Below, one piece after another: positions 1-64,000 of a stretch of 64,000 bases of DNA (positions are counted from its first letter, which is position 1; every line of letters starts with the position of its first letter). The position numbers were made by a program, and so were the translations under genes. Source of the stretch: Cyclobacterium plantarum (lineage in GTDB: Bacteria; Bacteroidota; Bacteroidia; Cytophagales; Cyclobacteriaceae); contig NZ_JAANYN010000008.1 in the NCBI RefSeq assembly GCF_011290685.1, forward strand, positions 112,107 through 176,106, written 5' to 3'. The notes under the pieces were generated by a model. It made no database searches, was not told the origin of the DNA, and worked only from the letters and a program-made list of their open reading frames with translations.

Positions 1-363
1 AACCAGGAAATTCAATTCAGTCCTACCCTTGATCTCCATTGACTCTATGGGAGGAATATCATGGAAATTCCCTCTCACGGCACGTACGAGATATTCTCCT
101 GAAAAGATCTGACTGTTTTGATAGGTTCCGTCACCTTTGCTTACTAAGGTTTGTGTAACATTGGTCTGGTCTTCTACCCAGCCCTGTTCGATTAGCTCAA
201 TCACAGTTCCGTTGATAATGTCCTGGGCCAGGGGCTCATTGGTACCTTCATCTATAAATGTACCGTAAAGTTCTGCATTTGGCTGGTCATAATTATCTAT
301 TTCGCAGGATGTTGCCATCACCAGCACGGCAAAATATAGGATATGTTTTATCTGTTTCATCAT
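1..363 (-). CDS. DUF3823 SusCD-associated lipoprotein (partial, C-terminus off window)
   Basis: About 120 N-terminal residues are visible; the gene runs off the left edge. The product starts with a lipoprotein signal peptide ending at Cys20 (VMATSCE), then a short Tyr/Asp-rich stretch (IDNYDQPNAELYGTF) followed by a beta-rich Ig-like or carboxypeptidase-regulatory-like segment. This matches DUF3823 proteins, which typically follow SusD in Bacteroidota and are presumed to be surface or periplasmic accessories of glycan or nutrient uptake. It is the third gene of the minus-strand SusC-SusD operon, about 48 bases after the SusD stop. Two adjacent ATG codons (361-363 and 358-360) are possible starts. 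No substrate can be inferred. Confidence 0.75.
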   Translation of the reverse strand, partial: MMKQIKHILYFAVLVMATSCEIDNYDQPNAELYGTFIDEGTNEPLAQDIINGTVIELIEQGWVEDQTNVTQTLVSKGDGTYQNSQIFSGEYLVRAVRGNFHDIPPIESMEIKGRTELNFLV

Positions 364-411
364 GATTATTTTCAAAATTTTACTAGTTATATACCACTCG
401 ATAATACTAAA

Positions 412-2328
412 TTAACCTGTTGGGTTTTGAATCACACCACTGGCACCAACCCCGGGAATAGATAGGTAGTAGTCCCTGATCAAAAAGGTCCTGGGATTCA
501 TATTGTGCACATTGGCACGAATAAAAATATATTGAGGTGGGCTCACCCTTAGGTCCAGTACCGGCTGGAGTGCATGGGATATCTGCGCTTCAAATAGCTC
601 ATGCCTTTCTCTTCTTCTGATCAGGTCCCACCACCTTTTATTTTCAAAGGCAAGTTCTACGGTTCTTTCCCGCATCACATTGGCAATGGTTAGGGGTATT
701 TCAGTGGTATGCCCTGCACGTCTTCGGATATCATTCATGACTTCGGCTGCCCTTGCCTCATCCCCAAGACCGCTCTCTGTAACCGCTTCAGCATAATTCA
801 ATAAAATTTCTGCATACCTGAATTCCACCCAGTCCGTAGTGCTCTGATTCCATCCGGGAGTAACAGGATCATCACTAAGGAATTTTCTAAATGAAAAACC
901 GGTCTTTGTATTGTTTCCTCCAAAACCGTCAAATCCGGAATAATCATTGGTGGTGGGACCCCCATAATTGTAATAGGTGACGCCGTCTACTTCGACTGAT
1001 CCTCCTGTTCGGATTCGGGGCGTTCCATCCGGTAATATAAAGCCAGCCTGAATGACTATTTCCTCTCCTTTCATGGTGCTTCCTGGAATAACGACAGTGG
1101 CATGTAACCGGGCATCCTTATCCTCAAAAGGAGTCCTGGGATCGTCAAAATGCAGGTAATTTTTGCTCGCATCGTAGCCATTGTAATCGTCAATGTCTCC
1201 CTCGGATGTCGTGACGATCGGTGCTTCTTCTCCGGGGTTGGTGTACGTTTCGTACTTGTCCACCAGATCCAGAGTAGGGTTCATCCGACCCGGATGTGGC
1301 CAGCCGTTAGCCAACTGGGCAGGAGTAAACCATATATCATAATTATGGCCTCTTCTGTTTCCTGGAATCGTATGGCCTTTAATAAAAATGGCTTCGTTCA
1401 ACGCAATGTTTGGATCCTGAAACATCCTCCTGTAATTCTCTGCCGCTTCCGCGGGAGTCGCAGGCGTGGGCTGAAAAAGGGAAAATACCCCAGAATCCAT
1501 AATTTCGGCTGAAGCATCAATACATTCTGCATAATACGTATCTGCATCGCTGGCCGACATTCCTACATAGCCCATATCAACTGCATCGCCTGTTAGGGGC
1601 GCTTTATCCCAGAATTTCGCCAATGAAGCAGCATGGAGGGCAGCGCGGGATTTTAATGCCAATGCTACCCATTTGGTTGCCCTTCGCTCCCCATCCCAGG
1701 ATTCCGGGAGTTTGGAGATGGCAATGTCCAGCTCAGATAGAATATAATCATAAGTTTCCTTTTCAGTACTTCTCTGAACTTTCAGTGATTCCGCATCGCC
1801 AAGGTATTCCTGACTTTCCTTGATCAAGGGCAATCCACCATAGCGTATGGCAATGCCGAAATAGGCAAATGCCCGAACGAAGGCCGCTTCTCCACTCAAC
1901 TTTTCTCTTTCATCTTCAGGAATGTTGAGGGTTGGAATGGCATCAATCAGCAAATTCACATCCCGGATCAGGGAATAACCTGCAATCCAGTAATTATTCA
2001 TGTTATCGCCATTTCCATTCGGTCCATTATTTAGCCCACCGGCTTCCGAATGTACGGCTTCATCCGTGGATTGTGCCCTGGTCTGTCCGCCATTATTGGG
2101 CCCGCCCTGGTTTTGATTAAATCCTGAGTTAAAGAAAAGAAAATCTTCAGTTGGCAATTGATAATACAAGTTCGCCATATATAGTTTGACCCCTGCTGGT
2201 GAGCCAAAAACAGCCTCTACAGGCAGTTTATCCTGGGGCTCTAGATCCAGTACTTCTGTACAGCTCGGCAGGAGACTTACAGTAGCTGCCAGCAAAACAC
2301 AATTTATAAATTTAAATACCTTCATCAT
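412..2328 (-). CDS. SusD/RagB family outer-membrane nutrient-binding lipoprotein
   Basis: At 638 residues this is a full-length SusD-like protein. The signal peptide ends at a lipobox (LLPSC, Cys23) after two possible initiator methionines. The N-terminal SusD-like domain carries the TPR-type helices expected of the family (for example GEAAFVRAFAYFGIAIRYGG, about residues 147-166). The C-terminal RagB/SusD domain contains the family signature WVEFRYAEILLNYAEAV followed by MNDIRRRAG and the terminal ELAFENKRWWDLIRR motif. SusD proteins cap the SusC barrel and bind the ligand outside the cell. The gene lies 25 bases downstream of SusC and is followed by DUF3823, a standard triplet. No glycoside hydrolase or peptidase sits in this triplet, so the ligand is unknown. 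Confidence 0.95.
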   Translation of the reverse strand: MMKVFKFINCVLLAATVSLLPSCTEVLDLEPQDKLPVEAVFGSPAGVKLYMANLYYQLPTEDFLFFNSGFNQNQGGPNNGGQTRAQSTDEAVHSEAGGLNNGPNGNGDNMNNYWIAGYSLIRDVNLLIDAIPTLNIPEDEREKLSGEAAFVRAFAYFGIAIRYGGLPLIKESQEYLGDAESLKVQRSTEKETYDYILSELDIAISKLPESWDGERRATKWVALALKSRAALHAASLAKFWDKAPLTGDAVDMGYVGMSASDADTYYAECIDASAEIMDSGVFSLFQPTPATPAEAAENYRRMFQDPNIALNEAIFIKGHTIPGNRRGHNYDIWFTPAQLANGWPHPGRMNPTLDLVDKYETYTNPGEEAPIVTTSEGDIDDYNGYDASKNYLHFDDPRTPFEDKDARLHATVVIPGSTMKGEEIVIQAGFILPDGTPRIRTGGSVEVDGVTYYNYGGPTTNDYSGFDGFGGNNTKTGFSFRKFLSDDPVTPGWNQSTTDWVEFRYAEILLNYAEAVTESGLGDEARAAEVMNDIRRRAGHTTEIPLTIANVMRERTVELAFENKRWWDLIRRRERHELFEAQISHALQPVLDLRVSPPQYIFIRANVHNMNPRTFLIRDYYLSIPGVGASGVIQNPTG

Positions 2329-2353
2329 TTTGAATTTAAAGTTCGATTTTCAT

Positions 2354-5300
2354 TTAGAAATTCAGGCTTAGGCCGAGATTGTAGTTTTTACTCAACGGGT
2401 AAGTATAACCTGCATTAAAGGCCCCTTCTACTTTTTCCGGATCAAACTGCTTCATAAACGGATCCCTGGCATAGGTCAGCAGGTTAAAACCATTCATATA
2501 CACCCTCAGGCGCTCCATTCCTAATCTGCTCAGCAGTGCTGCATTGAAGGTATAGCCCAATTCTAAACTTTTTAATCTGACAAAAGAAGAATTTCTCCTC
2601 CAAACCGAACTTTCGGCATACAGCATGCCGACATCTGAGTTTAGCCTGGTGACAGGCCACTCGCCAGGTATCCATTCGCTGTCGAGGTTATAGGGATCTG
2701 CCTGATGCCACCTATCGAAAAAATAAGCAGGTAAATTACCCCTAAAGGCAAACATTTCGCCGTACACTTCATTAAACCTCATCGTATATTTTCCTGCACC
2801 CTGGAAGTGCAGGTTGAGATCAAAACCTTTCCATTGGGCACCAAAGGTGGCTCCAAAATTGATCAATGGTGTTCCGCCATAATTAAGCGGGGTGCGCGCA
2901 TCCTCTCCGTTAATGATCCCGTCATTGTTAACGTCTTCATACATGAAATCACCGGGAAGCTCCCTTGTTCCGCCAAGTGCACCGCCATAGACCGGTCCTT
3001 GCCAAACTTCTTCCTGACTCTGAAACTGACCGGTGACAATGTATCCCGTTTGTCGGTTACCCCACCTACCTGCTTCTCCATTTAGCCATCGATCTCGTTG
3101 GCTTTGGAAAGGAGCCCGTTCCTGATAGCGGGTCATGGACCGGCTGAAATTGAAGTTTCCTCTCACATTGTATTGAAAATCATTGATGGTATTGGTGTGC
3201 CCAAGGGCGAATTCAAAACCAACCTGCCGGCTGCTATTCAGGTTTTCTTCAGGTAAGGTGCCGCCAAATGTGTTGGGAAGGGAAATATTTCGCCGGGCCA
3301 GTTGTCCCTTTCGCTCCCTGTTGTAGAAATCCGCTACCACCTCCAATTTTCCATTCCACATGGTCAGATCAAAACCGATGTCCGATAAGTGGTTGGTGGA
3401 CCAGGTCAATAAACTGTTGGTAATGGCCGGTGATGCCAATCCATTGGTCAGGTTATTATTGGAAAATTCCCAGGTACTTACACCACCAAAGGTAAATCCG
3501 GGAAGGTACTGAAAGGGGGCCCCTTCATCCGAACCAATCACCCCATAAGAACCGCGAAGTTTCAATTCATTGATAGCCGGAAAATTATTTAGTATAAAGT
3601 TTTCCTCTGATATTCTCCATCCTACTGAGACTACTGGAAAAAAACCAAATCGCCTGTCGGGGTGATACCTGTAGGAACCATTGTAATTGAAAGCTCCTTC
3701 AATCAAATATTTTTGTGAAAAGCCATAGTTTACCCTCCCTATGTAACTGATTCGTGAGTTCTCATTATCCTGTCCGTCGTTTTGCAGATTTGTTTGTCCG
3801 GCAAATCTAATCTGGTCACTGGTATAAAAATCACCGTAATACCGTCTTGCAAACTGCCATCTGCTCCATCCCTTGATCTGCTCCGCCACCAATGTTCCGG
3901 AAATATCATGTTTTTGCCCTATCCGGGTTTTATAATCTGCCGATAACCGGAGCGTATAGGTATTACCCACATCTGTCCGTGCATTGATATTTTGATCGGC
4001 TCTTTGGACCAAGGGGTTATAGGTATCTGTTGCCGGGGTATAGGTATAAGTGGTGAAGCCTTTATACAGGTTTTTATTCATGGTATTTCCGGTATCAAAT
4101 GATCCGGTTCCTGTAATGAACAGGTCTTTTACAAAAGGCACAGCAAATCGCAGTTCCGCCATTGTTTGGATGGCCCTGTTTTCTACTTCCGTATATCCGG
4201 ACAAATCGCGGTCAGCCAATACCGTTGGGGTTTGGAAACCTGAAGAGACAAATCCCGGATACTGTGGGTTATCGTTGGCAAAGGGTCGCTCCGTGGGAAG
4301 GGTCACCCGGGTGGTTTTGAAAATATTAAAAAAATTGTCTCCGGGCTGGGATTGTTTATCATACCGACCGGATATCATCACCCTCGCTCTCAGGTTTTTT
4401 GTAAGGTCAGCGGTTATATTGCTTCTCAAATTTACACGATTATAGTCCATATCTCCACTTCTCAATAAACCACCGTCTTTTACATACTCCATACCAATAT
4501 AATAGAGTACTTTCTCACCTCCGCCACTGGCAGATAGGTTGTGCTGGGTCTGCACCGCCTGATTTTTCATCGTGGCATCATACCAATCCACATTGGTATA
4601 TCCGGGTAAGGTTCCATCCAGGTATTTTTGAAGTTCATCCCGGGTATAATAGGGAATACCGGCACCAGGGCCATAAATATTTGCATCATTCCTCATTTGG
4701 GCGTATTGGGCGGTAGTGGCCATTTGTGGTACATCGGTAGGCCTGGTGATGCCTGTCACTGCATTGTAGGTAAAGGAAGTTTTTCCGCGGTTTCCCTGTT
4801 TGGTAGTTACGATTACAACTCCATTTGCCGCGCCAATTCCATAAACTGCGGCAGAGGCATCCTTTAAGACGGAAATACTTTCAATATCATCGGGATTGAT
4901 TCGCTGGAAAGCACCTGGGTCATTACGGATAATCCCGTCAATGACGAACATAGGAGTTCCGAAACCACGGATGTTGATCGAATTATCAAATGAACCCGGT
5001 TGTCCGGAATTTTGGCGGATATTCAATCCGGCTACTTTTCCCTGCAATTTTTGGGCAAGGCTGGAGTGGGTGGCAGTTTGGATTTCTTTATTTTCAATAG
5101 AACTGACAGCTCCTGTCAAGGTGGCCTTTTCTGCAAATCCATAGCCTACTACAATAAATTCGTCCAATTCTTCCTGATTGGATGCCAAGGCAACATTTAT
5201 AGTAGTTCTCGATCCGATTTCTTCGGTTACCGTCTCCATTCCAATAAAAACAAAAGTCAATTGGTTGGCGTCAGGAGGGACACTAATAGAATAGGTACCA

Positions 5301-5476
5301 TTTATATCCGAAATCGTTCCTCCTACCTGTTCTCCATCGCTGTTTGCAATGATATTGACCCCTGGTAAGGTGTTGCCATCGGCGACGTCTGTCACCGTTC
5401 CCCTGATTTCCCGGTCCTGGGCAGCCAGGCAAAGCGGGAAAAGGAAAATGAGGGTTATTGCGTAAATTCTTTTCAT
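2354..5476 (-). CDS. SusC/RagA family TonB-dependent outer-membrane receptor
   Basis: This 1040-residue protein has a signal peptide (to about residue 19), a CarboxypepD_reg-like Ig domain (about residues 22-105, REIRGTVTDVADGNTLPGV), a TonB-box-like stretch (DEFIVVGYG), a plug domain with the SusC hallmark LKDASAAVYGIGAANGVV (about residues 203-220), and a long beta-barrel ending in an aromatic strand (NYNLGLSLNF). It imports a ligand captured by the SusD partner using TonB energy. It is the first gene of the minus-strand operon SusC-SusD-DUF3823. There is no ECF sigma/anti-sigma pair or hybrid regulator next to it, so its control is not visible here apart from an inverted repeat at 5749-5763. 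Confidence 0.96.
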   Translation of the reverse strand: MKRIYAITLIFLFPLCLAAQDREIRGTVTDVADGNTLPGVNIIANSDGEQVGGTISDINGTYSISVPPDANQLTFVFIGMETVTEEIGSRTTINVALASNQEELDEFIVVGYGFAEKATLTGAVSSIENKEIQTATHSSLAQKLQGKVAGLNIRQNSGQPGSFDNSINIRGFGTPMFVIDGIIRNDPGAFQRINPDDIESISVLKDASAAVYGIGAANGVVIVTTKQGNRGKTSFTYNAVTGITRPTDVPQMATTAQYAQMRNDANIYGPGAGIPYYTRDELQKYLDGTLPGYTNVDWYDATMKNQAVQTQHNLSASGGGEKVLYYIGMEYVKDGGLLRSGDMDYNRVNLRSNITADLTKNLRARVMISGRYDKQSQPGDNFFNIFKTTRVTLPTERPFANDNPQYPGFVSSGFQTPTVLADRDLSGYTEVENRAIQTMAELRFAVPFVKDLFITGTGSFDTGNTMNKNLYKGFTTYTYTPATDTYNPLVQRADQNINARTDVGNTYTLRLSADYKTRIGQKHDISGTLVAEQIKGWSRWQFARRYYGDFYTSDQIRFAGQTNLQNDGQDNENSRISYIGRVNYGFSQKYLIEGAFNYNGSYRYHPDRRFGFFPVVSVGWRISEENFILNNFPAINELKLRGSYGVIGSDEGAPFQYLPGFTFGGVSTWEFSNNNLTNGLASPAITNSLLTWSTNHLSDIGFDLTMWNGKLEVVADFYNRERKGQLARRNISLPNTFGGTLPEENLNSSRQVGFEFALGHTNTINDFQYNVRGNFNFSRSMTRYQERAPFQSQRDRWLNGEAGRWGNRQTGYIVTGQFQSQEEVWQGPVYGGALGGTRELPGDFMYEDVNNDGIINGEDARTPLNYGGTPLINFGATFGAQWKGFDLNLHFQGAGKYTMRFNEVYGEMFAFRGNLPAYFFDRWHQADPYNLDSEWIPGEWPVTRLNSDVGMLYAESSVWRRNSSFVRLKSLELGYTFNAALLSRLGMERLRVYMNGFNLLTYARDPFMKQFDPEKVEGAFNAGYTYPLSKNYNLGLSLNF

Positions 5477-5748
5477 AAGATTTGAATCAATTATTTTTTG
5501 TAACTACTATTTTGGCAAACGAATTAAGGTGATTGAACCTTTGCTTAGGGTGGAGTAAAATAGTGCATAGTGAAAGGGGTTTATTGTTAGAAATAGTTAC
5601 ATCCTCTGGACAAATTCTTATTCAGTTCAGATAATTTCCTTATACAGGTTTTTATCTTTACCAATTTTTCAAGATGCCCCAACTTAATCTGGAAGAGGTG
5701 AATAATTCATTAATATTTGATTAATAAGAAAAAATGTTCAACATAAAT

Positions 5749-5763
5749 ATCTGATATTCAGAT
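5749..5763. promoter_or_regulatory. Candidate operator upstream of susC: ATCTGA-TAT-TCAGAT
   Basis: A perfect 6-bp inverted repeat with a 3-bp spacer lies about 275 bases upstream of the SusC start, in the 729-base AT-rich stretch between susC and the propeller lipoprotein gene. It could be an operator for the SusCD operon, but no regulator is linked to it. The rest of 5477-6050 shows no ORF or clear promoter. Confidence 0.3.
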
Positions 5764-6050
5764 TTATAAAATTATTTAATTTAGTAAGCAATAGGGTTTG
5801 GGGAAATTTCTAAATAGAAAAATGTGGCCCATATGGAGCATTCGCCAGATATAAGACCAGGGACAAAATGATATCACCATTTATTTCAAAGAATCAATTC
5901 ACGTGTTTCTTTTGCGGCAAAAACGTATAGAAACCTCCTGCTTGTTTACCGTTAAATACAAGCATAAACCTTCCATGGAGGGATCATTATTTAACCCTTT
6001 CACAAAAATAAAACAATGATGAAAACGAAAATTAAAGTCGGTTATTCCAG

Positions 6051-6209
6051 GTGGCCAGCTGTGACGGTTTTGCCCTGAGCAGTGTAGAACAAACGGCCGA
6101 GAAAGACGGAGACGTTTGGGTGCATATCAGTTATCTGGCAGCCAGGAGGGATTCTGGACTGAAGCAGGTCTGGCAATCAATACCATTAGATGGGAAAGGG
6201 AAAATCTAG
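6051..6209 (+). pseudogene. Possible 3' remnant of a lost gene
   Basis: A reading frame runs without ATG from about 6036 to a TAG at 6207-6209. It would encode about 50 residues of plausible soluble composition (for example GDVWVHISYLAARR). Just upstream, ATGATGAAAACG at 6016 opens a second frame that stops after about 20 codons, as in a frameshifted gene start. The two together look like a decayed small gene, but no family is recognised and chance cannot be excluded. Confidence 0.25.
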
Positions 6210-7501
6210 GGATTTATTGGAATTTTGACCATTTTATGATTTCCATCCAGGTCATAGACAGGTAATGCAAGTGATCGACCCTGATCAGTCCAGCTCAGGC
6301 TTGTGTCAGAACCTATGCGATCAATATCCTGAAAAAATGAAACCTGATTGAGTTTGCCGCTGGAGCTATTAAAGGTCCAGACTTGTCGGGTTCCGGACCT
6401 ATCCGATACAAAGGCGAGAATATTTTCATTAGCCGGCGAAAAAACTGGCGACATATCATTCCAGGGAGACCCCACAAACTCATGCTTCTGAACCTGATCC
6501 CCAAATTCCACGGTATAGATGTTGTAAACGCTCCTGTTTTCCACCGTGCTTAAATGATCTAAAGCTACTATATCTTTAAGGTTTGAGGCATCCATGCCTG
6601 TGGTTAACGGTAAGCCTGCGCCATGTTCCGGTAACTGAAAGGATGGCCAAAGTAGGTGGGTAATTCCTTCATTATCGCTTTTCCACAATCCCATTTTCCC
6701 CCTTTCCAAGGAATCTGAAAGAAACAACACCGAATTTTCCTCCTTCCCAAAGCTGGGAAACATTTGTTGGTGCCTGTCTTCAATTACAGGGTCTATTACC
6801 TTAGTTTCTACATCAAAAGTAAGTAAATGGGAGGGAGTATAACCTTGCGCTGTTTGGCTTAATCCTTCAGTTGTCGCAAAAATCACCTTTCGTCCATCAG
6901 CAGACCATTGCGGATGGTAACTATCCAATTTGACCAAATCAGTTTGCCCGGATACTATATCAAGTAAGAAAAGACTTAAGGTCATGAAGTCCTGTCCGGC
7001 TTCAGTCCATCGATAATTTGTAATAAAAGCCAGTTTGGTTCCTTGCAAATTTATTTTTGGATGATAAAGGGGATCCCAGCTTTCCAATTCCATCAATGTT
7101 TTGTATTCAGGAATTGGATGGGGAACTGTCATGATCCTATTTGAGCGGGTCGTTTGCCCGGCTCTATGTGCTGTCACATAAAACTCATGGGGTTGGCCAT
7201 ATTCCGAATTGCCCACCAAATAGGTCATATGGTCTGCATTTAGGCTTGCAATGCGGGTAAAATCGGTGCTTCCTGGGAATTTAGCGAAAACTTCATAGCT
7301 GCTTCCTTCTACAGTTGTTGGGTGGAACCAGGTTGTTAACCTGGAAATATTCCAGGTTAACATCACGTTACCATCTTCCATAATACTGGAAATTAAGAAG
7401 GGTGTACCGAGTACAGCACCTTCGGGAATAGGGTCATCCCATTTCTCCTCACAACCAAAGAAAGAAAATAATATAATCAGGCGAAGACACCAATTTTTCA
7501 T
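6206..7501 (-). CDS. Lipoprotein with Fn3-like domain and TolB/PD40-type beta-propeller
   Basis: The 431-residue product has a lipoprotein signal (SFFGCEE, Cys17). Residues about 30-120 resemble a fibronectin type III or Ig-like domain (GNVMLTWNISRL, SSYEVFAKFPG, GQPHEFYVTAHRAG). From about 135 onward there are repeated WD40-like/PD40 blades typical of TolB-like propellers (KINLQGTKLAFITNY, SYHPQWSADGRKVIFAT, SPVFSPANENILAFVSDRSG). Such proteins are periplasmic or surface-attached and are thought to bind proteins or glycans; no enzymatic motif is seen. It stands alone on the minus strand, about 730 bases upstream of susC in the direction of transcription, so co-transcription is unlikely. Confidence 0.7.
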   Translation of the reverse strand: MKNWCLRLIILFSFFGCEEKWDDPIPEGAVLGTPFLISSIMEDGNVMLTWNISRLTTWFHPTTVEGSSYEVFAKFPGSTDFTRIASLNADHMTYLVGNSEYGQPHEFYVTAHRAGQTTRSNRIMTVPHPIPEYKTLMELESWDPLYHPKINLQGTKLAFITNYRWTEAGQDFMTLSLFLLDIVSGQTDLVKLDSYHPQWSADGRKVIFATTEGLSQTAQGYTPSHLLTFDVETKVIDPVIEDRHQQMFPSFGKEENSVLFLSDSLERGKMGLWKSDNEGITHLLWPSFQLPEHGAGLPLTTGMDASNLKDIVALDHLSTVENRSVYNIYTVEFGDQVQKHEFVGSPWNDMSPVFSPANENILAFVSDRSGTRQVWTFNSSSGKLNQVSFFQDIDRIGSDTSLSWTDQGRSLALPVYDLDGNHKMVKIPINP

Positions 7502-8144
7502 AGTCTGTAACTTTGTCGCAACTTATCTAACAATTAAATTGATAATATCCCGGATTAACCTGATCAGCTACTACGTACCTAACCCAAGACGAAACAACCC
7601 ATAAAAGTGTCACAACTGATCAAGCTTTTCCCTATAATTTCTGGATTAATTTTCATGAGAAGATTTAAAATGTGACTAAAAATAAATTAAAGGCAAAAAG
7701 ATGAAGGGCCTGCATAAAACCGGATTATCCTGAATTTACCCAGGGGGTATTTTGGAAGATGGTGATGAGGAGGATTTTTGTGCCTTGATTTATGGGTCTT
7801 GTAGCCCTATAAACCTCAGTGGCAGGATTAAGTAGGACCTGACGGACATTGCCCAATTTGTCTTTTACCGGTGAATGTATTTCTTTAGCCTTTAAAATTT
7901 AAAACTATTTTTTAAAAAATACTTTTTATATTTATTAAAATGTATTTTAATGCATGTAAATTGTTTTTTGAACTTTTATAAACAGCTATGAATAAAAAAA
8001 TTTCTGCAGCAATTGTAGCCGCACATGATGAGGATACTGGTCATAACAGCATGCCTGAATTCCTCCAAATTTCCCATATAAGATCCTTTTGCAACTTATT
8101 TTAATTTAATTATTTATTCTATTTATTTACTAAATCTTTAAACT
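7502..8144. other. 643-base intergenic region between divergent genes
   Basis: This AT-rich stretch separates the propeller lipoprotein (minus) from the secreted protein at 8145 (plus) and must hold both promoters. I see no ORF with coding character, no strong inverted repeat and no RNA gene. Short in-frame stretches around 7731-7860 and 7987-8060 look like decayed sequence, but nothing can be identified. Confidence 0.4.
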
Positions 8145-9821
8145 ATGAAAAAGGCAACACTTTTCCTTTGTCTATGTATGGTCCATTCTTTTTTGTTTGG
8201 ACAAAGACTTCCTGAAAACGCTCAATTGAAGTGGGGAAATGAAATGAAGTTCAATAAGAAAATGACTTTATCAGAGATAGCTGCAACTGATGAATCCGGC
8301 TATTACCTGATCAAAAGGAAAATCCGACAGGAACTTCAGGAATCAAAAAAACTACCTTATTTAGAGAAATACGATCTAAATCTCAGAATGGTAAAAAGTG
8401 CGGACCTTTCCAAATTGGACCTGGCTGGAAAGCCCAATTTTGAGCACATCATGCAATGGAACAATCAATTATGGCTCTTTTTTACTACGGATCCCGGAAA
8501 AGGGGAGCAGGAAGGCTTGTATAGGGTAGCCCTGGATGCTCAAAATCTCCGGTTGGCCGGAAAAAGTCAGTTTGTAATGGCTGCCGAAGATAAGAAGGCA
8601 AAGCCGGGAATAGGTGGATTGGGTATTAATTTGAGAATAACTAGTCCTAAATTCCACTTTTATCCTACACCGGATGAAAGCAAGCTCCTGATAGTGCGTG
8701 AAAGTGGAGAGGTAAGAAAGAAACAGAAAGAGGTAAGTCTTCTCCTTGCCGATCAGCAGTTAAATCCCATTTGGACATGGGATGAAACCTTGCAGGCAGA
8801 TTCCGATGAGCTGGAATTGGTAAATGCACTACTGGATAGCAATGGAAATGTACACCTGCTTAGCAAAAGCCAGCCTGCTGACGTAGCCTACAAAATTACT
8901 TCCTTATTTAAGCAGGAAAGGTATTTTTTTACACTTGTCAGCATAACCGGAGATGGAAAAAAGGCACTTCATAAAAATATCAATCTGGCTGAATATCAAA
9001 TTAATGCAGCCAATATTCAGGTGAATGAGGAAGGTCACCTTTATTTTGGTGGTTTTTATACAGAAGAAGGGAAGGCCAACAAAAGTACAGGAGGCACTTA
9101 TTTTCTGAAAATGGATGGAAATAACCAAACCGTTCTTCATCAGCAAACGGAGGCTTTTGATGTAGCTTTCCTTACACGTGGTCTTTCTGAAGGCAAAGCG
9201 AAAAAGACTTCCAAGAAACTGAAAAAAGGCAAATCAGTAGAAGATTCCTATTTCTTTTTAGACGAAATCATTGTAAAAAGCGATGGGTCTGTGGCCTTTG
9301 TGGGTGAGGACCGGCATGAATGGGTTACAAGTTCAACGGGAAGTGCCACCGGTTCTGGCATCCACACTACTACCAATACGTTTCACTATGATTACGGTAG
9401 TATCGTGATAGCGGAATTTGATCCCAATGGAACAAGAAAATGGGCGAAAAAAATCGTAAAGAATCAAGTATCTACCGGGGATGAAGGGTTCTTTTTTTCC
9501 TACTCTGTGTCCATGATCAACAACAACCTGTATTTTGTGTTCAATGACAACGTAAAAAATCTTGGCTACAACGGAAAGGGTAAAGTAGCCCGTTTTACTC
9601 CCAAAAGCTACAAAGAACACATGATGTCTGTCGCAACACTGGATAGCAAGGGTGCAGTTAGCCGAAGCTCTTTATCGATAAACAGCAACCGGAATCTCAT
9701 GACCATCACGCCTGTGAATACCCAAACCGGTGATTTCGAAATGGTGGTGTACGGACAATACAAAAAGAAATACCGATTGGCCAGATTGGCCTTTGATCCA
9801 CAAATGTTGGCTGCCGACTGA
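8145..9821 (+). CDS. Secreted protein of unknown function (558 aa)
   Basis: A clear Sec signal peptide (MKKATLFLCLCMVHSFLFGQ) is followed by about 540 residues rich in beta-strand patterns: alternating hydrophobic residues, repeated short strands such as HIMQWNNQLWLFFTT and LLDSNGNVHLLSKS, and Gly/Asp turns. The layout suggests a beta-propeller-like periplasmic or surface protein. A Lys-rich segment (about residues 350-365, AKKTSKKLKKGKSVEDSYFF) interrupts it. I recognise no catalytic motif and no named family. It is monocistronic, with a strong hairpin terminator about 50 bases after the stop. ATG at 8145 is chosen because the signal peptide begins there. Confidence 0.75.
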   Translation: MKKATLFLCLCMVHSFLFGQRLPENAQLKWGNEMKFNKKMTLSEIAATDESGYYLIKRKIRQELQESKKLPYLEKYDLNLRMVKSADLSKLDLAGKPNFEHIMQWNNQLWLFFTTDPGKGEQEGLYRVALDAQNLRLAGKSQFVMAAEDKKAKPGIGGLGINLRITSPKFHFYPTPDESKLLIVRESGEVRKKQKEVSLLLADQQLNPIWTWDETLQADSDELELVNALLDSNGNVHLLSKSQPADVAYKITSLFKQERYFFTLVSITGDGKKALHKNINLAEYQINAANIQVNEEGHLYFGGFYTEEGKANKSTGGTYFLKMDGNNQTVLHQQTEAFDVAFLTRGLSEGKAKKTSKKLKKGKSVEDSYFFLDEIIVKSDGSVAFVGEDRHEWVTSSTGSATGSGIHTTTNTFHYDYGSIVIAEFDPNGTRKWAKKIVKNQVSTGDEGFFFSYSVSMINNNLYFVFNDNVKNLGYNGKGKVARFTPKSYKEHMMSVATLDSKGAVSRSSLSINSNRNLMTITPVNTQTGDFEMVVYGQYKKKYRLARLAFDPQMLAAD

Positions 9822-9871
9822 ATAATGGGTCTTGTAGGTAATTGATCAATCAATCAATTGAACATTAAGTA

Positions 9872-9913
9872 AAAGGGAAAGGGCCTGGTAAAGGCATCCT
9901 TTCCCTTTCATTT
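9872..9913 (+). terminator. Intrinsic terminator after the 8145 gene
   Basis: Arms AAAGGGAAAGG (9872-9882) and CCTTTCCCTTT (9898-9908) are perfectly complementary over 11 bp with a 15-base loop, followed by CATTTTTAACTT. It lies 50 bases after the stop at 9821. Confidence 0.75.
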
Positions 9914-10041
9914 TTAACTTTAAGTCAAATTATTTAAACCAAATTTAAAAAAGCATTTTGCGAGAACTCTACTTCTAATAAAAGGGCGGCGGCGGGTAAA
10001 TCTGTTTGGTGTCTTTAGATTGTTCAGCCTTTACGCCAAAA

Positions 10042-10755
10042 CTAGAGCCGAGCCTCATAATCGGCCCAAAATTGGATAATTCCCGACCTGGCATCCTTGT
10101 CAATGTTATCCTGATCTTGACTGGCTTTGGCTATGGCACCCGAAATGCCTCCGCCGAACTGTACTTCCATATTAGCGGCATTGACAATCCCATCACACTG
10201 ATGCAGCGAAAAATCAACAATGTCGCCTACCATCAATTTTTTTGAAAAATTGAGCTCATCATACGATTTTTTGATTTCATGGCTGAAAAGTAGATTCGTA
10301 GCGGTATCGAAAACGACAAAGCAGAAGTCTAAGCCTGTTAATTTTGCGTTAGTGATGCTCGCTCCCACAATAGAAGCTACCAGTTTATGATTTTGATCTT
10401 CCTCGCTTACTCCTTGTCCATCAAAAATTCTTCCTTTAAATATCTTGCCCCCAATATATGGAATCGCCAGGCGGTTATTCCCGTTTGCTTTTGCCAAAGC
10501 AAAGCAGGCCGAAATCGCATTTTCTACAGAAAGGAGCGATGGCTCATAATAGGTCTGCGATGGAAAATAGGGCATCATGGTTCCCGTTGCCGCATGAAAA
10601 ATCGAATTTATGTCAGGAGCTAATTTCCCCGCACCGGTCAAAAGTGCCGAACCTCTGGGTAGCAATTCTTTGCTTTTCAGGTCTGCAATTATGGTGGGTG
10701 TTAACGCTGAAATTTCTGCATAGACTTTGTTTTTTGAATTATAAAAAGTACTCAT
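10042..10755 (-). CDS. Macro-domain protein with apparently circularly permuted domain order
   Basis: From the ATG at 10755 the product has 237 residues. Residues about 34-160 look like the C-terminal two-thirds of a macro domain: RGSALLTGAGKL (normally TGEAxxTxGYxL), SIFHAATG (normally YVIHAVGP), an AISACFALAKANG helix, RLAIPYIGGKIFKG (normally SIAFPAISTGVYG) and a closing strand LDFCFVVFD. The motif that normally opens the domain comes last: VGDIVDFSLHQCDGIVNAAN (176-195) followed by GGGISGAIAKAS (201-212). Macro domains bind or hydrolyse ADP-ribose derivatives. The permutation is my reading from motif order. A longer start at 10776 adds MYLNYIL. No operon partner is seen. Confidence 0.75.
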   Translation of the reverse strand: MSTFYNSKNKVYAEISALTPTIIADLKSKELLPRGSALLTGAGKLAPDINSIFHAATGTMMPYFPSQTYYEPSLLSVENAISACFALAKANGNNRLAIPYIGGKIFKGRIFDGQGVSEEDQNHKLVASIVGASITNAKLTGLDFCFVVFDTATNLLFSHEIKKSYDELNFSKKLMVGDIVDFSLHQCDGIVNAANMEVQFGGGISGAIAKASQDQDNIDKDARSGIIQFWADYEARL

Positions 10756-10776
10756 AAGGATGTAGTTTAGGTACAT

Positions 10777-11125
10777 ATAGTGGTAGGAGGTATTTAAAAT
10801 TGGTTCTCAATTCATGATTTCATTACTAACTGCGACATATTTCGACGGACGCTAATTGCTCTTTCGGGTCCTCAATTGGCAGTAATATTTCACACCTTTG
10901 AAAATAAACGTCCCGAATTTACACCAAATATATTTCCCAGTTCCTGGTTTTCCTTCCATCTTTCCCTTCATCCAAGAACCTATTTGGAAATTTAAAATTG
11001 AATTGAAGTAGCATTGAATTGGGATGCATCCCAGGTGAAATTAGTAGGATATTTCAATGTACAACAATAGCCATTATTCGAAATTTATTTCCGTGTAGCG
11101 AATGGGGTAGAGGACCAAAATGATT
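10777..11125. other. Intergenic stretch, nothing recognised
   Basis: About 350 bases between two minus-strand genes. It should contain the promoter of the macro-domain gene. I see no hairpin terminator, no inverted repeat of note and no coding frame. Confidence 0.4.
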
Positions 11126-11572
11126 TTAATCATCTCCCATTTTACTTGAGATCATGGCTGCCAGTTTCCATTGCCCCCTTACCTTACGGAGGTTGCGCAC
11201 CTCATAGGTTTTGTAATTCTGATCACCGGTCTTCATGTTTTGTACATAGACAACAAAGGCCTGGTTACCGGTAACGGAAATGTCAAAGTCGGAGGTTTCC
11301 AGGGAGGCTTGAATGGGATTGGAATTGGTTTGCATATCTTCCTTCATGGTCTTGCTGATCTCCTCCCAACTGTTGGCTCTCATTTCCATATTTGTTACCA
11401 AAAAGGATACTTCCCTGCTGGAATCCCAATGTGATGCCCAGGCATCGTAATCCCGGTTCATGTAAGCTGTTGTTTCGCCTGTCAGAGCTTCTTTGATGGA
11501 GGCATGTTCTGATGATTGGGCATAGAGGATAGTCACCAGAAATATCAGGGCAATCGTGAGCGTGGTTTTCAT
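11126..11572 (-). CDS. Secreted NTF2-like (SnoaL/DUF4440-type) protein
   Basis: From the ATG at 11572 the product has 148 residues with a Sec signal peptide (MKTTLTIALIFLVTILYAQ) and one NTF2-like cone domain. An N-terminal helix carries the typical MNRDYDAWASHW pattern, followed by strands FDISVTGNQAFVVYVQN and a closing strand pair YEVRNLRKVRGQWKLAAM. Family members include enzymes and ligand-binding proteins; no function can be assigned. The frame stays open upstream to 11653, but the signal peptide supports the shorter start. A second secreted NTF2-like protein is at 42745. Confidence 0.75.
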   Translation of the reverse strand: MKTTLTIALIFLVTILYAQSSEHASIKEALTGETTAYMNRDYDAWASHWDSSREVSFLVTNMEMRANSWEEISKTMKEDMQTNSNPIQASLETSDFDISVTGNQAFVVYVQNMKTGDQNYKTYEVRNLRKVRGQWKLAAMISSKMGDD

Positions 11573-11817
11573 AATTATTGGGTTTATTTTGAGTAAAATG
11601 AGATAGATATTGAATAAAACGACAGCGGAGAATCCTTTCCACTTTAAAACCATCCCTAATCAGCGATGATCCGGTTTTACGGGTCATGCGGGAAATAAAT
11701 AGAATATTTATTGTAATAAAAAGGCAGTTGAAACGAATGCTAGGTAAAACTTTCCCTATAGCTGGTTTTTCTTACCCTGTGTAAAATGCAATTGCCTTAA
11801 TTACGACCTGAGTGTGC

Positions 11818-12049
11818 CTATTCCTCCATTTTTTCCAGGTTGCCTATTTTTTCATAAAAGTTGTGGATCAACAAAATCAAAACGCCGAAAGAAATGGCCG
11901 AAACTATCAGTAAATTGTTTAAAATCCCCCCTGTCGAAAAAGAAAGTTTGATAAGGATGCTGTAGTCCTCCCACTGTGTGACGGGTACCTCATGCTCGAT
12001 TTCATCTGAAGAAGATTTCGTTTTCTTTGTACTCCTTTATTTCAAACAT
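11818..12049 (-). pseudogene. Small single-membrane-segment protein, apparently frameshifted
   Basis: An ATG at 12049 opens MFEIKEYKENEIFFR and then stops. The next frame continues SSDEIEHEVPVTQWEDYS, then a membrane segment (NNLLIVSAISFGVLILLIHNF) and a charged tail (YEKIGNLEKMEE) ending at a TAG at 11818. Joined, the two frames make a sensible protein of about 75 residues; apart, the second has no ATG. The junction is near the repeated CTTCTTC at about 12008-12014. It lies divergently upstream of nitric oxide reductase. It could be a true pseudogene, a sequencing error or programmed slippage; no family is recognised. Confidence 0.5.
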
Positions 12050-12071
12050 TTTTACAAAAAAATAAAATTCA

Positions 12072-12127
12072 TATATTTGATTCAAATAAAGGATAAATAT
12101 ATCCTATTACCTTTAAACAAAGGTAAT
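12072..12127 (+). promoter_or_regulatory. Promoter element and three stacked inverted repeats upstream of nitric oxide reductase
   Basis: TATATTTG (12072-12079) fits the Bacteroidota -7 element TAnnTTTG. It overlaps a palindrome ATTTGA-T-TCAAAT (12075-12087) reminiscent of CRP/FNR-type sites. Next comes AGGATA-AATA-TATCCT (12090-12105), then ATTACCTTT (12106-12114) pairing with AAAGGTAAT (12119-12127). All arms are perfect. The start codon is 36 bases further on. The repeats could be operators for a redox or NO-responsive regulator or form hairpins in the leader. No regulator gene is adjacent. Confidence 0.55.
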
Positions 12128-12162
12128 ATGGATTTCATGGGTTACTTCAAACTTTTGTCATT

Positions 12163-14421
12163 ATGAAAACCGAAAAAAAATTATGGATTGTATTTTCTTT
12201 AGTGGTCGGCATTTCTTTTGCCGTGTTGGGGTATTATGGATATGAAATATACCAGGAGGCTCCGCCGATACCGGAGGAAGTGGTGGACGAATCCGGTACG
12301 GTCCTGTTTACAGGGCAGGATATCCGTGATGGGCAGAATGCCTGGCAAAGTATGGGAGGGCAGGAGGTAGGTTCCATTTGGGGACATGGTGCTTACCTTG
12401 CGCCGGACTGGACAGCGGATTGGTTGCACCGGGAAGCTTTGTTCTTTTTGAATGGAATGGCTCGTGAAGAAGGATTTGCCGATTATGAAAGTGCGCCTGA
12501 AGAAGACAAGGCGGCACTCAGAACCAGGTTACAGCAAGAAATCAGAGAGAATACCTATGATGCTGAAGCTGGGACATTGACGATTTCTTCTACCCGTTAC
12601 GAAGCTTTTCAGTTTCTGAGTGACTATTATAAGGGCCTGTTCATGGGCAGCAAGGAATTGGAGGAATTGAGAAATTATTATTCCATTCCCGAGAATGCCA
12701 TTCAGGATCCACAGCGGATGAAGGATATGAATGCCTTTTTTTTCTGGGCAAGTTGGGCCTGTGTCACAGAAAGGCCAGGAGATGATATCAGTTATACGCA
12801 TAATTGGCCATCAGATGAATTGATCGGCAATAAAGCCACGGGTGATTTGTTGCTTTGGACCGGATTCAGTGTGATCATGTTGCTTTTTGGTACTGGATTA
12901 TTGGTTTTCTATTATGCCAAAAACCAAGAGGAAGAAATAGAAGCCCCGCATGAAGACCCTTTGATGAGGCAGAATATTACCCCATCCATGAAAGCAGTGG
13001 AGAAATACTTTTGGGTAGTCAATTTGCTGATATTGGTTCAGGTAGCCATGGGAGTGATAACCGCACATTACGGAGTAGAGGGGAATCTGCTTTATGGCTT
13101 CCCTTTGGCTGAAATACTGCCGTATGCCGCTTCCCGGACCTGGCATGTTCAATTGGCCATTTACTGGATTGCCACGGCATGGTTGGCCACAGGTTTATAT
13201 ATTGCTCCATCCCTTACGGGAAGGGATCCAAAATTTCAAAAGGTTGGTGTCAATTTTCTTTTTGTGGCATTGCTGGTAATCGTGGTGGGCTCCATGGCCG
13301 GTCAGTGGATGGGCATCATGCAAAAAATGGGCTATGTGGAAAATTTCTGGTTTGGTCATCAGGGATACGAATATGTTGGACTTGGTCGGTTTTGGCAGGC
13401 CTTTTTGTTAATCGGTTTGTTTATTTGGTTGACACTGATGATACGGCCCATGATACCCGTTTTTAAAAGCAATACCAATGAAAAGCACTTGCTGACCATG
13501 TTTTTAATTTCCTGCGCTGCAATTGCCTTGTTTTTTGCCGCAGGATTGATGTGGGGAAGACAGACCAACCTGGCCATTGCAGAATATTGGAGATGGTGGG
13601 TTGTCCACCTTTGGGTAGAAGGATTTTTTGAAGTTTTTGCTACAGTGGTAGCAGCCTTCCTGTTTACCAGAATGGGGCTGCTACATATTAAATCAGCGAG
13701 TACAGCAGTGATATTTGCTACAGTCATCTTTTTGGCTGGTGGAATTTTAGGCACTTTTCACCATTTGTATTTTACCGGTACACCAAAATCAGTAATGGCC
13801 CTGGGTGCCACATTTAGTGCTTTGGAAGTCGTACCGCTTTTATTGATTGGTTTTGAGGCCTTTCACAATTACCGCTTGAGCAAATCCACAGAATGGCTCA
13901 AGGACTACAAGTGGCCGATTTACTGCCTGATCTCGGTGGCTTTCTGGAATTTTCTGGGAGCAGGAATCTTTGGTTTTCTGATCAATCCACCAATTGCCCT
14001 ATATTACATGCAGGGATTGAATACCACACCTTTGCATGGGCATACCGCCTTGTTTGGGGTCTACGGGATGTTGGGTATCGGTTTGATGCTCTTTGTTTTG
14101 AGAAGCCTTTACAGAAATCAGGTTTGGAACAACAAATTGATTGGGTTTTCTTTTTGGTCGATCAATATCGGCTTGTTGCTGATGGCCTTTTTGAGTCTGT
14201 TGCCTGTTGGTTTGCTGCAGACGGTAGCCAGTGTCAATGAGGGCATGTGGTATGCCCGCTCAGCTGAGTTTCTCCAGCAGCCGGTCATGAACACCTTGAG
14301 GTGGATGAGGGTAATAGGGGACACCATTTTTGCCATAGGTATCCTTGCTTTGTTTGTGTTTGTTATCCGCCTTTTCTACGACAAGAAAAAAGTGAAGGCA
14401 GGAGAAAAGGTATCCGCTTAA
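12163..14421 (+). CDS. norB: Quinol-dependent nitric oxide reductase (qNOR)
   Basis: The 752-residue protein is a single-chain qNOR: an N-terminal membrane segment, a periplasmic cytochrome-c-like but haem-free domain (GQNAWQSMGGQEVGSIWGHG, residues 57-76), then the haem-copper-oxidase-like core with about 12 membrane helices. Likely metal ligands are His328 (RTWHVQ), His482 (VVHLWVEGFFEV, with Glu486), His533/His534 (TFHHLYFTG) and His626/His628 (PLHGHTALFG). It reduces 2 NO to N2O using quinol at the cytoplasmic membrane. No other denitrification gene is nearby, which suggests NO detoxification. It is monocistronic, ends in a terminator and has an elaborate leader. ATG 12163 begins the first membrane segment. 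Confidence 0.95.
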   Translation: MKTEKKLWIVFSLVVGISFAVLGYYGYEIYQEAPPIPEEVVDESGTVLFTGQDIRDGQNAWQSMGGQEVGSIWGHGAYLAPDWTADWLHREALFFLNGMAREEGFADYESAPEEDKAALRTRLQQEIRENTYDAEAGTLTISSTRYEAFQFLSDYYKGLFMGSKELEELRNYYSIPENAIQDPQRMKDMNAFFFWASWACVTERPGDDISYTHNWPSDELIGNKATGDLLLWTGFSVIMLLFGTGLLVFYYAKNQEEEIEAPHEDPLMRQNITPSMKAVEKYFWVVNLLILVQVAMGVITAHYGVEGNLLYGFPLAEILPYAASRTWHVQLAIYWIATAWLATGLYIAPSLTGRDPKFQKVGVNFLFVALLVIVVGSMAGQWMGIMQKMGYVENFWFGHQGYEYVGLGRFWQAFLLIGLFIWLTLMIRPMIPVFKSNTNEKHLLTMFLISCAAIALFFAAGLMWGRQTNLAIAEYWRWWVVHLWVEGFFEVFATVVAAFLFTRMGLLHIKSASTAVIFATVIFLAGGILGTFHHLYFTGTPKSVMALGATFSALEVVPLLLIGFEAFHNYRLSKSTEWLKDYKWPIYCLISVAFWNFLGAGIFGFLINPPIALYYMQGLNTTPLHGHTALFGVYGMLGIGLMLFVLRSLYRNQVWNNKLIGFSFWSINIGLLLMAFLSLLPVGLLQTVASVNEGMWYARSAEFLQQPVMNTLRWMRVIGDTIFAIGILALFVFVIRLFYDKKKVKAGEKVSA

Positions 14422-14428
14422 AAACATG

Positions 14429-14466
14429 TTCCCATTTGTCACATTAACTGGCAAATGGGAATTTTT
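14429..14466 (+). terminator. Intrinsic terminator of the nitric oxide reductase gene
   Basis: TTCCCATTTG (14429-14438) and CAAATGGGAA (14452-14461) are perfectly complementary over 10 bp and followed by a T-run (TTTTT). It starts 8 bases after the stop codon, so the downstream sensor operon should have its own promoter. Confidence 0.85.
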
Positions 14467-14808
14467 ACTATCTCTATCCTGAAATAAAAATCCTCTTACT
14501 TCCTTACTTTCTTAAATGCCCCTTATTTTTTTATGATTATTTTATCCATTTGAAGAAAATACTTCCGGATTTCTTTAACCCTATATTATTGGACCAATGG
14601 GGAATCAGGTTGTAACTTGCTCTGTTAGAGGTAGAATGAGAAATAAATAATAAGTCCGGATACTTTTGCCAGCTCCTGAGTCTTGTAAAAAGGGCAAAAT
14701 TTTTCTTTTTGTTGAAAGCTGCTCCTGAACGCTCTGTTTAATTGGTATTCGTTTTATTTTTCAGTGAACTCCTTTACATTTACTTTTATAAAAAATGAAT
14801 ATTGGTAT
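14467..14808 (+). promoter_or_regulatory. Intergenic region carrying the promoter of the sensor operon
   Basis: About 340 AT-rich bases between the reductase terminator and the ATG at 14809. The region must contain the operon promoter. I see no exact -33/-7 pair and no inverted repeat comparable to those upstream of the reductase. Confidence 0.35.
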
Positions 14809-15288
14809 ATGGAACAAGTGGAGGAATTTTTTACCAAATTATTACTGGCGGACGATTGGCCGGCCCGTTGGCTGTGCGGGGAATGGACCTCATTTCACGG
14901 ATGGTTATATATCACTAGCGACATTGCCATTTGGTTGGCTTATTTTGTGATTCCGGCCATTATTATCTTTTTTACCCAAAAACGGCATAATCTGCCCTTT
15001 TTGCCGGTTTTTTGGCTTTTCGGAGCGTTTATCATCCTATGTGGAAGTACTCATTTGATTGATGCATTGATGTTTTGGTGGCCTGGTTATCGGCTAAGTG
15101 CCCTGCTTAGGTTATTGACGGCTTTGGTAAGTTTGGCAACTTCCTTTGTGCTCATTAGGGATTTGCCAAAGTTAATAGCAGTGAAACCCAAAGACGAATT
15201 GAAAACCTATCAGTTGGAAAAGCAGCTCATCCAGTATGAAAAGGAAATTCTCGAATTAAAAACCCTTTTGAATAGCAAGAAAGAATAA
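14809..15288 (+). CDS. Stand-alone ethylene-receptor-like membrane sensor domain protein
   Basis: From ATG 14809 the product has 159 residues, three membrane helices and a C-terminal coiled coil (about 128-156). It matches the ethylene-binding domain of plant ETR1: helix 1 ITSDIAIWLAYFVIP corresponds to ETR1 YISDFFIAIAYFSIP, and helix 2 FGAFIILCGSTHLI to FGAFIVLCGATHLI. The copper ligands Cys65 and His69 of ETR1 correspond to Cys78 and His82, and Asp25, Tyr32, Pro36 and Ile62 to Asp38, Tyr45, Pro49 and Ile75. Unlike plant and cyanobacterial receptors it carries no kinase or GAF domain. The stop overlaps the kinase start (TAATG), so it probably senses for the next gene. Copper and ethylene binding are inferred; the real ligand is unknown. 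A GTG at 14764 would add 15 residues. Confidence 0.85.
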   Translation: MEQVEEFFTKLLLADDWPARWLCGEWTSFHGWLYITSDIAIWLAYFVIPAIIIFFTQKRHNLPFLPVFWLFGAFIILCGSTHLIDALMFWWPGYRLSALLRLLTALVSLATSFVLIRDLPKLIAVKPKDELKTYQLEKQLIQYEKEILELKTLLNSKKE

Positions 15289-16445
15289 TGTTTTCAATTC
15301 GCCCACATGGAATGTTTATTCAAACGGCCATTTTGGTTTTCATGGCTTCATTTATTGCTGGTGTAGTGTACCTGATAGACCTGAATACAGATAGCACCGT
15401 TGCAGTAGCCAGTATGTATGCCATTGTTATTTTATACAGTTGGCTTATTCCAGGCAAGTTTGCAAGCGTTTTCACAGCATTCATCTGTTCTATTTTAACT
15501 ATCTCGGCTGTCATTGAAAGCAAAGAAATCGTTGATAACCAAAGTGATCTTTCCAATTTAAATATGGTTATTTCTTTGGTAGTCATTTGGACCTGCTTTA
15601 CTCTCGTATTCATTGCAAGGAGCGGCTTTTTCAGTCTTGAAAGGACCAACGATCAACTATCTGAAAGTTCTTTAGTCTTGTTGGATAAGGTAAAAGAATT
15701 GGACCTTAAGCAGCAGTTGCTATCTGATCATAAAAAGGAACTCGAAAATTTGAATAACGAGTTGCTGGCGAAAAACCGGGAACTTGAGCGTTTCACAAGT
15801 ATAACCAGTCATGATTTGCAAGAGCCCCTTCGAACCATTGGAAATATGACCCATTTGATTTCCAAAAACTATTATGCGAACTTTGACAATCAGGGAAAAA
15901 AAATGTTAGGATATGTGACAACAGCTACCGAAAGAATGTCAGCGCTTATCAAAGGACTGTTGGATTTTAGCAGGTTAGGCAATAAGCGAGATTATGAATT
16001 GGTCGACTGTCAGGATTTGGTAGACACTATTGTACAGGACTTGGATGCAGCGTTGACTGCCAGTAAGGGCAAAGTCATTTTCAACGAGTTACCTCTGGTG
16101 AAAGGTAATCCTTTGGAATTACGCATGTTATTTCAGAACTTGATCTGTAATGGACTCAAATTCTCAAAACCAGCTGTGTTACCAATCATTGAAATAACTG
16201 CCAAAAAGGATAATAGACAGATAAAATTTTGTGTGAAGGACAATGGCATTGGGATTGAGGAGGCAGATTATGATAAAATATTTTTGATTTTCCAACGTTT
16301 GCACAACGTAGAAGAGTTCGAGGGTACTGGCCTGGGCTTGGCCTATTGTCGTAAAATCGTTGAGCTTCACGGTGGTAAAATATGGGTTAAATCAAAAAAA
16401 GAGGAAGGAAGCTCTTTTTATTTTACACTGGCTAAAATTTTATGA
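15288..16445 (+). CDS. Membrane sensor histidine kinase, partner of the ethylene-receptor-like protein
   Basis: The 385-residue protein has about four membrane helices (residues about 10-112) without a large periplasmic loop, a coiled-coil linker (about 118-165), a HisKA domain with the H-box FTSITSHDLQEPLRTIG (phospho-acceptor His175) and a HATPase_c domain with N-box LICNGLKFS, G1 DNGIGIEEADYDKIF and G2 GTGLGLAYC. The H-box and ATPase resemble phytochrome-type kinases. It is translationally coupled to the sensor gene before it and the receiver gene after it (ATGA at 16442-16445). The likely signal path is sensor protein to kinase to the receiver, with no DNA-binding output in the operon. 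Confidence 0.9.
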   Translation: MFSIRPHGMFIQTAILVFMASFIAGVVYLIDLNTDSTVAVASMYAIVILYSWLIPGKFASVFTAFICSILTISAVIESKEIVDNQSDLSNLNMVISLVVIWTCFTLVFIARSGFFSLERTNDQLSESSLVLLDKVKELDLKQQLLSDHKKELENLNNELLAKNRELERFTSITSHDLQEPLRTIGNMTHLISKNYYANFDNQGKKMLGYVTTATERMSALIKGLLDFSRLGNKRDYELVDCQDLVDTIVQDLDAALTASKGKVIFNELPLVKGNPLELRMLFQNLICNGLKFSKPAVLPIIEITAKKDNRQIKFCVKDNGIGIEEADYDKIFLIFQRLHNVEEFEGTGLGLAYCRKIVELHGGKIWVKSKKEEGSSFYFTLAKIL

Positions 16446-16858
16446 GAGAACCAAATAACAAGTTGGATTGTGTCTTGCTCATTGACGATGATGAAGCAAC
16501 AAATTTCTATCATACACTGATTTTGGAAGAGGAATGTGAATGGGTGCATATTCAATCCGTAAATTCGGCCAAAGAAGGGCTTGACTATTTGCTTGGTAAA
16601 GGAGTATATGCCAATTCTCCTCAGCCAGGCATTGTTTTTTTGGATATTAATATGCCGGGTATGGACGGTTGGGAGTTTTTGGAAGCATATGATGAACTAT
16701 CAAAAGATATTCATGATCGAGTCGTAGTGTCCATACTTACCACGAGTTTTAATCCAGGAGACAAAGATAGGGCTGCAACCATTCCTTCAGTAAAAGAATT
16801 TGCAAACAAACCTTTGACACCTGAAGTTTTTTGGAGTTTGGTGGATAAAAATTTTTAA
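16442..16858 (+). CDS. Single-domain response regulator (CheY-like receiver)
   Basis: The 138 residues are one receiver domain: acidic pocket IDDDEAT (Asp15-17), phospho-acceptor Asp68 in FLDINMPGMDGWEF, switch Thr/Ser region SILTTSF, and conserved Lys in EFANKPL. There is no output domain, so it must act by protein contact or pass phosphate on to another protein. The start overlaps the kinase stop by four bases, which argues for stoichiometric co-expression. Receivers of this type often accompany phytochrome-like kinases (Rcp1 type), and LDINMPGMDGWEF fits that group. Confidence 0.9.
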   Translation: MREPNNKLDCVLLIDDDEATNFYHTLILEEECEWVHIQSVNSAKEGLDYLLGKGVYANSPQPGIVFLDINMPGMDGWEFLEAYDELSKDIHDRVVVSILTTSFNPGDKDRAATIPSVKEFANKPLTPEVFWSLVDKNF

Positions 16859-17080
16859 ATCAAACAATTTGGGTATCTATTGATGGATTAATCAGACAAA
16901 AGGCCTACGGATGCAAGAGTTTGGAACTTCGTCGGTACAAATCAATCTAATGCTATACATATTCTATCAATTCAAGCCAAGATTAATTTGATTCTGATTC
17001 GTTGGATTATAACTCCCTGCTATAAAACATATCTATCAGCTACCAATTACCTCTGAAACGAAGAAATCGACGGTAAGTGA

Positions 17081-17114
17081 AACCTCAAATCAACCTTAGG
17101 GCTGATTTGAGGTT
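17081..17114 (-). terminator. Terminator hairpin at the end of the haem operon
   Basis: AACCTCAAATCA (17081-17092) and TGATTTGAGGTT (17103-17114) form a perfect 12-bp stem with a 10-base loop, 12 bases beyond the hmuY stop. It lies between convergent genes and may serve both, though a long T-run is lacking. Confidence 0.7.
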
Positions 17115-17125
17115 CATTAAAAAAA

Positions 17126-17749
17126 TTAAAATTTCATTGAGCCATTAGGCTGAAGCAAAAACCTAAATGTATAATAGGGACTTGGAGAACGCATCGGATC
17201 AACTTCTGCAAGAGGAGGATTGTCCTGGTAATAGGATAGGATTTCCATTTTGGCATACTTGCCTGCATTGGTCCTGATGAGTATCACACGGCCCGGGATC
17301 GGACTAATGACATGGGTGCCGGGGTTGTAATTGTACCAACCGTTTCCGGAACCTGTTGGAATGGCCATTCCATCGGCGCCATCGCTATGGAATGCCACTG
17401 AGGAAGGAACCTCATTCAATTCATCAAAGGCTGCGGTCACCACAGTTCCCTGTGCCGAACCAGGACCACTTGTCCCGCTGTTCACGATAAGTGTCGTTCC
17501 TTTAAAAGCAATGTCCCAATTCCCATCCCGATTGTCTACTTCCTGGTTATTTTCCAGGCTGAAATAGCGGAAAGGTCGCTCCTCCGTAATTTCTCCGGTA
17601 CTCCTGTCGATCACATCATTGGGAGCATAAAGATTCTCTACGGTTTTTGCCTGAGGGTCATTTTCCGGTTCCTCTACTTCGGAACTTTCGCATCCTGCGT
17701 TAAAAGCAAGCAAAAGAATGCCTGCCAAAATTTGATTCCATTTGATCAT
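17126..17749 (-). CDS. hmuY: HmuY-family haem-binding lipoprotein
   Basis: The 207-residue lipoprotein (lipobox NAGC, Cys20) has the HmuY layout: an N-terminal linker rich in acidic residues, then a beta-sandwich beginning WRYFSL-like (RPFRYFSLENNQEV) with NWDIAFKGTTLIVNSGTSG, a strand-rich middle and the terminal YAKMEILSYYQD and YYTFRFLLQPNG motifs. HmuY-type haemophores capture haem at the cell surface and hand it to the TonB-dependent receptor. It is the last gene of the operon, 8 bases after the receptor stop. The haem ligands in Bacteroidota HmuY homologues vary (His or Met), so I do not assign them. Confidence 0.9.
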   Translation of the reverse strand: MIKWNQILAGILLLAFNAGCESSEVEEPENDPQAKTVENLYAPNDVIDRSTGEITEERPFRYFSLENNQEVDNRDGNWDIAFKGTTLIVNSGTSGPGSAQGTVVTAAFDELNEVPSSVAFHSDGADGMAIPTGSGNGWYNYNPGTHVISPIPGRVILIRTNAGKYAKMEILSYYQDNPPLAEVDPMRSPSPYYTFRFLLQPNGSMKF

Positions 17750-17757
17750 TGTAATGA

Positions 17758-20076
17758 TTATTTATATTGATTAATTAATTGATGAATCGGTAATTTCATG
17801 CCTGCAAACAAGACCCTGCCCGGATTGGTGGGCGCGTAAATGGTAGTTTGATTGAAAAGGTTAAATCCACCTGCTTCGAGCATGATTCCATTGTTCAGGG
17901 CCTTGTTAAGGCTCAGGTTCCAACTGATAAGTCCGGGAGCATATTCTGCGGAGTCGTCCAGTATGAGGTTCCCATTCACATCGCCAAATCCAAATTTACC
18001 CCTGTAGATGACCCTGAGCGCCATGTTTATGCCGGTAGTGGATTCCTGGTAGTTGATTTTCACATTGCCATTATGCCGGCTCCTGTTAAATAAGCCGCCG
18101 TAATCGCTCCTTTGAACCCGTTGGCTGCGGTTTTGGGCATCCCGGCGGAAAAGTTCTCCTGCATCGATTTTTTCCAAAACATCCAGGTCCTTTGTATCCA
18201 GGTACATGTAACCCAGAGAAAATTGCAGGTTTTCCGATACCCGAAAGGTCCAGTCCAATTCCGCACCCCTGCTGATTACCCTGGCAATGTTGAAATAGGA
18301 GAAGGCATTTTGGCCGGAGTTCAGGCGGGCTACCAGAGCTGTTTCGATCAGATTGGAAATGTTGTTTTGAAAAAAATTGCCCTGAAACAATAAGTCCCCC
18401 GAGATTTTCCACCTAAACCCTGTGTTGATGGCGCGGGAACTTTCTGCCTCTAACTGGCCAAATTGACTGGAGTTGAGCAGCATTTGTTGTACCAATCCCT
18501 GGGATTGCAATCTTGCTATGCCCTGCTGAACCAGATTGGCCCCGAATACATAATAGCCTGCAGAAGGATTGTTGAAATTCAACAGCAACTGCCTGAAATC
18601 CGGGGCCTTGAAACCTGCCCCAAGTGAAAGTTGCCAGCTAAATCGTTCATTGAACTTGTACATCCCTGAAATCTTGGGACTGATTCTTTCACCATACTGG
18701 CTGTGCAAGTCTGCCCTTACTCCGGTAACCAGATTCCACTTTTCTGAAGGATCCCATTGGTGGTGTAAAAAGACATATCCGGCATCAAATCGATTATTGT
18801 CATCATACCTGGTGGCTTCCACGGTTTCCATCAGATGACCTAGCCCAATTGTGATGAGTTGTTTGGAATCCAATTGAAGGTCTGTCTGGAATTCTGTCCT
18901 GTGGTAATGCTGCTTGAAATCCTGCTCATCCAGAATTGATCCATCCTCTTGAAATACCGTCAGGGTATGGGTCTGGAAGAGGGAACTCATGCTCCTTAGC
19001 GTCATCTGCCATTGATCGTTGGGACGAAAGCTAATGGTAGGGTTCAGGTTCAGGTCCATGCGTTCTCCATTCAGGTCAGCCAATCTTGGACTTCCTTCTC
19101 CAGCCACCTGCATGCTATTTTCCGAATTTTCATTATAAAACCGGGAATAAACCTTAAAATTCCACTTTTTGGTTTTCTTACCGATTTTAAATTGAGCCGT
19201 ACTGGCTTGATATGGACTTTGGGTTTTTCCTGGCACCTCGGGAGTTATATCAAATCCATCAGTCGAAAAGCGGTTGAAATAGGCATAAAGGTTCCAGTCA
19301 TTCTGGTTCATGCCGATCTCTCCGCTGAGGTCAAGGGTGTTGAACGAGCGGTACCTGGATTCCAGGTTGGCAACAATCCTTTCCTGACTTTTTTTAGTAA
19401 TGATGTTGATTACTCCTGCCATGGCCTCGCTTCCGTAAATCGCACTGGAGGGACCCCGAAGGACTTCGATCCGTTCGATATTGGAAACTGCAATCCTATC
19501 CAGGTCAAAAGTTCCAGCGGTCCGGCCTATCAGGGGTTCTCCATCCAGAAGTATCAATATATAATCCGACGAAAGTCCCTGCATTTGCAGACCTGCGCCA
19601 TGATCTCCCACTACCTGCAGGCCTGTTTGTTCACGGAGTATCTCCGAAAGCCGCATGCCCCCTGTTTCCTGGATTTTCTTTCGGGTAATGATGGTGACCG
19701 GCATGGGCAAATCTTCTACACTGCGATCGGTTCGGGTGGCAGCTACCACCACTTCCCCCATCTGCCCGATCTTTTCCCTTAAATTGAACTTGTTTACCTG
19801 GCTGAGTTCTCTGGCCTGGAATATCCTTGTATCATAACCCATGGCAATTATTATGATCTCCTGGTCCTCCTGAAGGTTATCAGGAAGCTCAAATGAGCCA
19901 TCATTACCGACAGTAAGCACCTGTTCAGTTCCAATTTTCACCAGGGCATGGGGGATGGGATTGCCCTCAACATCCTGAATATAGATTGGATCGGAGGCAA
20001 AAGCCAGGCTGGGGATAATGAGCAACCCGAATAGCCCGACAAGTATTTTATATTTATTAAGATTAATTCTATACAT
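17758..20076 (-). CDS. hmuR: HmuR-type TonB-dependent haem receptor
   Basis: The 772-residue outer-membrane receptor has a signal peptide ending near AFA (about residue 27), a short CarboxypepD_reg-like domain, a TonB-box region (GEVVVAATRTDRSVEDLPMPVTII), a plug with ERIEVLRGPSSAIYGSEAMAGVINII, and a 22-strand-type barrel. The barrel carries GAGFKAPDFRQLLLNF, which corresponds to the FRAP motif of haem receptors. Context (HmuY downstream, HmuS and an ABC importer upstream) makes haem the likely ligand. A hairpin lies in the 43-base gap after hmuS and may lower or uncouple expression of hmuR/hmuY. Confidence 0.9.
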   Translation of the reverse strand: MYRINLNKYKILVGLFGLLIIPSLAFASDPIYIQDVEGNPIPHALVKIGTEQVLTVGNDGSFELPDNLQEDQEIIIIAMGYDTRIFQARELSQVNKFNLREKIGQMGEVVVAATRTDRSVEDLPMPVTIITRKKIQETGGMRLSEILREQTGLQVVGDHGAGLQMQGLSSDYILILLDGEPLIGRTAGTFDLDRIAVSNIERIEVLRGPSSAIYGSEAMAGVINIITKKSQERIVANLESRYRSFNTLDLSGEIGMNQNDWNLYAYFNRFSTDGFDITPEVPGKTQSPYQASTAQFKIGKKTKKWNFKVYSRFYNENSENSMQVAGEGSPRLADLNGERMDLNLNPTISFRPNDQWQMTLRSMSSLFQTHTLTVFQEDGSILDEQDFKQHYHRTEFQTDLQLDSKQLITIGLGHLMETVEATRYDDNNRFDAGYVFLHHQWDPSEKWNLVTGVRADLHSQYGERISPKISGMYKFNERFSWQLSLGAGFKAPDFRQLLLNFNNPSAGYYVFGANLVQQGIARLQSQGLVQQMLLNSSQFGQLEAESSRAINTGFRWKISGDLLFQGNFFQNNISNLIETALVARLNSGQNAFSYFNIARVISRGAELDWTFRVSENLQFSLGYMYLDTKDLDVLEKIDAGELFRRDAQNRSQRVQRSDYGGLFNRSRHNGNVKINYQESTTGINMALRVIYRGKFGFGDVNGNLILDDSAEYAPGLISWNLSLNKALNNGIMLEAGGFNLFNQTTIYAPTNPGRVLFAGMKLPIHQLINQYK

Positions 20077-20088
20077 AAGACTAAAATT

Positions 20089-20115
20089 TTTCCCGGTGCT
20101 GGTTCTACCGGGAAA
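20089..20115 (-). promoter_or_regulatory. Intercistronic hairpin between hmuS and hmuR
   Basis: TTTCCCGGT (20089-20097) and ACCGGGAAA (20107-20115) form a perfect 9-bp GC-rich stem flanked by A/T runs, in the 43-base gap between the hmuS stop and the hmuR start. On the minus strand it looks like a terminator or attenuator, or an mRNA-stability element separating transporter from receptor genes. Confidence 0.55.
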
Positions 20116-20119
20116 TTTT

Positions 20120-21172
20120 TTATAAACTGTCTATCAGATTTTTCCAGCGTTCATTTTGCGGAAGTCCGGGCTTTCTCAGTCCAAATAACTGGGCAATCAT
20201 TTCGCCATCCTTGTCGAACAATTCCAAAGAGGAAACCAGCCCATCATCGGTGTTTTTGTGAACCACCCATGCCTCAGCAATACAAGTTTCATCCATATGC
20301 ATGTTAAAATCAGGATCCATTACGTTGAGCCAATCCCCCAATTGGCGGATGGTACGCACTTTTCCCTGATGAATTTGTATGTTCCCCTTGTTGCCGGCGA
20401 AAATCATGATTGGCATCTTTTCATCCGATGCTACCTCCAGGATTTTTCGGCTGGATAACCTGTCTACAGGGTAGGCCCATTTTTCTCCTATCCATTTGAT
20501 GGCATCCAGGCGGTGCACATTGTATTTCCGGAGCATTCCAAAAAAATCATGGGTGTCTTTCATATTTTCCCAATCCTTTGCAAAAGCCTCCCTGTCTACC
20601 GCACTGGCATAGGTTTGAGGCTCAAAAGGAAGGGCCTGTATTGGATCACTTTCCTTCTTTTGCCGATAGGTGGCTACCATGTTGTCATACGCATCCTGGT
20701 TGCTATTTTCCTGCAGGTAGATTTTTAGAATTGCATCCCCCGCCTGATCAAAAAACTGAAAGCTTCTCATGGTGCCACGTGCGGTTTCAGTGGTAACGGC
20801 AAAACCATATTTCCACTTGTTCAAAAACACCCGCTGCTCAATAGGGCCTATTACTGTGGCGATTTGGCTTGGAGCAGTGCCATGGATGGTGATTTTCTGG
20901 AAATTTCCCTTGTGTTCAAGTACACAACCGTCATTTCTGGTTAAGGCCATCACTTTTCCCAGTTCCCGGCAGGAGAGAAGGATCCTGGCCCAATCATCTT
21001 TTAAACGAATGGGTGCCGGATTTTCAGTGGTCAGCAGTAATTCGAGTTCTGAAACCTCAAGGATTTTTGCTGCATCCCTGATTCTTGTTTTCGGTTGATT
21101 GGCCTTTAGGGTTTCCCAGGCATCCTTTAGTGCTGTGGCTGAGGGATATTTCAATGTAGTTTCCATAATCAA
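20120..21172 (-). CDS. hmuS: HemS/HmuS-type haemin-degrading factor
   Basis: The 350 residues comprise the two tandem HemS-like repeats (about 30-170 and 205-345). Typical family segments are seen: MALTRNDGCVLEHKGNF and MIFAGNKGNIQIHQGKV at matching positions of the two halves, and WLNVMDPDFNMHMDETCIAEAW. HemS/ChuS/HmuS proteins bind incoming cytoplasmic haem and either store, deliver or cleave it to free iron. The start overlaps the stop of the ABC ATPase gene by four bases (21169-21172), so the two are translationally coupled. Confidence 0.93.
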   Translation of the reverse strand: MIMETTLKYPSATALKDAWETLKANQPKTRIRDAAKILEVSELELLLTTENPAPIRLKDDWARILLSCRELGKVMALTRNDGCVLEHKGNFQKITIHGTAPSQIATVIGPIEQRVFLNKWKYGFAVTTETARGTMRSFQFFDQAGDAILKIYLQENSNQDAYDNMVATYRQKKESDPIQALPFEPQTYASAVDREAFAKDWENMKDTHDFFGMLRKYNVHRLDAIKWIGEKWAYPVDRLSSRKILEVASDEKMPIMIFAGNKGNIQIHQGKVRTIRQLGDWLNVMDPDFNMHMDETCIAEAWVVHKNTDDGLVSSLELFDKDGEMIAQLFGLRKPGLPQNERWKNLIDSL

Positions 21173-21978
21173 GCAAATTTGAAATTAGTAGTGTATGAAC
21201 TTTTTTTGTTGGGAGCGAGGCTGCTGACATAGATCGGGGCCGCAGGTCCATCCGTTTCCACATGTATGGGGTAATCAAAATTTCGTTGAAGGTTTTCCGC
21301 AGTCATCACTTCCCGGATGGGCCCTTGTTTTATTACAGTACCATTTTTGAGCAATACCGCATTGTCGGCATAATTAGCGGCCAGGTTGAGGTCGTGTAAG
21401 ATGGCCAGAATCCCGATATTTCTATGTTTCAATTGCCCAATGATCTCCAGAATATGGTGCTGCTGGGCAATGTCCATACTGGAAGTGGGTTCGTCCAGAA
21501 GCAGGTACCTGGGAAAACTTTTGATTTCCCAAATCTGGCACAAGACCCTTGCCAGCTGAACCCGTTGCTTTTCTCCCCCGGAAAGGTTGCCATATAATTG
21601 ATTTTTCAGCTCCCAGGTATGGGTGGCTTTCATGACCTCCTCAACGGTGTTGGACGGATATTTCTTTTTGGAAAGCATAAGTCCAAGCATCACCACCTCA
21701 ATGACCTGGAAAGGGAAAGTCATGGTACTGTGCTGAGGCATCACCGCTCGCAGATGAGCAAGTTCCTTTGGTTTTAAACCGCTGATGGGGAGACCATTGT
21801 ACCTGACCATGCCCTGTTTACAGAGTAATTCCCCGGACAATAGCCGGAAGAGGGTGGACTTACCTGCACCATTTGGTCCCAGCAAAACGGTCATCTCACC
21901 CGGCTTCAGATGAATGCTGACCTGGTCTACAATAGGTTTATTATTGATACAGAAATGAATGTTTTTCGCTTCCAGCAT
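21169..21978 (-). CDS. hmuV: Haem ABC transporter ATP-binding protein
   Basis: A 269-residue FecE/HmuV-type ATPase with Walker A GPNGAGKST (34-42), Q-loop MPQHS (80-84), signature LSGGEKQRVQLARVL (132-146), Walker B LLLDEPTSSMD (159-169) and the switch His in AILHDLNLAANYAD. It energises the HmuU permease. It sits one base downstream of hmuU and overlaps hmuS, so it is within the operon hmuT-U-V-S-R-Y. Confidence 0.95.
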   Translation of the reverse strand: MLEAKNIHFCINNKPIVDQVSIHLKPGEMTVLLGPNGAGKSTLFRLLSGELLCKQGMVRYNGLPISGLKPKELAHLRAVMPQHSTMTFPFQVIEVVMLGLMLSKKKYPSNTVEEVMKATHTWELKNQLYGNLSGGEKQRVQLARVLCQIWEIKSFPRYLLLDEPTSSMDIAQQHHILEIIGQLKHRNIGILAILHDLNLAANYADNAVLLKNGTVIKQGPIREVMTAENLQRNFDYPIHVETDGPAAPIYVSSLAPNKKSSYTTNFKFA

Positions 21979-21979
21979 A

Positions 21980-23041
21980 TCAGGTTCTTATTTTTTTCAC
22001 GTTAATGATCAGCCAGATAAAAAAAGGCGATCCGATAATAGCCGTGATGATTCCGATGGGCATCTCTGCAGGCATTACCAAAGTTCTGGCCAACAGGTCC
22101 GCTCCGGTAAGCAGGCAGGCACCTAATAGAAAGGCTCCTGATAAAACCAACCGGTGATCAGCACCAAATGAAAGCCGGATCAGATGGGGGACGATCAATC
22201 CCACAAATCCAATGGTGCCGGTCATGGATACGCCCACGCCAACCACCAGGGCACTCATAAAAAGTACAATGTATTTTACCTTTTGCACATTCACCCCCAT
22301 GTGGAAAGCCTCGTTTTCCCCCAGTGCCAGTGCATTGAGATTGCGGTATTGAAGCATGATCCAACAAGAGGGGGCAAGAATCAGTAAAAATGCAATTTTG
22401 ACCTTATTCCAATTGGCACCCCCCACATCCCCCAGGCTCCAGAAGGTAAAATTCCTTATGGCCGCTTCATCCGCATAAAATATGGCCAGACCTATCAAGG
22501 CACTTGAGAGGGCAGTCAGGGCAACCCCGGCAAGGATCAACAGGGAAATATCTGTTTTGCCTCCATAATTGGCCATTTTGTAAACCAACAGGACGTTGAT
22601 CAAGCCACCAACAAAAGCAAATAATGGAAGACTAAAGCTACCAAAAAGACCGGTAATCCAGGGAAAGGAGGCCCCAAAAACAATAAAAATCACAGCAAAT
22701 AAGGCACCTCCGCTGCTCACCCCGATCAGTCCGGGTTCTACCAGGGGATTTCTGAAAAGGCCTTGCAGGGCCGCTCCGGATATACCAAGTCCTCCCCCCA
22801 CCAACATAGCCAGCAACACCCTGGGAAATCGTATTTGTAATAACACATTGGTTTCCTGAACAGTATAACTTCCAGACACTATTCCCAGCTGCTGCAATAG
22901 AATGGAAATGGCATTGGAGAAAGGAATCGAAAATGCCCCGATAGATAGGGAAAAAACAGCAAGCATCACCATCCCCAAACCCAAAATGGATAGTACCAGG
23001 TTTTGATGTTGCATTTTCGAATAGACCAGGTTTTGGATCAT
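21980..23041 (-). CDS. hmuU: Haem ABC transporter permease (FecCD/BtuC family)
   Basis: At 353 residues with about ten membrane helices this matches FecCD permeases: RFPRVLLAMLVGGGLGISGAALQGLFRNPL (residues about 70-99), the EAA-like coupling segment ALGENEAFHMGVNVQ and GTIGFVGLIVPHLIRLSFG. It forms the homodimeric channel for haem across the inner membrane. The start overlaps the hmuT stop by four bases. Confidence 0.95.
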   Translation of the reverse strand: MIQNLVYSKMQHQNLVLSILGLGMVMLAVFSLSIGAFSIPFSNAISILLQQLGIVSGSYTVQETNVLLQIRFPRVLLAMLVGGGLGISGAALQGLFRNPLVEPGLIGVSSGGALFAVIFIVFGASFPWITGLFGSFSLPLFAFVGGLINVLLVYKMANYGGKTDISLLILAGVALTALSSALIGLAIFYADEAAIRNFTFWSLGDVGGANWNKVKIAFLLILAPSCWIMLQYRNLNALALGENEAFHMGVNVQKVKYIVLFMSALVVGVGVSMTGTIGFVGLIVPHLIRLSFGADHRLVLSGAFLLGACLLTGADLLARTLVMPAEMPIGIITAIIGSPFFIWLIINVKKIRT

Positions 23042-23895
23042 CGTTCCTCGCGGTTTACACTTTTGGCCAACTCCAGTGCTGCCTTTCCTACTCTGGGGCC
23101 AAAACCTGAAAGATAAAGGCCATCAAAAGCCAGGATGCCATCCTGCTGAACGGCTCTGGTTTGTTCTATGCCTTGGATGTTTCTTACCCCTGCTTTGCCT
23201 CCCAGGGATTGGAGGCTTGATTCAAAAAAGAGCAGGTATTCTGGATCCATGGACACCAGGGCTTCTGGTGTCAGGGGGATAAAATCTTTGAAGCCTTTTC
23301 CAACGGATGTTATGGCTGCCATTTGAAGGAGAGATTCCGCAAAAGTATCCTCACCCGCCACAAATACGTTTTCCTGCCCCCGGGCCATGACAAAAGCCAT
23401 TTTTGGCTGCTTTTTTAGTTTGGAGGTGTAAGTTTCCAATTCCTGGATATCCCGGTCTAATTTTGCGGCCATTACTTTCCCTTTTTCCGGTACTTCCAAA
23501 AATTCAGCCAATGCTTCAATTAGTTTATAGGTACCAGGGAGATCTTTGGGCTTTTCAAATTCATGGATTTCCAATTCAGCAGCTTCCAATTGTGCCACCA
23601 CATCAGCTGTAAGGTAGCCAGATTCCATTAAAAGCATGTCCGGTCCCAGGGCCAGGATGCCTTCTGCTTTGATCTGGTTGCGATATCCTATGGAGGGCAA
23701 TTCCTGCATAGCCAAAGGGTAGGTGGAAGTGATGTCGGTGGCGATAATGGATGCACCAAAACCCAGTTCATAAACGATTTCCGTAATGGTTCCTCCGGCA
23801 GTGATTATCGTTTGGTTATTTGAATCCTTTTCTTTGGATCCGGATGAACAGGCCATAGACAGGAGTGAGAATAGAATGAGGTAATGCTGTTTCAT
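23038..23895 (-). CDS. hmuT: Haem ABC transporter substrate-binding lipoprotein
   Basis: The 285-residue lipoprotein (LLSMACSSG, Cys16) is a class III periplasmic binding protein (TroA/BtuF-type fold): TIITAGGTITEIVYELGFG, a middle long helix (about 125-145), then ALVSMDPEYLLFFES and the C-terminal AFDGLYLSGFGPRVGKAALEL. In HmuT proteins a Tyr or His co-ordinates haem; TSTYPLAMQELPSIGYRNQ (about 57-75) contains plausible Tyr ligands. It is the first gene of the operon, so the promoter and operator at 23900-23960 should drive all six genes. Confidence 0.92.
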   Translation of the reverse strand: MKQHYLILFSLLSMACSSGSKEKDSNNQTIITAGGTITEIVYELGFGASIIATDITSTYPLAMQELPSIGYRNQIKAEGILALGPDMLLMESGYLTADVVAQLEAAELEIHEFEKPKDLPGTYKLIEALAEFLEVPEKGKVMAAKLDRDIQELETYTSKLKKQPKMAFVMARGQENVFVAGEDTFAESLLQMAAITSVGKGFKDFIPLTPEALVSMDPEYLLFFESSLQSLGGKAGVRNIQGIEQTRAVQQDGILAFDGLYLSGFGPRVGKAALELAKSVNREER

Positions 23896-23936
23896 TTATT
23901 AAGATTGATTATAAATAGATATGCAAATATTACTCT

Positions 23937-23955
23937 ATTTGGATTAAATCCAAAT
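23937..23955. promoter_or_regulatory. Candidate operator of the haem operon: ATTTGGATT-A-AATCCAAAT
   Basis: A perfect 9-bp inverted repeat with a one-base centre, 42 bases upstream of the hmuT start. Length and symmetry fit a metal-responsive repressor of the Fur or DtxR type, but the sequence differs from the site in front of the DtxR gene at 59140. Iron- or haem-dependent repression is inferred from the operon. Confidence 0.6.
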
Positions 23956-24464
23956 TAATATTAATTGAAAATTTCTATGGATATTCAATTTTCATAAATA
24001 ATTTTTAGGGGGAAACACCTATTCATCATTTCTAATTTTCTTGCATTATTTTGGGACAAAAATATTTCCGAATTTTTTATTTATTTATTCAACCAAATGT
24101 CTTAGGCGAAATGCATTTTTAAGAATGATATCAACATATTTAATTTTCAGCCTGGAATTATTTCAAACAAGTAAACCAAAAGGAAAAGAATTTTTTCCTT
24201 ATTTAAGCAGCAAATAACTACCTGTTTTTGAATTGGCCCGTTGTTAAAAATCAATTATAAATGGAAAATATTATAGCAATAGTCGTAAAAAAATAGATTT
24301 AGTTTCACGGTTTTTCCTATAGTTTGAAGGGCGAAATCTTTCATTATATTTGGAAATAAATTGAGCGCTAGGGAAAAAAAATACTCACAGTTCATTGTTA
24401 AAATCAATTTTTAAGTCAAGGGAATTTTTATCGACGTATTTATTTAAATTTATTCTAAAATTAT
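23956..24464. other. AT-rich divergent intergenic region
   Basis: About 510 bases between the haem operon (minus) and the secreted protein at 24465 (plus). It is very AT-rich with no coding frame; apart from the operator just before it I see no structured element. It must contain the promoter for 24465-25563. Confidence 0.4.
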
Positions 24465-25016
24465 ATGAAACGATTTTATTTTATTCTTTTATTCTGTTTT
24501 TTATGCCTATTATCTGTCCCGAGGGCACAAGATTTTGCTATTCCCACTGAAGGCAAATCATTGGTTTATTTTGTCAGATCTTCAGGTACCGGAGCCCTGA
24601 TTAACTTCAAATACTTTGATGGGGAAAACTATCTGGGAAAATTCAGAGGTAGAAATTACTTTATGTATGAATGTGATCCTGGTGAACATGTATTTTGGGT
24701 TACTTCTGAGAACAGGGACTTTGTGGAAGCAAGTCTGATGCCGGACAAAGTTTATTTTATTGAGGTAAGGCCAACTCCAGGTGCTTTAAAGGCTGCTGTA
24801 CGGTTGATTCCAATTGATGGGGATGATGCGAGATCCAAAAAAAGACTTGGGAAAATAATCTTAAAAAGGGACCCTGTATCACTTCAAAAATCAGATTTTT
24901 CTACTGAAGCGGAGGGACTGGAATATTATATTCAAAATGGTATGAAAAAGTACCTTTCTGACAAGGAAAAGGGAAAGAAAATCACTCAATTGCCTGCAAA
25001 CTTTTACCATAATTAG
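24465..25016 (+). CDS. Secreted DUF2846-like protein
   Basis: The 183-residue product has a Sec signal peptide (to about residue 22, PRAQ) and a single compact beta domain of the DUF2846 kind: SLVYFVRSSGTGALINFKYF, then DGENYLGKFRGRNYFMYECDPGEHVFWV, and VYFIEVRPTPG. These proteins present a small beta-sandwich at the cell surface or in the periplasm and have no known enzymatic role. The C-terminal 60 residues are helical and charged. It is followed 7 bases later by another secreted protein, so the two probably form an operon. Confidence 0.7.
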   Translation: MKRFYFILLFCFLCLLSVPRAQDFAIPTEGKSLVYFVRSSGTGALINFKYFDGENYLGKFRGRNYFMYECDPGEHVFWVTSENRDFVEASLMPDKVYFIEVRPTPGALKAAVRLIPIDGDDARSKKRLGKIILKRDPVSLQKSDFSTEAEGLEYYIQNGMKKYLSDKEKGKKITQLPANFYHN

Positions 25017-25023
25017 ACTGGTC

Positions 25024-25563
25024 ATGAAATCCTTCTTTTTATTGATTTTTGTGCTGTCTCTTGGTATTGGAGATCTATTTTCCCAACACCTGAGTTCTGC
25101 CGAGGGCAAGAGCTCCCTGGGCCTGGGTATTGGATTGCCTTACGGAGGGTTTGGAACACAAATTTCCTACAATACTGCCAATAATGTCAATGCATTTTTG
25201 GGATTGGGTTATAACTTGACCGGAATAGGGGTCAATGGGGGATTAAAGCTGATAGTGCCAAGTAAAAAGGATTATGAATTTTACTTTACCGGGATGTATG
25301 GGTACAATGCCGTCATTGTAATGAAAGGGGCCAAAGAGATGAATGGTACCTTTGGGGGTCCAAGTTTTGGTTCAGGGCTCAAAATTAATTCTTTGGTACA
25401 ACCCGGAGCATTTTGGGACATAGGATTACTGGTTCCTTTAAGATCTGCAAGCTATAAAGCCAGGCTGGAGGAAATCGAACAAAGCCCTTATATGCACGTC
25501 AATTCAAAACCCTGGCCGGTACTTTTTTATTTGGCCTACCATTTCCCACTTTCAAAATATTGA
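25024..25563 (+). CDS. Small outer-membrane beta-barrel-like protein
   Basis: The 179-residue product has a signal peptide (LLIFVLSLGIGDLFSQ) and an almost uninterrupted series of amphipathic strands with Gly/aromatic ends (SLGLGIGLPYGGFGTQISYN, AFLGLGYNLTGIGVNGGLKL, YEFYFTGMYGYN, PVLFYLAYHFPLSKY), as in 8-stranded outer-membrane barrels. No named family is recognised. It lies directly behind the DUF2846-like gene and ends 8 bases before the convergent acr3 stop. Confidence 0.65.
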   Translation: MKSFFLLIFVLSLGIGDLFSQHLSSAEGKSSLGLGIGLPYGGFGTQISYNTANNVNAFLGLGYNLTGIGVNGGLKLIVPSKKDYEFYFTGMYGYNAVIVMKGAKEMNGTFGGPSFGSGLKINSLVQPGAFWDIGLLVPLRSASYKARLEEIEQSPYMHVNSKPWPVLFYLAYHFPLSKY

Positions 25564-25571
25564 ATTGGAAA

Positions 25572-26609
25572 TTAATATCTCTTTCTATTGGCAAAAGCTA
25601 CCAGGGAAAGCATCACCGGTACTTCTACCAGTACTCCCACTACACAGACCAGGGCAGCAGGGCTTTCCAGGCCAAATAGTGCAATGGCTACAGCCACCGA
25701 TAATTCGAAAAAATTACTGGCTCCTATCATTGCAGCCGGCGCACAGACGGCATGGGTCAGCTTTAGCTTTTTTCCAGAATACCAGGCAATAAAGAAGATA
25801 AAGTAGGTTTGGATCACCAATGGTATGGCAATGAAGAAAATGATCCAGGGGTTGTCCAGGATATTACCCCCCTGAAAGGCAAACAACAAGACAAGGGTCA
25901 ATAGCAGGGCAAGGATACTAACAGGCTTGAATTTTGGCAAAAATCTTTCTTTAAACCAGCTTTCACCTTTTGTCCTGATTAAAGTCCTGCTGGTCAAATA
26001 TCCGGCCAGCAGAGGAACTACCACATAGATGAATATACTGATGATCAGGGTTTGGTAGGGAATATACACATCGGTGATGCCCAATAGAAAGCCTACAATG
26101 GGGACAAAAGCCACCAATATGATCAGGTCATTGACAGATACCTGCATCAGCGTATAATTGGGGTCTCCATCGCAGAGGTAAGACCAGACAAAGACCATGG
26201 CGGTACAGGGAGCGGCGCCCAGTAAAATGGCCCCGGCAATGTATTCTCCTGCCAATTCAGGAGAAATAAAGGCACTATAGATATTGGAAAAGAACAGCCA
26301 GGCGAAAAAAGTCATGGTAAAAGGCTTGATCAGCCAGTTGATCACTAGGGTGAGCACAATGCCTTTGGGTTTTTTTCCGATTTTCTTCAAACTGGAAAAA
26401 TCAATCTGAAGCATCATGGGATAGATCATCAACCAGATCAGGATGGCAATGGGTATATTTACCTGGTAGATTTCCAGGGAACTGAGAAAGGCCATGGTAT
26501 CAGCGGCAACAAAGCCAATACCTATGCCTCCCAGAATACACAAGGCTACCCAAAGGCTCAGGTATCTTTCAAAAAAAGCAATTTCTTTTTTTTCGGTTTT
26601 GGTGCTCAT
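25572..26609 (-). CDS. acr3: Arsenite efflux transporter, ACR3 family
   Basis: A 345-residue, ten-helix transporter of the ACR3/BASS superfamily. The hallmark GAAPCTAMVFVWSYLCDGDP (about residues 132-151) contains the essential conserved Cys; FIAWYSGKKLKL and IGASNFFELSVAVAIALFGL are further family segments. It exports As(III) at the inner membrane, here possibly with ArsA energising it. It is the last gene of the arsenic operon and overlaps arsC by four bases. Confidence 0.95.
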   Translation of the reverse strand: MSTKTEKKEIAFFERYLSLWVALCILGGIGIGFVAADTMAFLSSLEIYQVNIPIAILIWLMIYPMMLQIDFSSLKKIGKKPKGIVLTLVINWLIKPFTMTFFAWLFFSNIYSAFISPELAGEYIAGAILLGAAPCTAMVFVWSYLCDGDPNYTLMQVSVNDLIILVAFVPIVGFLLGITDVYIPYQTLIISIFIYVVVPLLAGYLTSRTLIRTKGESWFKERFLPKFKPVSILALLLTLVLLFAFQGGNILDNPWIIFFIAIPLVIQTYFIFFIAWYSGKKLKLTHAVCAPAAMIGASNFFELSVAVAIALFGLESPAALVCVVGVLVEVPVMLSLVAFANRKRY

Positions 26610-27241
26610 TCCAGCTTTATTTTAGAAAATACAAAACTCAATTCAGTAGCGATCTGTAGACTTCTCTCCAGATACTTTTCAGCTTGCTGTGGCGTATCGT
26701 CAAATGCCTTTGGATCTTCATAGGTAATCGGGATCCGCTTTTCTGCTCCCGCAATAAAAGGACAACCTGCATCTGCCTGCGAACAGGTCATGATGGCTGC
26801 AAAATCCGATTTTGGATTAAAAGTATCATCATAGGTTTTGGAAAAACCTATGACAGGATGGGCATTTTCTCCATATTTGATACTGTACACCGGGTTATTG
26901 CCTTCGGAAAGGGTACTGATTTCAAAACCCTGATTTGCCAGGGTTTTAGCAGCCATGGGAAAGAGGGCTGTGGCTTCCGTACCTCCCGAGTAACAATTCA
27001 CATTCGGTATGCCAAATTTGGTTGCCAGTGTTTGTGCCCATACCTGAGACAGGTGACTACGGCGTGAGTTGTGGGTACATATAAAGTTGATTCTTAATGC
27101 CTTATTATGCATTACTTTATCCTGAATATAATCAACCAGGTATTGCAATAGCTTCTTTCTTTCGGCTGATATAGAATGAAAATCTAAATTTTTTATGATC
27201 GTTTCTATTTCAGGAAATAATTCATTGTTGGGTACAGACAT
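26606..27241 (-). CDS. arsC: Arsenate reductase, low-molecular-weight phosphatase type
   Basis: From ATG 27241 the product has 211 residues. It has an N-terminal helical extension of about 48 residues before the phosphatase-like domain. The P-loop is CTHNSRRS (Cys55 to Arg61, CX5R), and further Cys appear in MTCSQADAGCPF, matching the thioredoxin-coupled ArsC/LMW-PTPase class with a Cys relay. It reduces arsenate to arsenite for export or methylation. An upstream ATG at 27310 would overlap the arsM 3' end and is less likely. It overlaps acr3 by four bases. Confidence 0.9.
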   Translation of the reverse strand: MSVPNNELFPEIETIIKNLDFHSISAERKKLLQYLVDYIQDKVMHNKALRINFICTHNSRRSHLSQVWAQTLATKFGIPNVNCYSGGTEATALFPMAAKTLANQGFEISTLSEGNNPVYSIKYGENAHPVIGFSKTYDDTFNPKSDFAAIMTCSQADAGCPFIAGAEKRIPITYEDPKAFDDTPQQAEKYLERSLQIATELSFVFSKIKLE

Positions 27242-27276
27242 GGAGGTAAGAAGTAAAGTTGGTGGCTGGAAATGGT

Positions 27277-28155
27277 TTAGCAACATCCTGATGAAGTGCC
27301 GGGAACACAAGTACTGGTTTGGTCTCCGATTGCATTTGGAAGGCTTTTTAAGGGTTTGATGCCAGGTTTTTTAGCAAACAAGGTGATACTGAATATGCCG
27401 GTTTCTCCGGACTTGAAATCTGCTTTTTGATCTGCATCCATGTACCGGTCCAATATGCTATCAGGCAGGGTAATTGGTTTTTCCTTTTGGATGGCAATAT
27501 CTATAAATCCAGCCTTATTGATGTGCGCAATATAATCCTCTTTTAGAATGGCACCTGACACGCATCCGGCATACATTTCTGCATCGGTCTTCAGTGCTTC
27601 CGGTAAATCTCCCACCAACACAATGTCAGAGATACTGAAATGTCCGCCAGGCTTAAGGGTACGGTAAATTTCCCCGATTACTTTTTGCTTGTCCGGCACT
27701 AAATTGAGAACACAGTTACTGACGATTACATCTGCTACATTATCTGAAACAGGCATTTCTTCAATATCTCCTTGCCGAAATTCCACATTATTATACCCCA
27801 GTTTTTCTGCATTGGCACGGGCTTTCCGGATCATCGGCGCTGTAAAATCAATGCCAATCACCTTGCCTTCGGCTCCCGTTTCATGCCGGGCTACAAAGCA
27901 GTCATTACCCGCGCCAGAACCCAGGTCTATAACGGTGTCTCCTTTTTGAATTTTGGCGAATTGAGTGGGTAATCCGCAACCCAGGCCCAGATCTGCGGCT
28001 GCATGATACCCTTCTACTTTGGCATAATCATCGGTCATCAGGTGATAAACCTCTTCGGTCCCGGCAGCACCGGAGCAGCAAGAACCACTTTCCTGATGGG
28101 CGATTTCGCTATATTTTTTCTGAACCAGTTTTTTTAATCCTTCTGATGTTTTCAT
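27277..28155 (-). CDS. arsM: Arsenite S-adenosylmethionine methyltransferase
   Basis: From ATG 28155 the product has 292 residues: the SAM-binding motif VIDLGSGAGNDCF, the ArsM segment YHAAADLGLGCGLPTQFA, the conserved YAGCVSGAILKEDY with its arsenite-binding Cys, SNCVLNLVPDK, and an N-terminal Cys pair (SGSCCSGAAG). The C-terminus ends in a Cys-rich tail (TSTCVPGTSSGCC), like ArsD and ArsR here. ArsM converts As(III) to methylated, partly volatile forms in the cytoplasm. It follows arsR by 11 bases and precedes arsC by 35. The frame is open to 28185 but that would overlap arsR. Confidence 0.93.
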   Translation of the reverse strand: MKTSEGLKKLVQKKYSEIAHQESGSCCSGAAGTEEVYHLMTDDYAKVEGYHAAADLGLGCGLPTQFAKIQKGDTVIDLGSGAGNDCFVARHETGAEGKVIGIDFTAPMIRKARANAEKLGYNNVEFRQGDIEEMPVSDNVADVIVSNCVLNLVPDKQKVIGEIYRTLKPGGHFSISDIVLVGDLPEALKTDAEMYAGCVSGAILKEDYIAHINKAGFIDIAIQKEKPITLPDSILDRYMDADQKADFKSGETGIFSITLFAKKPGIKPLKSLPNAIGDQTSTCVPGTSSGCC

Positions 28156-28166
28156 ATTTTTTTGAT

Positions 28167-28508
28167 TTAACAATTTGGACCACAATTGGGATCAGGGGTG
28201 GGGTAACTTTCGAAAAGGGTATTGAAAATACCTTTGATTTCTTCCCAGCGCCCCGGGTTGATGCAGTAACTCACAGAGACCCCTTCTATGGTCCCCTGGA
28301 TGATACCGCTGTTTTTTAATTCCTTGAGGTGTTGGCTAATGGTGGCTTGTGCCAGACCCAATTCTTCTACCAAATGTCCGTTGATGCACGTATTGGATTT
28401 GAGCAGGTATTGAAGGATGGCTACCCGGGCCGGATGTGCCAAAACTTTGGCTATTGCAGCAAGTTCATTTTGCGTTTTGCTGAATAAATCACTTTTGGTT
28501 ACTCCCAT
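28167..28508 (-). CDS. arsR: ArsR/SmtB-family metalloregulator
   Basis: The 113-residue protein is a winged-helix ArsR repressor: AKVLAHPARVAILQYLL, the metal-box region KSNTCINGHLVEELGLAQATISQHLKEL, and a C-terminal tail YPTPDPNCGPNC with two Cys. The canonical ELCVCDL metal site is replaced by NTCINGHL, so As(III) may bind through Cys of helix 3 together with the C-terminal pair. It sits inside the operon and probably represses it through a site upstream of arsD (30926-30937). Confidence 0.92.
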   Translation of the reverse strand: MGVTKSDLFSKTQNELAAIAKVLAHPARVAILQYLLKSNTCINGHLVEELGLAQATISQHLKELKNSGIIQGTIEGVSVSYCINPGRWEEIKGIFNTLFESYPTPDPNCGPNC

Positions 28509-28509
28509 C

Positions 28510-30288
28510 TTAAACGTTTTTTTCCACTATGTTTTCTTTATAAAAATCCAGCAAGGCTGGCAATAAATTTTCTGTAGGCAAGTAGGGAATGCCAAATACC
28601 CTATCGGCCAGCCCTTCACGGATGTTCTTGAAAACCTCTGCTTCCGCAGTTGCCCTGCTTTTCAGCAAGGGATCCTTGATGGATGCATGCATGGCTAAGC
28701 TCTGGTTTACCACCCAGGCATAGGGGCTGATTCCGGCACGCCTTAAATCTTCCTGTAGAGCAGCTGCCTCCCGCATGGGGGTGGTTTCGGGCAGGGAAAT
28801 CAAAATGATCTTTGTCAAATTCCCATCTTTCAAGGCCATAAAGGGAGTTTTTATTTTATCTGGATGCAGGCCCGTATGTCGCATTACTTCCCGGTGGTAA
28901 CTTCCTGCGGTATCCAGCAGCAATAAAGTATGCCCTGTGGGAGCTGTATCAATTACCACAAATTTTCGTTTGGCCTGCTGTATGGCTTTGGAAAAGGCAT
29001 GGAAAACAGCTACCTCTTCCGTACAGGGAGATTTCAGGTCCTCACGCAGGAGTTTTATACCTTGTTCATCCAGTTTACCACCTTTTTGTTGTAATATTTT
29101 TTCGGTATACCGCTGGGTCTCCAATTTGGGGTCAATACGATCTATGGTAAGGCTGGGCGGTATTGCGTCCAATTGATGGATAAAGTCCTGCACATGGGCT
29201 GCAGGGTCTGTGGTAGTCAGGTGTACTTCAAAGCCTTTCCTGGCGATCATGATGGCCAGGGCGGAAGCGGTAATGGTTTTGCCTACGCCACCCTTTCCCA
29301 TGGTCATGAGCAGGCCATGGTCCTGGTTTTTGGTAATCCCTTCAACCAAAAGGTCCAGTCCGTCTAAATGCAGGATCGGGTCGCCTTGATCGGACGCTAC
29401 ATTTGCCTGCAATTTCTCGTCCAAAAGGGAGCGGAGCTTTTCTACCCCCAATACATTATAGGCTAAAAGGGGATATTGCTGCAAGGCCAGACCCTTTAGA
29501 TTTTCAGGAATGGATTTCAACTGCTCTTGTGCCATTGCCTCCATTTTAACAGCAAAAGCATCTGAAGGATCAAGGGCCTTAAATACCCCGTTGATCAGTA
29601 ATTTTTGATTGTTCAATCCCAATTCCCTGAGTTCTTCACTGCTACGGGAAGCCTCCTTCAAAGAGGATTTTTCGGCCCGGGACACCAGGTAAAATGTGGT
29701 TTGTGAAGCATCCCTTAAAGTGGAAACCACCTTGTTGTAACGTTCCTGACTACTCTTCAGGGCGGAAGTCGGGCCCAGGCAGGAAGCCCCGTCCGGATTT
29801 TCTTTCGAAAATGAGGCCCAGGCCGCAGGCAGTTCCAGCAGCCTTAGGGTATGTCCCGTAGGGGCAGTATCGAAAATGATGACATCAAATTGATTGCCTT
29901 CGTTTTCTCCTGAAATAAACCGGGAAAATTCGTCAAAGGAAGCAATTTCTGTGGTGCAGGCCCCGGAAAGCTCTTCTTTCATTTTCTTGATATCCGATGC
30001 CGGCAAAATACCGCTTAAAGGTTCCGTTACCCGATTGCGGTACTCATGAGCAGCAATTTCCGGATTGATGTTTAGGGCAAATAAATTGTCCAGTCCTTTT
30101 ACAGCTTGAATTTTTTCGCTGACAGGACTGTCCAGCACATCCTCCAGGTTGGATGCCGGATCTGTACTGATTAATAGCACTTTATGACCTTCATCAGCCA
30201 TTTTAACAGCAGTAGCACAGGATAGGGAAGTCTTGCCTACACCGCCTTTACCGGTAAAAAATAGATACTGTGATTTAGTGCTTTGCAT
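28510..30288 (-). CDS. arsA: Arsenical pump-driving ATPase ArsA (tandem)
   Basis: The 592-residue protein is the two-domain ArsA. P-loops GKGGVGKTS (about residue 13) and GKGGVGKTI (about 332), and the signature DTAPTGHTLRLL / DTAPTGHTLLLL appears once in each half. The arsenite-site Cys of E. coli ArsA are matched by GACTTEIASFDEF, GASCLGP and SPCTEEVAVFHAF. It hydrolyses ATP when it binds As(III) and drives the membrane pump. Its pump here is ACR3 rather than ArsB. It follows arsD by 27 bases, the usual arsDA pair in which ArsD loads ArsA. Confidence 0.95.
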   Translation of the reverse strand: MQSTKSQYLFFTGKGGVGKTSLSCATAVKMADEGHKVLLISTDPASNLEDVLDSPVSEKIQAVKGLDNLFALNINPEIAAHEYRNRVTEPLSGILPASDIKKMKEELSGACTTEIASFDEFSRFISGENEGNQFDVIIFDTAPTGHTLRLLELPAAWASFSKENPDGASCLGPTSALKSSQERYNKVVSTLRDASQTTFYLVSRAEKSSLKEASRSSEELRELGLNNQKLLINGVFKALDPSDAFAVKMEAMAQEQLKSIPENLKGLALQQYPLLAYNVLGVEKLRSLLDEKLQANVASDQGDPILHLDGLDLLVEGITKNQDHGLLMTMGKGGVGKTITASALAIMIARKGFEVHLTTTDPAAHVQDFIHQLDAIPPSLTIDRIDPKLETQRYTEKILQQKGGKLDEQGIKLLREDLKSPCTEEVAVFHAFSKAIQQAKRKFVVIDTAPTGHTLLLLDTAGSYHREVMRHTGLHPDKIKTPFMALKDGNLTKIILISLPETTPMREAAALQEDLRRAGISPYAWVVNQSLAMHASIKDPLLKSRATAEAEVFKNIREGLADRVFGIPYLPTENLLPALLDFYKENIVEKNV

Positions 30289-30315
30289 GATTTACAGAAT
30301 TTAATATAAAAGGGT

Positions 30316-30909
30316 TTAGCAACAGCCTGATCCGGGAGCACAGGCATTGGAAGCCGGCTGCATTTCATTCAACAAGGCATTGGCCTGGTTGATGATTTCC
30401 TGACTGATGCTGTTTTTTACCTCATTTCCAATATTCATGGCTTCGGCAATTTCCTGAATAGCAATCCCGTATTTTTTCGCTGCTGTTACATAATGTTTTA
30501 GCGCACTTTCATTGGAGGAGGCTATGGCCGCCCCAATGGCAATGAGAGTTGTGGTCTTTTGTTTGGGACTTACTTGAATAGGAGAGTCCTTGGATGCCCT
30601 TTCCAGAGTTTCCTGCTCCACTAATTGCATCCATTCTGCTTTGGAAGGATATTTACCAGCCATTATCACCTTTTCGTTCAGCAAAATATAGGGTAAAGCT
30701 TCCATTCCTTCCTCACGCAACCGGGCTATGGCCTCAGGGTATTGTTGAAATGCTTCTCCATCATTGGAAAGGTTATGTCGGTGAACTTCATGTCCCAGGG
30801 ACTTCAGCCACTTGACATGGGCTGCTGTCTGCACCAGGGCATCATCCACTTCGGGACCACAAACACCCGTATTGCAACACATGGCAGGGTCTAACAGGGT
30901 TATTTTCAT
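30316..30909 (-). CDS. arsD: ArsD arsenic metallochaperone with C-terminal AhpD-like extension
   Basis: Residues 1-105 are ArsD: MCCNTGVCG gives Cys11, Cys12 and Cys17 (E. coli 12, 13, 18), then a thioredoxin-like fold with LPYILLNEKVIMAGKYPS. The protein is 197 residues, while classical ArsD is about 120. Residues about 118-180 resemble an AhpD/carboxymuconolactone-decarboxylase helical motif (LIAIGAAIASSNESALKHYV, then KKYGIAIQEIAEAMNIGNEV), but the usual CxxC is replaced by NESA. A tail ending ACAPGSGCC adds three Cys. It hands As(III) to ArsA. First gene of the operon. Confidence 0.9.
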   Translation of the reverse strand: MKITLLDPAMCCNTGVCGPEVDDALVQTAAHVKWLKSLGHEVHRHNLSNDGEAFQQYPEAIARLREEGMEALPYILLNEKVIMAGKYPSKAEWMQLVEQETLERASKDSPIQVSPKQKTTTLIAIGAAIASSNESALKHYVTAAKKYGIAIQEIAEAMNIGNEVKNSISQEIINQANALLNEMQPASNACAPGSGCC

Positions 30910-30925
30910 GATTTGTTTTATTATT

Positions 30926-30937
30926 ATATTGCAATAT
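30926..30937. promoter_or_regulatory. Candidate ArsR operator ATATTGCAATAT
   Basis: A perfect 12-bp palindrome 16 bases upstream of the arsD start, at the only promoter position for the six-gene arsenic operon. Assignment to ArsR rests on position and on the AT-rich palindromic form usual for the family. Confidence 0.5.
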
Positions 30938-31303
30938 TACGATTAATCATTTAAAGAAAAAATAATCCTGCTGATTTTATCTATTGTTGATTTGAAAAAT
31001 TTAAAGCTTATGGTAAAAGGCCTGTTCCGTCCATCATAAGGAGAGATTTTTTTGGGTACATCAAATTTTTACATTTAGATTTAATGGTATTTATGAAAGT
31101 AAATCCCCCTCCTGAAAAAATTCAGGACAGGTTTTTCTCCATTTCAAATGGGGATTCACAGAAATGGGAGAAGCAGTTTGAAGTATCTATTCTTTTTAAC
31201 AATTATGGAGAATTATTGGGGAAATGCACAGGATTAAATATTATTTTTGGAAATCACTGTACATTAATTTTGTAACCTTTACCTGGATTTAAAATGTTTC
31301 ACT
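30938..31303. other. Divergent intergenic region between arsenic operon and esterase genes
   Basis: About 365 AT-rich bases. An open frame at 31084-31275 (63 codons) lacks coding character and any recognisable domain, so I do not call it. No terminator or repeat seen. Confidence 0.35.
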
Positions 31304-32314
31304 ATGGGAAATTTAAAATTAACCTTTTTTGCGATCCTTGTTTACTTTGTCCACTTGCCCCTTACATTTTCCCAAATCCAAACCCAAGGGACAACCATGC
31401 AATCACCTGAAAATAAAGAAGTACAACGGAAAATATTATACCAACTTTTGGGCAGGTTACCAGACAGGGAGCGTCCAATTACTGTAGAACTGATATCCAC
31501 GGAAGAAAAAGACGGCGTCATCATAGAAAAATTAATGCTGGATATCAATGGGCAGGAGTTGGTTCCCGCTTTTTTTACCAAACCCAAAAATGCAAGCGGC
31601 AAACTGCCTGTGGTGCTCTTCAACCATTCCCATTTTGGCCAATACGAGGTAGGAAAAAATGAATTTGTGAATGGAAGAAAAGAAATGCAATCACCTCCCT
31701 ATGCTTTTGCCCTGGCCAAAGAAGGCTATGCCGGATTGTGCATTGATTCCTGGGGATTTGGTGAAAGGTCGGGAAGGGCTGAATTGGATATTTTTAAAGA
31801 GATGATCTGGCAGGGACAGGTTCTTTTTGGCATGATGGTCTATGACAATTTGCGGGCCCTGGACTACCTGGTATCCAGGGAGGATATAGATAAAGACCGC
31901 ATCGCCACCATGGGCATGTCCATGGGCAGCACAATGGCCTGGTGGCTGTCTGCATTGGATGAGCGAATCAAGGTTTGTGTGGACCTGAACTGTTTGACGG
32001 ACTTTCACACCCTGATGGAGCAGGGAGATCTCCGGCTGCATGGCATTTATTATTATGTTCCGGATTTGCTGAATCATTTTACCACTTCATCCATCAATGC
32101 CCTGATTTCCCCCAGGCCACATTTGGGTCTGGCAGGGGAGTTCGATCCCCTCACACCCATGGAGGGACTTAAAATTATCGATAAAAATCTACAGAAGGTC
32201 TATGAAAAAGATGGTGCCCCTGATGCCTGGAAATTAAATATTTATCCTGTAGCCCATGAAGAAACAGCTGAGATGAGAAAGGATATTTTACAGTTTTTGA
32301 GGGATTGGTTGTAA
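31304..32314 (+). CDS. Secreted alpha/beta hydrolase (dienelactone hydrolase / acetyl-xylan-esterase-like)
   Basis: A signal peptide (about residues 1-23, HLPLTFSQ) precedes an alpha/beta-hydrolase domain. Visible elements are the oxyanion strand PVVLFNHSHFGQYEVG, GYAGLCIDSWGFGERSGR, the nucleophile elbow GMSMGS (Ser about 207), the acid region GEFDPLTP and the His in YPVAHEETAEM. The arrangement resembles dienelactone hydrolases and acetyl-xylan or related deacetylases. Substrate unknown. It precedes a CE15-type esterase gene (its ATG comes 26 bases after this stop), suggesting linked action on acylated or esterified plant polysaccharide; that is an inference. Confidence 0.8.
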   Translation: MGNLKLTFFAILVYFVHLPLTFSQIQTQGTTMQSPENKEVQRKILYQLLGRLPDRERPITVELISTEEKDGVIIEKLMLDINGQELVPAFFTKPKNASGKLPVVLFNHSHFGQYEVGKNEFVNGRKEMQSPPYAFALAKEGYAGLCIDSWGFGERSGRAELDIFKEMIWQGQVLFGMMVYDNLRALDYLVSREDIDKDRIATMGMSMGSTMAWWLSALDERIKVCVDLNCLTDFHTLMEQGDLRLHGIYYYVPDLLNHFTTSSINALISPRPHLGLAGEFDPLTPMEGLKIIDKNLQKVYEKDGAPDAWKLNIYPVAHEETAEMRKDILQFLRDWL

Positions 32315-32339
32315 ATTGGAAAAAATAAACCCAACTGAC

Positions 32340-33587
32340 ATGAGATTCATTTGCCTTTTACTATTAATTTTTCCCTCTCTTCTTTTTGGACAGGAATTCA
32401 TACCCAATTACGATGAATCAAAAGTTCCTGATTATCAGTTGCCTGATCCTTTGGTCTTTGAAAACGGGGAAAAGGTAAGCAGCCCGGAGGACTGGGAAAA
32501 AAAGCGTGTCGAAACTTTAAGGTATTTTGAAACGGAAGTATATGGCATTAGTCCGGCCTGGGATGGTGAAATTAAGGCAGAAATTATTACCGAGCTTTTA
32601 AATGCTCTCGGAGGTAAGGCAGAAAGAAGGGAAGTAAAACTGACTTTACAGCGCAATGGGAAGGAAGTTGATCTATATGTTTTGATTTATTTGCCGAAGA
32701 TTGAACAGGCAGCCCCTGTTATTTTGGGGTTAAACTTTTATGGCAACCATACCTTGTCCGATGACCCGACCATTCGTGTTACGGATGCCTGGATCAGAAA
32801 CAATGAGACTTATGGTGCTACAGATCACAAGGCTTCTGAGAAAGGCAGGGGTCTGAGGCGGGAGAATTGGGCAGTTGAAGAAGCCATCAACAGGGGTTAT
32901 GGAATTGCAACCCTGTATTATGGAGAGCTGGACCCTGATTTTGACGATGGTTTTGAAAACGGGGTACATGCACTTTATCAGGAAGAGCGCAACGAAAGTT
33001 CCTGGGGAGCTGTGGGCGCCTGGGCCTGGGGGCTTTCCCGGGTGATGGATTATCTGGAAACCCTGGATGACGTGGATGCTGCAAAGGTAGCCGTGCTGGG
33101 CCACAGCCGATTGGGAAAAGCGGCATTATGGGCTGGTGCCACCGACACCCGTTTTGCATTGGTGATATCGAATAACTCCGGTTGTGGCGGGGCAGCCCTC
33201 TCCAGGAGGAACTACGGGGAGACGGTAGGCAGGATCAACAGGGCCTTTCCGCATTGGTTTGCAAAGCGGTTTGATCACTACAGCGAAAATGAGACCGCGC
33301 TTCCCATCGACCAGCATCAACTCATTGCACTGATGGCTCCCCGTCCGGTGTACATTGCCAGCGGGGTGGATGACCGATGGGCAGATCCAAAGGGAGAGTT
33401 TCTTAGTGGCCTGTATGCCAACCCCGTATATCAATTGTTTGGCAAAACAGGCATGCCCGAAAATAAGCAACCTGCCGTTGACCAACCTGTAATGGGAGAA
33501 ATTGGGTACCATGTAAGAAGTGGGGGGCATGGCATGTTGCCTTATGACATGCACCAATATTTTAATTTTGCGGACAAACATTGGTAG
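32340..33587 (+). CDS. CE15-type glucuronoyl esterase-like secreted hydrolase
   Basis: From ATG 32340 the product has 415 residues with a signal peptide (MRFICLLLLIFPSLLFGQ). It follows the CE15 pattern: an N-terminal PDPLVF...W..R...L..FE..VYG segment, GWAW-like GAVGAWAWGLSRVMDYLE, the nucleophile motif GHSRLGKAALWAGA, NNSGCGGAALSRR, APRPVYIASGVDDRWADP and a terminal RSGGHGML with the catalytic His. CE15 enzymes cleave glucuronoyl esters between lignin and glucuronoxylan. A TTG at 32316 would extend the frame but would spoil the signal peptide. It is cotranscribed with the preceding hydrolase. Confidence 0.85.
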   Translation: MRFICLLLLIFPSLLFGQEFIPNYDESKVPDYQLPDPLVFENGEKVSSPEDWEKKRVETLRYFETEVYGISPAWDGEIKAEIITELLNALGGKAERREVKLTLQRNGKEVDLYVLIYLPKIEQAAPVILGLNFYGNHTLSDDPTIRVTDAWIRNNETYGATDHKASEKGRGLRRENWAVEEAINRGYGIATLYYGELDPDFDDGFENGVHALYQEERNESSWGAVGAWAWGLSRVMDYLETLDDVDAAKVAVLGHSRLGKAALWAGATDTRFALVISNNSGCGGAALSRRNYGETVGRINRAFPHWFAKRFDHYSENETALPIDQHQLIALMAPRPVYIASGVDDRWADPKGEFLSGLYANPVYQLFGKTGMPENKQPAVDQPVMGEIGYHVRSGGHGMLPYDMHQYFNFADKHW

Positions 33588-33742
33588 GATATAGACTGAA
33601 AAATCATCGCAGGATAACCCAAATATTGGAATTTTCCGAAGAAAAAGAACGCAGAACTGCCGCCTGTAATTTGGAAAGCGTACTTTTAAAATTCCATGTT
33701 TTTTAACCTACCTTCGTAAGATTATTTAACCAGCTTTTCAAG

Positions 33743-34624
33743 ATGTTTTATTACAACCCTAAGGATTGGCTGAATGCCATTTTCAGAATCACCAAGTCAG
33801 ATACCATACGGACCTTGATGCCCAGTTTGGTTTTTATGGCCTTGTATTCATGGGGCATCGTATACCTGGAAGTCTATTACCTCAAGCTTTCTGAAACCAG
33901 TTATGCCAAAGACCTGACCATCATGCATTCCCTTTTGGGTTTTGCCATATCCATGCTACTGGTTTTCAGGACCAACACTGCCTATGACCGCTGGTGGGAG
34001 GGAAGGAAGCTTTGGGGAAGCCTGGTAAATAACAGCAGAAATCTGGCCATAAAGATGCAGGTATATTTACCTGATGATGATCAGGGGACAAAAACGTTTT
34101 TCAGACAAGTAATCCCTTTGTATGCCGCTTCATTGCAAAAACACCTGCAAAAGCAAAGTACCAAATTTCAATTGGATGAAAAGCCACATCCTGAACTTCC
34201 AGACTTTAAAGACAATACCCATGTGCCGAACAGGGTAGCAGAAAGCATCATCAATAAAATCTATGACCTGTACAAACACAAAATAATTTCGGGTGACCAA
34301 CTCATTACCCTAAATGAAGAAATGGCTTCATTTACCAATATTTGTGGGGCTTGTGAGCGCATAAAAAATACCCCCATACCATTTAGTTACAGCTCATTTA
34401 TCAAAAAATTTATTTTTTTATATGTGATTACCCTTCCCTTTGGGCTGGCTTTGACTTTAGGGTATTTTACCATTCCTGTGACAACGTTTATCTTTTATGT
34501 GCTGGCCAGCCTGGAATTGATTGCTGAAGAAATCGAGGATCCTTTTGGTACGGATATCAATGACCTGCCTATGGAAAAAATAGCAGACAACATCAATAAT
34601 AATGTAAAGGAAATTCTGAAATAG
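33743..34624 (+). CDS. Bestrophin-family (UPF0187) anion channel-like protein
   Basis: The 293-residue membrane protein matches bacterial bestrophins: N-terminal YNPKDWL, membrane helices at about 25-45 and 60-80, the signature FRTNTAYDRWWEGRKLWGSLVNNSRN, a cytoplasmic helical middle (about 110-210), then GACERIKNTPIPFSYSSFIK, two more helices and the terminal EEIEDPFGTDINDLPM (acidic cluster like the Ca-clasp region of animal bestrophins). Prokaryotic members form pentameric ion channels. It is monocistronic and convergent with the TauE gene. Confidence 0.93.
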   Translation: MFYYNPKDWLNAIFRITKSDTIRTLMPSLVFMALYSWGIVYLEVYYLKLSETSYAKDLTIMHSLLGFAISMLLVFRTNTAYDRWWEGRKLWGSLVNNSRNLAIKMQVYLPDDDQGTKTFFRQVIPLYAASLQKHLQKQSTKFQLDEKPHPELPDFKDNTHVPNRVAESIINKIYDLYKHKIISGDQLITLNEEMASFTNICGACERIKNTPIPFSYSSFIKKFIFLYVITLPFGLALTLGYFTIPVTTFIFYVLASLELIAEEIEDPFGTDINDLPMEKIADNINNNVKEILK

Positions 34625-34654
34625 TTGATGCTTTACCTACCAACCTCGTCTTGT

Positions 34655-35455
34655 TCAGCCTGGTATAATAAACTCTTTTATGACTATTACTGCCCCGATC
34701 GTTAGCGTAAACCACCCGAAGGACCTTTGCAAGCTCAGGGCTGGCAAATCAACACTAAACCGGCTGCCAACATAGATGCCCGAAACAGCCAGACCGGTGA
34801 TCAGTAAAAGAAAATCCCAGTGAATGGAATAGTTGAGGAGGTCCCCTATAAAGCCAATCAGGGAGTTGCTGGCTACAATCAATAAGGTGGTACCAATGGC
34901 TGTTTTAAGTGGTAATTTAGTGATAAAGCCAAGCACCGGGATAATCAGGAAACCTCCCCCTACACCTACAAGGCCGGTTACCAATCCTGACAGCAGGCCA
35001 AAAACAACCAGCGGAATTACCGATGCTTTACCATTAGTAGTGCTGTTCAATGGTTTTCCTAAAATCATGTTTAAGGAGGCAAAGATTAAAAGGAAAGCAA
35101 AAATGCTTAAAATAAAAGTGTTTTTAGTTAATTTAAAGTTTCCCATCTGCATGATCATCTCAGGTAGGGCAGGAACCATCCATTTTCGCATCAAAAAAAT
35201 GGATAGGATAGAGGGTATACCAAAAATCAAACCCGCTTTCATGTTGACCAATTGTGCTTTGTACTTGAGCACTGATCCTACCAGGCTGCTGATGCCTACA
35301 ATAAATAGAGAATAGGCAGAAGCCAGTACCACATCCAGAGAGAAAAGATAAACCAGGATAGGTACAGCCAAAATGGAGCCTCCAGATCCTAAAATACCGA
35401 GGACAAGGCCTACAAAAAATAAACAAAAATAACCCAGTAATTCCATATGGAGCAT
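34655..35455 (-). CDS. TauE/SafE family sulfite/organosulfur permease
   Basis: A 266-residue protein with about eight membrane helices and the two related halves typical of TauE/SafE: GLVLGILGSGGSILAVPILVYLF near the N-terminus and GLVTGLVGVGGGFLIIPVLGF in the second half. Members export sulfite, sulfoacetate or take up sulfur compounds. Here it is the last gene of an operon with a TsdA-like cytochrome and two DsrE-like proteins, so movement of a sulfur oxyanion is likely. Confidence 0.9.
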   Translation of the reverse strand: MLHMELLGYFCLFFVGLVLGILGSGGSILAVPILVYLFSLDVVLASAYSLFIVGISSLVGSVLKYKAQLVNMKAGLIFGIPSILSIFLMRKWMVPALPEMIMQMGNFKLTKNTFILSIFAFLLIFASLNMILGKPLNSTTNGKASVIPLVVFGLLSGLVTGLVGVGGGFLIIPVLGFITKLPLKTAIGTTLLIVASNSLIGFIGDLLNYSIHWDFLLLITGLAVSGIYVGSRFSVDLPALSLQRSFGWFTLTIGAVIVIKEFIIPG

Positions 35456-35499
35456 TTTTCGGGAGGATATTTTTAGCCACCTCCCCTCAGGTATCCGAT

Positions 35500-36537
35500 T
35501 TACTGATTGGCCAGTACTATAGGGCCAAAGGGCCCAAACTTGTGTTGGTTTTCCGGAAAGCTATCTGTATAGGGTCCAAAAGGATGATCGAATGGTTTCT
35601 TGGACAGCTCCGGCCAGTCTTCCGAAAGGTCTATTTCAGGTCTTGGCATGGAGTTGACATAGGCGGCCACATTCCAGGCCTCTTCATCCGATAGAAATGG
35701 GGTGTCATAGCTTACCCCATAGGGCATATTGGCTTTCACAAAGGCTGCAAACCTGGAAATCCGGTACAAACCTGCACCCTTGTTGTAACTTTTGCTCCCA
35801 AAAAGAGGAGGATAGGTATATTCCATTCCATTTTCGGCAAGAACTCCCTCTCCATTCTCCCCATGACACCTGGTACAATAGGCATCGTATACGGTTTTAC
35901 CCTTTACCGGGTCAGCTGCTTGCTCAGGAAGAGGGAGTTCCAATAAACCAAAACCCTCATTTTGATTTTCCTTTTCCTTTTTGACATCCTTGCCCACCCA
36001 TTTCATATAGGCCACCATGGCCTTCATTTCCTTACTTTCAGGATTTAGTGGTTGTCCATTCAGACTTCTCTCGATGCAGTCGTTCACGCGTTTTTCAAAG
36101 CCTTCTACAGTTCCGGAGCGGTTTCGAAATGCCGGGTATTTGCTGGCCACAAGCCCGTAGTTATTTCCATAAGGTACCGTTCCAGCCTTTAAATGGCAGT
36201 TTTGGCAATTCATGCCATTGCTGATTTGCATAACTTTTCCCTTGGGTCCAAGATACACAGCGGTATGGGCAATCAACTCATGACCATATCGGATCAAGTC
36301 TCCATCCCGATTGGAAGGAAGACTGGCCAATAGTGGGGGCTGCCAAACCGAACCGGTTGAAACTGGGACTGTCCTGGCTGTGGACAGGGCAGTCCCGGAA
36401 ACCTGCTGGGGCTCGATGCGGTAAATACCTAAAGAATACGCTAACAGGAGTAGGCCAGATCCAATGATACCCAATGCCAAAACCTTTATCCATACGGTCA
36501 GGCGAAGAAGCAATTGGTACAGCTTTTTTTCTTCCAT
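35500..36537 (-). CDS. Membrane-anchored dihaem cytochrome c, TsdA-like (thiosulfate dehydrogenase family)
   Basis: The 345-residue protein has an N-terminal membrane anchor (about residues 17-38) and two haem sites: CQNCH (111-115) in NGMNCQNCHLKAGT and CTRCH (221-225) in YDAYCTRCHGENGEG. The first domain reads like TsdA (GNNYGLVASKYPAFRNRSGTVE, RVNDCIERSLNG). TsdA joins two thiosulfates to tetrathionate or does the reverse. An extra Cys (NDC) lies at about 154, where TsdA proteins show variable haem ligands. Operon partners are DsrE-like proteins and TauE. Confidence 0.85.
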   Translation of the reverse strand: MEEKKLYQLLLRLTVWIKVLALGIIGSGLLLLAYSLGIYRIEPQQVSGTALSTARTVPVSTGSVWQPPLLASLPSNRDGDLIRYGHELIAHTAVYLGPKGKVMQISNGMNCQNCHLKAGTVPYGNNYGLVASKYPAFRNRSGTVEGFEKRVNDCIERSLNGQPLNPESKEMKAMVAYMKWVGKDVKKEKENQNEGFGLLELPLPEQAADPVKGKTVYDAYCTRCHGENGEGVLAENGMEYTYPPLFGSKSYNKGAGLYRISRFAAFVKANMPYGVSYDTPFLSDEEAWNVAAYVNSMPRPEIDLSEDWPELSKKPFDHPFGPYTDSFPENQHKFGPFGPIVLANQ

Positions 36538-36561
36538 TCCGTAACTAAATTTCTTTAAGGT

Positions 36562-36978
36562 TTAATGATGTGATTCTTTGATATATCCCCAGCCCTCTCC
36601 TTGTTTGGTAACGATTTCCAGGATGCCATCCGGTACCGTTTTTACTCCTGTCAACAATTGAGAGGGCTTGATTTGATGCCTTTTCAGCGTGGCTTCACAG
36701 ACCACAAAACTCACCTTATCGTTGCCTTCAAATTGCAGGATTTCTTTTGATACAGTGGAGTTTTCTGAAAGTACCATGTTATAGGCCCCTCCATAGACGA
36801 CCACTTCAAATTCAGAGTCTGGATAATTGGCAGACATCATGGTAACATGCCTGAGGGCTGCCTGATGCGTTGCTTCATCTTTGCTGGTAATATCAAAGAC
36901 AATTTTCACCGGATTGGACTGTGCCCATAGACCTATGGTTAAGATAAGGAAAGGGCATAAGAGGATGATTTTCTTCAT
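36562..36978 (-). CDS. Secreted DsrE-family protein
   Basis: The 138-residue product has a signal peptide (LILTIGLWAQ) and a DsrE fold: NPVKIVFDITSKDEATHQAALRHV, FEVVVYGGAYNMVL, DKVSFVVCEATLKRH with a Cys at the site of the DsrE catalytic Cys, then GVKTVPDGILEIVTKQGEGWGYI. DsrE proteins carry persulfide sulfur. Secreted DsrE proteins next to TsdA-like cytochromes suggest extracytoplasmic sulfur handling. It ends 24 bases before the cytochrome gene. Confidence 0.85.
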   Translation of the reverse strand: MKKIILLCPFLILTIGLWAQSNPVKIVFDITSKDEATHQAALRHVTMMSANYPDSEFEVVVYGGAYNMVLSENSTVSKEILQFEGNDKVSFVVCEATLKRHQIKPSQLLTGVKTVPDGILEIVTKQGEGWGYIKESHH

Positions 36979-37014
36979 TATTTTATGGTTTAGTGGAAAA
37001 CAGGAAGAGCAACA

Positions 37015-37674
37015 TTATCCTCCGGCATAAATGTAGGCGCAGTCCTTCTTTTGCGCACGTGAAAGGGCCCATACTCCGGAGGGAACGATCTGAACCTCTG
37101 GCAATACTCCATTTGTCCAGTCTGCTTTTACTTCTTCAGGGTCCATTTCCAATTGCTGTGCAGCCATACCACTGTAGACCTTTAATGCCATGTCACAGAC
37201 ACAAAACATGGCTCCCCTGTTATGCAGCTGCTTGATACCATCTATACCCGGCATGGGATAATCACCATCTTTGGGTATAAAAAAGGGATTTCGTTTGGAA
37301 GGAGCGCCGGTGTTGTTATCCACGATGTTAAAAATTTCTCCCAGGGGATACTTCTCCCATAATTGATCTTTCAAAGCAAAAGGAATGGCATTGTGTCGCA
37401 AAACGACCATCGCGGTCATTTCATCATCTGATAAACCGGTCTGGTTGTTGGTTTGGTAAAATACCCAGGACCAGATAAATGGGAATCCGGCATGGGGTTC
37501 GGGGGCATCATACACTACCCGCTGCTCTCCCTTTACGCCTTCAAACCAGTCATCTGCATCGTTGAGCACTTTTGCATCCATTTGTTTCCCAGCCAATAGC
37601 GGACTGGAAATGGCAGATAGTCCTGCTGTGGCCCCGGTGGCCAGGGTTCCGATAAATTTTCTGCGGGAATTCAT
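37015..37674 (-). CDS. Tat-exported DsrE-like protein
   Basis: From ATG 37674 the product has 219 residues and a twin-arginine signal (NSRRKFIGTLATGATAGLSA). The mature protein shows a DsrE-like order: MTAMVVLRHNAIPFAL, a long central insertion, then GAMFCVCDMALKVYSGMAAQQL with a Cys pair at the expected active-site strand, and LPEVQIVPSGVWALSRAQKKDCAYIYAG, parallel to the KTVPDGILEIVTKQGEGWGYI end of the next gene. Tat export suggests folding or cofactor loading in the cytoplasm. First gene of the sulfur operon. A start at 37689 would add five residues. Confidence 0.7.
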   Translation of the reverse strand: MNSRRKFIGTLATGATAGLSAISSPLLAGKQMDAKVLNDADDWFEGVKGEQRVVYDAPEPHAGFPFIWSWVFYQTNNQTGLSDDEMTAMVVLRHNAIPFALKDQLWEKYPLGEIFNIVDNNTGAPSKRNPFFIPKDGDYPMPGIDGIKQLHNRGAMFCVCDMALKVYSGMAAQQLEMDPEEVKADWTNGVLPEVQIVPSGVWALSRAQKKDCAYIYAGG

Positions 37675-37880
37675 TAGTGAGTTCTTCATGGTTGATTTGT
37701 TTAAAGTTTATTTATTGGTTTTGCGTACATGAACATGAGATGCCTTCTGCCATACTGCGTAAAGTCCTGTTGACCAGGTAGTAGTTTTAAAATTTTTCCC
37801 AGATTCAGTGGTTTATCTGACCAGCATCTATTTCGGCTGACAGGTAGTAACCTGATTTCGACTGAATGTAGTTAAAAAAC

Positions 37881-38000
37881 CGTCATTCCGAGGCTTAGAG
37901 AGGGTTTTGAGCGGTGAAAGCCGTGGGAATCTCTAGCCAAACGAGACTGCCACACCCTTTCCCAGCTCCTATTCCCAGGACAAAGGGTTCGCAGTAACGA
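37881..38000. repeat. REP-like intergenic element with imperfect terminal inverted repeats
   Basis: The segment begins CGTCATTCCGAGG and ends TTCGCAGTAACG, whose complement CGTTACTGCGAA resembles the start. It includes GTGGGAATCTC and ACGAGACTGCCACACCC. This is the style of the GTCATTCCGAG...GGAATCTC dispersed repeats common in Bacteroidota intergenic DNA. The rest of 37690-38142 shows no gene; it holds the promoters of the sulfur operon and possibly regulatory sites near 38085-38130. Confidence 0.5.
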
Positions 38001-38142
38001 TTCAATTGGTTTTTGTTGACGATCTTAATTCGAACTTAGATTAGTATGAAATGTACAATTCAAAGTTATGGATTAAAGTGCTCAGCTGCTTTCGGTATTG
38101 TTGCAAGTCCTTTCTACATTGTTGCAAAGGAGAAAAAATCAG

Positions 38143-41100
38143 TTAGTGGCGGCTCTCAGTGGGGCTTTCACCAAAAGTTTTCCTGAATATTTGAGAAAAA
38201 TAAACCGGGGATTTAAAACCAACCCGGTAGGCTACTTCCGAAATATTAAGTTCCCCGGAAGCCAATAGTTCCTTTGCTTTTTGTAGGCGGATCAGCCGGA
38301 TATAAATGGAGGTGGAATGTCCGGTGAGGGCTTTTATTTTGCGGTGGACTTGTGAGCGGCTCAGACAAATGGCATCCGCCAACTGATCCACGGAAAAATC
38401 TTCTTCCTCCAGGTGATTGAGGATGGCCTGTTCGGCATTCACCAAAAAACTTTCTATGGTATTTTTTATGGGGTAAGGTTGATCTTTTCCACTCAGGAAC
38501 CTGCGACTGTATTTTTCCTGCAAACGCTTACGGGTTTCCAGAAGCTTTTCCAGCCGGATCATCAATTCCTCGGTATCAAAAGGCTTGGAAAGGTAAGCAT
38601 CAGCCCCCCTGGAGAGTCCTGTTAGTCTGGCTTCCTTCTCTGCCTTGGCTGTCAACATAATAATCGGGATGTGATCGCTTCTTTTATCAGTTTTAAGCCT
38701 GGCGCAAACTTCAAATCCATCCATTCCCGGCATCATGACATCACAAATGATGATATCCGGAATACTTTCGAAAGCCATTTTCAAACCAGCTTCTCCATTG
38801 GTGGCCTGCAGGCATTGGTACTTGTTTTCTAAAATTATTTTCAAATAATTGCCCACGTCCAGGTTGTCTTCAATAAAAAGTACAAGGGGTAAATCCTTTA
38901 CAAAATCGTTTTTATTACTATCAGCGGATGTTTTAGGCAGGGCAGGTACCAAAAAATAGTAGGGTTCATGATGTTCGCCCCGGGGAGCATGTAAGGTGAT
39001 AGGAATGCGAACCATAAAGGTACTGCCCATTCCCGGGGTACTTGTCAAATCAATGGTTCCGTTCATCAGTTCGACCAATTCTTTGGTCAGGGCAAGGCCT
39101 ATTCCCGTACCTTCCGTATTCCGTGTGGAAGAATAATCTGCCTGGTAAAAACGGTCAAAAATATGGGGAATCTCCTGCTGAGAAATCCCTTTTCCATTAT
39201 CCTTTACTTTTAAAGTAAAATATTCCTTACTGTTTAGGTTTTCCTGATTAAGCTGAATACAGATTTTTCCTCCCTTGGGCGTAAATTTGATGGCATTGGA
39301 CAAGAGGTTAGAGACTATGGCTGCCAGTTTTGCCGGATCCACATCCATGAGCAATTGTTCACAGGGTATATCCAGGGATAAATCAATCTGTTTATCCCGT
39401 GCCAGTGTCTGAAAACCTTCACTGATGTATTTGATATAGGGAACCACATCAAGTTGCTGCAATTCCATTTCCAGATGCCCACTTTCCAGTTTGGCCAGAT
39501 CGAGCATCTCATTGACCAGTTGCAGTAGATTTTTTCCATTCCGTTCGATCATTTCCAGGGGTTGCGAAGCTTCCTTCCAATGCTGCTCCCGGGCTTTGCT
39601 TTGTAAGGTGTCCGTGAGACCGAGAATAACCGTCAGCGGGGTACGAAATTCATGGGTAATATTGGTGTATAGATTGCTTTTAAAATGGTCAATTTCGGTT
39701 AGCCGCCTGCTTTCCGCTACTGCCAGTTTTCGGGAGACTTTAAATTTGTAAAACCACCTGGCCAATACCAAAAGTATACCCGCAAATAGGGTATAGGCCC
39801 ACCACCGTGTCCACCAGGGAGGAGTAATGTAAAATGTAAGGGAAGTGCCGGTTTCGTTCCAAACCCCATCACTGCTGCCTGCAATTACCTGAAAAGTGTA
39901 CTGTCCAGGGTCAAGGTTGGTATACCTGGCGGTTCTTTGGGTACCTGCCACTATCCATTCCGGATCATAGTTTTCCATCTTGTATTTGTATAGGTTCTTT
40001 GACGGATCTGTAAAATGAAGGGCTACATAATCAAAGGTCAGGTCATTTTGCTGATGGGATAGGGTAAGATTGTTATCAGGAGAATTTAATTTATCTTGAA
40101 AATCTACCGAAGTACCCGCCACCTGTAAACCACTCAGTACCACATCAGGAGGATAAGGATTGCCTGCTATCTGTTCCGGATAGAAGGATACCAGTCCCCC
40201 GTCTCCCCCAAAAAACATTTGGCCATTCGCACTTTTAAATGCACCTATATGATTAAAACTATGTACAGAAAGTCCATCCGAAGCATCAAAATTGGTAAAG
40301 TTCAATGTCTCGGGATCAAAACTAACAATCCCATTTCCAGTAGAAAGCCAGTAAATTCCATTTTCATCTTCCAAAATACCGTTGATGGTGTTGCTGGATA
40401 ATCCATCTTCCGTGGTATATTGTCTAATCGAACCAGTTGATTTATTATAAAGGAACAATCCATTGTTTGGCGTTCCCACCCACATATTTTCTGAATTTTG
40501 TTCCAGCATGCAAGTCACTCCGTATTTTTCAGGGAGTGCTGAGAAACTGTCACTTTGATTATCATACCGAAACAGTCCTTCCTGAAAAATACCTGCCCAG
40601 ATGGTCCCGTTTATACCCTCTTTTATGGCTAAAACGCTGTTATAAAACGTTTGCTGACTGCTATTGGAGAAATTATACCTTTTAAAGGTCTGTCTATCCT
40701 TGCTCAGGCAGATGATTCCGCTACTCCAGGTGCCCAGCCACAACCTGCCCTTGCTGTCCTCCAGCATGCTAATAACAGGCTCATTTACACGGTGGGATTC
40801 ATTCCCGTTTTTAATTTTGTAGGGTGCAAATTGGCCGGTTTGACGATTTAAGGTATCCAAGCCCCCCTCTGTGCCCACCCAAAATGTTCCCTTACTGTCC
40901 TCATAAGTCGTCCAGACAATATCACTGCTAATGCTTAACGGATGAATTGGGTCATGTCGGAAATGTGTGTATTTGTTTTGCTTTACATCCAGTCTGTTCA
41001 ACCCACCTCCCTGGGTACCCAACCAGACAATTCCGGATTGGCCTGGTGCCTCATAAATCCCCATGACATGGTCATAGGACAGGCTTGCTGGATTTTCTTC

Positions 41101-42270
41101 ATTATGGGTATGTATGGTGAATTTATTTAAGGAAGGATCCATCTTATGAAGCCCTCCCGGCAAATTGCCAATCCACAAACGATCCTGACTATCCTGCAAA
41201 AAAGACCAGACCTGATTGGAACTCAAACTGCCGGGCTCGCCTGGATTATGGAAAAAGGGCGTTAATTTTTTATTGACCGGATTAAAGTGATTGAGTCCGC
41301 CATTATAGGTACCCACCCAAAATTCACCATTTTGATCCTGGTGAATAAATTTTACATGAGGACAAGAGGACCACAAACCCATTTCTCCCTGGGGGGCATA
41401 TAGATCAGCAGCATCGGGTAGCATGCGAAGAAAACTATCGTTTTCCGGCTCGTAACAATGTAAACCACTTTGGCAGGAACCTACCCATAATTTGCCATCC
41501 TGATCCTCAAAAAGTGCACTTATCCGATTATCAATAAGACTTTTTGAATCAGCAGGATCATTCAAATAGCGTTTGGCCTTACCCGTATGCAAATCCATGA
41601 GGATAAGACCGCCGCCCGTACTACTTGCGTCAAATGGTTCGCCGGTTCCAATCCAAAGTTGATGGTTTTGATCTGCCAATAGCACCCGAACCTCGTCTTC
41701 AAGCAGGTTTACCGAATCCGCCGGGTCATTTAAAAAACGGGTGAATTGGTTCGAATTCCTTTCGTAACGAAATAAACCTCCATTTTGAGAGCCAATCCAA
41801 AGATTTTTGTTCCTATCCTCTGCAAAAGCATTGATTTGCCCTGCACCATTATTGGAAGGGGCAGAGGGATTAGCAGCATACCTGATAAAACAATTACAAG
41901 CCGGATTGTATCTGTCCAGATCAGATTTGGAGCCTATCCATAAATCCCCTTTAAAATCGACAAACAGGGTTTCAACCCGGTTTTGGGACAAAGAGGAAGA
42001 ATCCCCTGGAATATGGCTATAGCTCTCGAACGCGTATCCATTGTACCTTACCAGGCCATCTTCTGTAGCTATCCAAATATAACCCTGATGGTCCTGAGCA
42101 ATATCCAAAATGGAATTACTCGGCAAACCCTGCTCGGTGGTAAATCGCTCGAATGAAACAGCTGGCTTGGTTTGAGACAGCGTAAGGTAGGGGGGGAGGA
42201 GCAATGGCCAGGCAATTACAATGGTCAAGGCAGGTATTGAAATCCTGAAAGTGGAGCGATTGCTTTTCAT
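38143..42270 (-). CDS. Hybrid two-component system regulator (sensor kinase, receiver and AraC output in one chain)
   Basis: The 1375-residue protein has a signal/anchor, about 14 Reg_prop propeller repeats (about 40-745, e.g. GYIWIATEDGLVRYN), a Y_Y_Y domain (about 755-815), a membrane helix (about 825-845), HisKA with THEFRTPLTVIL (His about 875), HATPase with LSNAIKFTPKGG and GTGIGLALTKELVELMNG, a receiver with IICDVMMPGMDGFEV (Asp about 1177) and a C-terminal AraC helix-turn-helix (about 1290-1375, SVDQLADAICLSRSQVHRKI). Such regulators sense oligosaccharides in the periplasm and switch on polysaccharide utilisation genes. The GH16 enzyme at 43904 is a candidate target. Confidence 0.95.
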   Translation of the reverse strand: MKSNRSTFRISIPALTIVIAWPLLLPPYLTLSQTKPAVSFERFTTEQGLPSNSILDIAQDHQGYIWIATEDGLVRYNGYAFESYSHIPGDSSSLSQNRVETLFVDFKGDLWIGSKSDLDRYNPACNCFIRYAANPSAPSNNGAGQINAFAEDRNKNLWIGSQNGGLFRYERNSNQFTRFLNDPADSVNLLEDEVRVLLADQNHQLWIGTGEPFDASSTGGGLILMDLHTGKAKRYLNDPADSKSLIDNRISALFEDQDGKLWVGSCQSGLHCYEPENDSFLRMLPDAADLYAPQGEMGLWSSCPHVKFIHQDQNGEFWVGTYNGGLNHFNPVNKKLTPFFHNPGEPGSLSSNQVWSFLQDSQDRLWIGNLPGGLHKMDPSLNKFTIHTHNEENPASLSYDHVMGIYEAPGQSGIVWLGTQGGGLNRLDVKQNKYTHFRHDPIHPLSISSDIVWTTYEDSKGTFWVGTEGGLDTLNRQTGQFAPYKIKNGNESHRVNEPVISMLEDSKGRLWLGTWSSGIICLSKDRQTFKRYNFSNSSQQTFYNSVLAIKEGINGTIWAGIFQEGLFRYDNQSDSFSALPEKYGVTCMLEQNSENMWVGTPNNGLFLYNKSTGSIRQYTTEDGLSSNTINGILEDENGIYWLSTGNGIVSFDPETLNFTNFDASDGLSVHSFNHIGAFKSANGQMFFGGDGGLVSFYPEQIAGNPYPPDVVLSGLQVAGTSVDFQDKLNSPDNNLTLSHQQNDLTFDYVALHFTDPSKNLYKYKMENYDPEWIVAGTQRTARYTNLDPGQYTFQVIAGSSDGVWNETGTSLTFYITPPWWTRWWAYTLFAGILLVLARWFYKFKVSRKLAVAESRRLTEIDHFKSNLYTNITHEFRTPLTVILGLTDTLQSKAREQHWKEASQPLEMIERNGKNLLQLVNEMLDLAKLESGHLEMELQQLDVVPYIKYISEGFQTLARDKQIDLSLDIPCEQLLMDVDPAKLAAIVSNLLSNAIKFTPKGGKICIQLNQENLNSKEYFTLKVKDNGKGISQQEIPHIFDRFYQADYSSTRNTEGTGIGLALTKELVELMNGTIDLTSTPGMGSTFMVRIPITLHAPRGEHHEPYYFLVPALPKTSADSNKNDFVKDLPLVLFIEDNLDVGNYLKIILENKYQCLQATNGEAGLKMAFESIPDIIICDVMMPGMDGFEVCARLKTDKRSDHIPIIMLTAKAEKEARLTGLSRGADAYLSKPFDTEELMIRLEKLLETRKRLQEKYSRRFLSGKDQPYPIKNTIESFLVNAEQAILNHLEEEDFSVDQLADAICLSRSQVHRKIKALTGHSTSIYIRLIRLQKAKELLASGELNISEVAYRVGFKSPVYFSQIFRKTFGESPTESRH

Positions 42271-42744
42271 TTTGGTTGATATTGTTTGGCTATTAAACCC
42301 TCAACTTCAATTCTATCTCTCCTAAAATGATTACTGGTTTGGCTATACCAAAATTGCTATTTTCCTGTAAATTTACCCCGAAGGCTATTTATTTCTAAAT
42401 CTGAAAGGAAAGAACTATTTAATAATTTAATTCTTAACTTTTTCAGAACAATAACCTACAAAAATACAAATTAAAAAGCAAGTATATGGGTCATTCAATT
42501 TTTGGCTGGTATAAATGATTTATGGTGGAATACGGGTCATGTACACCTGTTAAGGGTTTTAGGGTGCCTTTCCTTAGGCAAGATATTTATATTTCTTTTT
42601 TCTTTATAATTTTTATAAATACTCAGTATATTCGAAAAAATAAATAGATCTTAAAAGTATTAAATTTTCCCGGGCAGCCTTTTTGAGTAATAAAGGCTAC
42701 AGCTTATGCCCGGAAAGTTTAAAACCTTTCAAAACCCAAAACCC
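42271..42744. other. AT-rich divergent intergenic region
   Basis: About 470 bases between the hybrid regulator (minus) and the NTF2-like lipoprotein (plus). It carries both promoters. No ORF, no clear hairpin and no long repeat are seen. Confidence 0.4.
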
Positions 42745-43167
42745 ATGAAATCTTCTTTTCTACTAATTTTTATGGCCGTATGGATCATTTCCGGCTGTTC
42801 TCCGGCACCTTCTATTGATGAAGCGCTCACCCAAACTGTATTGGACCACCATTGGGAGACCTTTATCAGCAATGACCTGGAAGGCGTCATGGAAGATTAT
42901 ACAGAAGAGTCCATTCTGATTACCCCTAACGGTACCTATATGGGCCTGGATGAAATCCGACAAAACTTTGTCAATGCCTTTAAGGCCTTTCCTGCAGGGC
43001 AAGCCACACTTACCCTGACAGAAAGTTTGGCGGTCAAGGATATAGGCTATATCCTATGGGAAGCGGATACACCAGCATTCAATCTGAGCTACGCTACGGA
43101 CACTTTTATCATCCGGAATGGCAAAATCATCCGGCAAACCTATGCCGGAGTAAGGGAAGATAAATAA
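42745..43167 (+). CDS. NTF2-like (SnoaL/DUF4440-type) lipoprotein
   Basis: From ATG 42745 the product has 140 residues with a lipobox (WIISGC). The single domain shows the NTF2-like pattern: HHWETFISNDLEGVMEDYTEES, ILITPNGTYMGLDEIRQNF, then strands ending FIIRNGKIIRQTYAGV. Function unknown; SnoaL-like folds cover enzymes and binding proteins. The frame is open upstream to 42706 (a GC-containing ATG start), but the signal peptide begins at 42745. The gene is followed directly by the 94-bp tandem repeats. Confidence 0.75.
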   Translation: MKSSFLLIFMAVWIISGCSPAPSIDEALTQTVLDHHWETFISNDLEGVMEDYTEESILITPNGTYMGLDEIRQNFVNAFKAFPAGQATLTLTESLAVKDIGYILWEADTPAFNLSYATDTFIIRNGKIIRQTYAGVREDK

Positions 43168-43180
43168 CTGTAGCTATACC

Positions 43181-43430
43181 CGTTGAGGTCTTTGAGACCT
43201 CGACGGTTTTTTTCGGGTACGTCTGGAAAAAGACCTTCGGGGTTGAGAAAACCCCAAAGGTCAATAGTCCTAACCGTTGAGGTCTTTGGGACCTCGACGG
43301 TTTTTTTCGGGTACGTCTGGAAAAAGACCTTCGGGGTTGAGAAAACCCCAAAGGTCAATAGTCCTAACCGTTGAAGTCTTTGGGACCTCGACGGTTTTTA
43401 TCGTGACCGCCCTGGGAAAAGACCTTTTAT
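43181..43430. repeat. Tandem 94-bp repeat, about 2.6 units, each with two hairpins
   Basis: Units start at 43181, 43275 and 43369 (period 94). Each holds CCGTTGAGGTCT...AGACCTCGACGG, a near-perfect hairpin followed by a T-run, and CCTTCGGGGTT...AACCCCAAAGG, a second hairpin. Units 1 and 2 differ at only about one position; unit 3 has more differences and breaks off after about 60 bases. Short frames crossing the repeat on both strands are artefacts of the repetition. A related hairpin (CCTTCGAGGTTTTGAAAACC) sits after mnmE at 56477. The first copy may act as the terminator for 42745-43167. Confidence 0.9.
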
Positions 43431-43706
43431 GACCGTGAGAATTCTCCTATCATTCTAAAAAGTTATCTCAATTATTCTCTTCTCGATACCGATAACCAGC
43501 CGATAAAGACAGAAGTCTTGAATCAAAATTTCTACCTGGCTTCATTCTTTAAAGTCCGAGAACTAACCCAACAACAATTTAACCAAATCCTGGCGCCAAG
43601 GGAAGAAATGTCGGGATACTCCATCGTTAAAGGTAAAGGGGTAGGCTTGGTAACTTTAATGGCTGGTTTAGTTGGATTGGGCGTGGTAGCTGGTGGATCT
43701 GAATGA
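43407..43706 (+). pseudogene. C-terminal fragment of an unidentified protein
   Basis: An open frame starts within the last repeat unit (after a stop at 43404) and ends at 43706. It encodes about 99 residues with sensible composition (ILKSYLNYSLLDTDNQPIK, FYLASFFKVRELTQQQFNQI) and a Gly-rich hydrophobic end (GKGVGLVTLMAGLVGLGVV). No ATG occurs before the internal Met; only TTG at 43518 could start a 62-residue protein. The likely reading is a truncated gene whose 5' end was replaced by the tandem repeats. No family recognised. The stretch 43707-43903 holds nothing I can identify. Confidence 0.4.
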
Positions 43707-43903
43707 TGGTGGGATAATGAGCTAATAATACCTGCTTATTGTCCATAAGAATGGGCACCTGGGTGATGATCTAATGGAAATCATCCATATTACTTTCATA
43801 GGCGATATCCGAGGAGTCTCCCAGGATGTAAAGCGTAGAAGTATTGATCTTTATTTAAGTTAATGTAGAATTGAATATGCTTTACCGTGTAGAGTAAGCC
43901 TAT

Positions 43904-44803
43904 CTATTTCGAATCCCTTTTGAATGGCTCATAAGACATCCAATCCACCTCCAACTCATAAGGTTGCAAGGGTTTTTCAATTGAATTTTCATTAGTTTGC
44001 ACCGACCAATTATTGGTATGCCAAAAATTCATTCTATAATGGCTGTGGTGTTGAGGTATTCCTCTTTCAGTGCCCTGATAATCCCAAAGCACGATTTTTT
44101 CACCACTTTCAGGATGAAGTATCCACCAGCGGACGCGGTCCGGATACCAATCAAAACCATAGGTGTAAAATCGTGCGGAGGCATCATAGTCTGCAATGGC
44201 CACAATGGAGTCGGGCTGATTTTGCAAATCGGTCAAAGGGACCCTCAGATCATTGTGATCTTCTCTGTAGACCGTACTATAGATAATTCCTTCAGCCAGA
44301 TTGATGATCCTGCCAACTCTTTTAAGTTCGCCTGAATGACCCGTCCAGGTGCCTATATAAATAACAGTAGGGTCTGCAAGTAGCCATTCGAAGTCAATTT
44401 CACTCAGTCCGGGAATACTATCCATATGATAAGTAAAATAACCTACCACTGCACCCACATTAGGTTGGATATCAATTACCTGTGGAATTTTCAGCCTGGC
44501 AGCATAAGTGCCAAAATGCGTAAATTTTCTGGAGATAATTTCTGGTCCGCGGCCTGCACCGGCACTATCTGTAGGATCTATCTTAAAGGAAAGGATTTTA
44601 GTTCCCTCCTCTGAAGGGGAATTCGTCCCCAGCTTGTATTTAAAATCGGATTTGTTTCCGGTCGAGCCATACCTGAAATACGCCGAAGTAGTATCGGAAA
44701 AATCTTCGACAAAGGCTTCGTGATACTTCTCTGTTTGGGAAATGGCCATTAGGGGAATGAAATAGATCATAGCCGATAAAATATGCTTAATCATAGATAG
44801 CAA
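43904..44803 (-). CDS. Glycoside hydrolase family 16 protein
   Basis: The 299-residue secreted protein (signal peptide to about MAISQ) is a GH16 jelly-roll: HFGTYAARLKIPQ, then the catalytic motif SEIDFEW (ExDxE form, about residues 134-140), FYTYGFDWYPDRVRWWI (the typical YGFDW strand) and a closing ELEVDWMSYEP. GH16 enzymes cut beta-1,3/1,4-glucans or galactans such as laminarin, agar or carrageenan; the exact substrate cannot be read. Start at 44803 or at the next Met (44794). The nearest regulator is the hybrid two-component protein at 38143. Confidence 0.88.
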   Translation of the reverse strand: MLSMIKHILSAMIYFIPLMAISQTEKYHEAFVEDFSDTTSAYFRYGSTGNKSDFKYKLGTNSPSEEGTKILSFKIDPTDSAGAGRGPEIISRKFTHFGTYAARLKIPQVIDIQPNVGAVVGYFTYHMDSIPGLSEIDFEWLLADPTVIYIGTWTGHSGELKRVGRIINLAEGIIYSTVYREDHNDLRVPLTDLQNQPDSIVAIADYDASARFYTYGFDWYPDRVRWWILHPESGEKIVLWDYQGTERGIPQHHSHYRMNFWHTNNWSVQTNENSIEKPLQPYELEVDWMSYEPFKRDSK

Positions 44804-44903
44804 CTGTTTGGAAGAGAACCAAATCTACAAAAAAGTCCGGATTGTAAAGCATAGTTTCGAGGCAGTTTAGGTTTGGTTTTAATAAAAAATTGGTTTTGCC
44901 AAT

Positions 44904-45045
44904 TCACTGTTTCTTGCTTACCGGTTTTTCTATAAGGTTGAATAAGCACCTCAACAGGAAAGCCCATCATACTTAACTGCGTTCTGATCCTTTTCTCTGC
45001 AAGTAATCCTTATCGGCTTATCACGATGCTGATGGTAGTTTTGCT
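44904..45045. repeat. Degenerate segment related to 55821-55935
   Basis: By eye the two segments align over about 110-130 bases: both carry TTGAATAAGCA-CTCAA and then GATCC and GATGGTA near the far end, in the same order and orientation. The copy here lies between GH16 and the BspA gene. It may be an old dispersed element or a decayed gene. The remainder of 44804-45211 is AT-rich without genes. Confidence 0.45.
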
Positions 45046-45211
45046 TACAATGGCAGAAAACAGAGGGATAAATCCTTATTTAACATTCATGATTTTGATA
45101 TATAATGCAATAATAATGATTTATAATACTTTTATTAGCATTTATTTTTTGTATATTGATTACGCCTTCCGAAACCAGAATTCAGTCTCCTACCTTTATA
45201 GCTGAACCACC

Positions 45212-46951
45212 ATGAAAAAATTATTCAAAAACTTTCCCTTACCTGTGGTCCTTGTCTTGTTTGCCCTCTATTCCTGTGAGCAGGAAGACCAATCTTTACC
45301 CTCGCTGCAGGGCAGCATCCGGTTTGGGGGAATCAGCCTTAATTTTGTCCCAATGGCTTCGCCGGGTAGCCGGATTACTGCAAATTCTCCTTGGGTACAT
45401 GTTTTCCCCAATTCAGCAAATCTGGTTTTCATTGATAAGAACTCAGGCCAGCAATATGTCCTTGAATACGATCCCAGTGACTTTTCAGCTCCTTATAGCA
45501 TTGCCTTACCTTATGGGGATTATGAATACCATTCGGTCATAGAGGGAGGTATTTATTCAGATTTTTTACCTTATGAGGCTAGAGGGGAAATTTCCCTGGC
45601 CAGCCAAACCCTGGATATTAGCCTTGAGGCAGAAACAGCTTATGGACTGGTCACGGTGAAGGATCAATATTTGGAAAAGGCCTCGTTTTCAGATGGAGAA
45701 AGGGAATCAGACCTTGTGGAGCACCCGGACAGTAATTATTGGTATTCCTATGTGAAAGGGGGAACTAAAGCCAGGCTGAATATCAGGGAATCTTTACAGC
45801 GTTCTACCATCAGCAGAGAACTGAATATTGAAGCAAACAGGCACTACAATTTTATTCTGGAGCAAGGTGAAGGGGCTGCTGTAATCAGGGGCCTTATCCT
45901 GGCTGCATTTGACCTGGAGGAAGAGGAAATTCTTCTGGGTTTGAGTACAAAGTTCTTCGAGGAAAACGGAATCATCAAATGTCCCGGAGCCGTCCCCGGA
46001 GAGAAAGGTATGATCAATGATAAAATGTATCAGGCTGTGGACAGGACGCTTCTGATCCAAATGAGAGATCAAGGGGCTGATTTGACCTGTGTTTGTACTT
46101 CCCCGGTGACAGATATGAATTCGTTATTTTACGATGCCACTTCTTTCAATCAACCCATAGGAAATTGGGATGTAAGTAATGTTACGAATATGAAAGATAT
46201 GTTTCACGGAGCCATTTCTTTCAATCAGCCAATCGGGAATTGGGATGTAAGTAATGTGAGGGATATGGGGTACATGTTTCGTAGGAACTTGATTGGACCA
46301 TCTTCCTTCAACCAATCAATAGAGAACTGGGATGTAAGTAATGTTACAAATATGTATGGGATTTTTTTAGGAGCCTCCGATTTCAACCAACCATTATGTA
46401 ATTGGGATGTAAGTAGTGTTACGAATATGGCCAGCATGTTTTCTGGTGCCACTTCTTTTAATCAATCCATCGAACACTGGGATGTAAGCAATGTAACTTT
46501 TATGGATGTAATGTTTTCGTGGGCCTCGAATTTCAATCAACCAATAGGAAATTGGGATGTATGCAATGTTAAAAGTATGTCAGGGATATTTTCAAGAACC
46601 TCCAAATTCAATCAACCACTAGGAAATTGGGACGTGGGAAATGTAATTGATATAAGTTTTATGTTTAGTTATGCCACTTCTTTCAATCAACCTATAGGAA
46701 ACTGGGATGTAGGCAATGCAACGGATATGAGTTTCATGTTTTCTTCAGCCACATCGTTCAACCAACCAATCGGGGATTGGGATGTTAGTGAAGTTACAAG
46801 CATGTATGCGATGTTTTGGGGAGCAGAAAAATTCAACCAAAATATAAATTCATGGTGCGTACAAAATATCACCTCAGAACCTACAGATTTTTCCAAAGAA
46901 AGTGCTTTGCTGGATACCAATAAACCAGTATGGGGTACCTGTTCGGAATGA
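45212..46951 (+). CDS. BspA/DUF285-repeat surface lipoprotein
   Basis: The 579-residue lipoprotein (LFALYSCEQ, Cys about 22) has an N-terminal beta-rich domain (about 30-240, resembling DUF4493-type carbohydrate-associated domains), a short linker, then a C-terminal array of about ten 25-residue units of the type SFNQPIGNWDVSNVTNMxxM (about residues 310-560). This is the DUF285/BspA-type leucine-rich-like repeat, found in bacterial and protist surface proteins and tied to adhesion. Unit 2 has a 4-residue insertion (RRNLIGPS). The DNA repeats have a period of 75 bases with many synonymous changes. No secretion-system tail (T9SS CTD) is evident. Confidence 0.88.
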   Translation: MKKLFKNFPLPVVLVLFALYSCEQEDQSLPSLQGSIRFGGISLNFVPMASPGSRITANSPWVHVFPNSANLVFIDKNSGQQYVLEYDPSDFSAPYSIALPYGDYEYHSVIEGGIYSDFLPYEARGEISLASQTLDISLEAETAYGLVTVKDQYLEKASFSDGERESDLVEHPDSNYWYSYVKGGTKARLNIRESLQRSTISRELNIEANRHYNFILEQGEGAAVIRGLILAAFDLEEEEILLGLSTKFFEENGIIKCPGAVPGEKGMINDKMYQAVDRTLLIQMRDQGADLTCVCTSPVTDMNSLFYDATSFNQPIGNWDVSNVTNMKDMFHGAISFNQPIGNWDVSNVRDMGYMFRRNLIGPSSFNQSIENWDVSNVTNMYGIFLGASDFNQPLCNWDVSSVTNMASMFSGATSFNQSIEHWDVSNVTFMDVMFSWASNFNQPIGNWDVCNVKSMSGIFSRTSKFNQPLGNWDVGNVIDISFMFSYATSFNQPIGNWDVGNATDMSFMFSSATSFNQPIGDWDVSEVTSMYAMFWGAEKFNQNINSWCVQNITSEPTDFSKESALLDTNKPVWGTCSE

Positions 46952-47210
46952 GTCATTCCCAGTCTTATCCATTTAAATCCTCCATTCCAGCGGAAAACCA
47001 AAATTCAGCGACTAGAATTTTAATTTTTTTCCCTGCCCTGATGATTTTTGTTTAAATGGGTCAATTCCGAATGAACTCCTTTTTGCTGTGGGTATCGTAA
47101 AAGGACCTTGATTGCTATCCTGATTTTAGGAATATAGGTTGAAAAATGTCTCCATATCCGCTTTATTGAAAACCAGATTACTTTCCGTTTCTTTATGCGG
47201 CTAGCTTATT

Positions 47211-47520
47211 TTAATGATTTACACTTTACCAATAAGAGTTACCGAATATTCAATCAGTAATTTTTCAATTTGATGATCAATTATTTTTATTTATCATTAT
47301 ATTTAAGGGTAATTGTGACAGGAAGCGACTTAATACAAAAAAAAACAGAACGGATTAATCGGTTTACCAGTCTGGAAGAAGCCTTCGGCGGGAATGATGA
47401 TGCCTTGCGAAATACCTCCATGAAATCGGTGTATCATTAGCGTATGGGGTAAAACCGGAATCTAGATTAAAACGGTCGGTGGATGATATATAAAGCGGGG
47501 AGATGATTACAAAATAATTT
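47211..47520 (+). pseudogene. Degenerate copy of the parD-like antitoxin gene at 53241
   Basis: The DNA aligns by eye with 53059-53470, including TAATGATTTA-ACTTT upstream and the coding part. Its decayed translation TERINRFTSLEEAF...DALRNTSMKSVYH-RMG matches IELINWLTRQDEAM...DLRKSSMESAYHSRMG of the intact gene, but contains stops (TAG after VYH, TAA, TAG) and shifts. It directly precedes the methyltransferase gene at 47542. The rest of 46952-47541 has no other gene. Confidence 0.75.
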
Positions 47521-47541
47521 CTACCTAAAATAGCATTGAAT

Positions 47542-48450
47542 ATGGCCAGCAAGCAGGATATCGATTATACCTATTCCAAAATGGACAAAATTTGGCGGTG
47601 GAGCGTTGGGGAAAGGGCTGATTTTACCGGGGCCAAGTATGATGGCGATTTTTCACTTTCACTGGAAGAGGCCCAGGAAAATAAGCACAAGTTTATTGCC
47701 GAAAATCTGGAAATAAAAGCGGGTGACAGGGTACTGGATATTGGTTCGGGCTGGGGGCCATTTTTAACCTATATCCAAGGTTTGGGAGCAATAGGAACCG
47801 GAATTACACTTTCGCAGGGCCAATACAATGCCTGTAAGCGCAATGGCCTTGATGTACATATTTGTAATTACCGCGACCTAACTCCTGCAACATTTGGAAT
47901 ATTTGATGCAATAGCTTCAGTCGGCGCATTCGAACATTTTTGTTCGGTGGAAGAGTACAGGGCGGGTAAACAAGATGAAGTTTATCAAAACTTTTTTAAA
48001 ATTGTCAGCAGTTTACTACCGGTAGGAAAACGCTGTTTTATCCAATCCATGGTTTTTGGAAAAGACATGATAGACATTGATAGTGCCGATATACATGCAC
48101 CTAAGTATTCTAATGAATATTTGTTAGCACTCATCATGAATGAATTCCCTGGATCCTGGATCCCTTATGGGAAAGAACAAATCATAAAAAACGCTGCTCC
48201 TTATTTTAAGCTTGTTACTGAACACAGTGGCAGGCTGGACTATATTGAAACCATCAAAATTTGGCGTAAAAAACTAAAATCTTTTGGCTGGAAAAAGTAC
48301 TGGGCCTACCTGCAGCTTGTCCCTCAACTTTTTACTGACCCTTCCATGCGTAAACGCTTGAGCAACCTGAAAATAGCACCTATCAAGGTTGTTTTCGAAC
48401 GAGGTATTTGGGACCATCACCGCCTGGTATTTGAAAAAGTAAGTGATTAA
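47542..48450 (+). CDS. Cyclopropane-fatty-acid-synthase-like SAM methyltransferase
   Basis: From ATG 47542 the product has 302 residues. It follows the CFA/mycolic acid cyclopropane synthase pattern: HKFIAENLEIKAGDRVLDIGSGWGPFLTYI (SAM motif I), GTGITLSQGQYNACKRNG (the GITLS motif), YRDLTP, FDAIASVGAFEHFC (motif with FEH) and a C-terminal helical part. Family enzymes alkylate unsaturated lipid acyl chains or related substrates. It is shorter than E. coli Cfa (about 382), lacking the N-terminal domain. The gene lies between a degenerate antitoxin copy and a segment related to the DNA downstream of parE at 53790. Confidence 0.85.
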   Translation: MASKQDIDYTYSKMDKIWRWSVGERADFTGAKYDGDFSLSLEEAQENKHKFIAENLEIKAGDRVLDIGSGWGPFLTYIQGLGAIGTGITLSQGQYNACKRNGLDVHICNYRDLTPATFGIFDAIASVGAFEHFCSVEEYRAGKQDEVYQNFFKIVSSLLPVGKRCFIQSMVFGKDMIDIDSADIHAPKYSNEYLLALIMNEFPGSWIPYGKEQIIKNAAPYFKLVTEHSGRLDYIETIKIWRKKLKSFGWKKYWAYLQLVPQLFTDPSMRKRLSNLKIAPIKVVFERGIWDHHRLVFEKVSD

Positions 48451-48451
48451 T

Positions 48452-48605
48452 CTTTCTGGAACTACTTGCGCCCAAATATGAAACAAGTACATTTAAATTA
48501 TTTCGTACATTAGAAGTTTTATGGCTTAGGAGAGCGGGTATGACCTTGGATAGGGTGGTGCAATTCCTATAAATTAGCCACCAAATCTGTTGAGGTCCAG
48601 CTCAT
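48452..48605. repeat. Intergenic segment related to 53790-53945
   Basis: Shared blocks include TTCTGGAACT-CTT-C-CCCAAATAT, AGTTTTATG and a block ending in GCCACCAAATC, in the same order and spacing as at 53800-53920. This copy starts right after the methyltransferase stop. The remainder to 48777 shows no gene; it carries the promoter of 48778. Confidence 0.6.
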
Positions 48606-48777
48606 TTTTGAATTCCGTCAGCTGCCACCTCCTAAATATTCAATTCTCTCATTAATCTCGAACCAATAATCCCGAAAAAAGACCAATAGGTAGGAATCGA
48701 TTGCTAAATATTTGTATAGTTTTGTACCAGGCGAACGATTTAACCACTAATTTCTTACCGGTATTACATCATACAAT

Positions 48778-50145
48778 ATGGCTAAAAGACCTACGAACGA
48801 TAAAGCAACGGACCCCCGTTTCAATACAGTTGCCGCAAAGAAAGCGAGCAACACTTTCTTAACACGCCGTGAAATGCTTGGAATAACCAGTTTAGCCGGC
48901 TTGGCTACTTTTACTGGACTCGGTTTTAATGCTGCTGCGCAGTCTCCACAACGACGGCCACGCATTGCCGTTTTGGCCAGCTATTGGGGGGCTACCAGAT
49001 CCCATGCAGACTGGATCGTAACCAAGTTGATTGATGGATATTGGTGGCAGGGTGCCCATACACCATCCCGAGTTGAGGTAGCTTCTATCTTCCTGCATCA
49101 ACATGAGCAAAGTGTACTGGGCCAGAAGGTAGCAAAGGCCAAAGGCATTCCGGTCTTTAAAACGGTAGGGGAGGCCGTTAAGCTGGGGGGGAAGGAGCTT
49201 GCAGTGGATGGTGTGGTCATTGTGGGAGAACATGGGGATTATCCAAAGGACCTAAAAGGCCATTGGCTTTTACCGCGCTGGCTGATCTACAGCCAGGTGA
49301 TACAGGTTTTCGAGCAGAGTAAAAGATCAGTACCCGTCTTTAATGACAAACACCTCTCTTACAATTGGGATGAGTCCAAGTGGATGTTTGACAAATCCCG
49401 GGAGCTCAACTTTCCGTTGACCGGAGGTTCCTCCATACCCGTCTATTACCGTAAGCCTGAGAAAGAACTAGACACCGATACACCCATAAAGCATTCAATT
49501 GTACTTGGCGGGGCAGGGGACGAAGGTGGTATTTTCCATTGTATTGACGTACTTCAAGCCTTTGTAGAGCGCAGGAAGGGAGGTGAGACAGGTGTTAAAT
49601 CGGTACAGTCCATCAGAGGGGCTGAAACCTGGAAATGGGTAGAACGCAATTCCTGGGCCAGCAAGCTGGTTGACTCAGTTGCGGCAAAATTTGAATTACC
49701 TCCTGGACATTTTCAGCAGAATGATCAGGCAAATGTATGTTTGGTGGAATATAATGATGGAACGAAAGCCGCTGTACTCTCAGGCCGGGATGTGGGATGG
49801 ACCTACGCCGGGGAGATCGAAGGGCACAAAGACCCGACGATCATCTCTATGCTTGGTTGGGCAGGCCCTTTCGATCAGTACCATGCCTCAAATGCCCAAC
49901 CCCACTGGATCACAGAGATGATGGTGACCAAATCGGAACCCTTTCATGCAGAGAGGTTGCTCTTGTCAAGCGGGATTACAAACCATTATATGGAATCAAA
50001 CTGGGAAAATGGTCGTTATTCAGCCATTGGGCGAACCATCGAAACACCATACATGAACATGACCTACCGCTCCACACGCGGAACCCAATTTAACAATGGT
50101 GTGCGGCCTCCCAGCCGGCCCTATATTAGGGGTTTTGACTCATAA
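48778..50145 (+). CDS. Tat-exported protein of unknown function, Rossmann-like start
   Basis: The 455-residue product has a twin-arginine signal (LTRREMLGITSLAGLATFTG, residues about 28-47). After it come RRPRIAVLASYWGATRSHADW, a Rossmann-like first strand, VDGVVIVGEHGDYP, and a second half with IVLGGAGDEGGIFHCIDVLQAF and QNDQANVCLVEYNDGTKAAVLSG. The layout recalls Gfo/Idh/MocA-like oxidoreductases without a clear GxGxxG dinucleotide motif, so I do not name a function. It is 19 bases upstream of an M19 dipeptidase gene with a similar Arg-Arg leader, forming a two-gene operon. Confidence 0.65.
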   Translation: MAKRPTNDKATDPRFNTVAAKKASNTFLTRREMLGITSLAGLATFTGLGFNAAAQSPQRRPRIAVLASYWGATRSHADWIVTKLIDGYWWQGAHTPSRVEVASIFLHQHEQSVLGQKVAKAKGIPVFKTVGEAVKLGGKELAVDGVVIVGEHGDYPKDLKGHWLLPRWLIYSQVIQVFEQSKRSVPVFNDKHLSYNWDESKWMFDKSRELNFPLTGGSSIPVYYRKPEKELDTDTPIKHSIVLGGAGDEGGIFHCIDVLQAFVERRKGGETGVKSVQSIRGAETWKWVERNSWASKLVDSVAAKFELPPGHFQQNDQANVCLVEYNDGTKAAVLSGRDVGWTYAGEIEGHKDPTIISMLGWAGPFDQYHASNAQPHWITEMMVTKSEPFHAERLLLSSGITNHYMESNWENGRYSAIGRTIETPYMNMTYRSTRGTQFNNGVRPPSRPYIRGFDS

Positions 50146-50164
50146 TTGATAATTTGATAATCTC

Positions 50165-51406
50165 ATGAAACGCCGAGACCTTATAAAAAGCCTTACACTT
50201 CTTCCGATTGCAGGAAGCATGTTTCCAATAGAAACCTTAAAAGCTGCTTCTGCTACCGGAATGAGTCTTGCTTTAGATCCCCCCACCAAGCCAATGAATG
50301 ATTTACATCACCAGGCCCTGGTGATGGACGGGCATACCCACGTCATGACTCGCGAGCTACTGTTCGGTACCGATATTGGACAGCGCTATACCGATGGGAC
50401 CGTCGATCTCCCAAGGGCTAAGGAAGGTGGCGTGGACGCGATGTTTTTTACCGTATATACCCCTGAACACTATTATCCCGGAAGGTTTGAGACGAAAAAC
50501 ACCTTTCGGGTGGTGAACCTGGCGCTGGACCAGATTGAGAAAAACAACGCGGTGATCGAGCTGGCCCTTACCGCTTCAGATATAGAAAGCATTACCAAAA
50601 AAGGAAAGATTGCGGCATTTCTGGATTTGGAAGGCCCTTTTGACCTGGACGGAGATATCAACCTATTACGTGCACTTTATCGATTAGGGCTTAGGTCCAT
50701 GCAGCTTACCGCCCACAATACCACCAATGCGTTTATAGATACCTGCAACGATGTCAGTCGTTGGGGTGGTATCAATGAGCTGGGAAAAACAATCATTGCT
50801 GAAATGAATCGTCTTGGAATGGTCATCAATATTGCCCACGCCTCGAATGACGCCATCCTGCAAACAGTCGAGGCAAGTAAAGACCCTGTAATCTACAGTC
50901 ACGGTGGCTTTTACAGCATCGTACCTCATCCGCGCTGTATTACCGACGAAGCGGCAAAAGCTCTGGCGGCAAAAGGCGGGGTTATTGGGATTCACTTTGG
51001 CAGCCTGTTTAACAACCCAAAATACTGGGAATGGCAGACAGACACCAAAGAGACCACCCCAGCTTCCGTACAAAGCACCGAATTGAAGACAATTGAAGAA
51101 GTGGACAAGGAGCTGATGAAAGAGGTTCCACTGAATTTTACCGGGGAGATTCCCGATGAGTATTGGATGCACGTAGATCAGTTGGCTAAAGTGATTGACT
51201 ATGGGGTGAATTTAGTTGGCGAGGACCATATGGCGATAGGCTCCGATTTAGATGGGGGCCCTGAGCTGCCACGCGAAATCAAGGACATCAGCGATTTTCC
51301 CCAAATTACCATGGCGATGCAGCGGCTCGGTTATAGCAATAAGCGAATCAAAAAGATCCTTGGCTTAAACTGGCTTCGCGTGATCCGGGAGGTAACGGGG
51401 GGATGA
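50165..51406 (+). CDS. Membrane dipeptidase (peptidase M19) family protein
   Basis: The 413-residue protein begins with a Tat-like leader (MKRRDLIKSLTLLPIAGS). The M19 barrel shows VMDGHTHVM (about 53-61), the bridging Glu in LDLEGPFDL (about 157-165), NIAHASNDAI, VIYSHGGFY and GVNLVGEDHMAIGSDLDGG. In classical renal dipeptidases the first motif is HxD; here it is HTH, a possible change in the binuclear Zn site. The enzyme would hydrolyse dipeptides or related amides in the periplasm. It is cotranscribed with the preceding Tat protein. Confidence 0.85.
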   Translation: MKRRDLIKSLTLLPIAGSMFPIETLKAASATGMSLALDPPTKPMNDLHHQALVMDGHTHVMTRELLFGTDIGQRYTDGTVDLPRAKEGGVDAMFFTVYTPEHYYPGRFETKNTFRVVNLALDQIEKNNAVIELALTASDIESITKKGKIAAFLDLEGPFDLDGDINLLRALYRLGLRSMQLTAHNTTNAFIDTCNDVSRWGGINELGKTIIAEMNRLGMVINIAHASNDAILQTVEASKDPVIYSHGGFYSIVPHPRCITDEAAKALAAKGGVIGIHFGSLFNNPKYWEWQTDTKETTPASVQSTELKTIEEVDKELMKEVPLNFTGEIPDEYWMHVDQLAKVIDYGVNLVGEDHMAIGSDLDGGPELPREIKDISDFPQITMAMQRLGYSNKRIKKILGLNWLRVIREVTGG

Positions 51407-51549
51407 TATACTAGACTTTTCTTTTTCTTCCATTTGAAATATTTCATAATATAACATTCGAGTTAGGCCAATTCCTTCTGACGGTCAACCTGAATCTTCT
51501 CCGAGGCGATTTTCCTTCCATCCTTCCCACTTTCTATTTTTTCAGAGGT

Positions 51550-52689
51550 CTAAAACCTAAAATCAATCACCGCAAAACCCAATTCGTCTTCGATATTGAC
51601 ATAAGACCAGAGCTTACCGTCTTTCCAAAAATAGTTTTCGGGTACTTGATTTAAGCCTTCAATTTTGGTTTCACCCAAAACATTAAAGTCCTTGTCGTAG
51701 GCAAAAAGAAAAACCTCAAAAGTAGGTGGGTCTTCTCGTTTTTCACTCAAAAAAGTTTTTCGACCCAATCGCAAATACATTTTCCTGGTTTCATCCCAGC
51801 GCGGCTCCATATAATTCAAGTGCTCGAATACCTTTCTTTTATCTTCATTGAATGCTGCTTTTTCCTCAGGAGAATTATTGACAGAGAACATCATCCGATT
51901 GGGAAAATTTATGTGCTGAATATCAATAAATTCCAAGCTTTCGGTCAGTAGATCCAACCGGTAAATGGCGCTCATAGCACCTGCGGTGAGAAAAAGCTGT
52001 CGATTTTCGATATACATGTAGTTATCGACAAAAAAGAAGTCTATCATCCCATCCACGACCAATGTCCCACCAAATTCCCTAACAGCTTTCATTTCAGGTA
52101 TTGGTTCCATTCGAAGTTCCTTGGTTCTCGGATCGATAATGAATAACTGGTGCTTCCCAGATTCCTCAGTGGATGGTTGGGAATAGATTCTATTATCCTC
52201 AAAATCAAAAACTGGATTATCATACAACTGATGCACATTGTTGGCTAGTTCAGGGTTAATTCCTTCCGGTACCACATTTAGACTTTCGACCAGTTCTCCT
52301 TTGGTATCAAAAATTCCCTGTGTTCTATAGCCCTTGATAAATAAATTCCCATTTGGTCCCAACTGGAATTTAACCCAATTGGAACCTAATCCATTAGGCC
52401 CTTCCTTTTGAAATGGTATTTTCCGAACTAATTTCAGCTTATTCAAATCCACCTCCACCAGGTTTAATGGTTCATTTTCAAAAAATAGCAGTTTGCTTTT
52501 GTCCTGGTTAAGGGCTTTAAAACCTAGTCCTGAACTTAGGATGAAAATATCATCACCTGAATCTACCAGAACTGTATCCACCGTAAAGGTCAGATTTTCA
52601 AGGATATTTTCTGATTCGGCTTCTTCAGAAGATCCATTGGCGCAAGAAAAAAACAGGGGGATCAATAGGAAGTAGATTAGCTTTTTCAT
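51550..52689 (-). CDS. DUF4221-type beta-propeller lipoprotein
   Basis: The 379-residue lipoprotein (LFFSCANG, Cys about 16) fits the DUF4221/BF3164-like 6-bladed propeller group of Bacteroidota: repeated strands such as LLFFENEPLNLVEVDLNKLKLVRKIP, HQLFIIDPRTKELRMEPIP and the closing WKDGKLWSYVNIEDELGFAVIDFRF-like end. No catalytic motif; role unknown. Immediately upstream (52693-52850) is the 3' remnant of a tandem paralogue. No other gene accompanies it. Confidence 0.75.
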   Translation of the reverse strand: MKKLIYFLLIPLFFSCANGSSEEAESENILENLTFTVDTVLVDSGDDIFILSSGLGFKALNQDKSKLLFFENEPLNLVEVDLNKLKLVRKIPFQKEGPNGLGSNWVKFQLGPNGNLFIKGYRTQGIFDTKGELVESLNVVPEGINPELANNVHQLYDNPVFDFEDNRIYSQPSTEESGKHQLFIIDPRTKELRMEPIPEMKAVREFGGTLVVDGMIDFFFVDNYMYIENRQLFLTAGAMSAIYRLDLLTESLEFIDIQHINFPNRMMFSVNNSPEEKAAFNEDKRKVFEHLNYMEPRWDETRKMYLRLGRKTFLSEKREDPPTFEVFLFAYDKDFNVLGETKIEGLNQVPENYFWKDGKLWSYVNIEDELGFAVIDFRF

Positions 52690-52692
52690 GGT

Positions 52693-52850
52693 TTAAAATT
52701 TAAAGTCTATCACTGCAAATCCTAATTCATCCTCCACATTGACAAAAGACCAGCGTTTCCTGTCTTTGAAAAATGGGAATTCGGGAATTTTATTTCATTC
52801 AGGCAAGTGTTTTTCGCCTGGTACATTCATGCCTATTGTGCTAGAAACAA
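52693..52850 (-). pseudogene. 3' remnant of a second DUF4221 lipoprotein gene
   Basis: In reverse, this stretch reads GMNVPGEKHLPE, an in-frame TGA, NKIPEFPFFKDRKRWSFVN and VEDELGFAVIDFKF then TAA. It matches the intact gene end (FNVLGETKIEGLNQVPENYFWKDG..., WSYVNIEDELGFAVIDFRF). The in-frame stop and the missing upstream part show decay after tandem duplication. Confidence 0.8.
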
Positions 52851-53000
52851 CCCTCCTGTAACAAAAGTAACCTTTTGATTTAAATTAACCCGCTAATCAC
52901 CTAAAAAATTAATAAATAATTCCATTTGGCTTGGACCCATTTCCTCACAAGCGTGGAATTTGAGAAAATAGGTAAATGAATTGAATCCTCCAAGAATAAA

Positions 53001-53032
53001 AAAGCCTCTAATCAATTGTTATAGAGGGTTTT
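53001..53032. terminator. Possible terminator hairpin
   Basis: AAAGCCTCTA (53001-53010) and TAGAGGGTTTT (53022-53032) pair with one mismatch and are flanked by an A-run and a T-run, so the hairpin could work in either direction. It lies in the 550-base stretch between the DUF4221 remnant and the antitoxin gene, which holds no other gene. Confidence 0.45.
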
Positions 53033-53240
53033 ATTAGTCGTTGCTTGTAGCTTTTTATAATGATTTATACTTTCCTATTTTCGGATACAGAAAGTATAAT
53101 TGCTTATTTTACAATAAGTTAACTTGTTGCCGGTACAATTACGGTACAGGATTAAAAAGGGATTTTTTAAGGAATAAACAGTGGCTTGGATTATTCCCAT
53201 AATCATTTTTTATAATTTATCGTTATCTTTAAATGTAATT

Positions 53241-53483
53241 ATGTTAGGAATGGACTTAGCTCTTAAAAAAATAGAATTGATCAATTGGTTAACCAGGCAA
53301 GATGAAGCCATGGTCGAAAAAATTGATGACTTACGTAAATCTTCCATGGAATCGGCATATCATTCGAGAATGGGAGAAAAACTGGAATCCAAATTAAAAC
53401 GCTCAGAGGCTGACATAGAAAGCGGGAGGACCCATAGCCAGGAAGATATGGAGACTTACTTCGAAAGCAAGTTTAATCAGTGA
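53241..53483 (+). CDS. ParD/RHH-like antitoxin
   Basis: From ATG 53241 the product has 80 residues (a second ATG, 53250, is equally possible): MDLALKKIELINWLTRQDEAMVEKID, then RKSSMESAYHSRMGEKLESKLKRSEADIESG and a C-terminal acidic tail. This is the layout of the short antitoxins found in front of ParE/RelE toxins in Bacteroidota. Its last codons overlap the GTG start of the toxin frame (GTGA at 53480). Antitoxins bind and neutralise the toxin and repress their own promoter. A decayed second copy lies at 47211-47520. Confidence 0.75.
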   Translation: MLGMDLALKKIELINWLTRQDEAMVEKIDDLRKSSMESAYHSRMGEKLESKLKRSEADIESGRTHSQEDMETYFESKFNQ

Positions 53484-53785
53484 AGAAAGTACAAGTAATC
53501 TGGACTGATGAATCGTTAGGCGATTTAGAAGCCATCTATGATTTTCTTGTTGCCAAATCTCCCCAAGCGGCGAAGAAGGTGGCCATATCTATTTTGGCAA
53601 GAACCCGTCAATTGGAAACTTTTCCAGAATCTTGAGCACCTCAAGATACAGATAAAACAGTAAGCCGTTCATACCGCTACTTGGTTGAAGGAAATTACAA
53701 GATCATATATAGTGTAGAAGGAAAGGCCTTGTATGTTGAAGCGGTGGTAGATACCAGAAAGGATCCAGCCAGTACAAGGGTTTAA
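53480..53785 (+). pseudogene. ParE/RelE-family toxin gene with in-frame stop
   Basis: Starting at GTG 53480 the frame has 102 codons ending at a TAA at 53785. It reads as ParE: VIWTDESLGDLEAIYDFLVAKSP, AISILARTRQLETFPES, then a TGA (53633-53635, codon 52), then APQDTDKTVSRSYRYLVEGNYKIIYSV and ALYVEAVVDTRKDP. The stop falls where ParE proteins carry Gly (FPxSG), so one GGA to TGA change explains it. The toxin should be inactive unless the stop is read through. The antitoxin gene in front is intact. Confidence 0.88.
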
Positions 53786-53789
53786 GATA

Positions 53790-53945
53790 TTCGTTGATTC
53801 TGGAACTGCTTACCCCCAAATATTGAGAAGTGCTTTTTATTATGCTCATGCATTCGCAGTTTTATGACCTCCGAAAGGGTAGTAGATTGGATTGGGCAAT
53901 TACTCATAATTCGCCACCAAATCGGAAAGCAAATTCAGCTCCACG
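53790..53945. repeat. Intergenic segment related to 48452-48605
   Basis: It follows the parE remnant directly and shares TTCTGGAACTGCTTACCCCCAAATAT-type sequence and GCCACCAAATC with the segment behind the methyltransferase gene. Together with the two antitoxin copies this suggests an old duplication of the whole locus. Confidence 0.6.
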
Positions 53946-54044
53946 TACCCCTTCGCTTCTTTATTTCCTATGTTTTAGGGAACAGAAAGTAGTTCCTCGA
54001 TTCACTTTAGAATACATCTTGCCCGGATTATTTGAAAAGTTCTC

Positions 54045-54692
54045 CTATAAATATTTGTGTATTTCATTCCTTATTTCAAGATCAGCCTCCAAAAAGTTTT
54101 TCATTTCTTGAGAATTTTTATCACCTACAAACCGGGGCAATTTAGTGACATATGAATTAAATTCGTTAAATAGCTCCTTTTTATCAATATATGGAGCCTT
54201 TTCATTTAACATTTCAATATAAGTTAGCGTATCTAGGAATTCTGATTCAATTGATCGAGCTGAACCGATTTTGAAATAATTCGCCTCTGATAATTTTTGA
54301 TTTCCAAGGACTTCTATTTCTTTCTCAAACAGAATATAAAAATCTGACAATATGTCTTTTTCAGGATCAATTTTTTCACAAATCTGACAAATTTTATTAA
54401 TCGTCCTTGAAAACGATGGAGGAAGGTTTCCAAATTTTTGCTGATACTCACTGCCCTCCATCTTTCTTGTAATTGAGGTACTAATTAATTTCCTAATGTA
54501 TTCATTAAGGTCATGGTTTAACTTTACAAGTTCTTTTGCAGGTGCATAATACTTATTTTTCTTTTGCAACACCAATTGTTGATAGGCTATCCATCCGGCT
54601 ACTGTAATCAAAATAGTTTGAATGGTAATCATTCCTGAATCCCATAGGGAGGTTATATTGTCAATCAGATAATGAAATTGTTCTACTGTCAT
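54045..54692 (-). CDS. Membrane-anchored protein of unknown function coupled to the RhuM-Fic gene
   Basis: The 215-residue product has one N-terminal membrane segment (about residues 22-44, ITIQTILITVAGWIAYQQLVL) and a long helical cytoplasmic part with a Cys pair (NKICQICEKID). No family recognised. Its ATG overlaps the stop of the upstream RhuM-Fic frame by four bases (54689-54692), so it was co-translated with it. Such coupling suggests a partner, target or inhibitor of the Fic protein, but the sequence does not show which. Confidence 0.6.
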   Translation of the reverse strand: MTVEQFHYLIDNITSLWDSGMITIQTILITVAGWIAYQQLVLQKKNKYYAPAKELVKLNHDLNEYIRKLISTSITRKMEGSEYQQKFGNLPPSFSRTINKICQICEKIDPEKDILSDFYILFEKEIEVLGNQKLSEANYFKIGSARSIESEFLDTLTYIEMLNEKAPYIDKKELFNEFNSYVTKLPRFVGDKNSQEMKNFLEADLEIRNEIHKYL

Positions 54693-55671
54693 TCTCTATT
54701 CCGATTAAGAACACTGATCACCAATTTTTTCACCGCATCCATTTCTTCTGGTTTGCTTGAGGCAATGAATAAGGTTAAACTGGCCAAGGCATCATTGCTG
54801 ATTATCGGGATGCCTTCGCTGTTATGAAGAATATTATTCTGCTTCAAAAATAGAAGGAAGCAGGCTGCGGCAATTCTTTTGTTGCCGTCAACGAAACTAT
54901 GGTTTTTAATGATCAGGTAAAGAAGGGTGGCCGCTTTTTCTTCCAGGGTAGGGTAGAAGTCTTCTTCGTCAAAGCCCTTGCCGATCTGTGAAACAGCACT
55001 TTCAAAGCTTCCATCTTTTTCTATGCCAAAAACACCGGATTCAAACTCGGACCTCATGGAAGAAATTACACTTTGGTAATCAGCTAATCCCGGATAATTC
55101 GTCTTTTTCTTAGTTAATCCTTTTTTATCCAGGTTTTCATGGTCATAATCATCAAGCAATTCCAGCCCTTTGGCAAAATGGTTAAGCCAATCCAGGTTTT
55201 GATCATCTGCTTTTTGTTCAATTGCCCGGCTTAGTATTCTAATTCCATCCTTAAGCGTTTGAACTTCTTGTTGTTTTTGTGCCAGTCTTTTTTCATTGAT
55301 GGCGTAGCCCTGCACCAGGTAATCTTTAAGTCGCTGGGTGGCCCATTGGCGGAATCTAGTCCCCTGTTGTGATTTGATGCGATAGCCGACTGAAATGATA
55401 ACATCTAAATTATAGTGCTTATTATTTTCTTTTGGGTTTTACCCACGATAGCGCCATGGGGAGTGGTATGTCGGAATTCCCGACACACCACTTGCTCTTC
55501 TAATTCCCCTTCTTTAAATACATTTCCAATATGCTCAGTGATAGTACTTCTTCCTTTGTCAAAGAGGTCTGCAATTTGTTCTTGAGATAGCCACACAGTA
55601 TCCTGCTCAAACTTTACCTCTATTTTAGTTTGACCATCACTACCTTTGTAGATTTCGATTTGGCTTTCCAT
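54689..55671 (-). pseudogene. RhuM-Fic/DOC family protein with one-base frameshift
   Basis: The 5' part (from ATG 55671) encodes the RhuM N-terminus: ESQIEIYKGSDGQTKIEVKF, DTVWLSQEQIADLF, TEHIGNVFKEGELEEQ. At 55430-55433 the A-run on the coding strand is one base short: adding one A gives KTQKENNKHYNLDVIISVGY, after which RIKSQQGTRFRQWATQRLKDYLVQGYAINEKRL continues in the other frame. The C-terminal part (54689-55315) carries the Fic motif HSFVDGNKRIAA of AMP-transferases or phosphotransferases. Without the shift the protein would be about 327 residues. It could be a real inactivation, phase variation in the A-run, or a sequencing error. Confidence 0.85.
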
Positions 55672-55820
55672 AAAAGATTTTCCCTAAAATTTTACTCGAA
55701 TTCCTTCAATTCATTGTCTTTCACACATCATGGAGCATAGGTATTTCCAAATATAGCAATTTACGAATATCAAGGGTGATGATGAACTGACATCCTGTAG
55801 TAAAAAAATAATGCTTATTT

Positions 55821-55935
55821 TATTGTTTCTTATCTACCGTCCATTTCATAAGCTTGAATAAGCAACTCAAATGGTAAGCGCATCCTTTCTTAAATCTTTC
55901 TGATCCTGCCGATGGTAAGCACGTTTTTTGTGTTA
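55821..55935. repeat. Degenerate segment related to 44904-45045
   Basis: Shares TTGTTTCTT, TTGAATAAGCAACTCAA, a CTGATCC block and GATGGTA with the segment before the BspA gene, in order. It lies in the gap between the RhuM-Fic frame and the gene at 55962; no gene is recognised in it. Confidence 0.45.
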
Positions 55936-55961
55936 ATGCATCATGCCAATGGGAGTTATCC

Positions 55962-56429
55962 CTAAAATTGATACCGATTTGCCATAGCAGTAGCAATCTT
56001 TGATTTATTCTTGAAAAAATAAGAAATAAAATCTTCCGGTAAGGTCAGGTGATCATACACTTCATCATAGAAATGTAAGGAGGCAGAAAATACCAGGGTT
56101 TTCATTTTGTGTAATCGAAAACATAGCGGGCCCTCTTCGAATTCCATCTGGGTAACCTCCATATCGGCTTCCCGGTTGAGGTACCGGATCCAACTATTAT
56201 TGTAACCCAATGCTTCAAAATCATTGATGTTCTGGATTCTAAACCCCTCAATAAACTCGTGAAGGCTTTCCTCTTCAGTGAACAAATTAAAGGAAAATTC
56301 CAGTTCTTCGATTTCAAAATCATAATTGGAACAAATCGACCCGTCAATCAAATAAATGGACAGGCCATTTTGGGTTTGGAATCCGGGTTTTTTGGAGGAA
56401 AGGTACTGGGCTAATTCTTCGACGGTCAT
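55962..56429 (-). CDS. Small cytoplasmic protein of unknown function
   Basis: The 155-residue product has no signal peptide or membrane segment. It is acidic, with a mixed alpha/beta look: VEELAQYLSSKKPGFQTQNG, ELEFSFNLFTEEESLHEFIEGF, MEVTQMEFEEGPLCFRLHKM. I do not recognise the family and see no catalytic motif. It lies 76 bases upstream of nothing else on its strand; the mnmE gene follows upstream in the same direction with a hairpin between them. Confidence 0.5.
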   Translation of the reverse strand: MTVEELAQYLSSKKPGFQTQNGLSIYLIDGSICSNYDFEIEELEFSFNLFTEEESLHEFIEGFRIQNINDFEALGYNNSWIRYLNREADMEVTQMEFEEGPLCFRLHKMKTLVFSASLHFYDEVYDHLTLPEDFISYFFKNKSKIATAMANRYQF

Positions 56430-56476
56430 TTTAGATATTTATAAAATCGAGGATCAATCACTAATTTTCACGGTGA

Positions 56477-56507
56477 AACCTTCGAGGTTTTGAAAACCTC
56501 AAAGGTT
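56477..56507 (-). terminator. Hairpin behind mnmE, same family as the 94-bp tandem repeat
   Basis: AACCTTCGAGGTTTT and GAAAACCTCAAAGGTT fold into a nearly perfect stem, starting at the mnmE stop codon. The sequence is a variant of the second hairpin of the 43181-43430 repeat, so a dispersed palindromic element appears to serve as terminator here. Confidence 0.65.
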
Positions 56508-57888
56508 ACTTTCCGATACAAAACTTACTAAAAATATTCGCCAACAAATCATCCGTGGTAATCTCTCCGGTGATCTCGCCCAGGTAGTGCAGGGAGCGGC
56601 GGATATCCATGGCCAGAAAATCATTGGTCACTTCCTGCTCCAGTCCGTTCAGCACATCTAACAAAGACTCCCGGGTCCGGTTCAGAGAATCGTAATGCCG
56701 GATATTGGTGACAATGGTATTGCCGGTTTTGAATTTGTCCAGATTGACCAATTCCAGTATCTTTTTTTTCAATCCATCCAGATTTTCCCTTTTTCCGGAT
56801 GAGATAAATATCGTGTCTGGGAAAATATCCTTTAACTCATTGATCAATTGATGATTACCTTTATCCATTTTATTGGCTACTTTAAGGAAGGGAACTCCTA
56901 AATTTTCCAATAAGTTGACGTCACGGTGGATTTCCACCATATCGGTATCGCCCAGGTCAAAGAGGTACAGGATCAAAGAAGCCGCCTTCATTTTTTCCCG
57001 CGTACGGCTTACGCCCATGGCCTCTATGGTGTCGGTGGTTTCCCGCAAGCCTGCAGTATCTATAAAGCGAAAAATTACCCCGCCTATATTGATTTCATCT
57101 TCAATAAAATCCCTGGTGGTGCCAGCTATCTCTGAAACAATGGCCTTTTCTTCATTGAGAAGGGCATTGAGCAGGGTGGACTTTCCCGCGTTGGGTTTTC
57201 CTGCGATGACGGTGGGCACTCCGTTTTTGATCACATTGCCCAGGTCAAAGCTGCTGATCAGGTTTTCTACTACCCGCAGCAGTTTTTCAACCAATACCCG
57301 CAAATCATCCCTGCTGGCAAACTCCACATCCTCTTCTGTAAAATCAAGTTCCAGTTCGATCATGGAGGCGAAATGGATCAATTCCGTTCGCAAGCCTGCT
57401 ATTTCTCCCGAAAATCCGCCACGCATCTGATTCATGGCGGCCTGATGGGATGCTTCTGAATCGGAGTGGATCAGATCCGCCACTGCCTCTGCCTGGGCCA
57501 GATCAAACTGACCATTGAGAAAAGCCCTTTGGGTAAATTCCCCGGGCAGGGCAGGCCTGGCACCTTTTCGGATCATCAGTTTAATCACCTGGTTGACAAT
57601 ATAGGAGGAGCCATGTGTGGATATTTCCACCACATTTTCTTTGGTAAAGGATTTTGGTGCGATAAAAAGGGAAACCAGCACTTCATCGATTACCTTTTCC
57701 CCATCGCGTACGGTGCCAAGGTGGATGGTATGGCTGCTTTGCTGTTCCAGATTTTTACCAAAAAATACCTGGTTTGTGAGCCGGATGGCATCTTTACCGG
57801 AAAGCCGGATTACGGCAATGGCACCTACTCCCTGAGGAGTGGCCAGGGCTATGATGGTATCTTCTTTTTGACTGTGAATTTGTGGCAT
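56506..57888 (-). CDS. mnmE: tRNA modification GTPase MnmE
   Basis: Full-length (460 residues): N-terminal formyl-tetrahydrofolate-binding domain (about 1-120, ATPQGVGAIAVIRLSG and PGEFTQRAFLNG), helical domain, G domain with Walker A GKPNAGKST (230-238), G2/G3 GTTRDFIED and DTAGLRET, G4 NKMD, and the terminal FCIGK (456-460) with the family Cys. With MnmG it makes 5-carboxymethylaminomethyl-uridine at the tRNA wobble position. It is one base downstream of the thioredoxin gene stop, so the two are probably cotranscribed. Confidence 0.97.
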   Translation of the reverse strand: MPQIHSQKEDTIIALATPQGVGAIAVIRLSGKDAIRLTNQVFFGKNLEQQSSHTIHLGTVRDGEKVIDEVLVSLFIAPKSFTKENVVEISTHGSSYIVNQVIKLMIRKGARPALPGEFTQRAFLNGQFDLAQAEAVADLIHSDSEASHQAAMNQMRGGFSGEIAGLRTELIHFASMIELELDFTEEDVEFASRDDLRVLVEKLLRVVENLISSFDLGNVIKNGVPTVIAGKPNAGKSTLLNALLNEEKAIVSEIAGTTRDFIEDEINIGGVIFRFIDTAGLRETTDTIEAMGVSRTREKMKAASLILYLFDLGDTDMVEIHRDVNLLENLGVPFLKVANKMDKGNHQLINELKDIFPDTIFISSGKRENLDGLKKKILELVNLDKFKTGNTIVTNIRHYDSLNRTRESLLDVLNGLEQEVTNDFLAMDIRRSLHYLGEITGEITTDDLLANIFSKFCIGK

Positions 57889-58350
57889 TTAATGTTTGAA
57901 ATTTTCAAGCAGGGCCATCAGCGATTCAACAAATGGTTTGGCTTCCCTATAGCCAGGCAATTGGGTGATGTTTTCCATAGTTGCATCCATGATGACAAAA
58001 TTGGGGTAGGATCTTACCCGCATGGCACGGGCCATTTCTTCCTCTGAATATTCCTTTCCCCTGAATTCAAATTTCTTTTTTGCGTCCTCAGCATTCAGTT
58101 TTACGGCATAAAAATTTTCGTTCACATAACTGATGACCTTTTTATCGGTAAAGGTTTCCCTATCCATTTTTTTACACCAACCACACCAATCTGTATAGAC
58201 ATCAACGAGGATCATTTTAGGACTTTCTTCCACCTTATCGATTACCTCTTCAAAACTATACCAGGTAATGGCCTCCTTCTGCGCTTTCAAAGGGAGTGAA
58301 ACCATTAGCCCCAACATCACAATCCCCAATATTTTTTTCATATGTTTCAT
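57889..58350 (-). CDS. Secreted thioredoxin-family protein
   Basis: From ATG 58350 (or 58341) the product has about 153 residues: a signal peptide (KILGIVMLGLMVSLPLKAQ) and one thioredoxin fold with the active site YTDWCGWCKKMD, then YAVKLNAEDAKKKFEFRGKEY and the cis-Pro region VRSYPNFVIMD. The CGWC site and TWCGWCK pattern put it with DUF255/thioredoxin_7 proteins that act as periplasmic thiol reductases or oxidases. The long frame start at 58416 would bury the signal peptide. It lies next to mnmE. Confidence 0.88.
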   Translation of the reverse strand: MKHMKKILGIVMLGLMVSLPLKAQKEAITWYSFEEVIDKVEESPKMILVDVYTDWCGWCKKMDRETFTDKKVISYVNENFYAVKLNAEDAKKKFEFRGKEYSEEEMARAMRVRSYPNFVIMDATMENITQLPGYREAKPFVESLMALLENFKH

Positions 58351-58442
58351 GATTAACGCGACAAATATATCAATTTCTGTTCCTTTTTTTATCAGGTAAA
58401 TTTGACTTAAAACCAAAATTGCAGCTCCCTGGTTCCACGAGC

Positions 58443-59114
58443 TCAGGCCGGGTGCAACATCACCTGTATATTGGCCGAAACTTCCTTAGAAACAAATACT
58501 TTCTTTTGCCCATCTATAAGCAACTCCTGAGAACCATCAAACTCAATGGTATCTAAAACCTCAACCTTTGCACCAATATAAATGCCTACCTTATCCAGGT
58601 ATTTCAAAAAGGCGGCACTACTGTTATTGACAGCCACTATTTTTCCGACTTGACCGCTGCGTACCTCGCTCAGTACAATCCTCGGTTTGCTGCTTAGTTC
58701 TCCAAATTCATCAGGTATGGGGTCTCCATGGGGATCAAATTTGGGAAATCCCAGGTACTCGTCCAGGCGCCTTACAAGTAGGGGAGAATTTACATGTTCC
58801 AATTCTTCAGCAAGGGTATCAATTTCATCCCAATTGAATTTTAACTTCTCTACCAAAAACACTTCCCAAAGTCTGTTTCTACGGATGATGTGAAGGGCCG
58901 TTTTGTGACCCGAATCCGTCAGGCTTACACCGTGGTATTTCTTATAATCGATCAATTCTTTTTCAGCCAATCGTTTCAGCATGTCGCTGACTGATGCGGC
59001 CTTGGATTGGATGAGGGAGGCAATCTCATTGGTGGATACTTTTTCAGGCCCTTCTTCCAGTAAATGGTAAATCGCTTTGAGGTAGTTTTCTTCAGCAGGG
59101 GTAAGTTTTTTCAT
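58443..59114 (-). CDS. DtxR/MntR-family metal-dependent transcriptional regulator
   Basis: The 223-residue protein has the DtxR winged helix (LTPAEENYLKAIYHLLEEG, STNEIASLIQSKAASVSDML, ELIDYKKYHGVSLTDSGHKTA), a dimerisation domain with metal ligands (IIRRNRLWEVFLVE, ELEHVNSPLLVRRLDEYLGFP, FDPHGDPIP) and a C-terminal FeoA/SH3-like domain (SSKPRIVLSEVRSGQVGKIV...). It represses metal-uptake genes when loaded with Mn or Fe. A matching palindrome at 59140-59155 sits just upstream, pointing to autoregulation. Monocistronic. Confidence 0.93.
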   Translation of the reverse strand: MKKLTPAEENYLKAIYHLLEEGPEKVSTNEIASLIQSKAASVSDMLKRLAEKELIDYKKYHGVSLTDSGHKTALHIIRRNRLWEVFLVEKLKFNWDEIDTLAEELEHVNSPLLVRRLDEYLGFPKFDPHGDPIPDEFGELSSKPRIVLSEVRSGQVGKIVAVNNSSAAFLKYLDKVGIYIGAKVEVLDTIEFDGSQELLIDGQKKVFVSKEVSANIQVMLHPA

Positions 59115-59139
59115 GGTTATATTTTTGACAAAAATAAGA

Positions 59140-59155
59140 TTTAGACTGATCTAAA
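59140..59155. promoter_or_regulatory. DtxR-type operator TTTAGACTGATCTAAA
   Basis: A perfect 6-bp inverted repeat (TTTAGA / TCTAAA, 4-base centre) 25 bases upstream of the DtxR gene. It resembles the TTAGG/TTTAGA-type palindromes bound by DtxR and MntR proteins, so self-repression is likely. The rest of 59115-59366 has no gene. Confidence 0.65.
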
Positions 59156-59366
59156 AAAAAATTAAATCAGCGACTAAAATGCTTGTGGATAAGTCCGTAT
59201 TTAATGTTTTGGAATTTTAAGATTGAACTATAAAATATTTTAGCCCTGTCTAAAAATAATATAAATAGTTGATTTATTGCATTTTAAACAATTATAAAAC
59301 TTAGGAATAGCCTGAATGAGAGCGTTTTTCCGGGTATAAGAAAAGTACAATTTACCCCGGTTAGCG

Positions 59367-60503
59367 CTAAAGTAAAGCTTCAATCAACTGTTGAAAAGAT
59401 TTTTTTTCTGCCTGCCAACTGACTTCAATCCCGGGTGGGATTTTGTAAAAATACATACTGGAAAATTTTTCCCAGCTCGCCTTTATCCTTTTCGTATCTC
59501 CAAAGTCGATCACTATACCTGCGGGATATTTTTGTATCATATCTTCCCAGATTTTATTTTTTGTAATAAGTATGGGTTTCTGATGGGCAATTCCTTCGTA
59601 AAGTTTGGTCGGGATTTTATCCCTGATACTGGGAAGTAACTTGTAAGGAAGAAGGAGTATGTCTGCTTTTTGGATTTCCCGCAGGATGTGGGGATGAGGT
59701 AATGGATCCGGAGAAAGTTGAAGGTGAATACCAGGCTGCGTTTTGACCTTTGATTGAAGTTCGGATGCATAAGAGGGCAAGGGGCAATGGCCGATTACAT
59801 ACAGGCTGGCTCCAGGTACCATACGCCTGAGTTCAATAAACCAGTCGATCGCAGCAGAAACTCCATACACCCTGGCAATGGTGCCGGTCAGCAAAAAATG
59901 CGGTGATTGGACCTTTTCGATCCGAAAAGAAGGCAAAAATTTATCTGGTAAATGGGCCTTATTTTGGATCACTGTATGGTTTTTAATGGCTGGCATTTCC
60001 TGCACAAAACATTTCTCAGCAAATAGAAAATGGTCAATAAAGGGATGGCTCAGTTTTTCAAAAAAAAAGACAAGCATTTTAGCCAGGAATTTTCTAAATC
60101 CAAATAGTGTTTGGTTGTGCTGCAGGTTCAACAAATAATTCTCCTGAACATCATAAACCAGCTTGTACGACAGGATTGCTTTCCCCAATACAGCCATTGG
60201 CAAAAGCTCATAGGTGCTGACGATAACTATCCTGGGTTTGATCTTTAAAAGCTGAAAAAAGAATTTGAAGGGTACCAAAATCCTGGTAGGGTGAGTCCTG
60301 TTTTTGGAAAAAATCACCTTAAAATTAATATTTTCACTAATTGGTATTTTTTTTGAAGAAAAACCTATGATGTTAAGGTGGTATTTATTTGTTTCACGCA
60401 ATGAAAATCCCAGCTTAAACAACATTCTGGAATCATTTACAGGTTTAAGGATGGAAGCCAGGACTATAGGGATTTTTTTTCTCATCATTCGGTAATCATT
60501 CAA
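59367..60503 (-). CDS. Glycosyltransferase, GT4/GT1 superfamily (GT-B fold)
   Basis: The 378-residue protein has a GT-B layout: N-terminal domain with KPRIVIVSTYELLPMAVLG and SYKLVYDVQENYL, a hinge near FLLTGTIARVYGVSAA, and a C-terminal domain with PGASLYVIGHCPL, ILREIQKADILLLPYKLLPSIRDKIPTKLYEGIAHQKPILI (the KLYE segment with the conserved Glu). No signal peptide. It is likely to use a nucleotide sugar in surface polysaccharide or glycolipid synthesis; the substrate is unknown. It is divergent from dapD with only 23 bases between the annotated starts, so translation may begin at the Met at 60488 or 60485. Confidence 0.8.
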   Translation of the reverse strand: MNDYRMMRKKIPIVLASILKPVNDSRMLFKLGFSLRETNKYHLNIIGFSSKKIPISENINFKVIFSKNRTHPTRILVPFKFFFQLLKIKPRIVIVSTYELLPMAVLGKAILSYKLVYDVQENYLLNLQHNQTLFGFRKFLAKMLVFFFEKLSHPFIDHFLFAEKCFVQEMPAIKNHTVIQNKAHLPDKFLPSFRIEKVQSPHFLLTGTIARVYGVSAAIDWFIELRRMVPGASLYVIGHCPLPSYASELQSKVKTQPGIHLQLSPDPLPHPHILREIQKADILLLPYKLLPSIRDKIPTKLYEGIAHQKPILITKNKIWEDMIQKYPAGIVIDFGDTKRIKASWEKFSSMYFYKIPPGIEVSWQAEKKSFQQLIEALL

Positions 60504-60526
60504 ACAAAGCTAATATTTAAAACTTT

Positions 60527-61342
60527 ATGGAATTACAGCACATTATAGAAAAAGCCTGGGATAACAGGGATTTGTTAAACGAAAAGGATGTACAGATTGC
60601 CATCAAAACTGTTATTGCAGATTTGGATAATGGTACATTACGGGTTGCTGAACCGCAGGAAGACGGATCTTGGAAAGTAAATGATTGGGTAAAAAAAGCT
60701 GTAATTCTTTATTTTCCCATTCAAAAAATGAGGACCATAGAAATTGGACCTTTTGAATTCCATGATAAAATGGCCCTTAAAACCAATTATGCCAAACAGG
60801 GTGTTCGGGTAGTTCCACATGCTGTTGCAAGATATGGCGCATTTCTTGCTAAGGGTGTAGTGATGATGCCTTCCTATGTCAATATCGGAGCTTATGTTGA
60901 CTCGGGTACCATGGTGGATACCTGGGCGACAGTAGGTTCCTGTGCTCAAATTGGTAAAAATGTACATCTGAGCGGTGGCGTTGGCATAGGAGGAGTACTG
61001 GAACCTATACAGGCCGCTCCTGTTATCGTGGAAGATGGTGCCTTTATTGGGTCCAGGGCAATTATCGTGGAAGGAGTAAGGATAGGGAAGGAAGCCGTCA
61101 TTGGAGCAGGTGTCACCCTGACCGCAAGCTCAAAGATCATAGATGTGACCGGAGATGCACCAAAGGAATACAAAGGTTATGTACCGGACAGATCTGTAGT
61201 CATACCCGGCTCCATAAAAAAATCCTTTAGTGCCGGCGAGTTTATGGTTCCTTGCGCTTTGATCATTGGTCAAAGAAAAGCTTCCACTGATTTAAAGACT
61301 TCTCTCAATGAAGCGCTTAGAGAAAACAGTGTTGCAGTTTAA
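60527..61342 (+). CDS. dapD: 2,3,4,5-tetrahydropyridine-2,6-dicarboxylate N-succinyltransferase
   Basis: The 271-residue enzyme has the N-terminal helical domain (IEKAWDNRDLLNEKDVQIAIKTVI) and the left-handed beta-helix hexapeptide repeats (VVMMPSYVNIGAYVDSGTMVDTWATVGSCAQIG, VHLSGGVGIGGVLEP, GAFIGSRAIIVEGVRIG), plus C-terminal SFSAGEFMVPCALIIG. It converts THDP plus succinyl-CoA to N-succinyl-2-amino-6-ketopimelate in lysine and diaminopimelate synthesis. Length and motifs fit the family closely. The TPR lipoprotein follows 14 bases later. Confidence 0.97.
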   Translation: MELQHIIEKAWDNRDLLNEKDVQIAIKTVIADLDNGTLRVAEPQEDGSWKVNDWVKKAVILYFPIQKMRTIEIGPFEFHDKMALKTNYAKQGVRVVPHAVARYGAFLAKGVVMMPSYVNIGAYVDSGTMVDTWATVGSCAQIGKNVHLSGGVGIGGVLEPIQAAPVIVEDGAFIGSRAIIVEGVRIGKEAVIGAGVTLTASSKIIDVTGDAPKEYKGYVPDRSVVIPGSIKKSFSAGEFMVPCALIIGQRKASTDLKTSLNEALRENSVAV

Positions 61343-61356
61343 ACGTAAAAAGTATT

Positions 61357-61959
61357 ATGATTTCGGTAAAAAACCTATTAAACATTTTTTTAATGGCCCT
61401 TTTATTGGCATCCTGTAATGAAAATTCTTCATCAAAAGGAGATGTGTATTACAGTGAGGGTCAATATGAGGAAGCCATAATGGCTTACGCCAGTTATTTG
61501 GAAAACAGGCCAAATAATGTAAAAGCACTTTACAATAAGGGTAGGGCACATGAGGAATTGAATGAGTTGAAAAAGGCAGAAGATAGTTTCAAGTTGGCTT
61601 TGAAGCAAGACCCCAAAAACATTCAGGTTTTGCTGAGTTTGTCAAATTTATACCACAAAAATGAACAGCCGGAATTGGCTTTAATGTATGCCGACAATGC
61701 TGTAGAAGTCGCTGGCGCTCCTGCTATGGCCTATTTTCTGAAGGCCAGGTCCATGCACCGCCTTGGGAATGTTAAGGAAGCGCTTAGGGAATACAATACG
61801 GCGATTAAAATGAGTCCTAAAAACGGACAAACGTATTATTACCGGGGAATGCTTTATGTAGCAACAGAGGAAGCTTCGAAAGCCTGTAGCGACTTTAGAA
61901 CTGCTGCAGAAAATGGTTATGATCCGGCTGATGAGGCCATAAAAAATTATTGTCCTTAA
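61357..61959 (+). CDS. TPR-repeat lipoprotein
   Basis: The 200-residue lipoprotein (ALLLASCNEN) is made of about four to five TPR units from residue 28 on: YYSEGQYEEAIMAYASYLENRPNN, ALYNKGRAHEELNELKKAEDSF, VLLSLSNLYHKNEQPELALMYA, AYFLKARSMHRLGNVKEALREY and TYYYRGMLYVATEEASKACSDF. TPR lipoproteins act as scaffolds in the envelope; no specific role can be assigned. It follows dapD by 14 bases and ends at a strong bidirectional terminator. Confidence 0.85.
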   Translation: MISVKNLLNIFLMALLLASCNENSSSKGDVYYSEGQYEEAIMAYASYLENRPNNVKALYNKGRAHEELNELKKAEDSFKLALKQDPKNIQVLLSLSNLYHKNEQPELALMYADNAVEVAGAPAMAYFLKARSMHRLGNVKEALREYNTAIKMSPKNGQTYYYRGMLYVATEEASKACSDFRTAAENGYDPADEAIKNYCP

Positions 61960-61961
61960 CA

Positions 61962-61988
61962 AAAAAGTCTGGTAAATCCAGACTTTTT
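61962..61988. terminator. Bidirectional intrinsic terminator
   Basis: AAAAAGTCTGG (61962-61972) and CCAGACTTTTT (61978-61988) pair perfectly over 11 bp with a 5-base loop and A/T runs on both sides. It separates the convergent TPR gene and Cys-rich gene. Confidence 0.92.
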
Positions 61989-61992
61989 TTTT

Positions 61993-62697
61993 TCAATCAA
62001 GGTGGTTACAAACGATCTCTGATTCTATTTGACCTTTTCCCTGACAGGTGCGGCATTCTCCATGCTCCACCAAACTACCCTCACATTTGGTACAGGTAAG
62101 TCTCCCTTTCCCCTCACAACGGTCGCATTCAAAATATTCCAATATATTGAAAACATTTCTCTTAGTCACCAGACCATCACCGGTACAGCGGCTACAACCA
62201 ATGATTCCAAGCCCTTTGCATAACGAACACTCTTGATCGGTGTGTCCTTCGCCATGGCAGGTTTGACATGTTTGATAGCGGTACCCCTTACTATCACAGC
62301 GATTACAACTGGCTATTTCGGCAAGTGGTGCTTCCAGTTTTTCTATAAGGACTCTGGCTTCATCGTAGTGCTCTCCTTCAAATCCGTTGAGATCAAGGTA
62401 CTTTTGGATAAAGCTGCTGCTATTGTGATACTGACCGAGTTCAAACAGGGTGGTAGCAAAAAAGTAAGGCATTTCCGGAGGAATTGGCAAATTGCTTTTG
62501 ATGATTTCCCTAAAGTAATTGTTGGCCACCGTAAAGTTTTTATTTTCCATGGCATTAACAGCATTGTCCATCAATCTGGAAGTTGACCCAAGGTTAGGTT
62601 GAAGCTGTGCATATGAGGGCCAATAAAGCATCCATAAAAGAAAAATAAAGGCGTATTTCCTCAATCTATTCAAACCAATTGTCATATTTAATCTCAT
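61993..62697 (-). CDS. Secreted CxxCxGxG-rich (DnaJ-type zinc-finger) protein
   Basis: The 234-residue product has a membrane/signal segment (about residues 12-31, YAFIFLLWMLYWPSYAQ), a TPR-like helical part (about 40-120) and a C-terminal DnaJ-like Cys-rich region with seven CxxC units: CNRCDSKGY, CQTCHGEGH, CSLCKGLGI, CSRCTGDGL, CDRCEGKGR, CTKCEGS and CRTCQGKGQ. In DnaJ such repeats bind two Zn ions. Here they lie outside the cytoplasm. Function unknown. The start overlaps the nuclease 3' end by 32 bases, so the two genes form an operon. Confidence 0.75.
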   Translation of the reverse strand: MRLNMTIGLNRLRKYAFIFLLWMLYWPSYAQLQPNLGSTSRLMDNAVNAMENKNFTVANNYFREIIKSNLPIPPEMPYFFATTLFELGQYHNSSSFIQKYLDLNGFEGEHYDEARVLIEKLEAPLAEIASCNRCDSKGYRYQTCQTCHGEGHTDQECSLCKGLGIIGCSRCTGDGLVTKRNVFNILEYFECDRCEGKGRLTCTKCEGSLVEHGECRTCQGKGQIESEIVCNHLD

Positions 62698-63625
62698 TTT
62701 CTAATACCATTTCCAGGCTATCCGGTAGTACTTCGAAGAAATTCAAGCCGGAAAATTGCTCTAAACTATCCACAGAAACTACATGATCCAATAAAGGTCG
62801 GTCTGATTTTTCATTTTTTAACAAAAAAGCTAACATTTTATACCCAGGGGGATGAATATCAAAGATCACTTTAAAAAAATAGTCCGGGACAAGCACCTGA
62901 TTTTCTCCTATGACAAGGCGCTCATTTTGCTTGACTACCGGTCCTGTGATCACAAGGACATTTTCATAAGCTATGGCCCAGGAACGGACTTGTTCTTCTA
63001 TTTTTTTCCAAATGCCCCTGTTAAAACCAGGCTGCTGGGGCGAAACATTGCTCATATAAAAGCTGCTTTCCATGGCCTTCTCTGAATAAGTGAAATCAGC
63101 TGCAGGAGCCAGATGGCCTCTGTCATATCCCGATCTGTAGTAGTCGTCAGGATGTGCGGAGCCGGTAACTATTAGAAAATCTTCGGAAAAATCATCTGTA
63201 CGCTTGTGAATTCCCCTGAGCTTCTCAGGGCTTAACTGGTAAGCTACCCAGGAGGCTTGTTCCAATGATTCATCGTAACCAAGGGAATAATAGCCATGGT
63301 GGACTACCTGAAGCCTTTTTTCATCAGACCAGGCTGGTAACAAAAGGGATTGGATGTAGTCACTATCCATGAAAAAATGGGTTTCCTCTTTTGTTGGTTC
63401 CTTTTCTCCAAAGAATTGCTCCTTACCCTTTTGATTTTCTGTAGAATCCGCTTCTACATTTTCCTGAGGATTAGCGATTACCAGGATATCCTTGTTCTTT
63501 TTCCATTCCTTCCTGGCAAAAAAAGCCAGAAGCACAATCAAAACCAGAATGGAAAAATAAAATAAAGAAAAGTTTTTATTGGATCTATTAAGTCTTTTTG
63601 ATTTAATTTTATGCTGTTTTGTCAT
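62666..63625 (-). CDS. DNA/RNA non-specific endonuclease (NucA/EndoG family), membrane-anchored
   Basis: The 319-residue protein has a basic N-terminus and one membrane anchor (about residues 19-38, LFYFSILVLIVLLAFFA), a charged linker and a beta-beta-alpha-metal nuclease domain: YSLGYDESLEQASWVAYQL, then the catalytic DRGHLAPAADF (about 168-178), SFYMSNVSPQQPGFNRGIW with the metal-binding Asn, and VLVITGPVV. Family nucleases degrade DNA and RNA; this one faces the periplasm. It precedes and overlaps the Cys-rich gene. Confidence 0.92.
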   Translation of the reverse strand: MTKQHKIKSKRLNRSNKNFSLFYFSILVLIVLLAFFARKEWKKNKDILVIANPQENVEADSTENQKGKEQFFGEKEPTKEETHFFMDSDYIQSLLLPAWSDEKRLQVVHHGYYSLGYDESLEQASWVAYQLSPEKLRGIHKRTDDFSEDFLIVTGSAHPDDYYRSGYDRGHLAPAADFTYSEKAMESSFYMSNVSPQQPGFNRGIWKKIEEQVRSWAIAYENVLVITGPVVKQNERLVIGENQVLVPDYFFKVIFDIHPPGYKMLAFLLKNEKSDRPLLDHVVSVDSLEQFSGLNFFEVLPDSLEMVLENEIKYDNWFE

Positions 63626-63683
63626 TTGTTATTCTAAAAATGAATAATTTAACGGTGCAATTTATGAATACCTTACATATAAT

Positions 63684-64000
63684 ATGAAAATAGGAGTAGT
63701 TGGTGGCGGTGCGGCTGGATTTTTTGCAGCCATTCACGCAGCATACACCGGCAATAAAGTTAAACTTTTTGAAAAAAGTCCGAAAGTACTTTCGAAAGTA
63801 TTGGTGTCCGGAGGAGGGAGATGCAACCTGACTCAGGGGACCATTTTTTCAAACGAATTGTTAAAGGGATATCCTAGAGGCAGCCGATTTTTGAAAAAAG
63901 TGTTCCGCTATTTCAGTACATCCGACACCATGGCCTGGTTTGAAAGCAAAGGTGTTCTGCTCAAGACGGAAGCGGATTTACGGGTTTTCCCACAAAGTGA
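63684..64000 (+). CDS. HI0933/BaiN-family flavoprotein (partial, 3' end off window)
   Basis: From the ATG at 63684 the first 105 residues are visible: the FAD-binding GGGAAGFFAAIHAA (residues about 7-20), the family motif LSKVLVSGGGRCNLTQG and SRFLKKVFRYFSTSDTMAWF. These are the markers of the NAD(P)/FAD-dependent oxidoreductases known as HI0933 or BaiN. Their natural reaction is uncertain. The gene runs off the right edge. It is divergent from the nuclease gene. Confidence 0.9.
   Translation, partial: MKIGVVGGGAAGFFAAIHAAYTGNKVKLFEKSPKVLSKVLVSGGGRCNLTQGTIFSNELLKGYPRGSRFLKKVFRYFSTSDTMAWFESKGVLLKTEADLRVFPQS

Follow-up and report, generated by a model that had tools for sequence, protein, structure and literature searches.

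An ethylene-binding domain (EBD) of Cyclobacterium plantarum is encoded as a protein of its own, with all seven ethylene residues in place, and its gene is coupled by overlapping start and stop codons to genes for a membrane histidine kinase and a single-domain receiver. This split ethylene-type receptor operon is real and conserved, and its composition suggests a gas receptor that is made from two proteins instead of one; its ligand and mechanism we infer. The reading that we favour, and regard as reasonably probable on the basis of the sequence evidence, is that a separate dimeric Cu(I) EBD would signal to a dedicated kinase and then to the receiver. All coordinates given below without a prefix are positions in the window, i.e., the 64-kb stretch of C. 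plantarum DNA that was analysed.

The EBD gene (14809..15288, plus strand) encodes 159 residues arranged as an N-terminal helix, three membrane helices and a C-terminal coiled coil. The original prediction had identified the protein by its key residues, and this identification is well founded: the Pfam profile ETR1_N (PF25487) matches it at 115.8 bits, far over the cut-off of 27 (E=1.1e-33), and an alignment with ETR1 reveals conservation of 7/7 ethylene-binding positions (D38, Y45, I48, P49, I75, C78 and H82, equivalent to D25, Y32, I35, P36, I62, C65 and H69 of ETR1). In this count D25 and Y32 are taken to belong to the seven ETR1 ethylene residues. Published work names I35, P36, I62, C65 and H69 of ETR1 as essential for ethylene binding (PMC6586836) and gives the number of required residues as seven (PMC11819568). 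Cys78 (codon 15040-15042) and His82 (codon 15052-15054), whose plus-strand codons were checked, are by alignment the putative Cu(I) ligands.

Hydropathy analysis of the EBD protein delineated three hydrophobic helices; a C-terminal helix with a heptad pattern comes after them. In an AlphaFold2 model of moderate confidence (20 aligned rows, pLDDT 76.8) helices span residues 28-58, 65-87 and 94-124, with a final helix at 128-158. Taken together, hydropathy and model give three membrane helices, the second of which carries the putative Cu ligands Cys78 and His82, predicted to lie one turn apart. The final helix would form a cytoplasmic coiled coil (residues 128-158; 15190..15282, plus strand), and its a/d positions (136, 140, 143, 147, 150 and 154) are hydrophobic in 81 of the 84 cells of 14 split rows. 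The heptad pattern and the C-terminal model helix agree with the earlier proposal that the EBD has a coiled coil of its own. A search for a solved EBD structure gave a best E of 0.72 with phmmer and nothing at E <= 0.001 with Foldseek; a review says that the structure has been elucidated (PMC10452086). In the published ETR1 model, C65 and H69 are buried at the dimer interface (PMC6586836), and because Cys78 and His82 correspond to these residues, the EBD protein of the window presumably works as a homodimer.

The next gene encodes the membrane histidine kinase (15288..16445, plus strand; 385 aa), in which Pfam recognises HisKA and HATPase_c. Its phosphoacceptor, His175, was positioned from the HisKA motif (codon 15810-15812, plus strand, checked). 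Residues 6-109 (15303..15614, plus strand) constitute a four-helix membrane domain, defined by hydropathy and by a profile with strong hits only in split-EBD genomes; no Pfam model scored above its cut-off on this domain. The hydropathy segments cover residues 14-32, 36-54, 58-76 and 91-109 and are followed by a long helix, and a model of moderate confidence (12 rows, pLDDT 70.7) has helices at 6-33, 37-53 and 59-77 and a long helix at 87-198. The third gene encodes a single-domain response regulator of 138 aa (16442..16858, plus strand; Response_reg, 41.4 bits). Asp68 is its likely phosphoacceptor (codon 16643-16645, plus strand, checked), and the Pfam domain search found no DNA-binding domain in it. 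The operon has the make-up of a two-component membrane kinase system, with HisKA/HATPase_c behind membrane helices and a receiver adjoining.

The EBD stop and the kinase start share 1 nt (TAATG), and the kinase stop overlaps the receiver start by 4 nt (ATGA). Thus, unlike in a canonical ethylene receptor, the EBD and the kinase are not in one polypeptide; they occupy separate, overlapping ORFs. Both elements of the original prediction, an EBD on its own 159-aa reading frame and its coupling by start/stop overlaps to a membrane histidine kinase and a single-domain receiver, were confirmed. In a comparison of the window with the locus L031 of a sister Cyclobacterium, the dN/dS values of EBD, kinase and receiver were 0.14, 0.16 and 0.05, and that of NorB, the NO reductase encoded upstream, was 0.03. 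Because all values lie between 0.03 and 0.16, the four genes are under purifying selection.

According to one review, all described ethylene receptors consist of an EBD followed by a cytosolic domain (PMC10452086). AzoEtr1 of Azospirillum brasilense, together with its response regulator, resembles the window in being bacterial and in having a seven-residue EBD and a histidine kinase; in both systems the receiver gene overlaps the kinase stop and has no other recognisable output domain (PMC11819568). AzoEtr1, however, holds EBD, PAS and kinase in one 525-aa chain where we find two proteins, and differs from the kinase described here, which has its own four-helix membrane domain (PMC11819568). 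In SynEtr1 (slr1212) of Synechocystis an EBD also feeds a histidine kinase and a response regulator, but it does so within one chain that also has a light-sensing domain (PMC6682694, PMC7700396). SynEtr1 is reported to use a phosphorelay (PMC11819568). Arabidopsis ETR1 shares the three-helix Cu(I) sensor domain, with Cys65/His69 in place of Cys78/His82, but is fused to GAF, kinase and receiver and has a eukaryotic output (PMC6586836). AzoEtr1 and SynEtr1 are the nearest characterised kin of the operon; in each of them a single chain holds both EBD and kinase.

A two-protein arrangement has a parallel outside the EBD family. UhpC is a sugar-phosphate sensor that controls a membrane kinase encoded beside the UhpC gene. 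UhpC-UhpB is named as a type of accessory membrane sensor with kinase, and the principle of kinase control by an accessory membrane protein is established (PMC12691602). As in UhpC-UhpB, a separate membrane sensor is encoded beside a membrane kinase in the window. UhpC is of transporter type and does not belong to the EBD family, so the likeness is one of working only and not of kinship. The gene arrangement fits a UhpBC-like scheme in which the EBD would physically control the kinase.

In the family of the window, EBD matches were found in 59 of 245 genomes. In 58 of these genomes a match exceeded the cut-off, and the matches number 66 altogether. Short open frames of 143-220 aa hold 18 of them, the one in G006 being cut by a contig end, and the remaining 48 are in frames of at least 379 aa, two of these below the cut-off. 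A stand-alone EBD is present in 18 of the 245 genomes; in the window's genus an EBD occurs in 2/9. The class and phylum samples (395 genomes each) yielded a sole over-cut-off match in a frame below 300 aa, that of the window, and the order sample (291 genomes) added four short unbroken EBD frames beyond G000 and G033; the samples overlap partly, and in each search the number of first-look candidates scored per genome was capped. The EBD of G1056 has the same score as that of L043, and the contigs that hold the two are equally long; G1056 was therefore taken as the same locus. In G974 (L168), from another family, an EBD lies beside a diverged four-helix kinase (82.6 bits) without a receiver, and in G1028 (L169) an EBD is present with no kinase within the 12-kb locus. 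A contig end truncates the EBD locus of G1048 (L170), and the EBD frame of G1135 (L171) is broken. The EBD of G1028, from another family of the order (L169 5764-6480, minus strand), has a longer hydrophobic N-terminus and a C-terminal coiled coil. A plasmid search returned 18 records, all with less than 60% identity.

The gene order is conserved in relatives, as the original prediction presupposed. In tblastn searches with the proteins of the window, 21 of the 22 distinct split loci, the window included, had the four-helix kinase directly 3′ of the EBD and in the same orientation, and the receiver was next in 18/22. The L037 receiver is cut by a contig end, L055, L056 and L058 have none, and the L033 sequence stops inside the kinase. 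As called, EBD and kinase genes overlap by 1-4 nt in 19 of 21 split loci. The 22nd locus, L058 (G235), has only a kinase remnant with stops. On the minus strand of this receiver-less locus an intact EBD frame runs to 7664 and the remnant, the first part of the four-helix domain, covers 7461-7664; the congener G221 (L057) has an intact operon. No other gene family recurred around more than 5 of the 22 split loci.

When the 245 family genomes were searched with the four-helix profile, strong matches (E <= 1.5e-25) appeared in 18, which are exactly the split-EBD genomes. They sit at the EBD locus in 18/18 cases, one of them being the decayed kinase, and are absent from the 227 other genomes; weak matches occurred in nine of these (best 1.1e-10). 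The scoring in this search took in no more than 17 first-look candidates from each genome, so weak absences are less sure. No ORF carrying both an EBD and the four-helix domain was found among the loci examined. The EBD is exclusively paired with the four-helix kinase, and this coincidence, an 18/18 co-occurrence in related genomes that are not independent trials, provides the strongest evidence in the sequences that the EBD may act with the kinase.

These observations bear directly on another explanation, namely that the kinase senses independently through its four-helix domain while the EBD is merely co-transcribed or serves other kinases. Some EBD-less proteins, kinases among them, do contain weak relatives of the four-helix domain. 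Additionally, the EBD protein can persist without its kinase partner, because the kinase of L058 is decayed and the L169 locus is kinase-free, and both loci would suit such independence, as would two results on the kinase cores and on the EBD/four-helix distances given below. Against it stand the confinement of strong four-helix matches to split-EBD genomes, always beside the EBD (18/18 vs 0/227), and the conserved overlap of the two genes, and we consider an independently sensing kinase unlikely. Among the weak four-helix relatives, the proteins of L126, L134 and L136 (182-199 aa) combine such a domain with a C-terminal Cys-x-x-Cys stretch; the L126 protein gave no Pfam match above cut-off.

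The split EBD has one origin. In an EBD tree of 76 rows, 21/21 split rows fell on one side of a branch with support of 100/99 (the root is a midpoint used for drawing, and the fragments L009_S and L094_F were left out). The nearest rows outside this clade are fused EBD-kinases; in Spirosoma (L044, L045) a single chain comprises EBD and kinase, with a receiver after it. Most simply, the EBD would have separated from a fused kinase and been paired with a four-helix membrane kinase, a direction that we infer.

The four-helix domains of the split kinases also form one clade (98/94), in a set with long branches. For the kinase cores, a single clade of 20 split rows was rejected (p-AU 0.017), a result that the independent-kinase explanation can claim, while without the rows of L055/L008 and L056 (18 rows) it was not rejected (p-AU 0.069). 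The 20-row test left out 8 named rows, three of them duplicates of kept split rows, and the far outgroups except for two that were restored; the 18-row test left out 10 named rows and the far outgroups. Neither test included the core of L033, which a contig end truncates, or that of L168. An exchange of kinase cores behind the four-helix domain is likely, and we put it no more strongly because the 18-row test does not reject one clade.

Of the parts of the operon compared across 18 loci, the EBD is conserved best, with a mean distance of 0.24 (four-helix domain 0.47, kinase core 0.36, response regulator 0.36). In a mirror-tree analysis of these loci, EBD, four-helix, core and receiver distances correlated with r of 0.915-0.964. 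The EBD/four-helix value (0.915) is the lowest of the six pairs and is not set apart from EBD/core and EBD/response regulator. Thus, the mirror-tree analysis speaks for the operon in its entirety and not for the EBD/four-helix interface in particular, and the lack of a raised correlation there is a further point for a kinase that senses by itself.

All seven ethylene residues are present in 21 of the 22 distinct split EBDs, and the remaining one has I35L. The Cu(I) ligands are invariant in the alignment, in 22/22 split and 56/56 fused rows, and I76, which adjoins the Cu site, is a split-specific position, as are Q57, P66, W69, L119 and K121. At the position of ETR1 Asp25, 11 of the 56 fused rows have N, E or S and one further row is gapped; the ligand preference of fused EBDs with such a change may differ. 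One could read the invariant Cu(I) ligands, the variable Asp25 position of the fused rows and the split-specific I76 as signs that the EBD has turned into a copper or redox sensor, or into a kinase-tuning subunit without a gas ligand. The split rows, however, keep all the ethylene residues and not just the Cu ligands, bar the one I35L, and we find such a change of function about as improbable as an independently sensing kinase.

According to the split-receptor reading, the 159-aa EBD protein probably homodimerises and would hold Cu(I) with Cys78 and His82. A small neutral ligand would bind to it, probably ethylene and less probably NO or CO. As it has no kinase of its own, the EBD would relay the signal, both within the membrane and by way of its cytoplasmic coiled coil, to the four-helix domain and the signalling helix of the neighbouring kinase. 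The kinase would in turn phosphorylate the single-domain receiver, which would act by protein contact. Cu(I) and ligand binding, an EBD-kinase complex, and phosphotransfer with its direction are thus presumed steps. A GST fusion of AzoEtr1 residues 1-130 binds ethylene in yeast (PMC11819568); an EBD therefore does not need its kinase in order to bind. That the free Cu(I) EBD dimer regulates the dedicated four-helix membrane kinase in trans, inside the membrane, seems to us slightly better than an even chance.

The original prediction had also placed the operon behind an NO reductase. The norB gene for a NorB-type NO reductase (12163-14421; a 752-aa chain with PF22085 and COX1) is truly upstream, but between it and the EBD gene lie 387 bp with a strong hairpin terminator. 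The hairpin (14428..14462, plus strand) has a 14-pair stem and a T tail, with a folding energy of -18.7 kcal/mol (z -6.3); in a window-wide terminator scan that was itself near chance (7 found vs 5.5 expected), it is distinguished by the length of its stem and by its folding energy. Outside the window, norB is a neighbour of the EBD in one of 21 split loci, L031 of the sister Cyclobacterium (L056 has no upstream DNA). NorB exceeded the cut-off in 32/245 family genomes, and its suggested co-occurrence with the split EBD was not borne out (3/18 genomes with a split EBD vs 29/227 without, p=0.71); one of the 3 positive split-EBD genomes has norB far from the EBD. Matches to PF22085 in three more split-EBD genomes, G034, G221 and G235, below cut-off and in frames of 147-172 aa, were not counted as NorB. 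In two genomes of the genus that have norB and no EBD, homology to the window ends at the end of norB. These loci, L065 and L066 (G067, G174), have genes behind norB unlike those of the window. The norB-EBD arrangement of the window looks local, and a norB link was set aside on adjacency, co-occurrence and the intervening terminator. Cu(I) sites can bind NO. A Cu(I) site that binds NO and a relay that regulates the reductase would account for the position of norB in the window and in L031, but given the counts and the terminator above, the congeners with norB and no EBD, and a receiver without a DNA-binding domain, we hold this to be very improbable.

The window was also scanned with an FNR/HcpR-like site motif. 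It gave 84 matches vs 66 expected, and because this is only slightly above chance the signal is weak. One near-match to the palindrome, with 1 mismatch, lies upstream of norB at 12077-12090; no site with <=2 mismatches was found between norB and the EBD gene. The Bacteroidota -7 motif TANNTTTG occurs at 14661, and its matches in the window are near chance. On the minus strand, 17126-23041 is occupied by a heme-uptake-like cluster in which the domain search recognised an HmuY-like protein and a TonB receptor, and in which a HemS-like protein, an ABC ATPase and a permease were noted by eye.

In the literature covered (titles and the beginnings of abstracts), we found no description of an EBD on a separate polypeptide and no report of EBDs in Bacteroidota. 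PMC10452086 contains both 'ethylene-binding domain' and 'Bacteroidetes', the latter word in connection with ACC deaminase. With the split operon the bacterial EBD proteins gain a further architecture, in a phylum where these searches found no EBD report. The conversion of EBD ligand binding into an output is described as still obscure (PMC6586836). Since sensor and kinase are separate natural proteins here, the ligand-to-output step becomes testable, as one can supply, omit or change the sensor independently of the kinase and map the surface of contact. If regulation in trans is true, an EBD would be able to signal without being covalently joined to a transmitter, and its pairing with the four-helix domain would be the heritable unit, behind which the kinase core is exchangeable.
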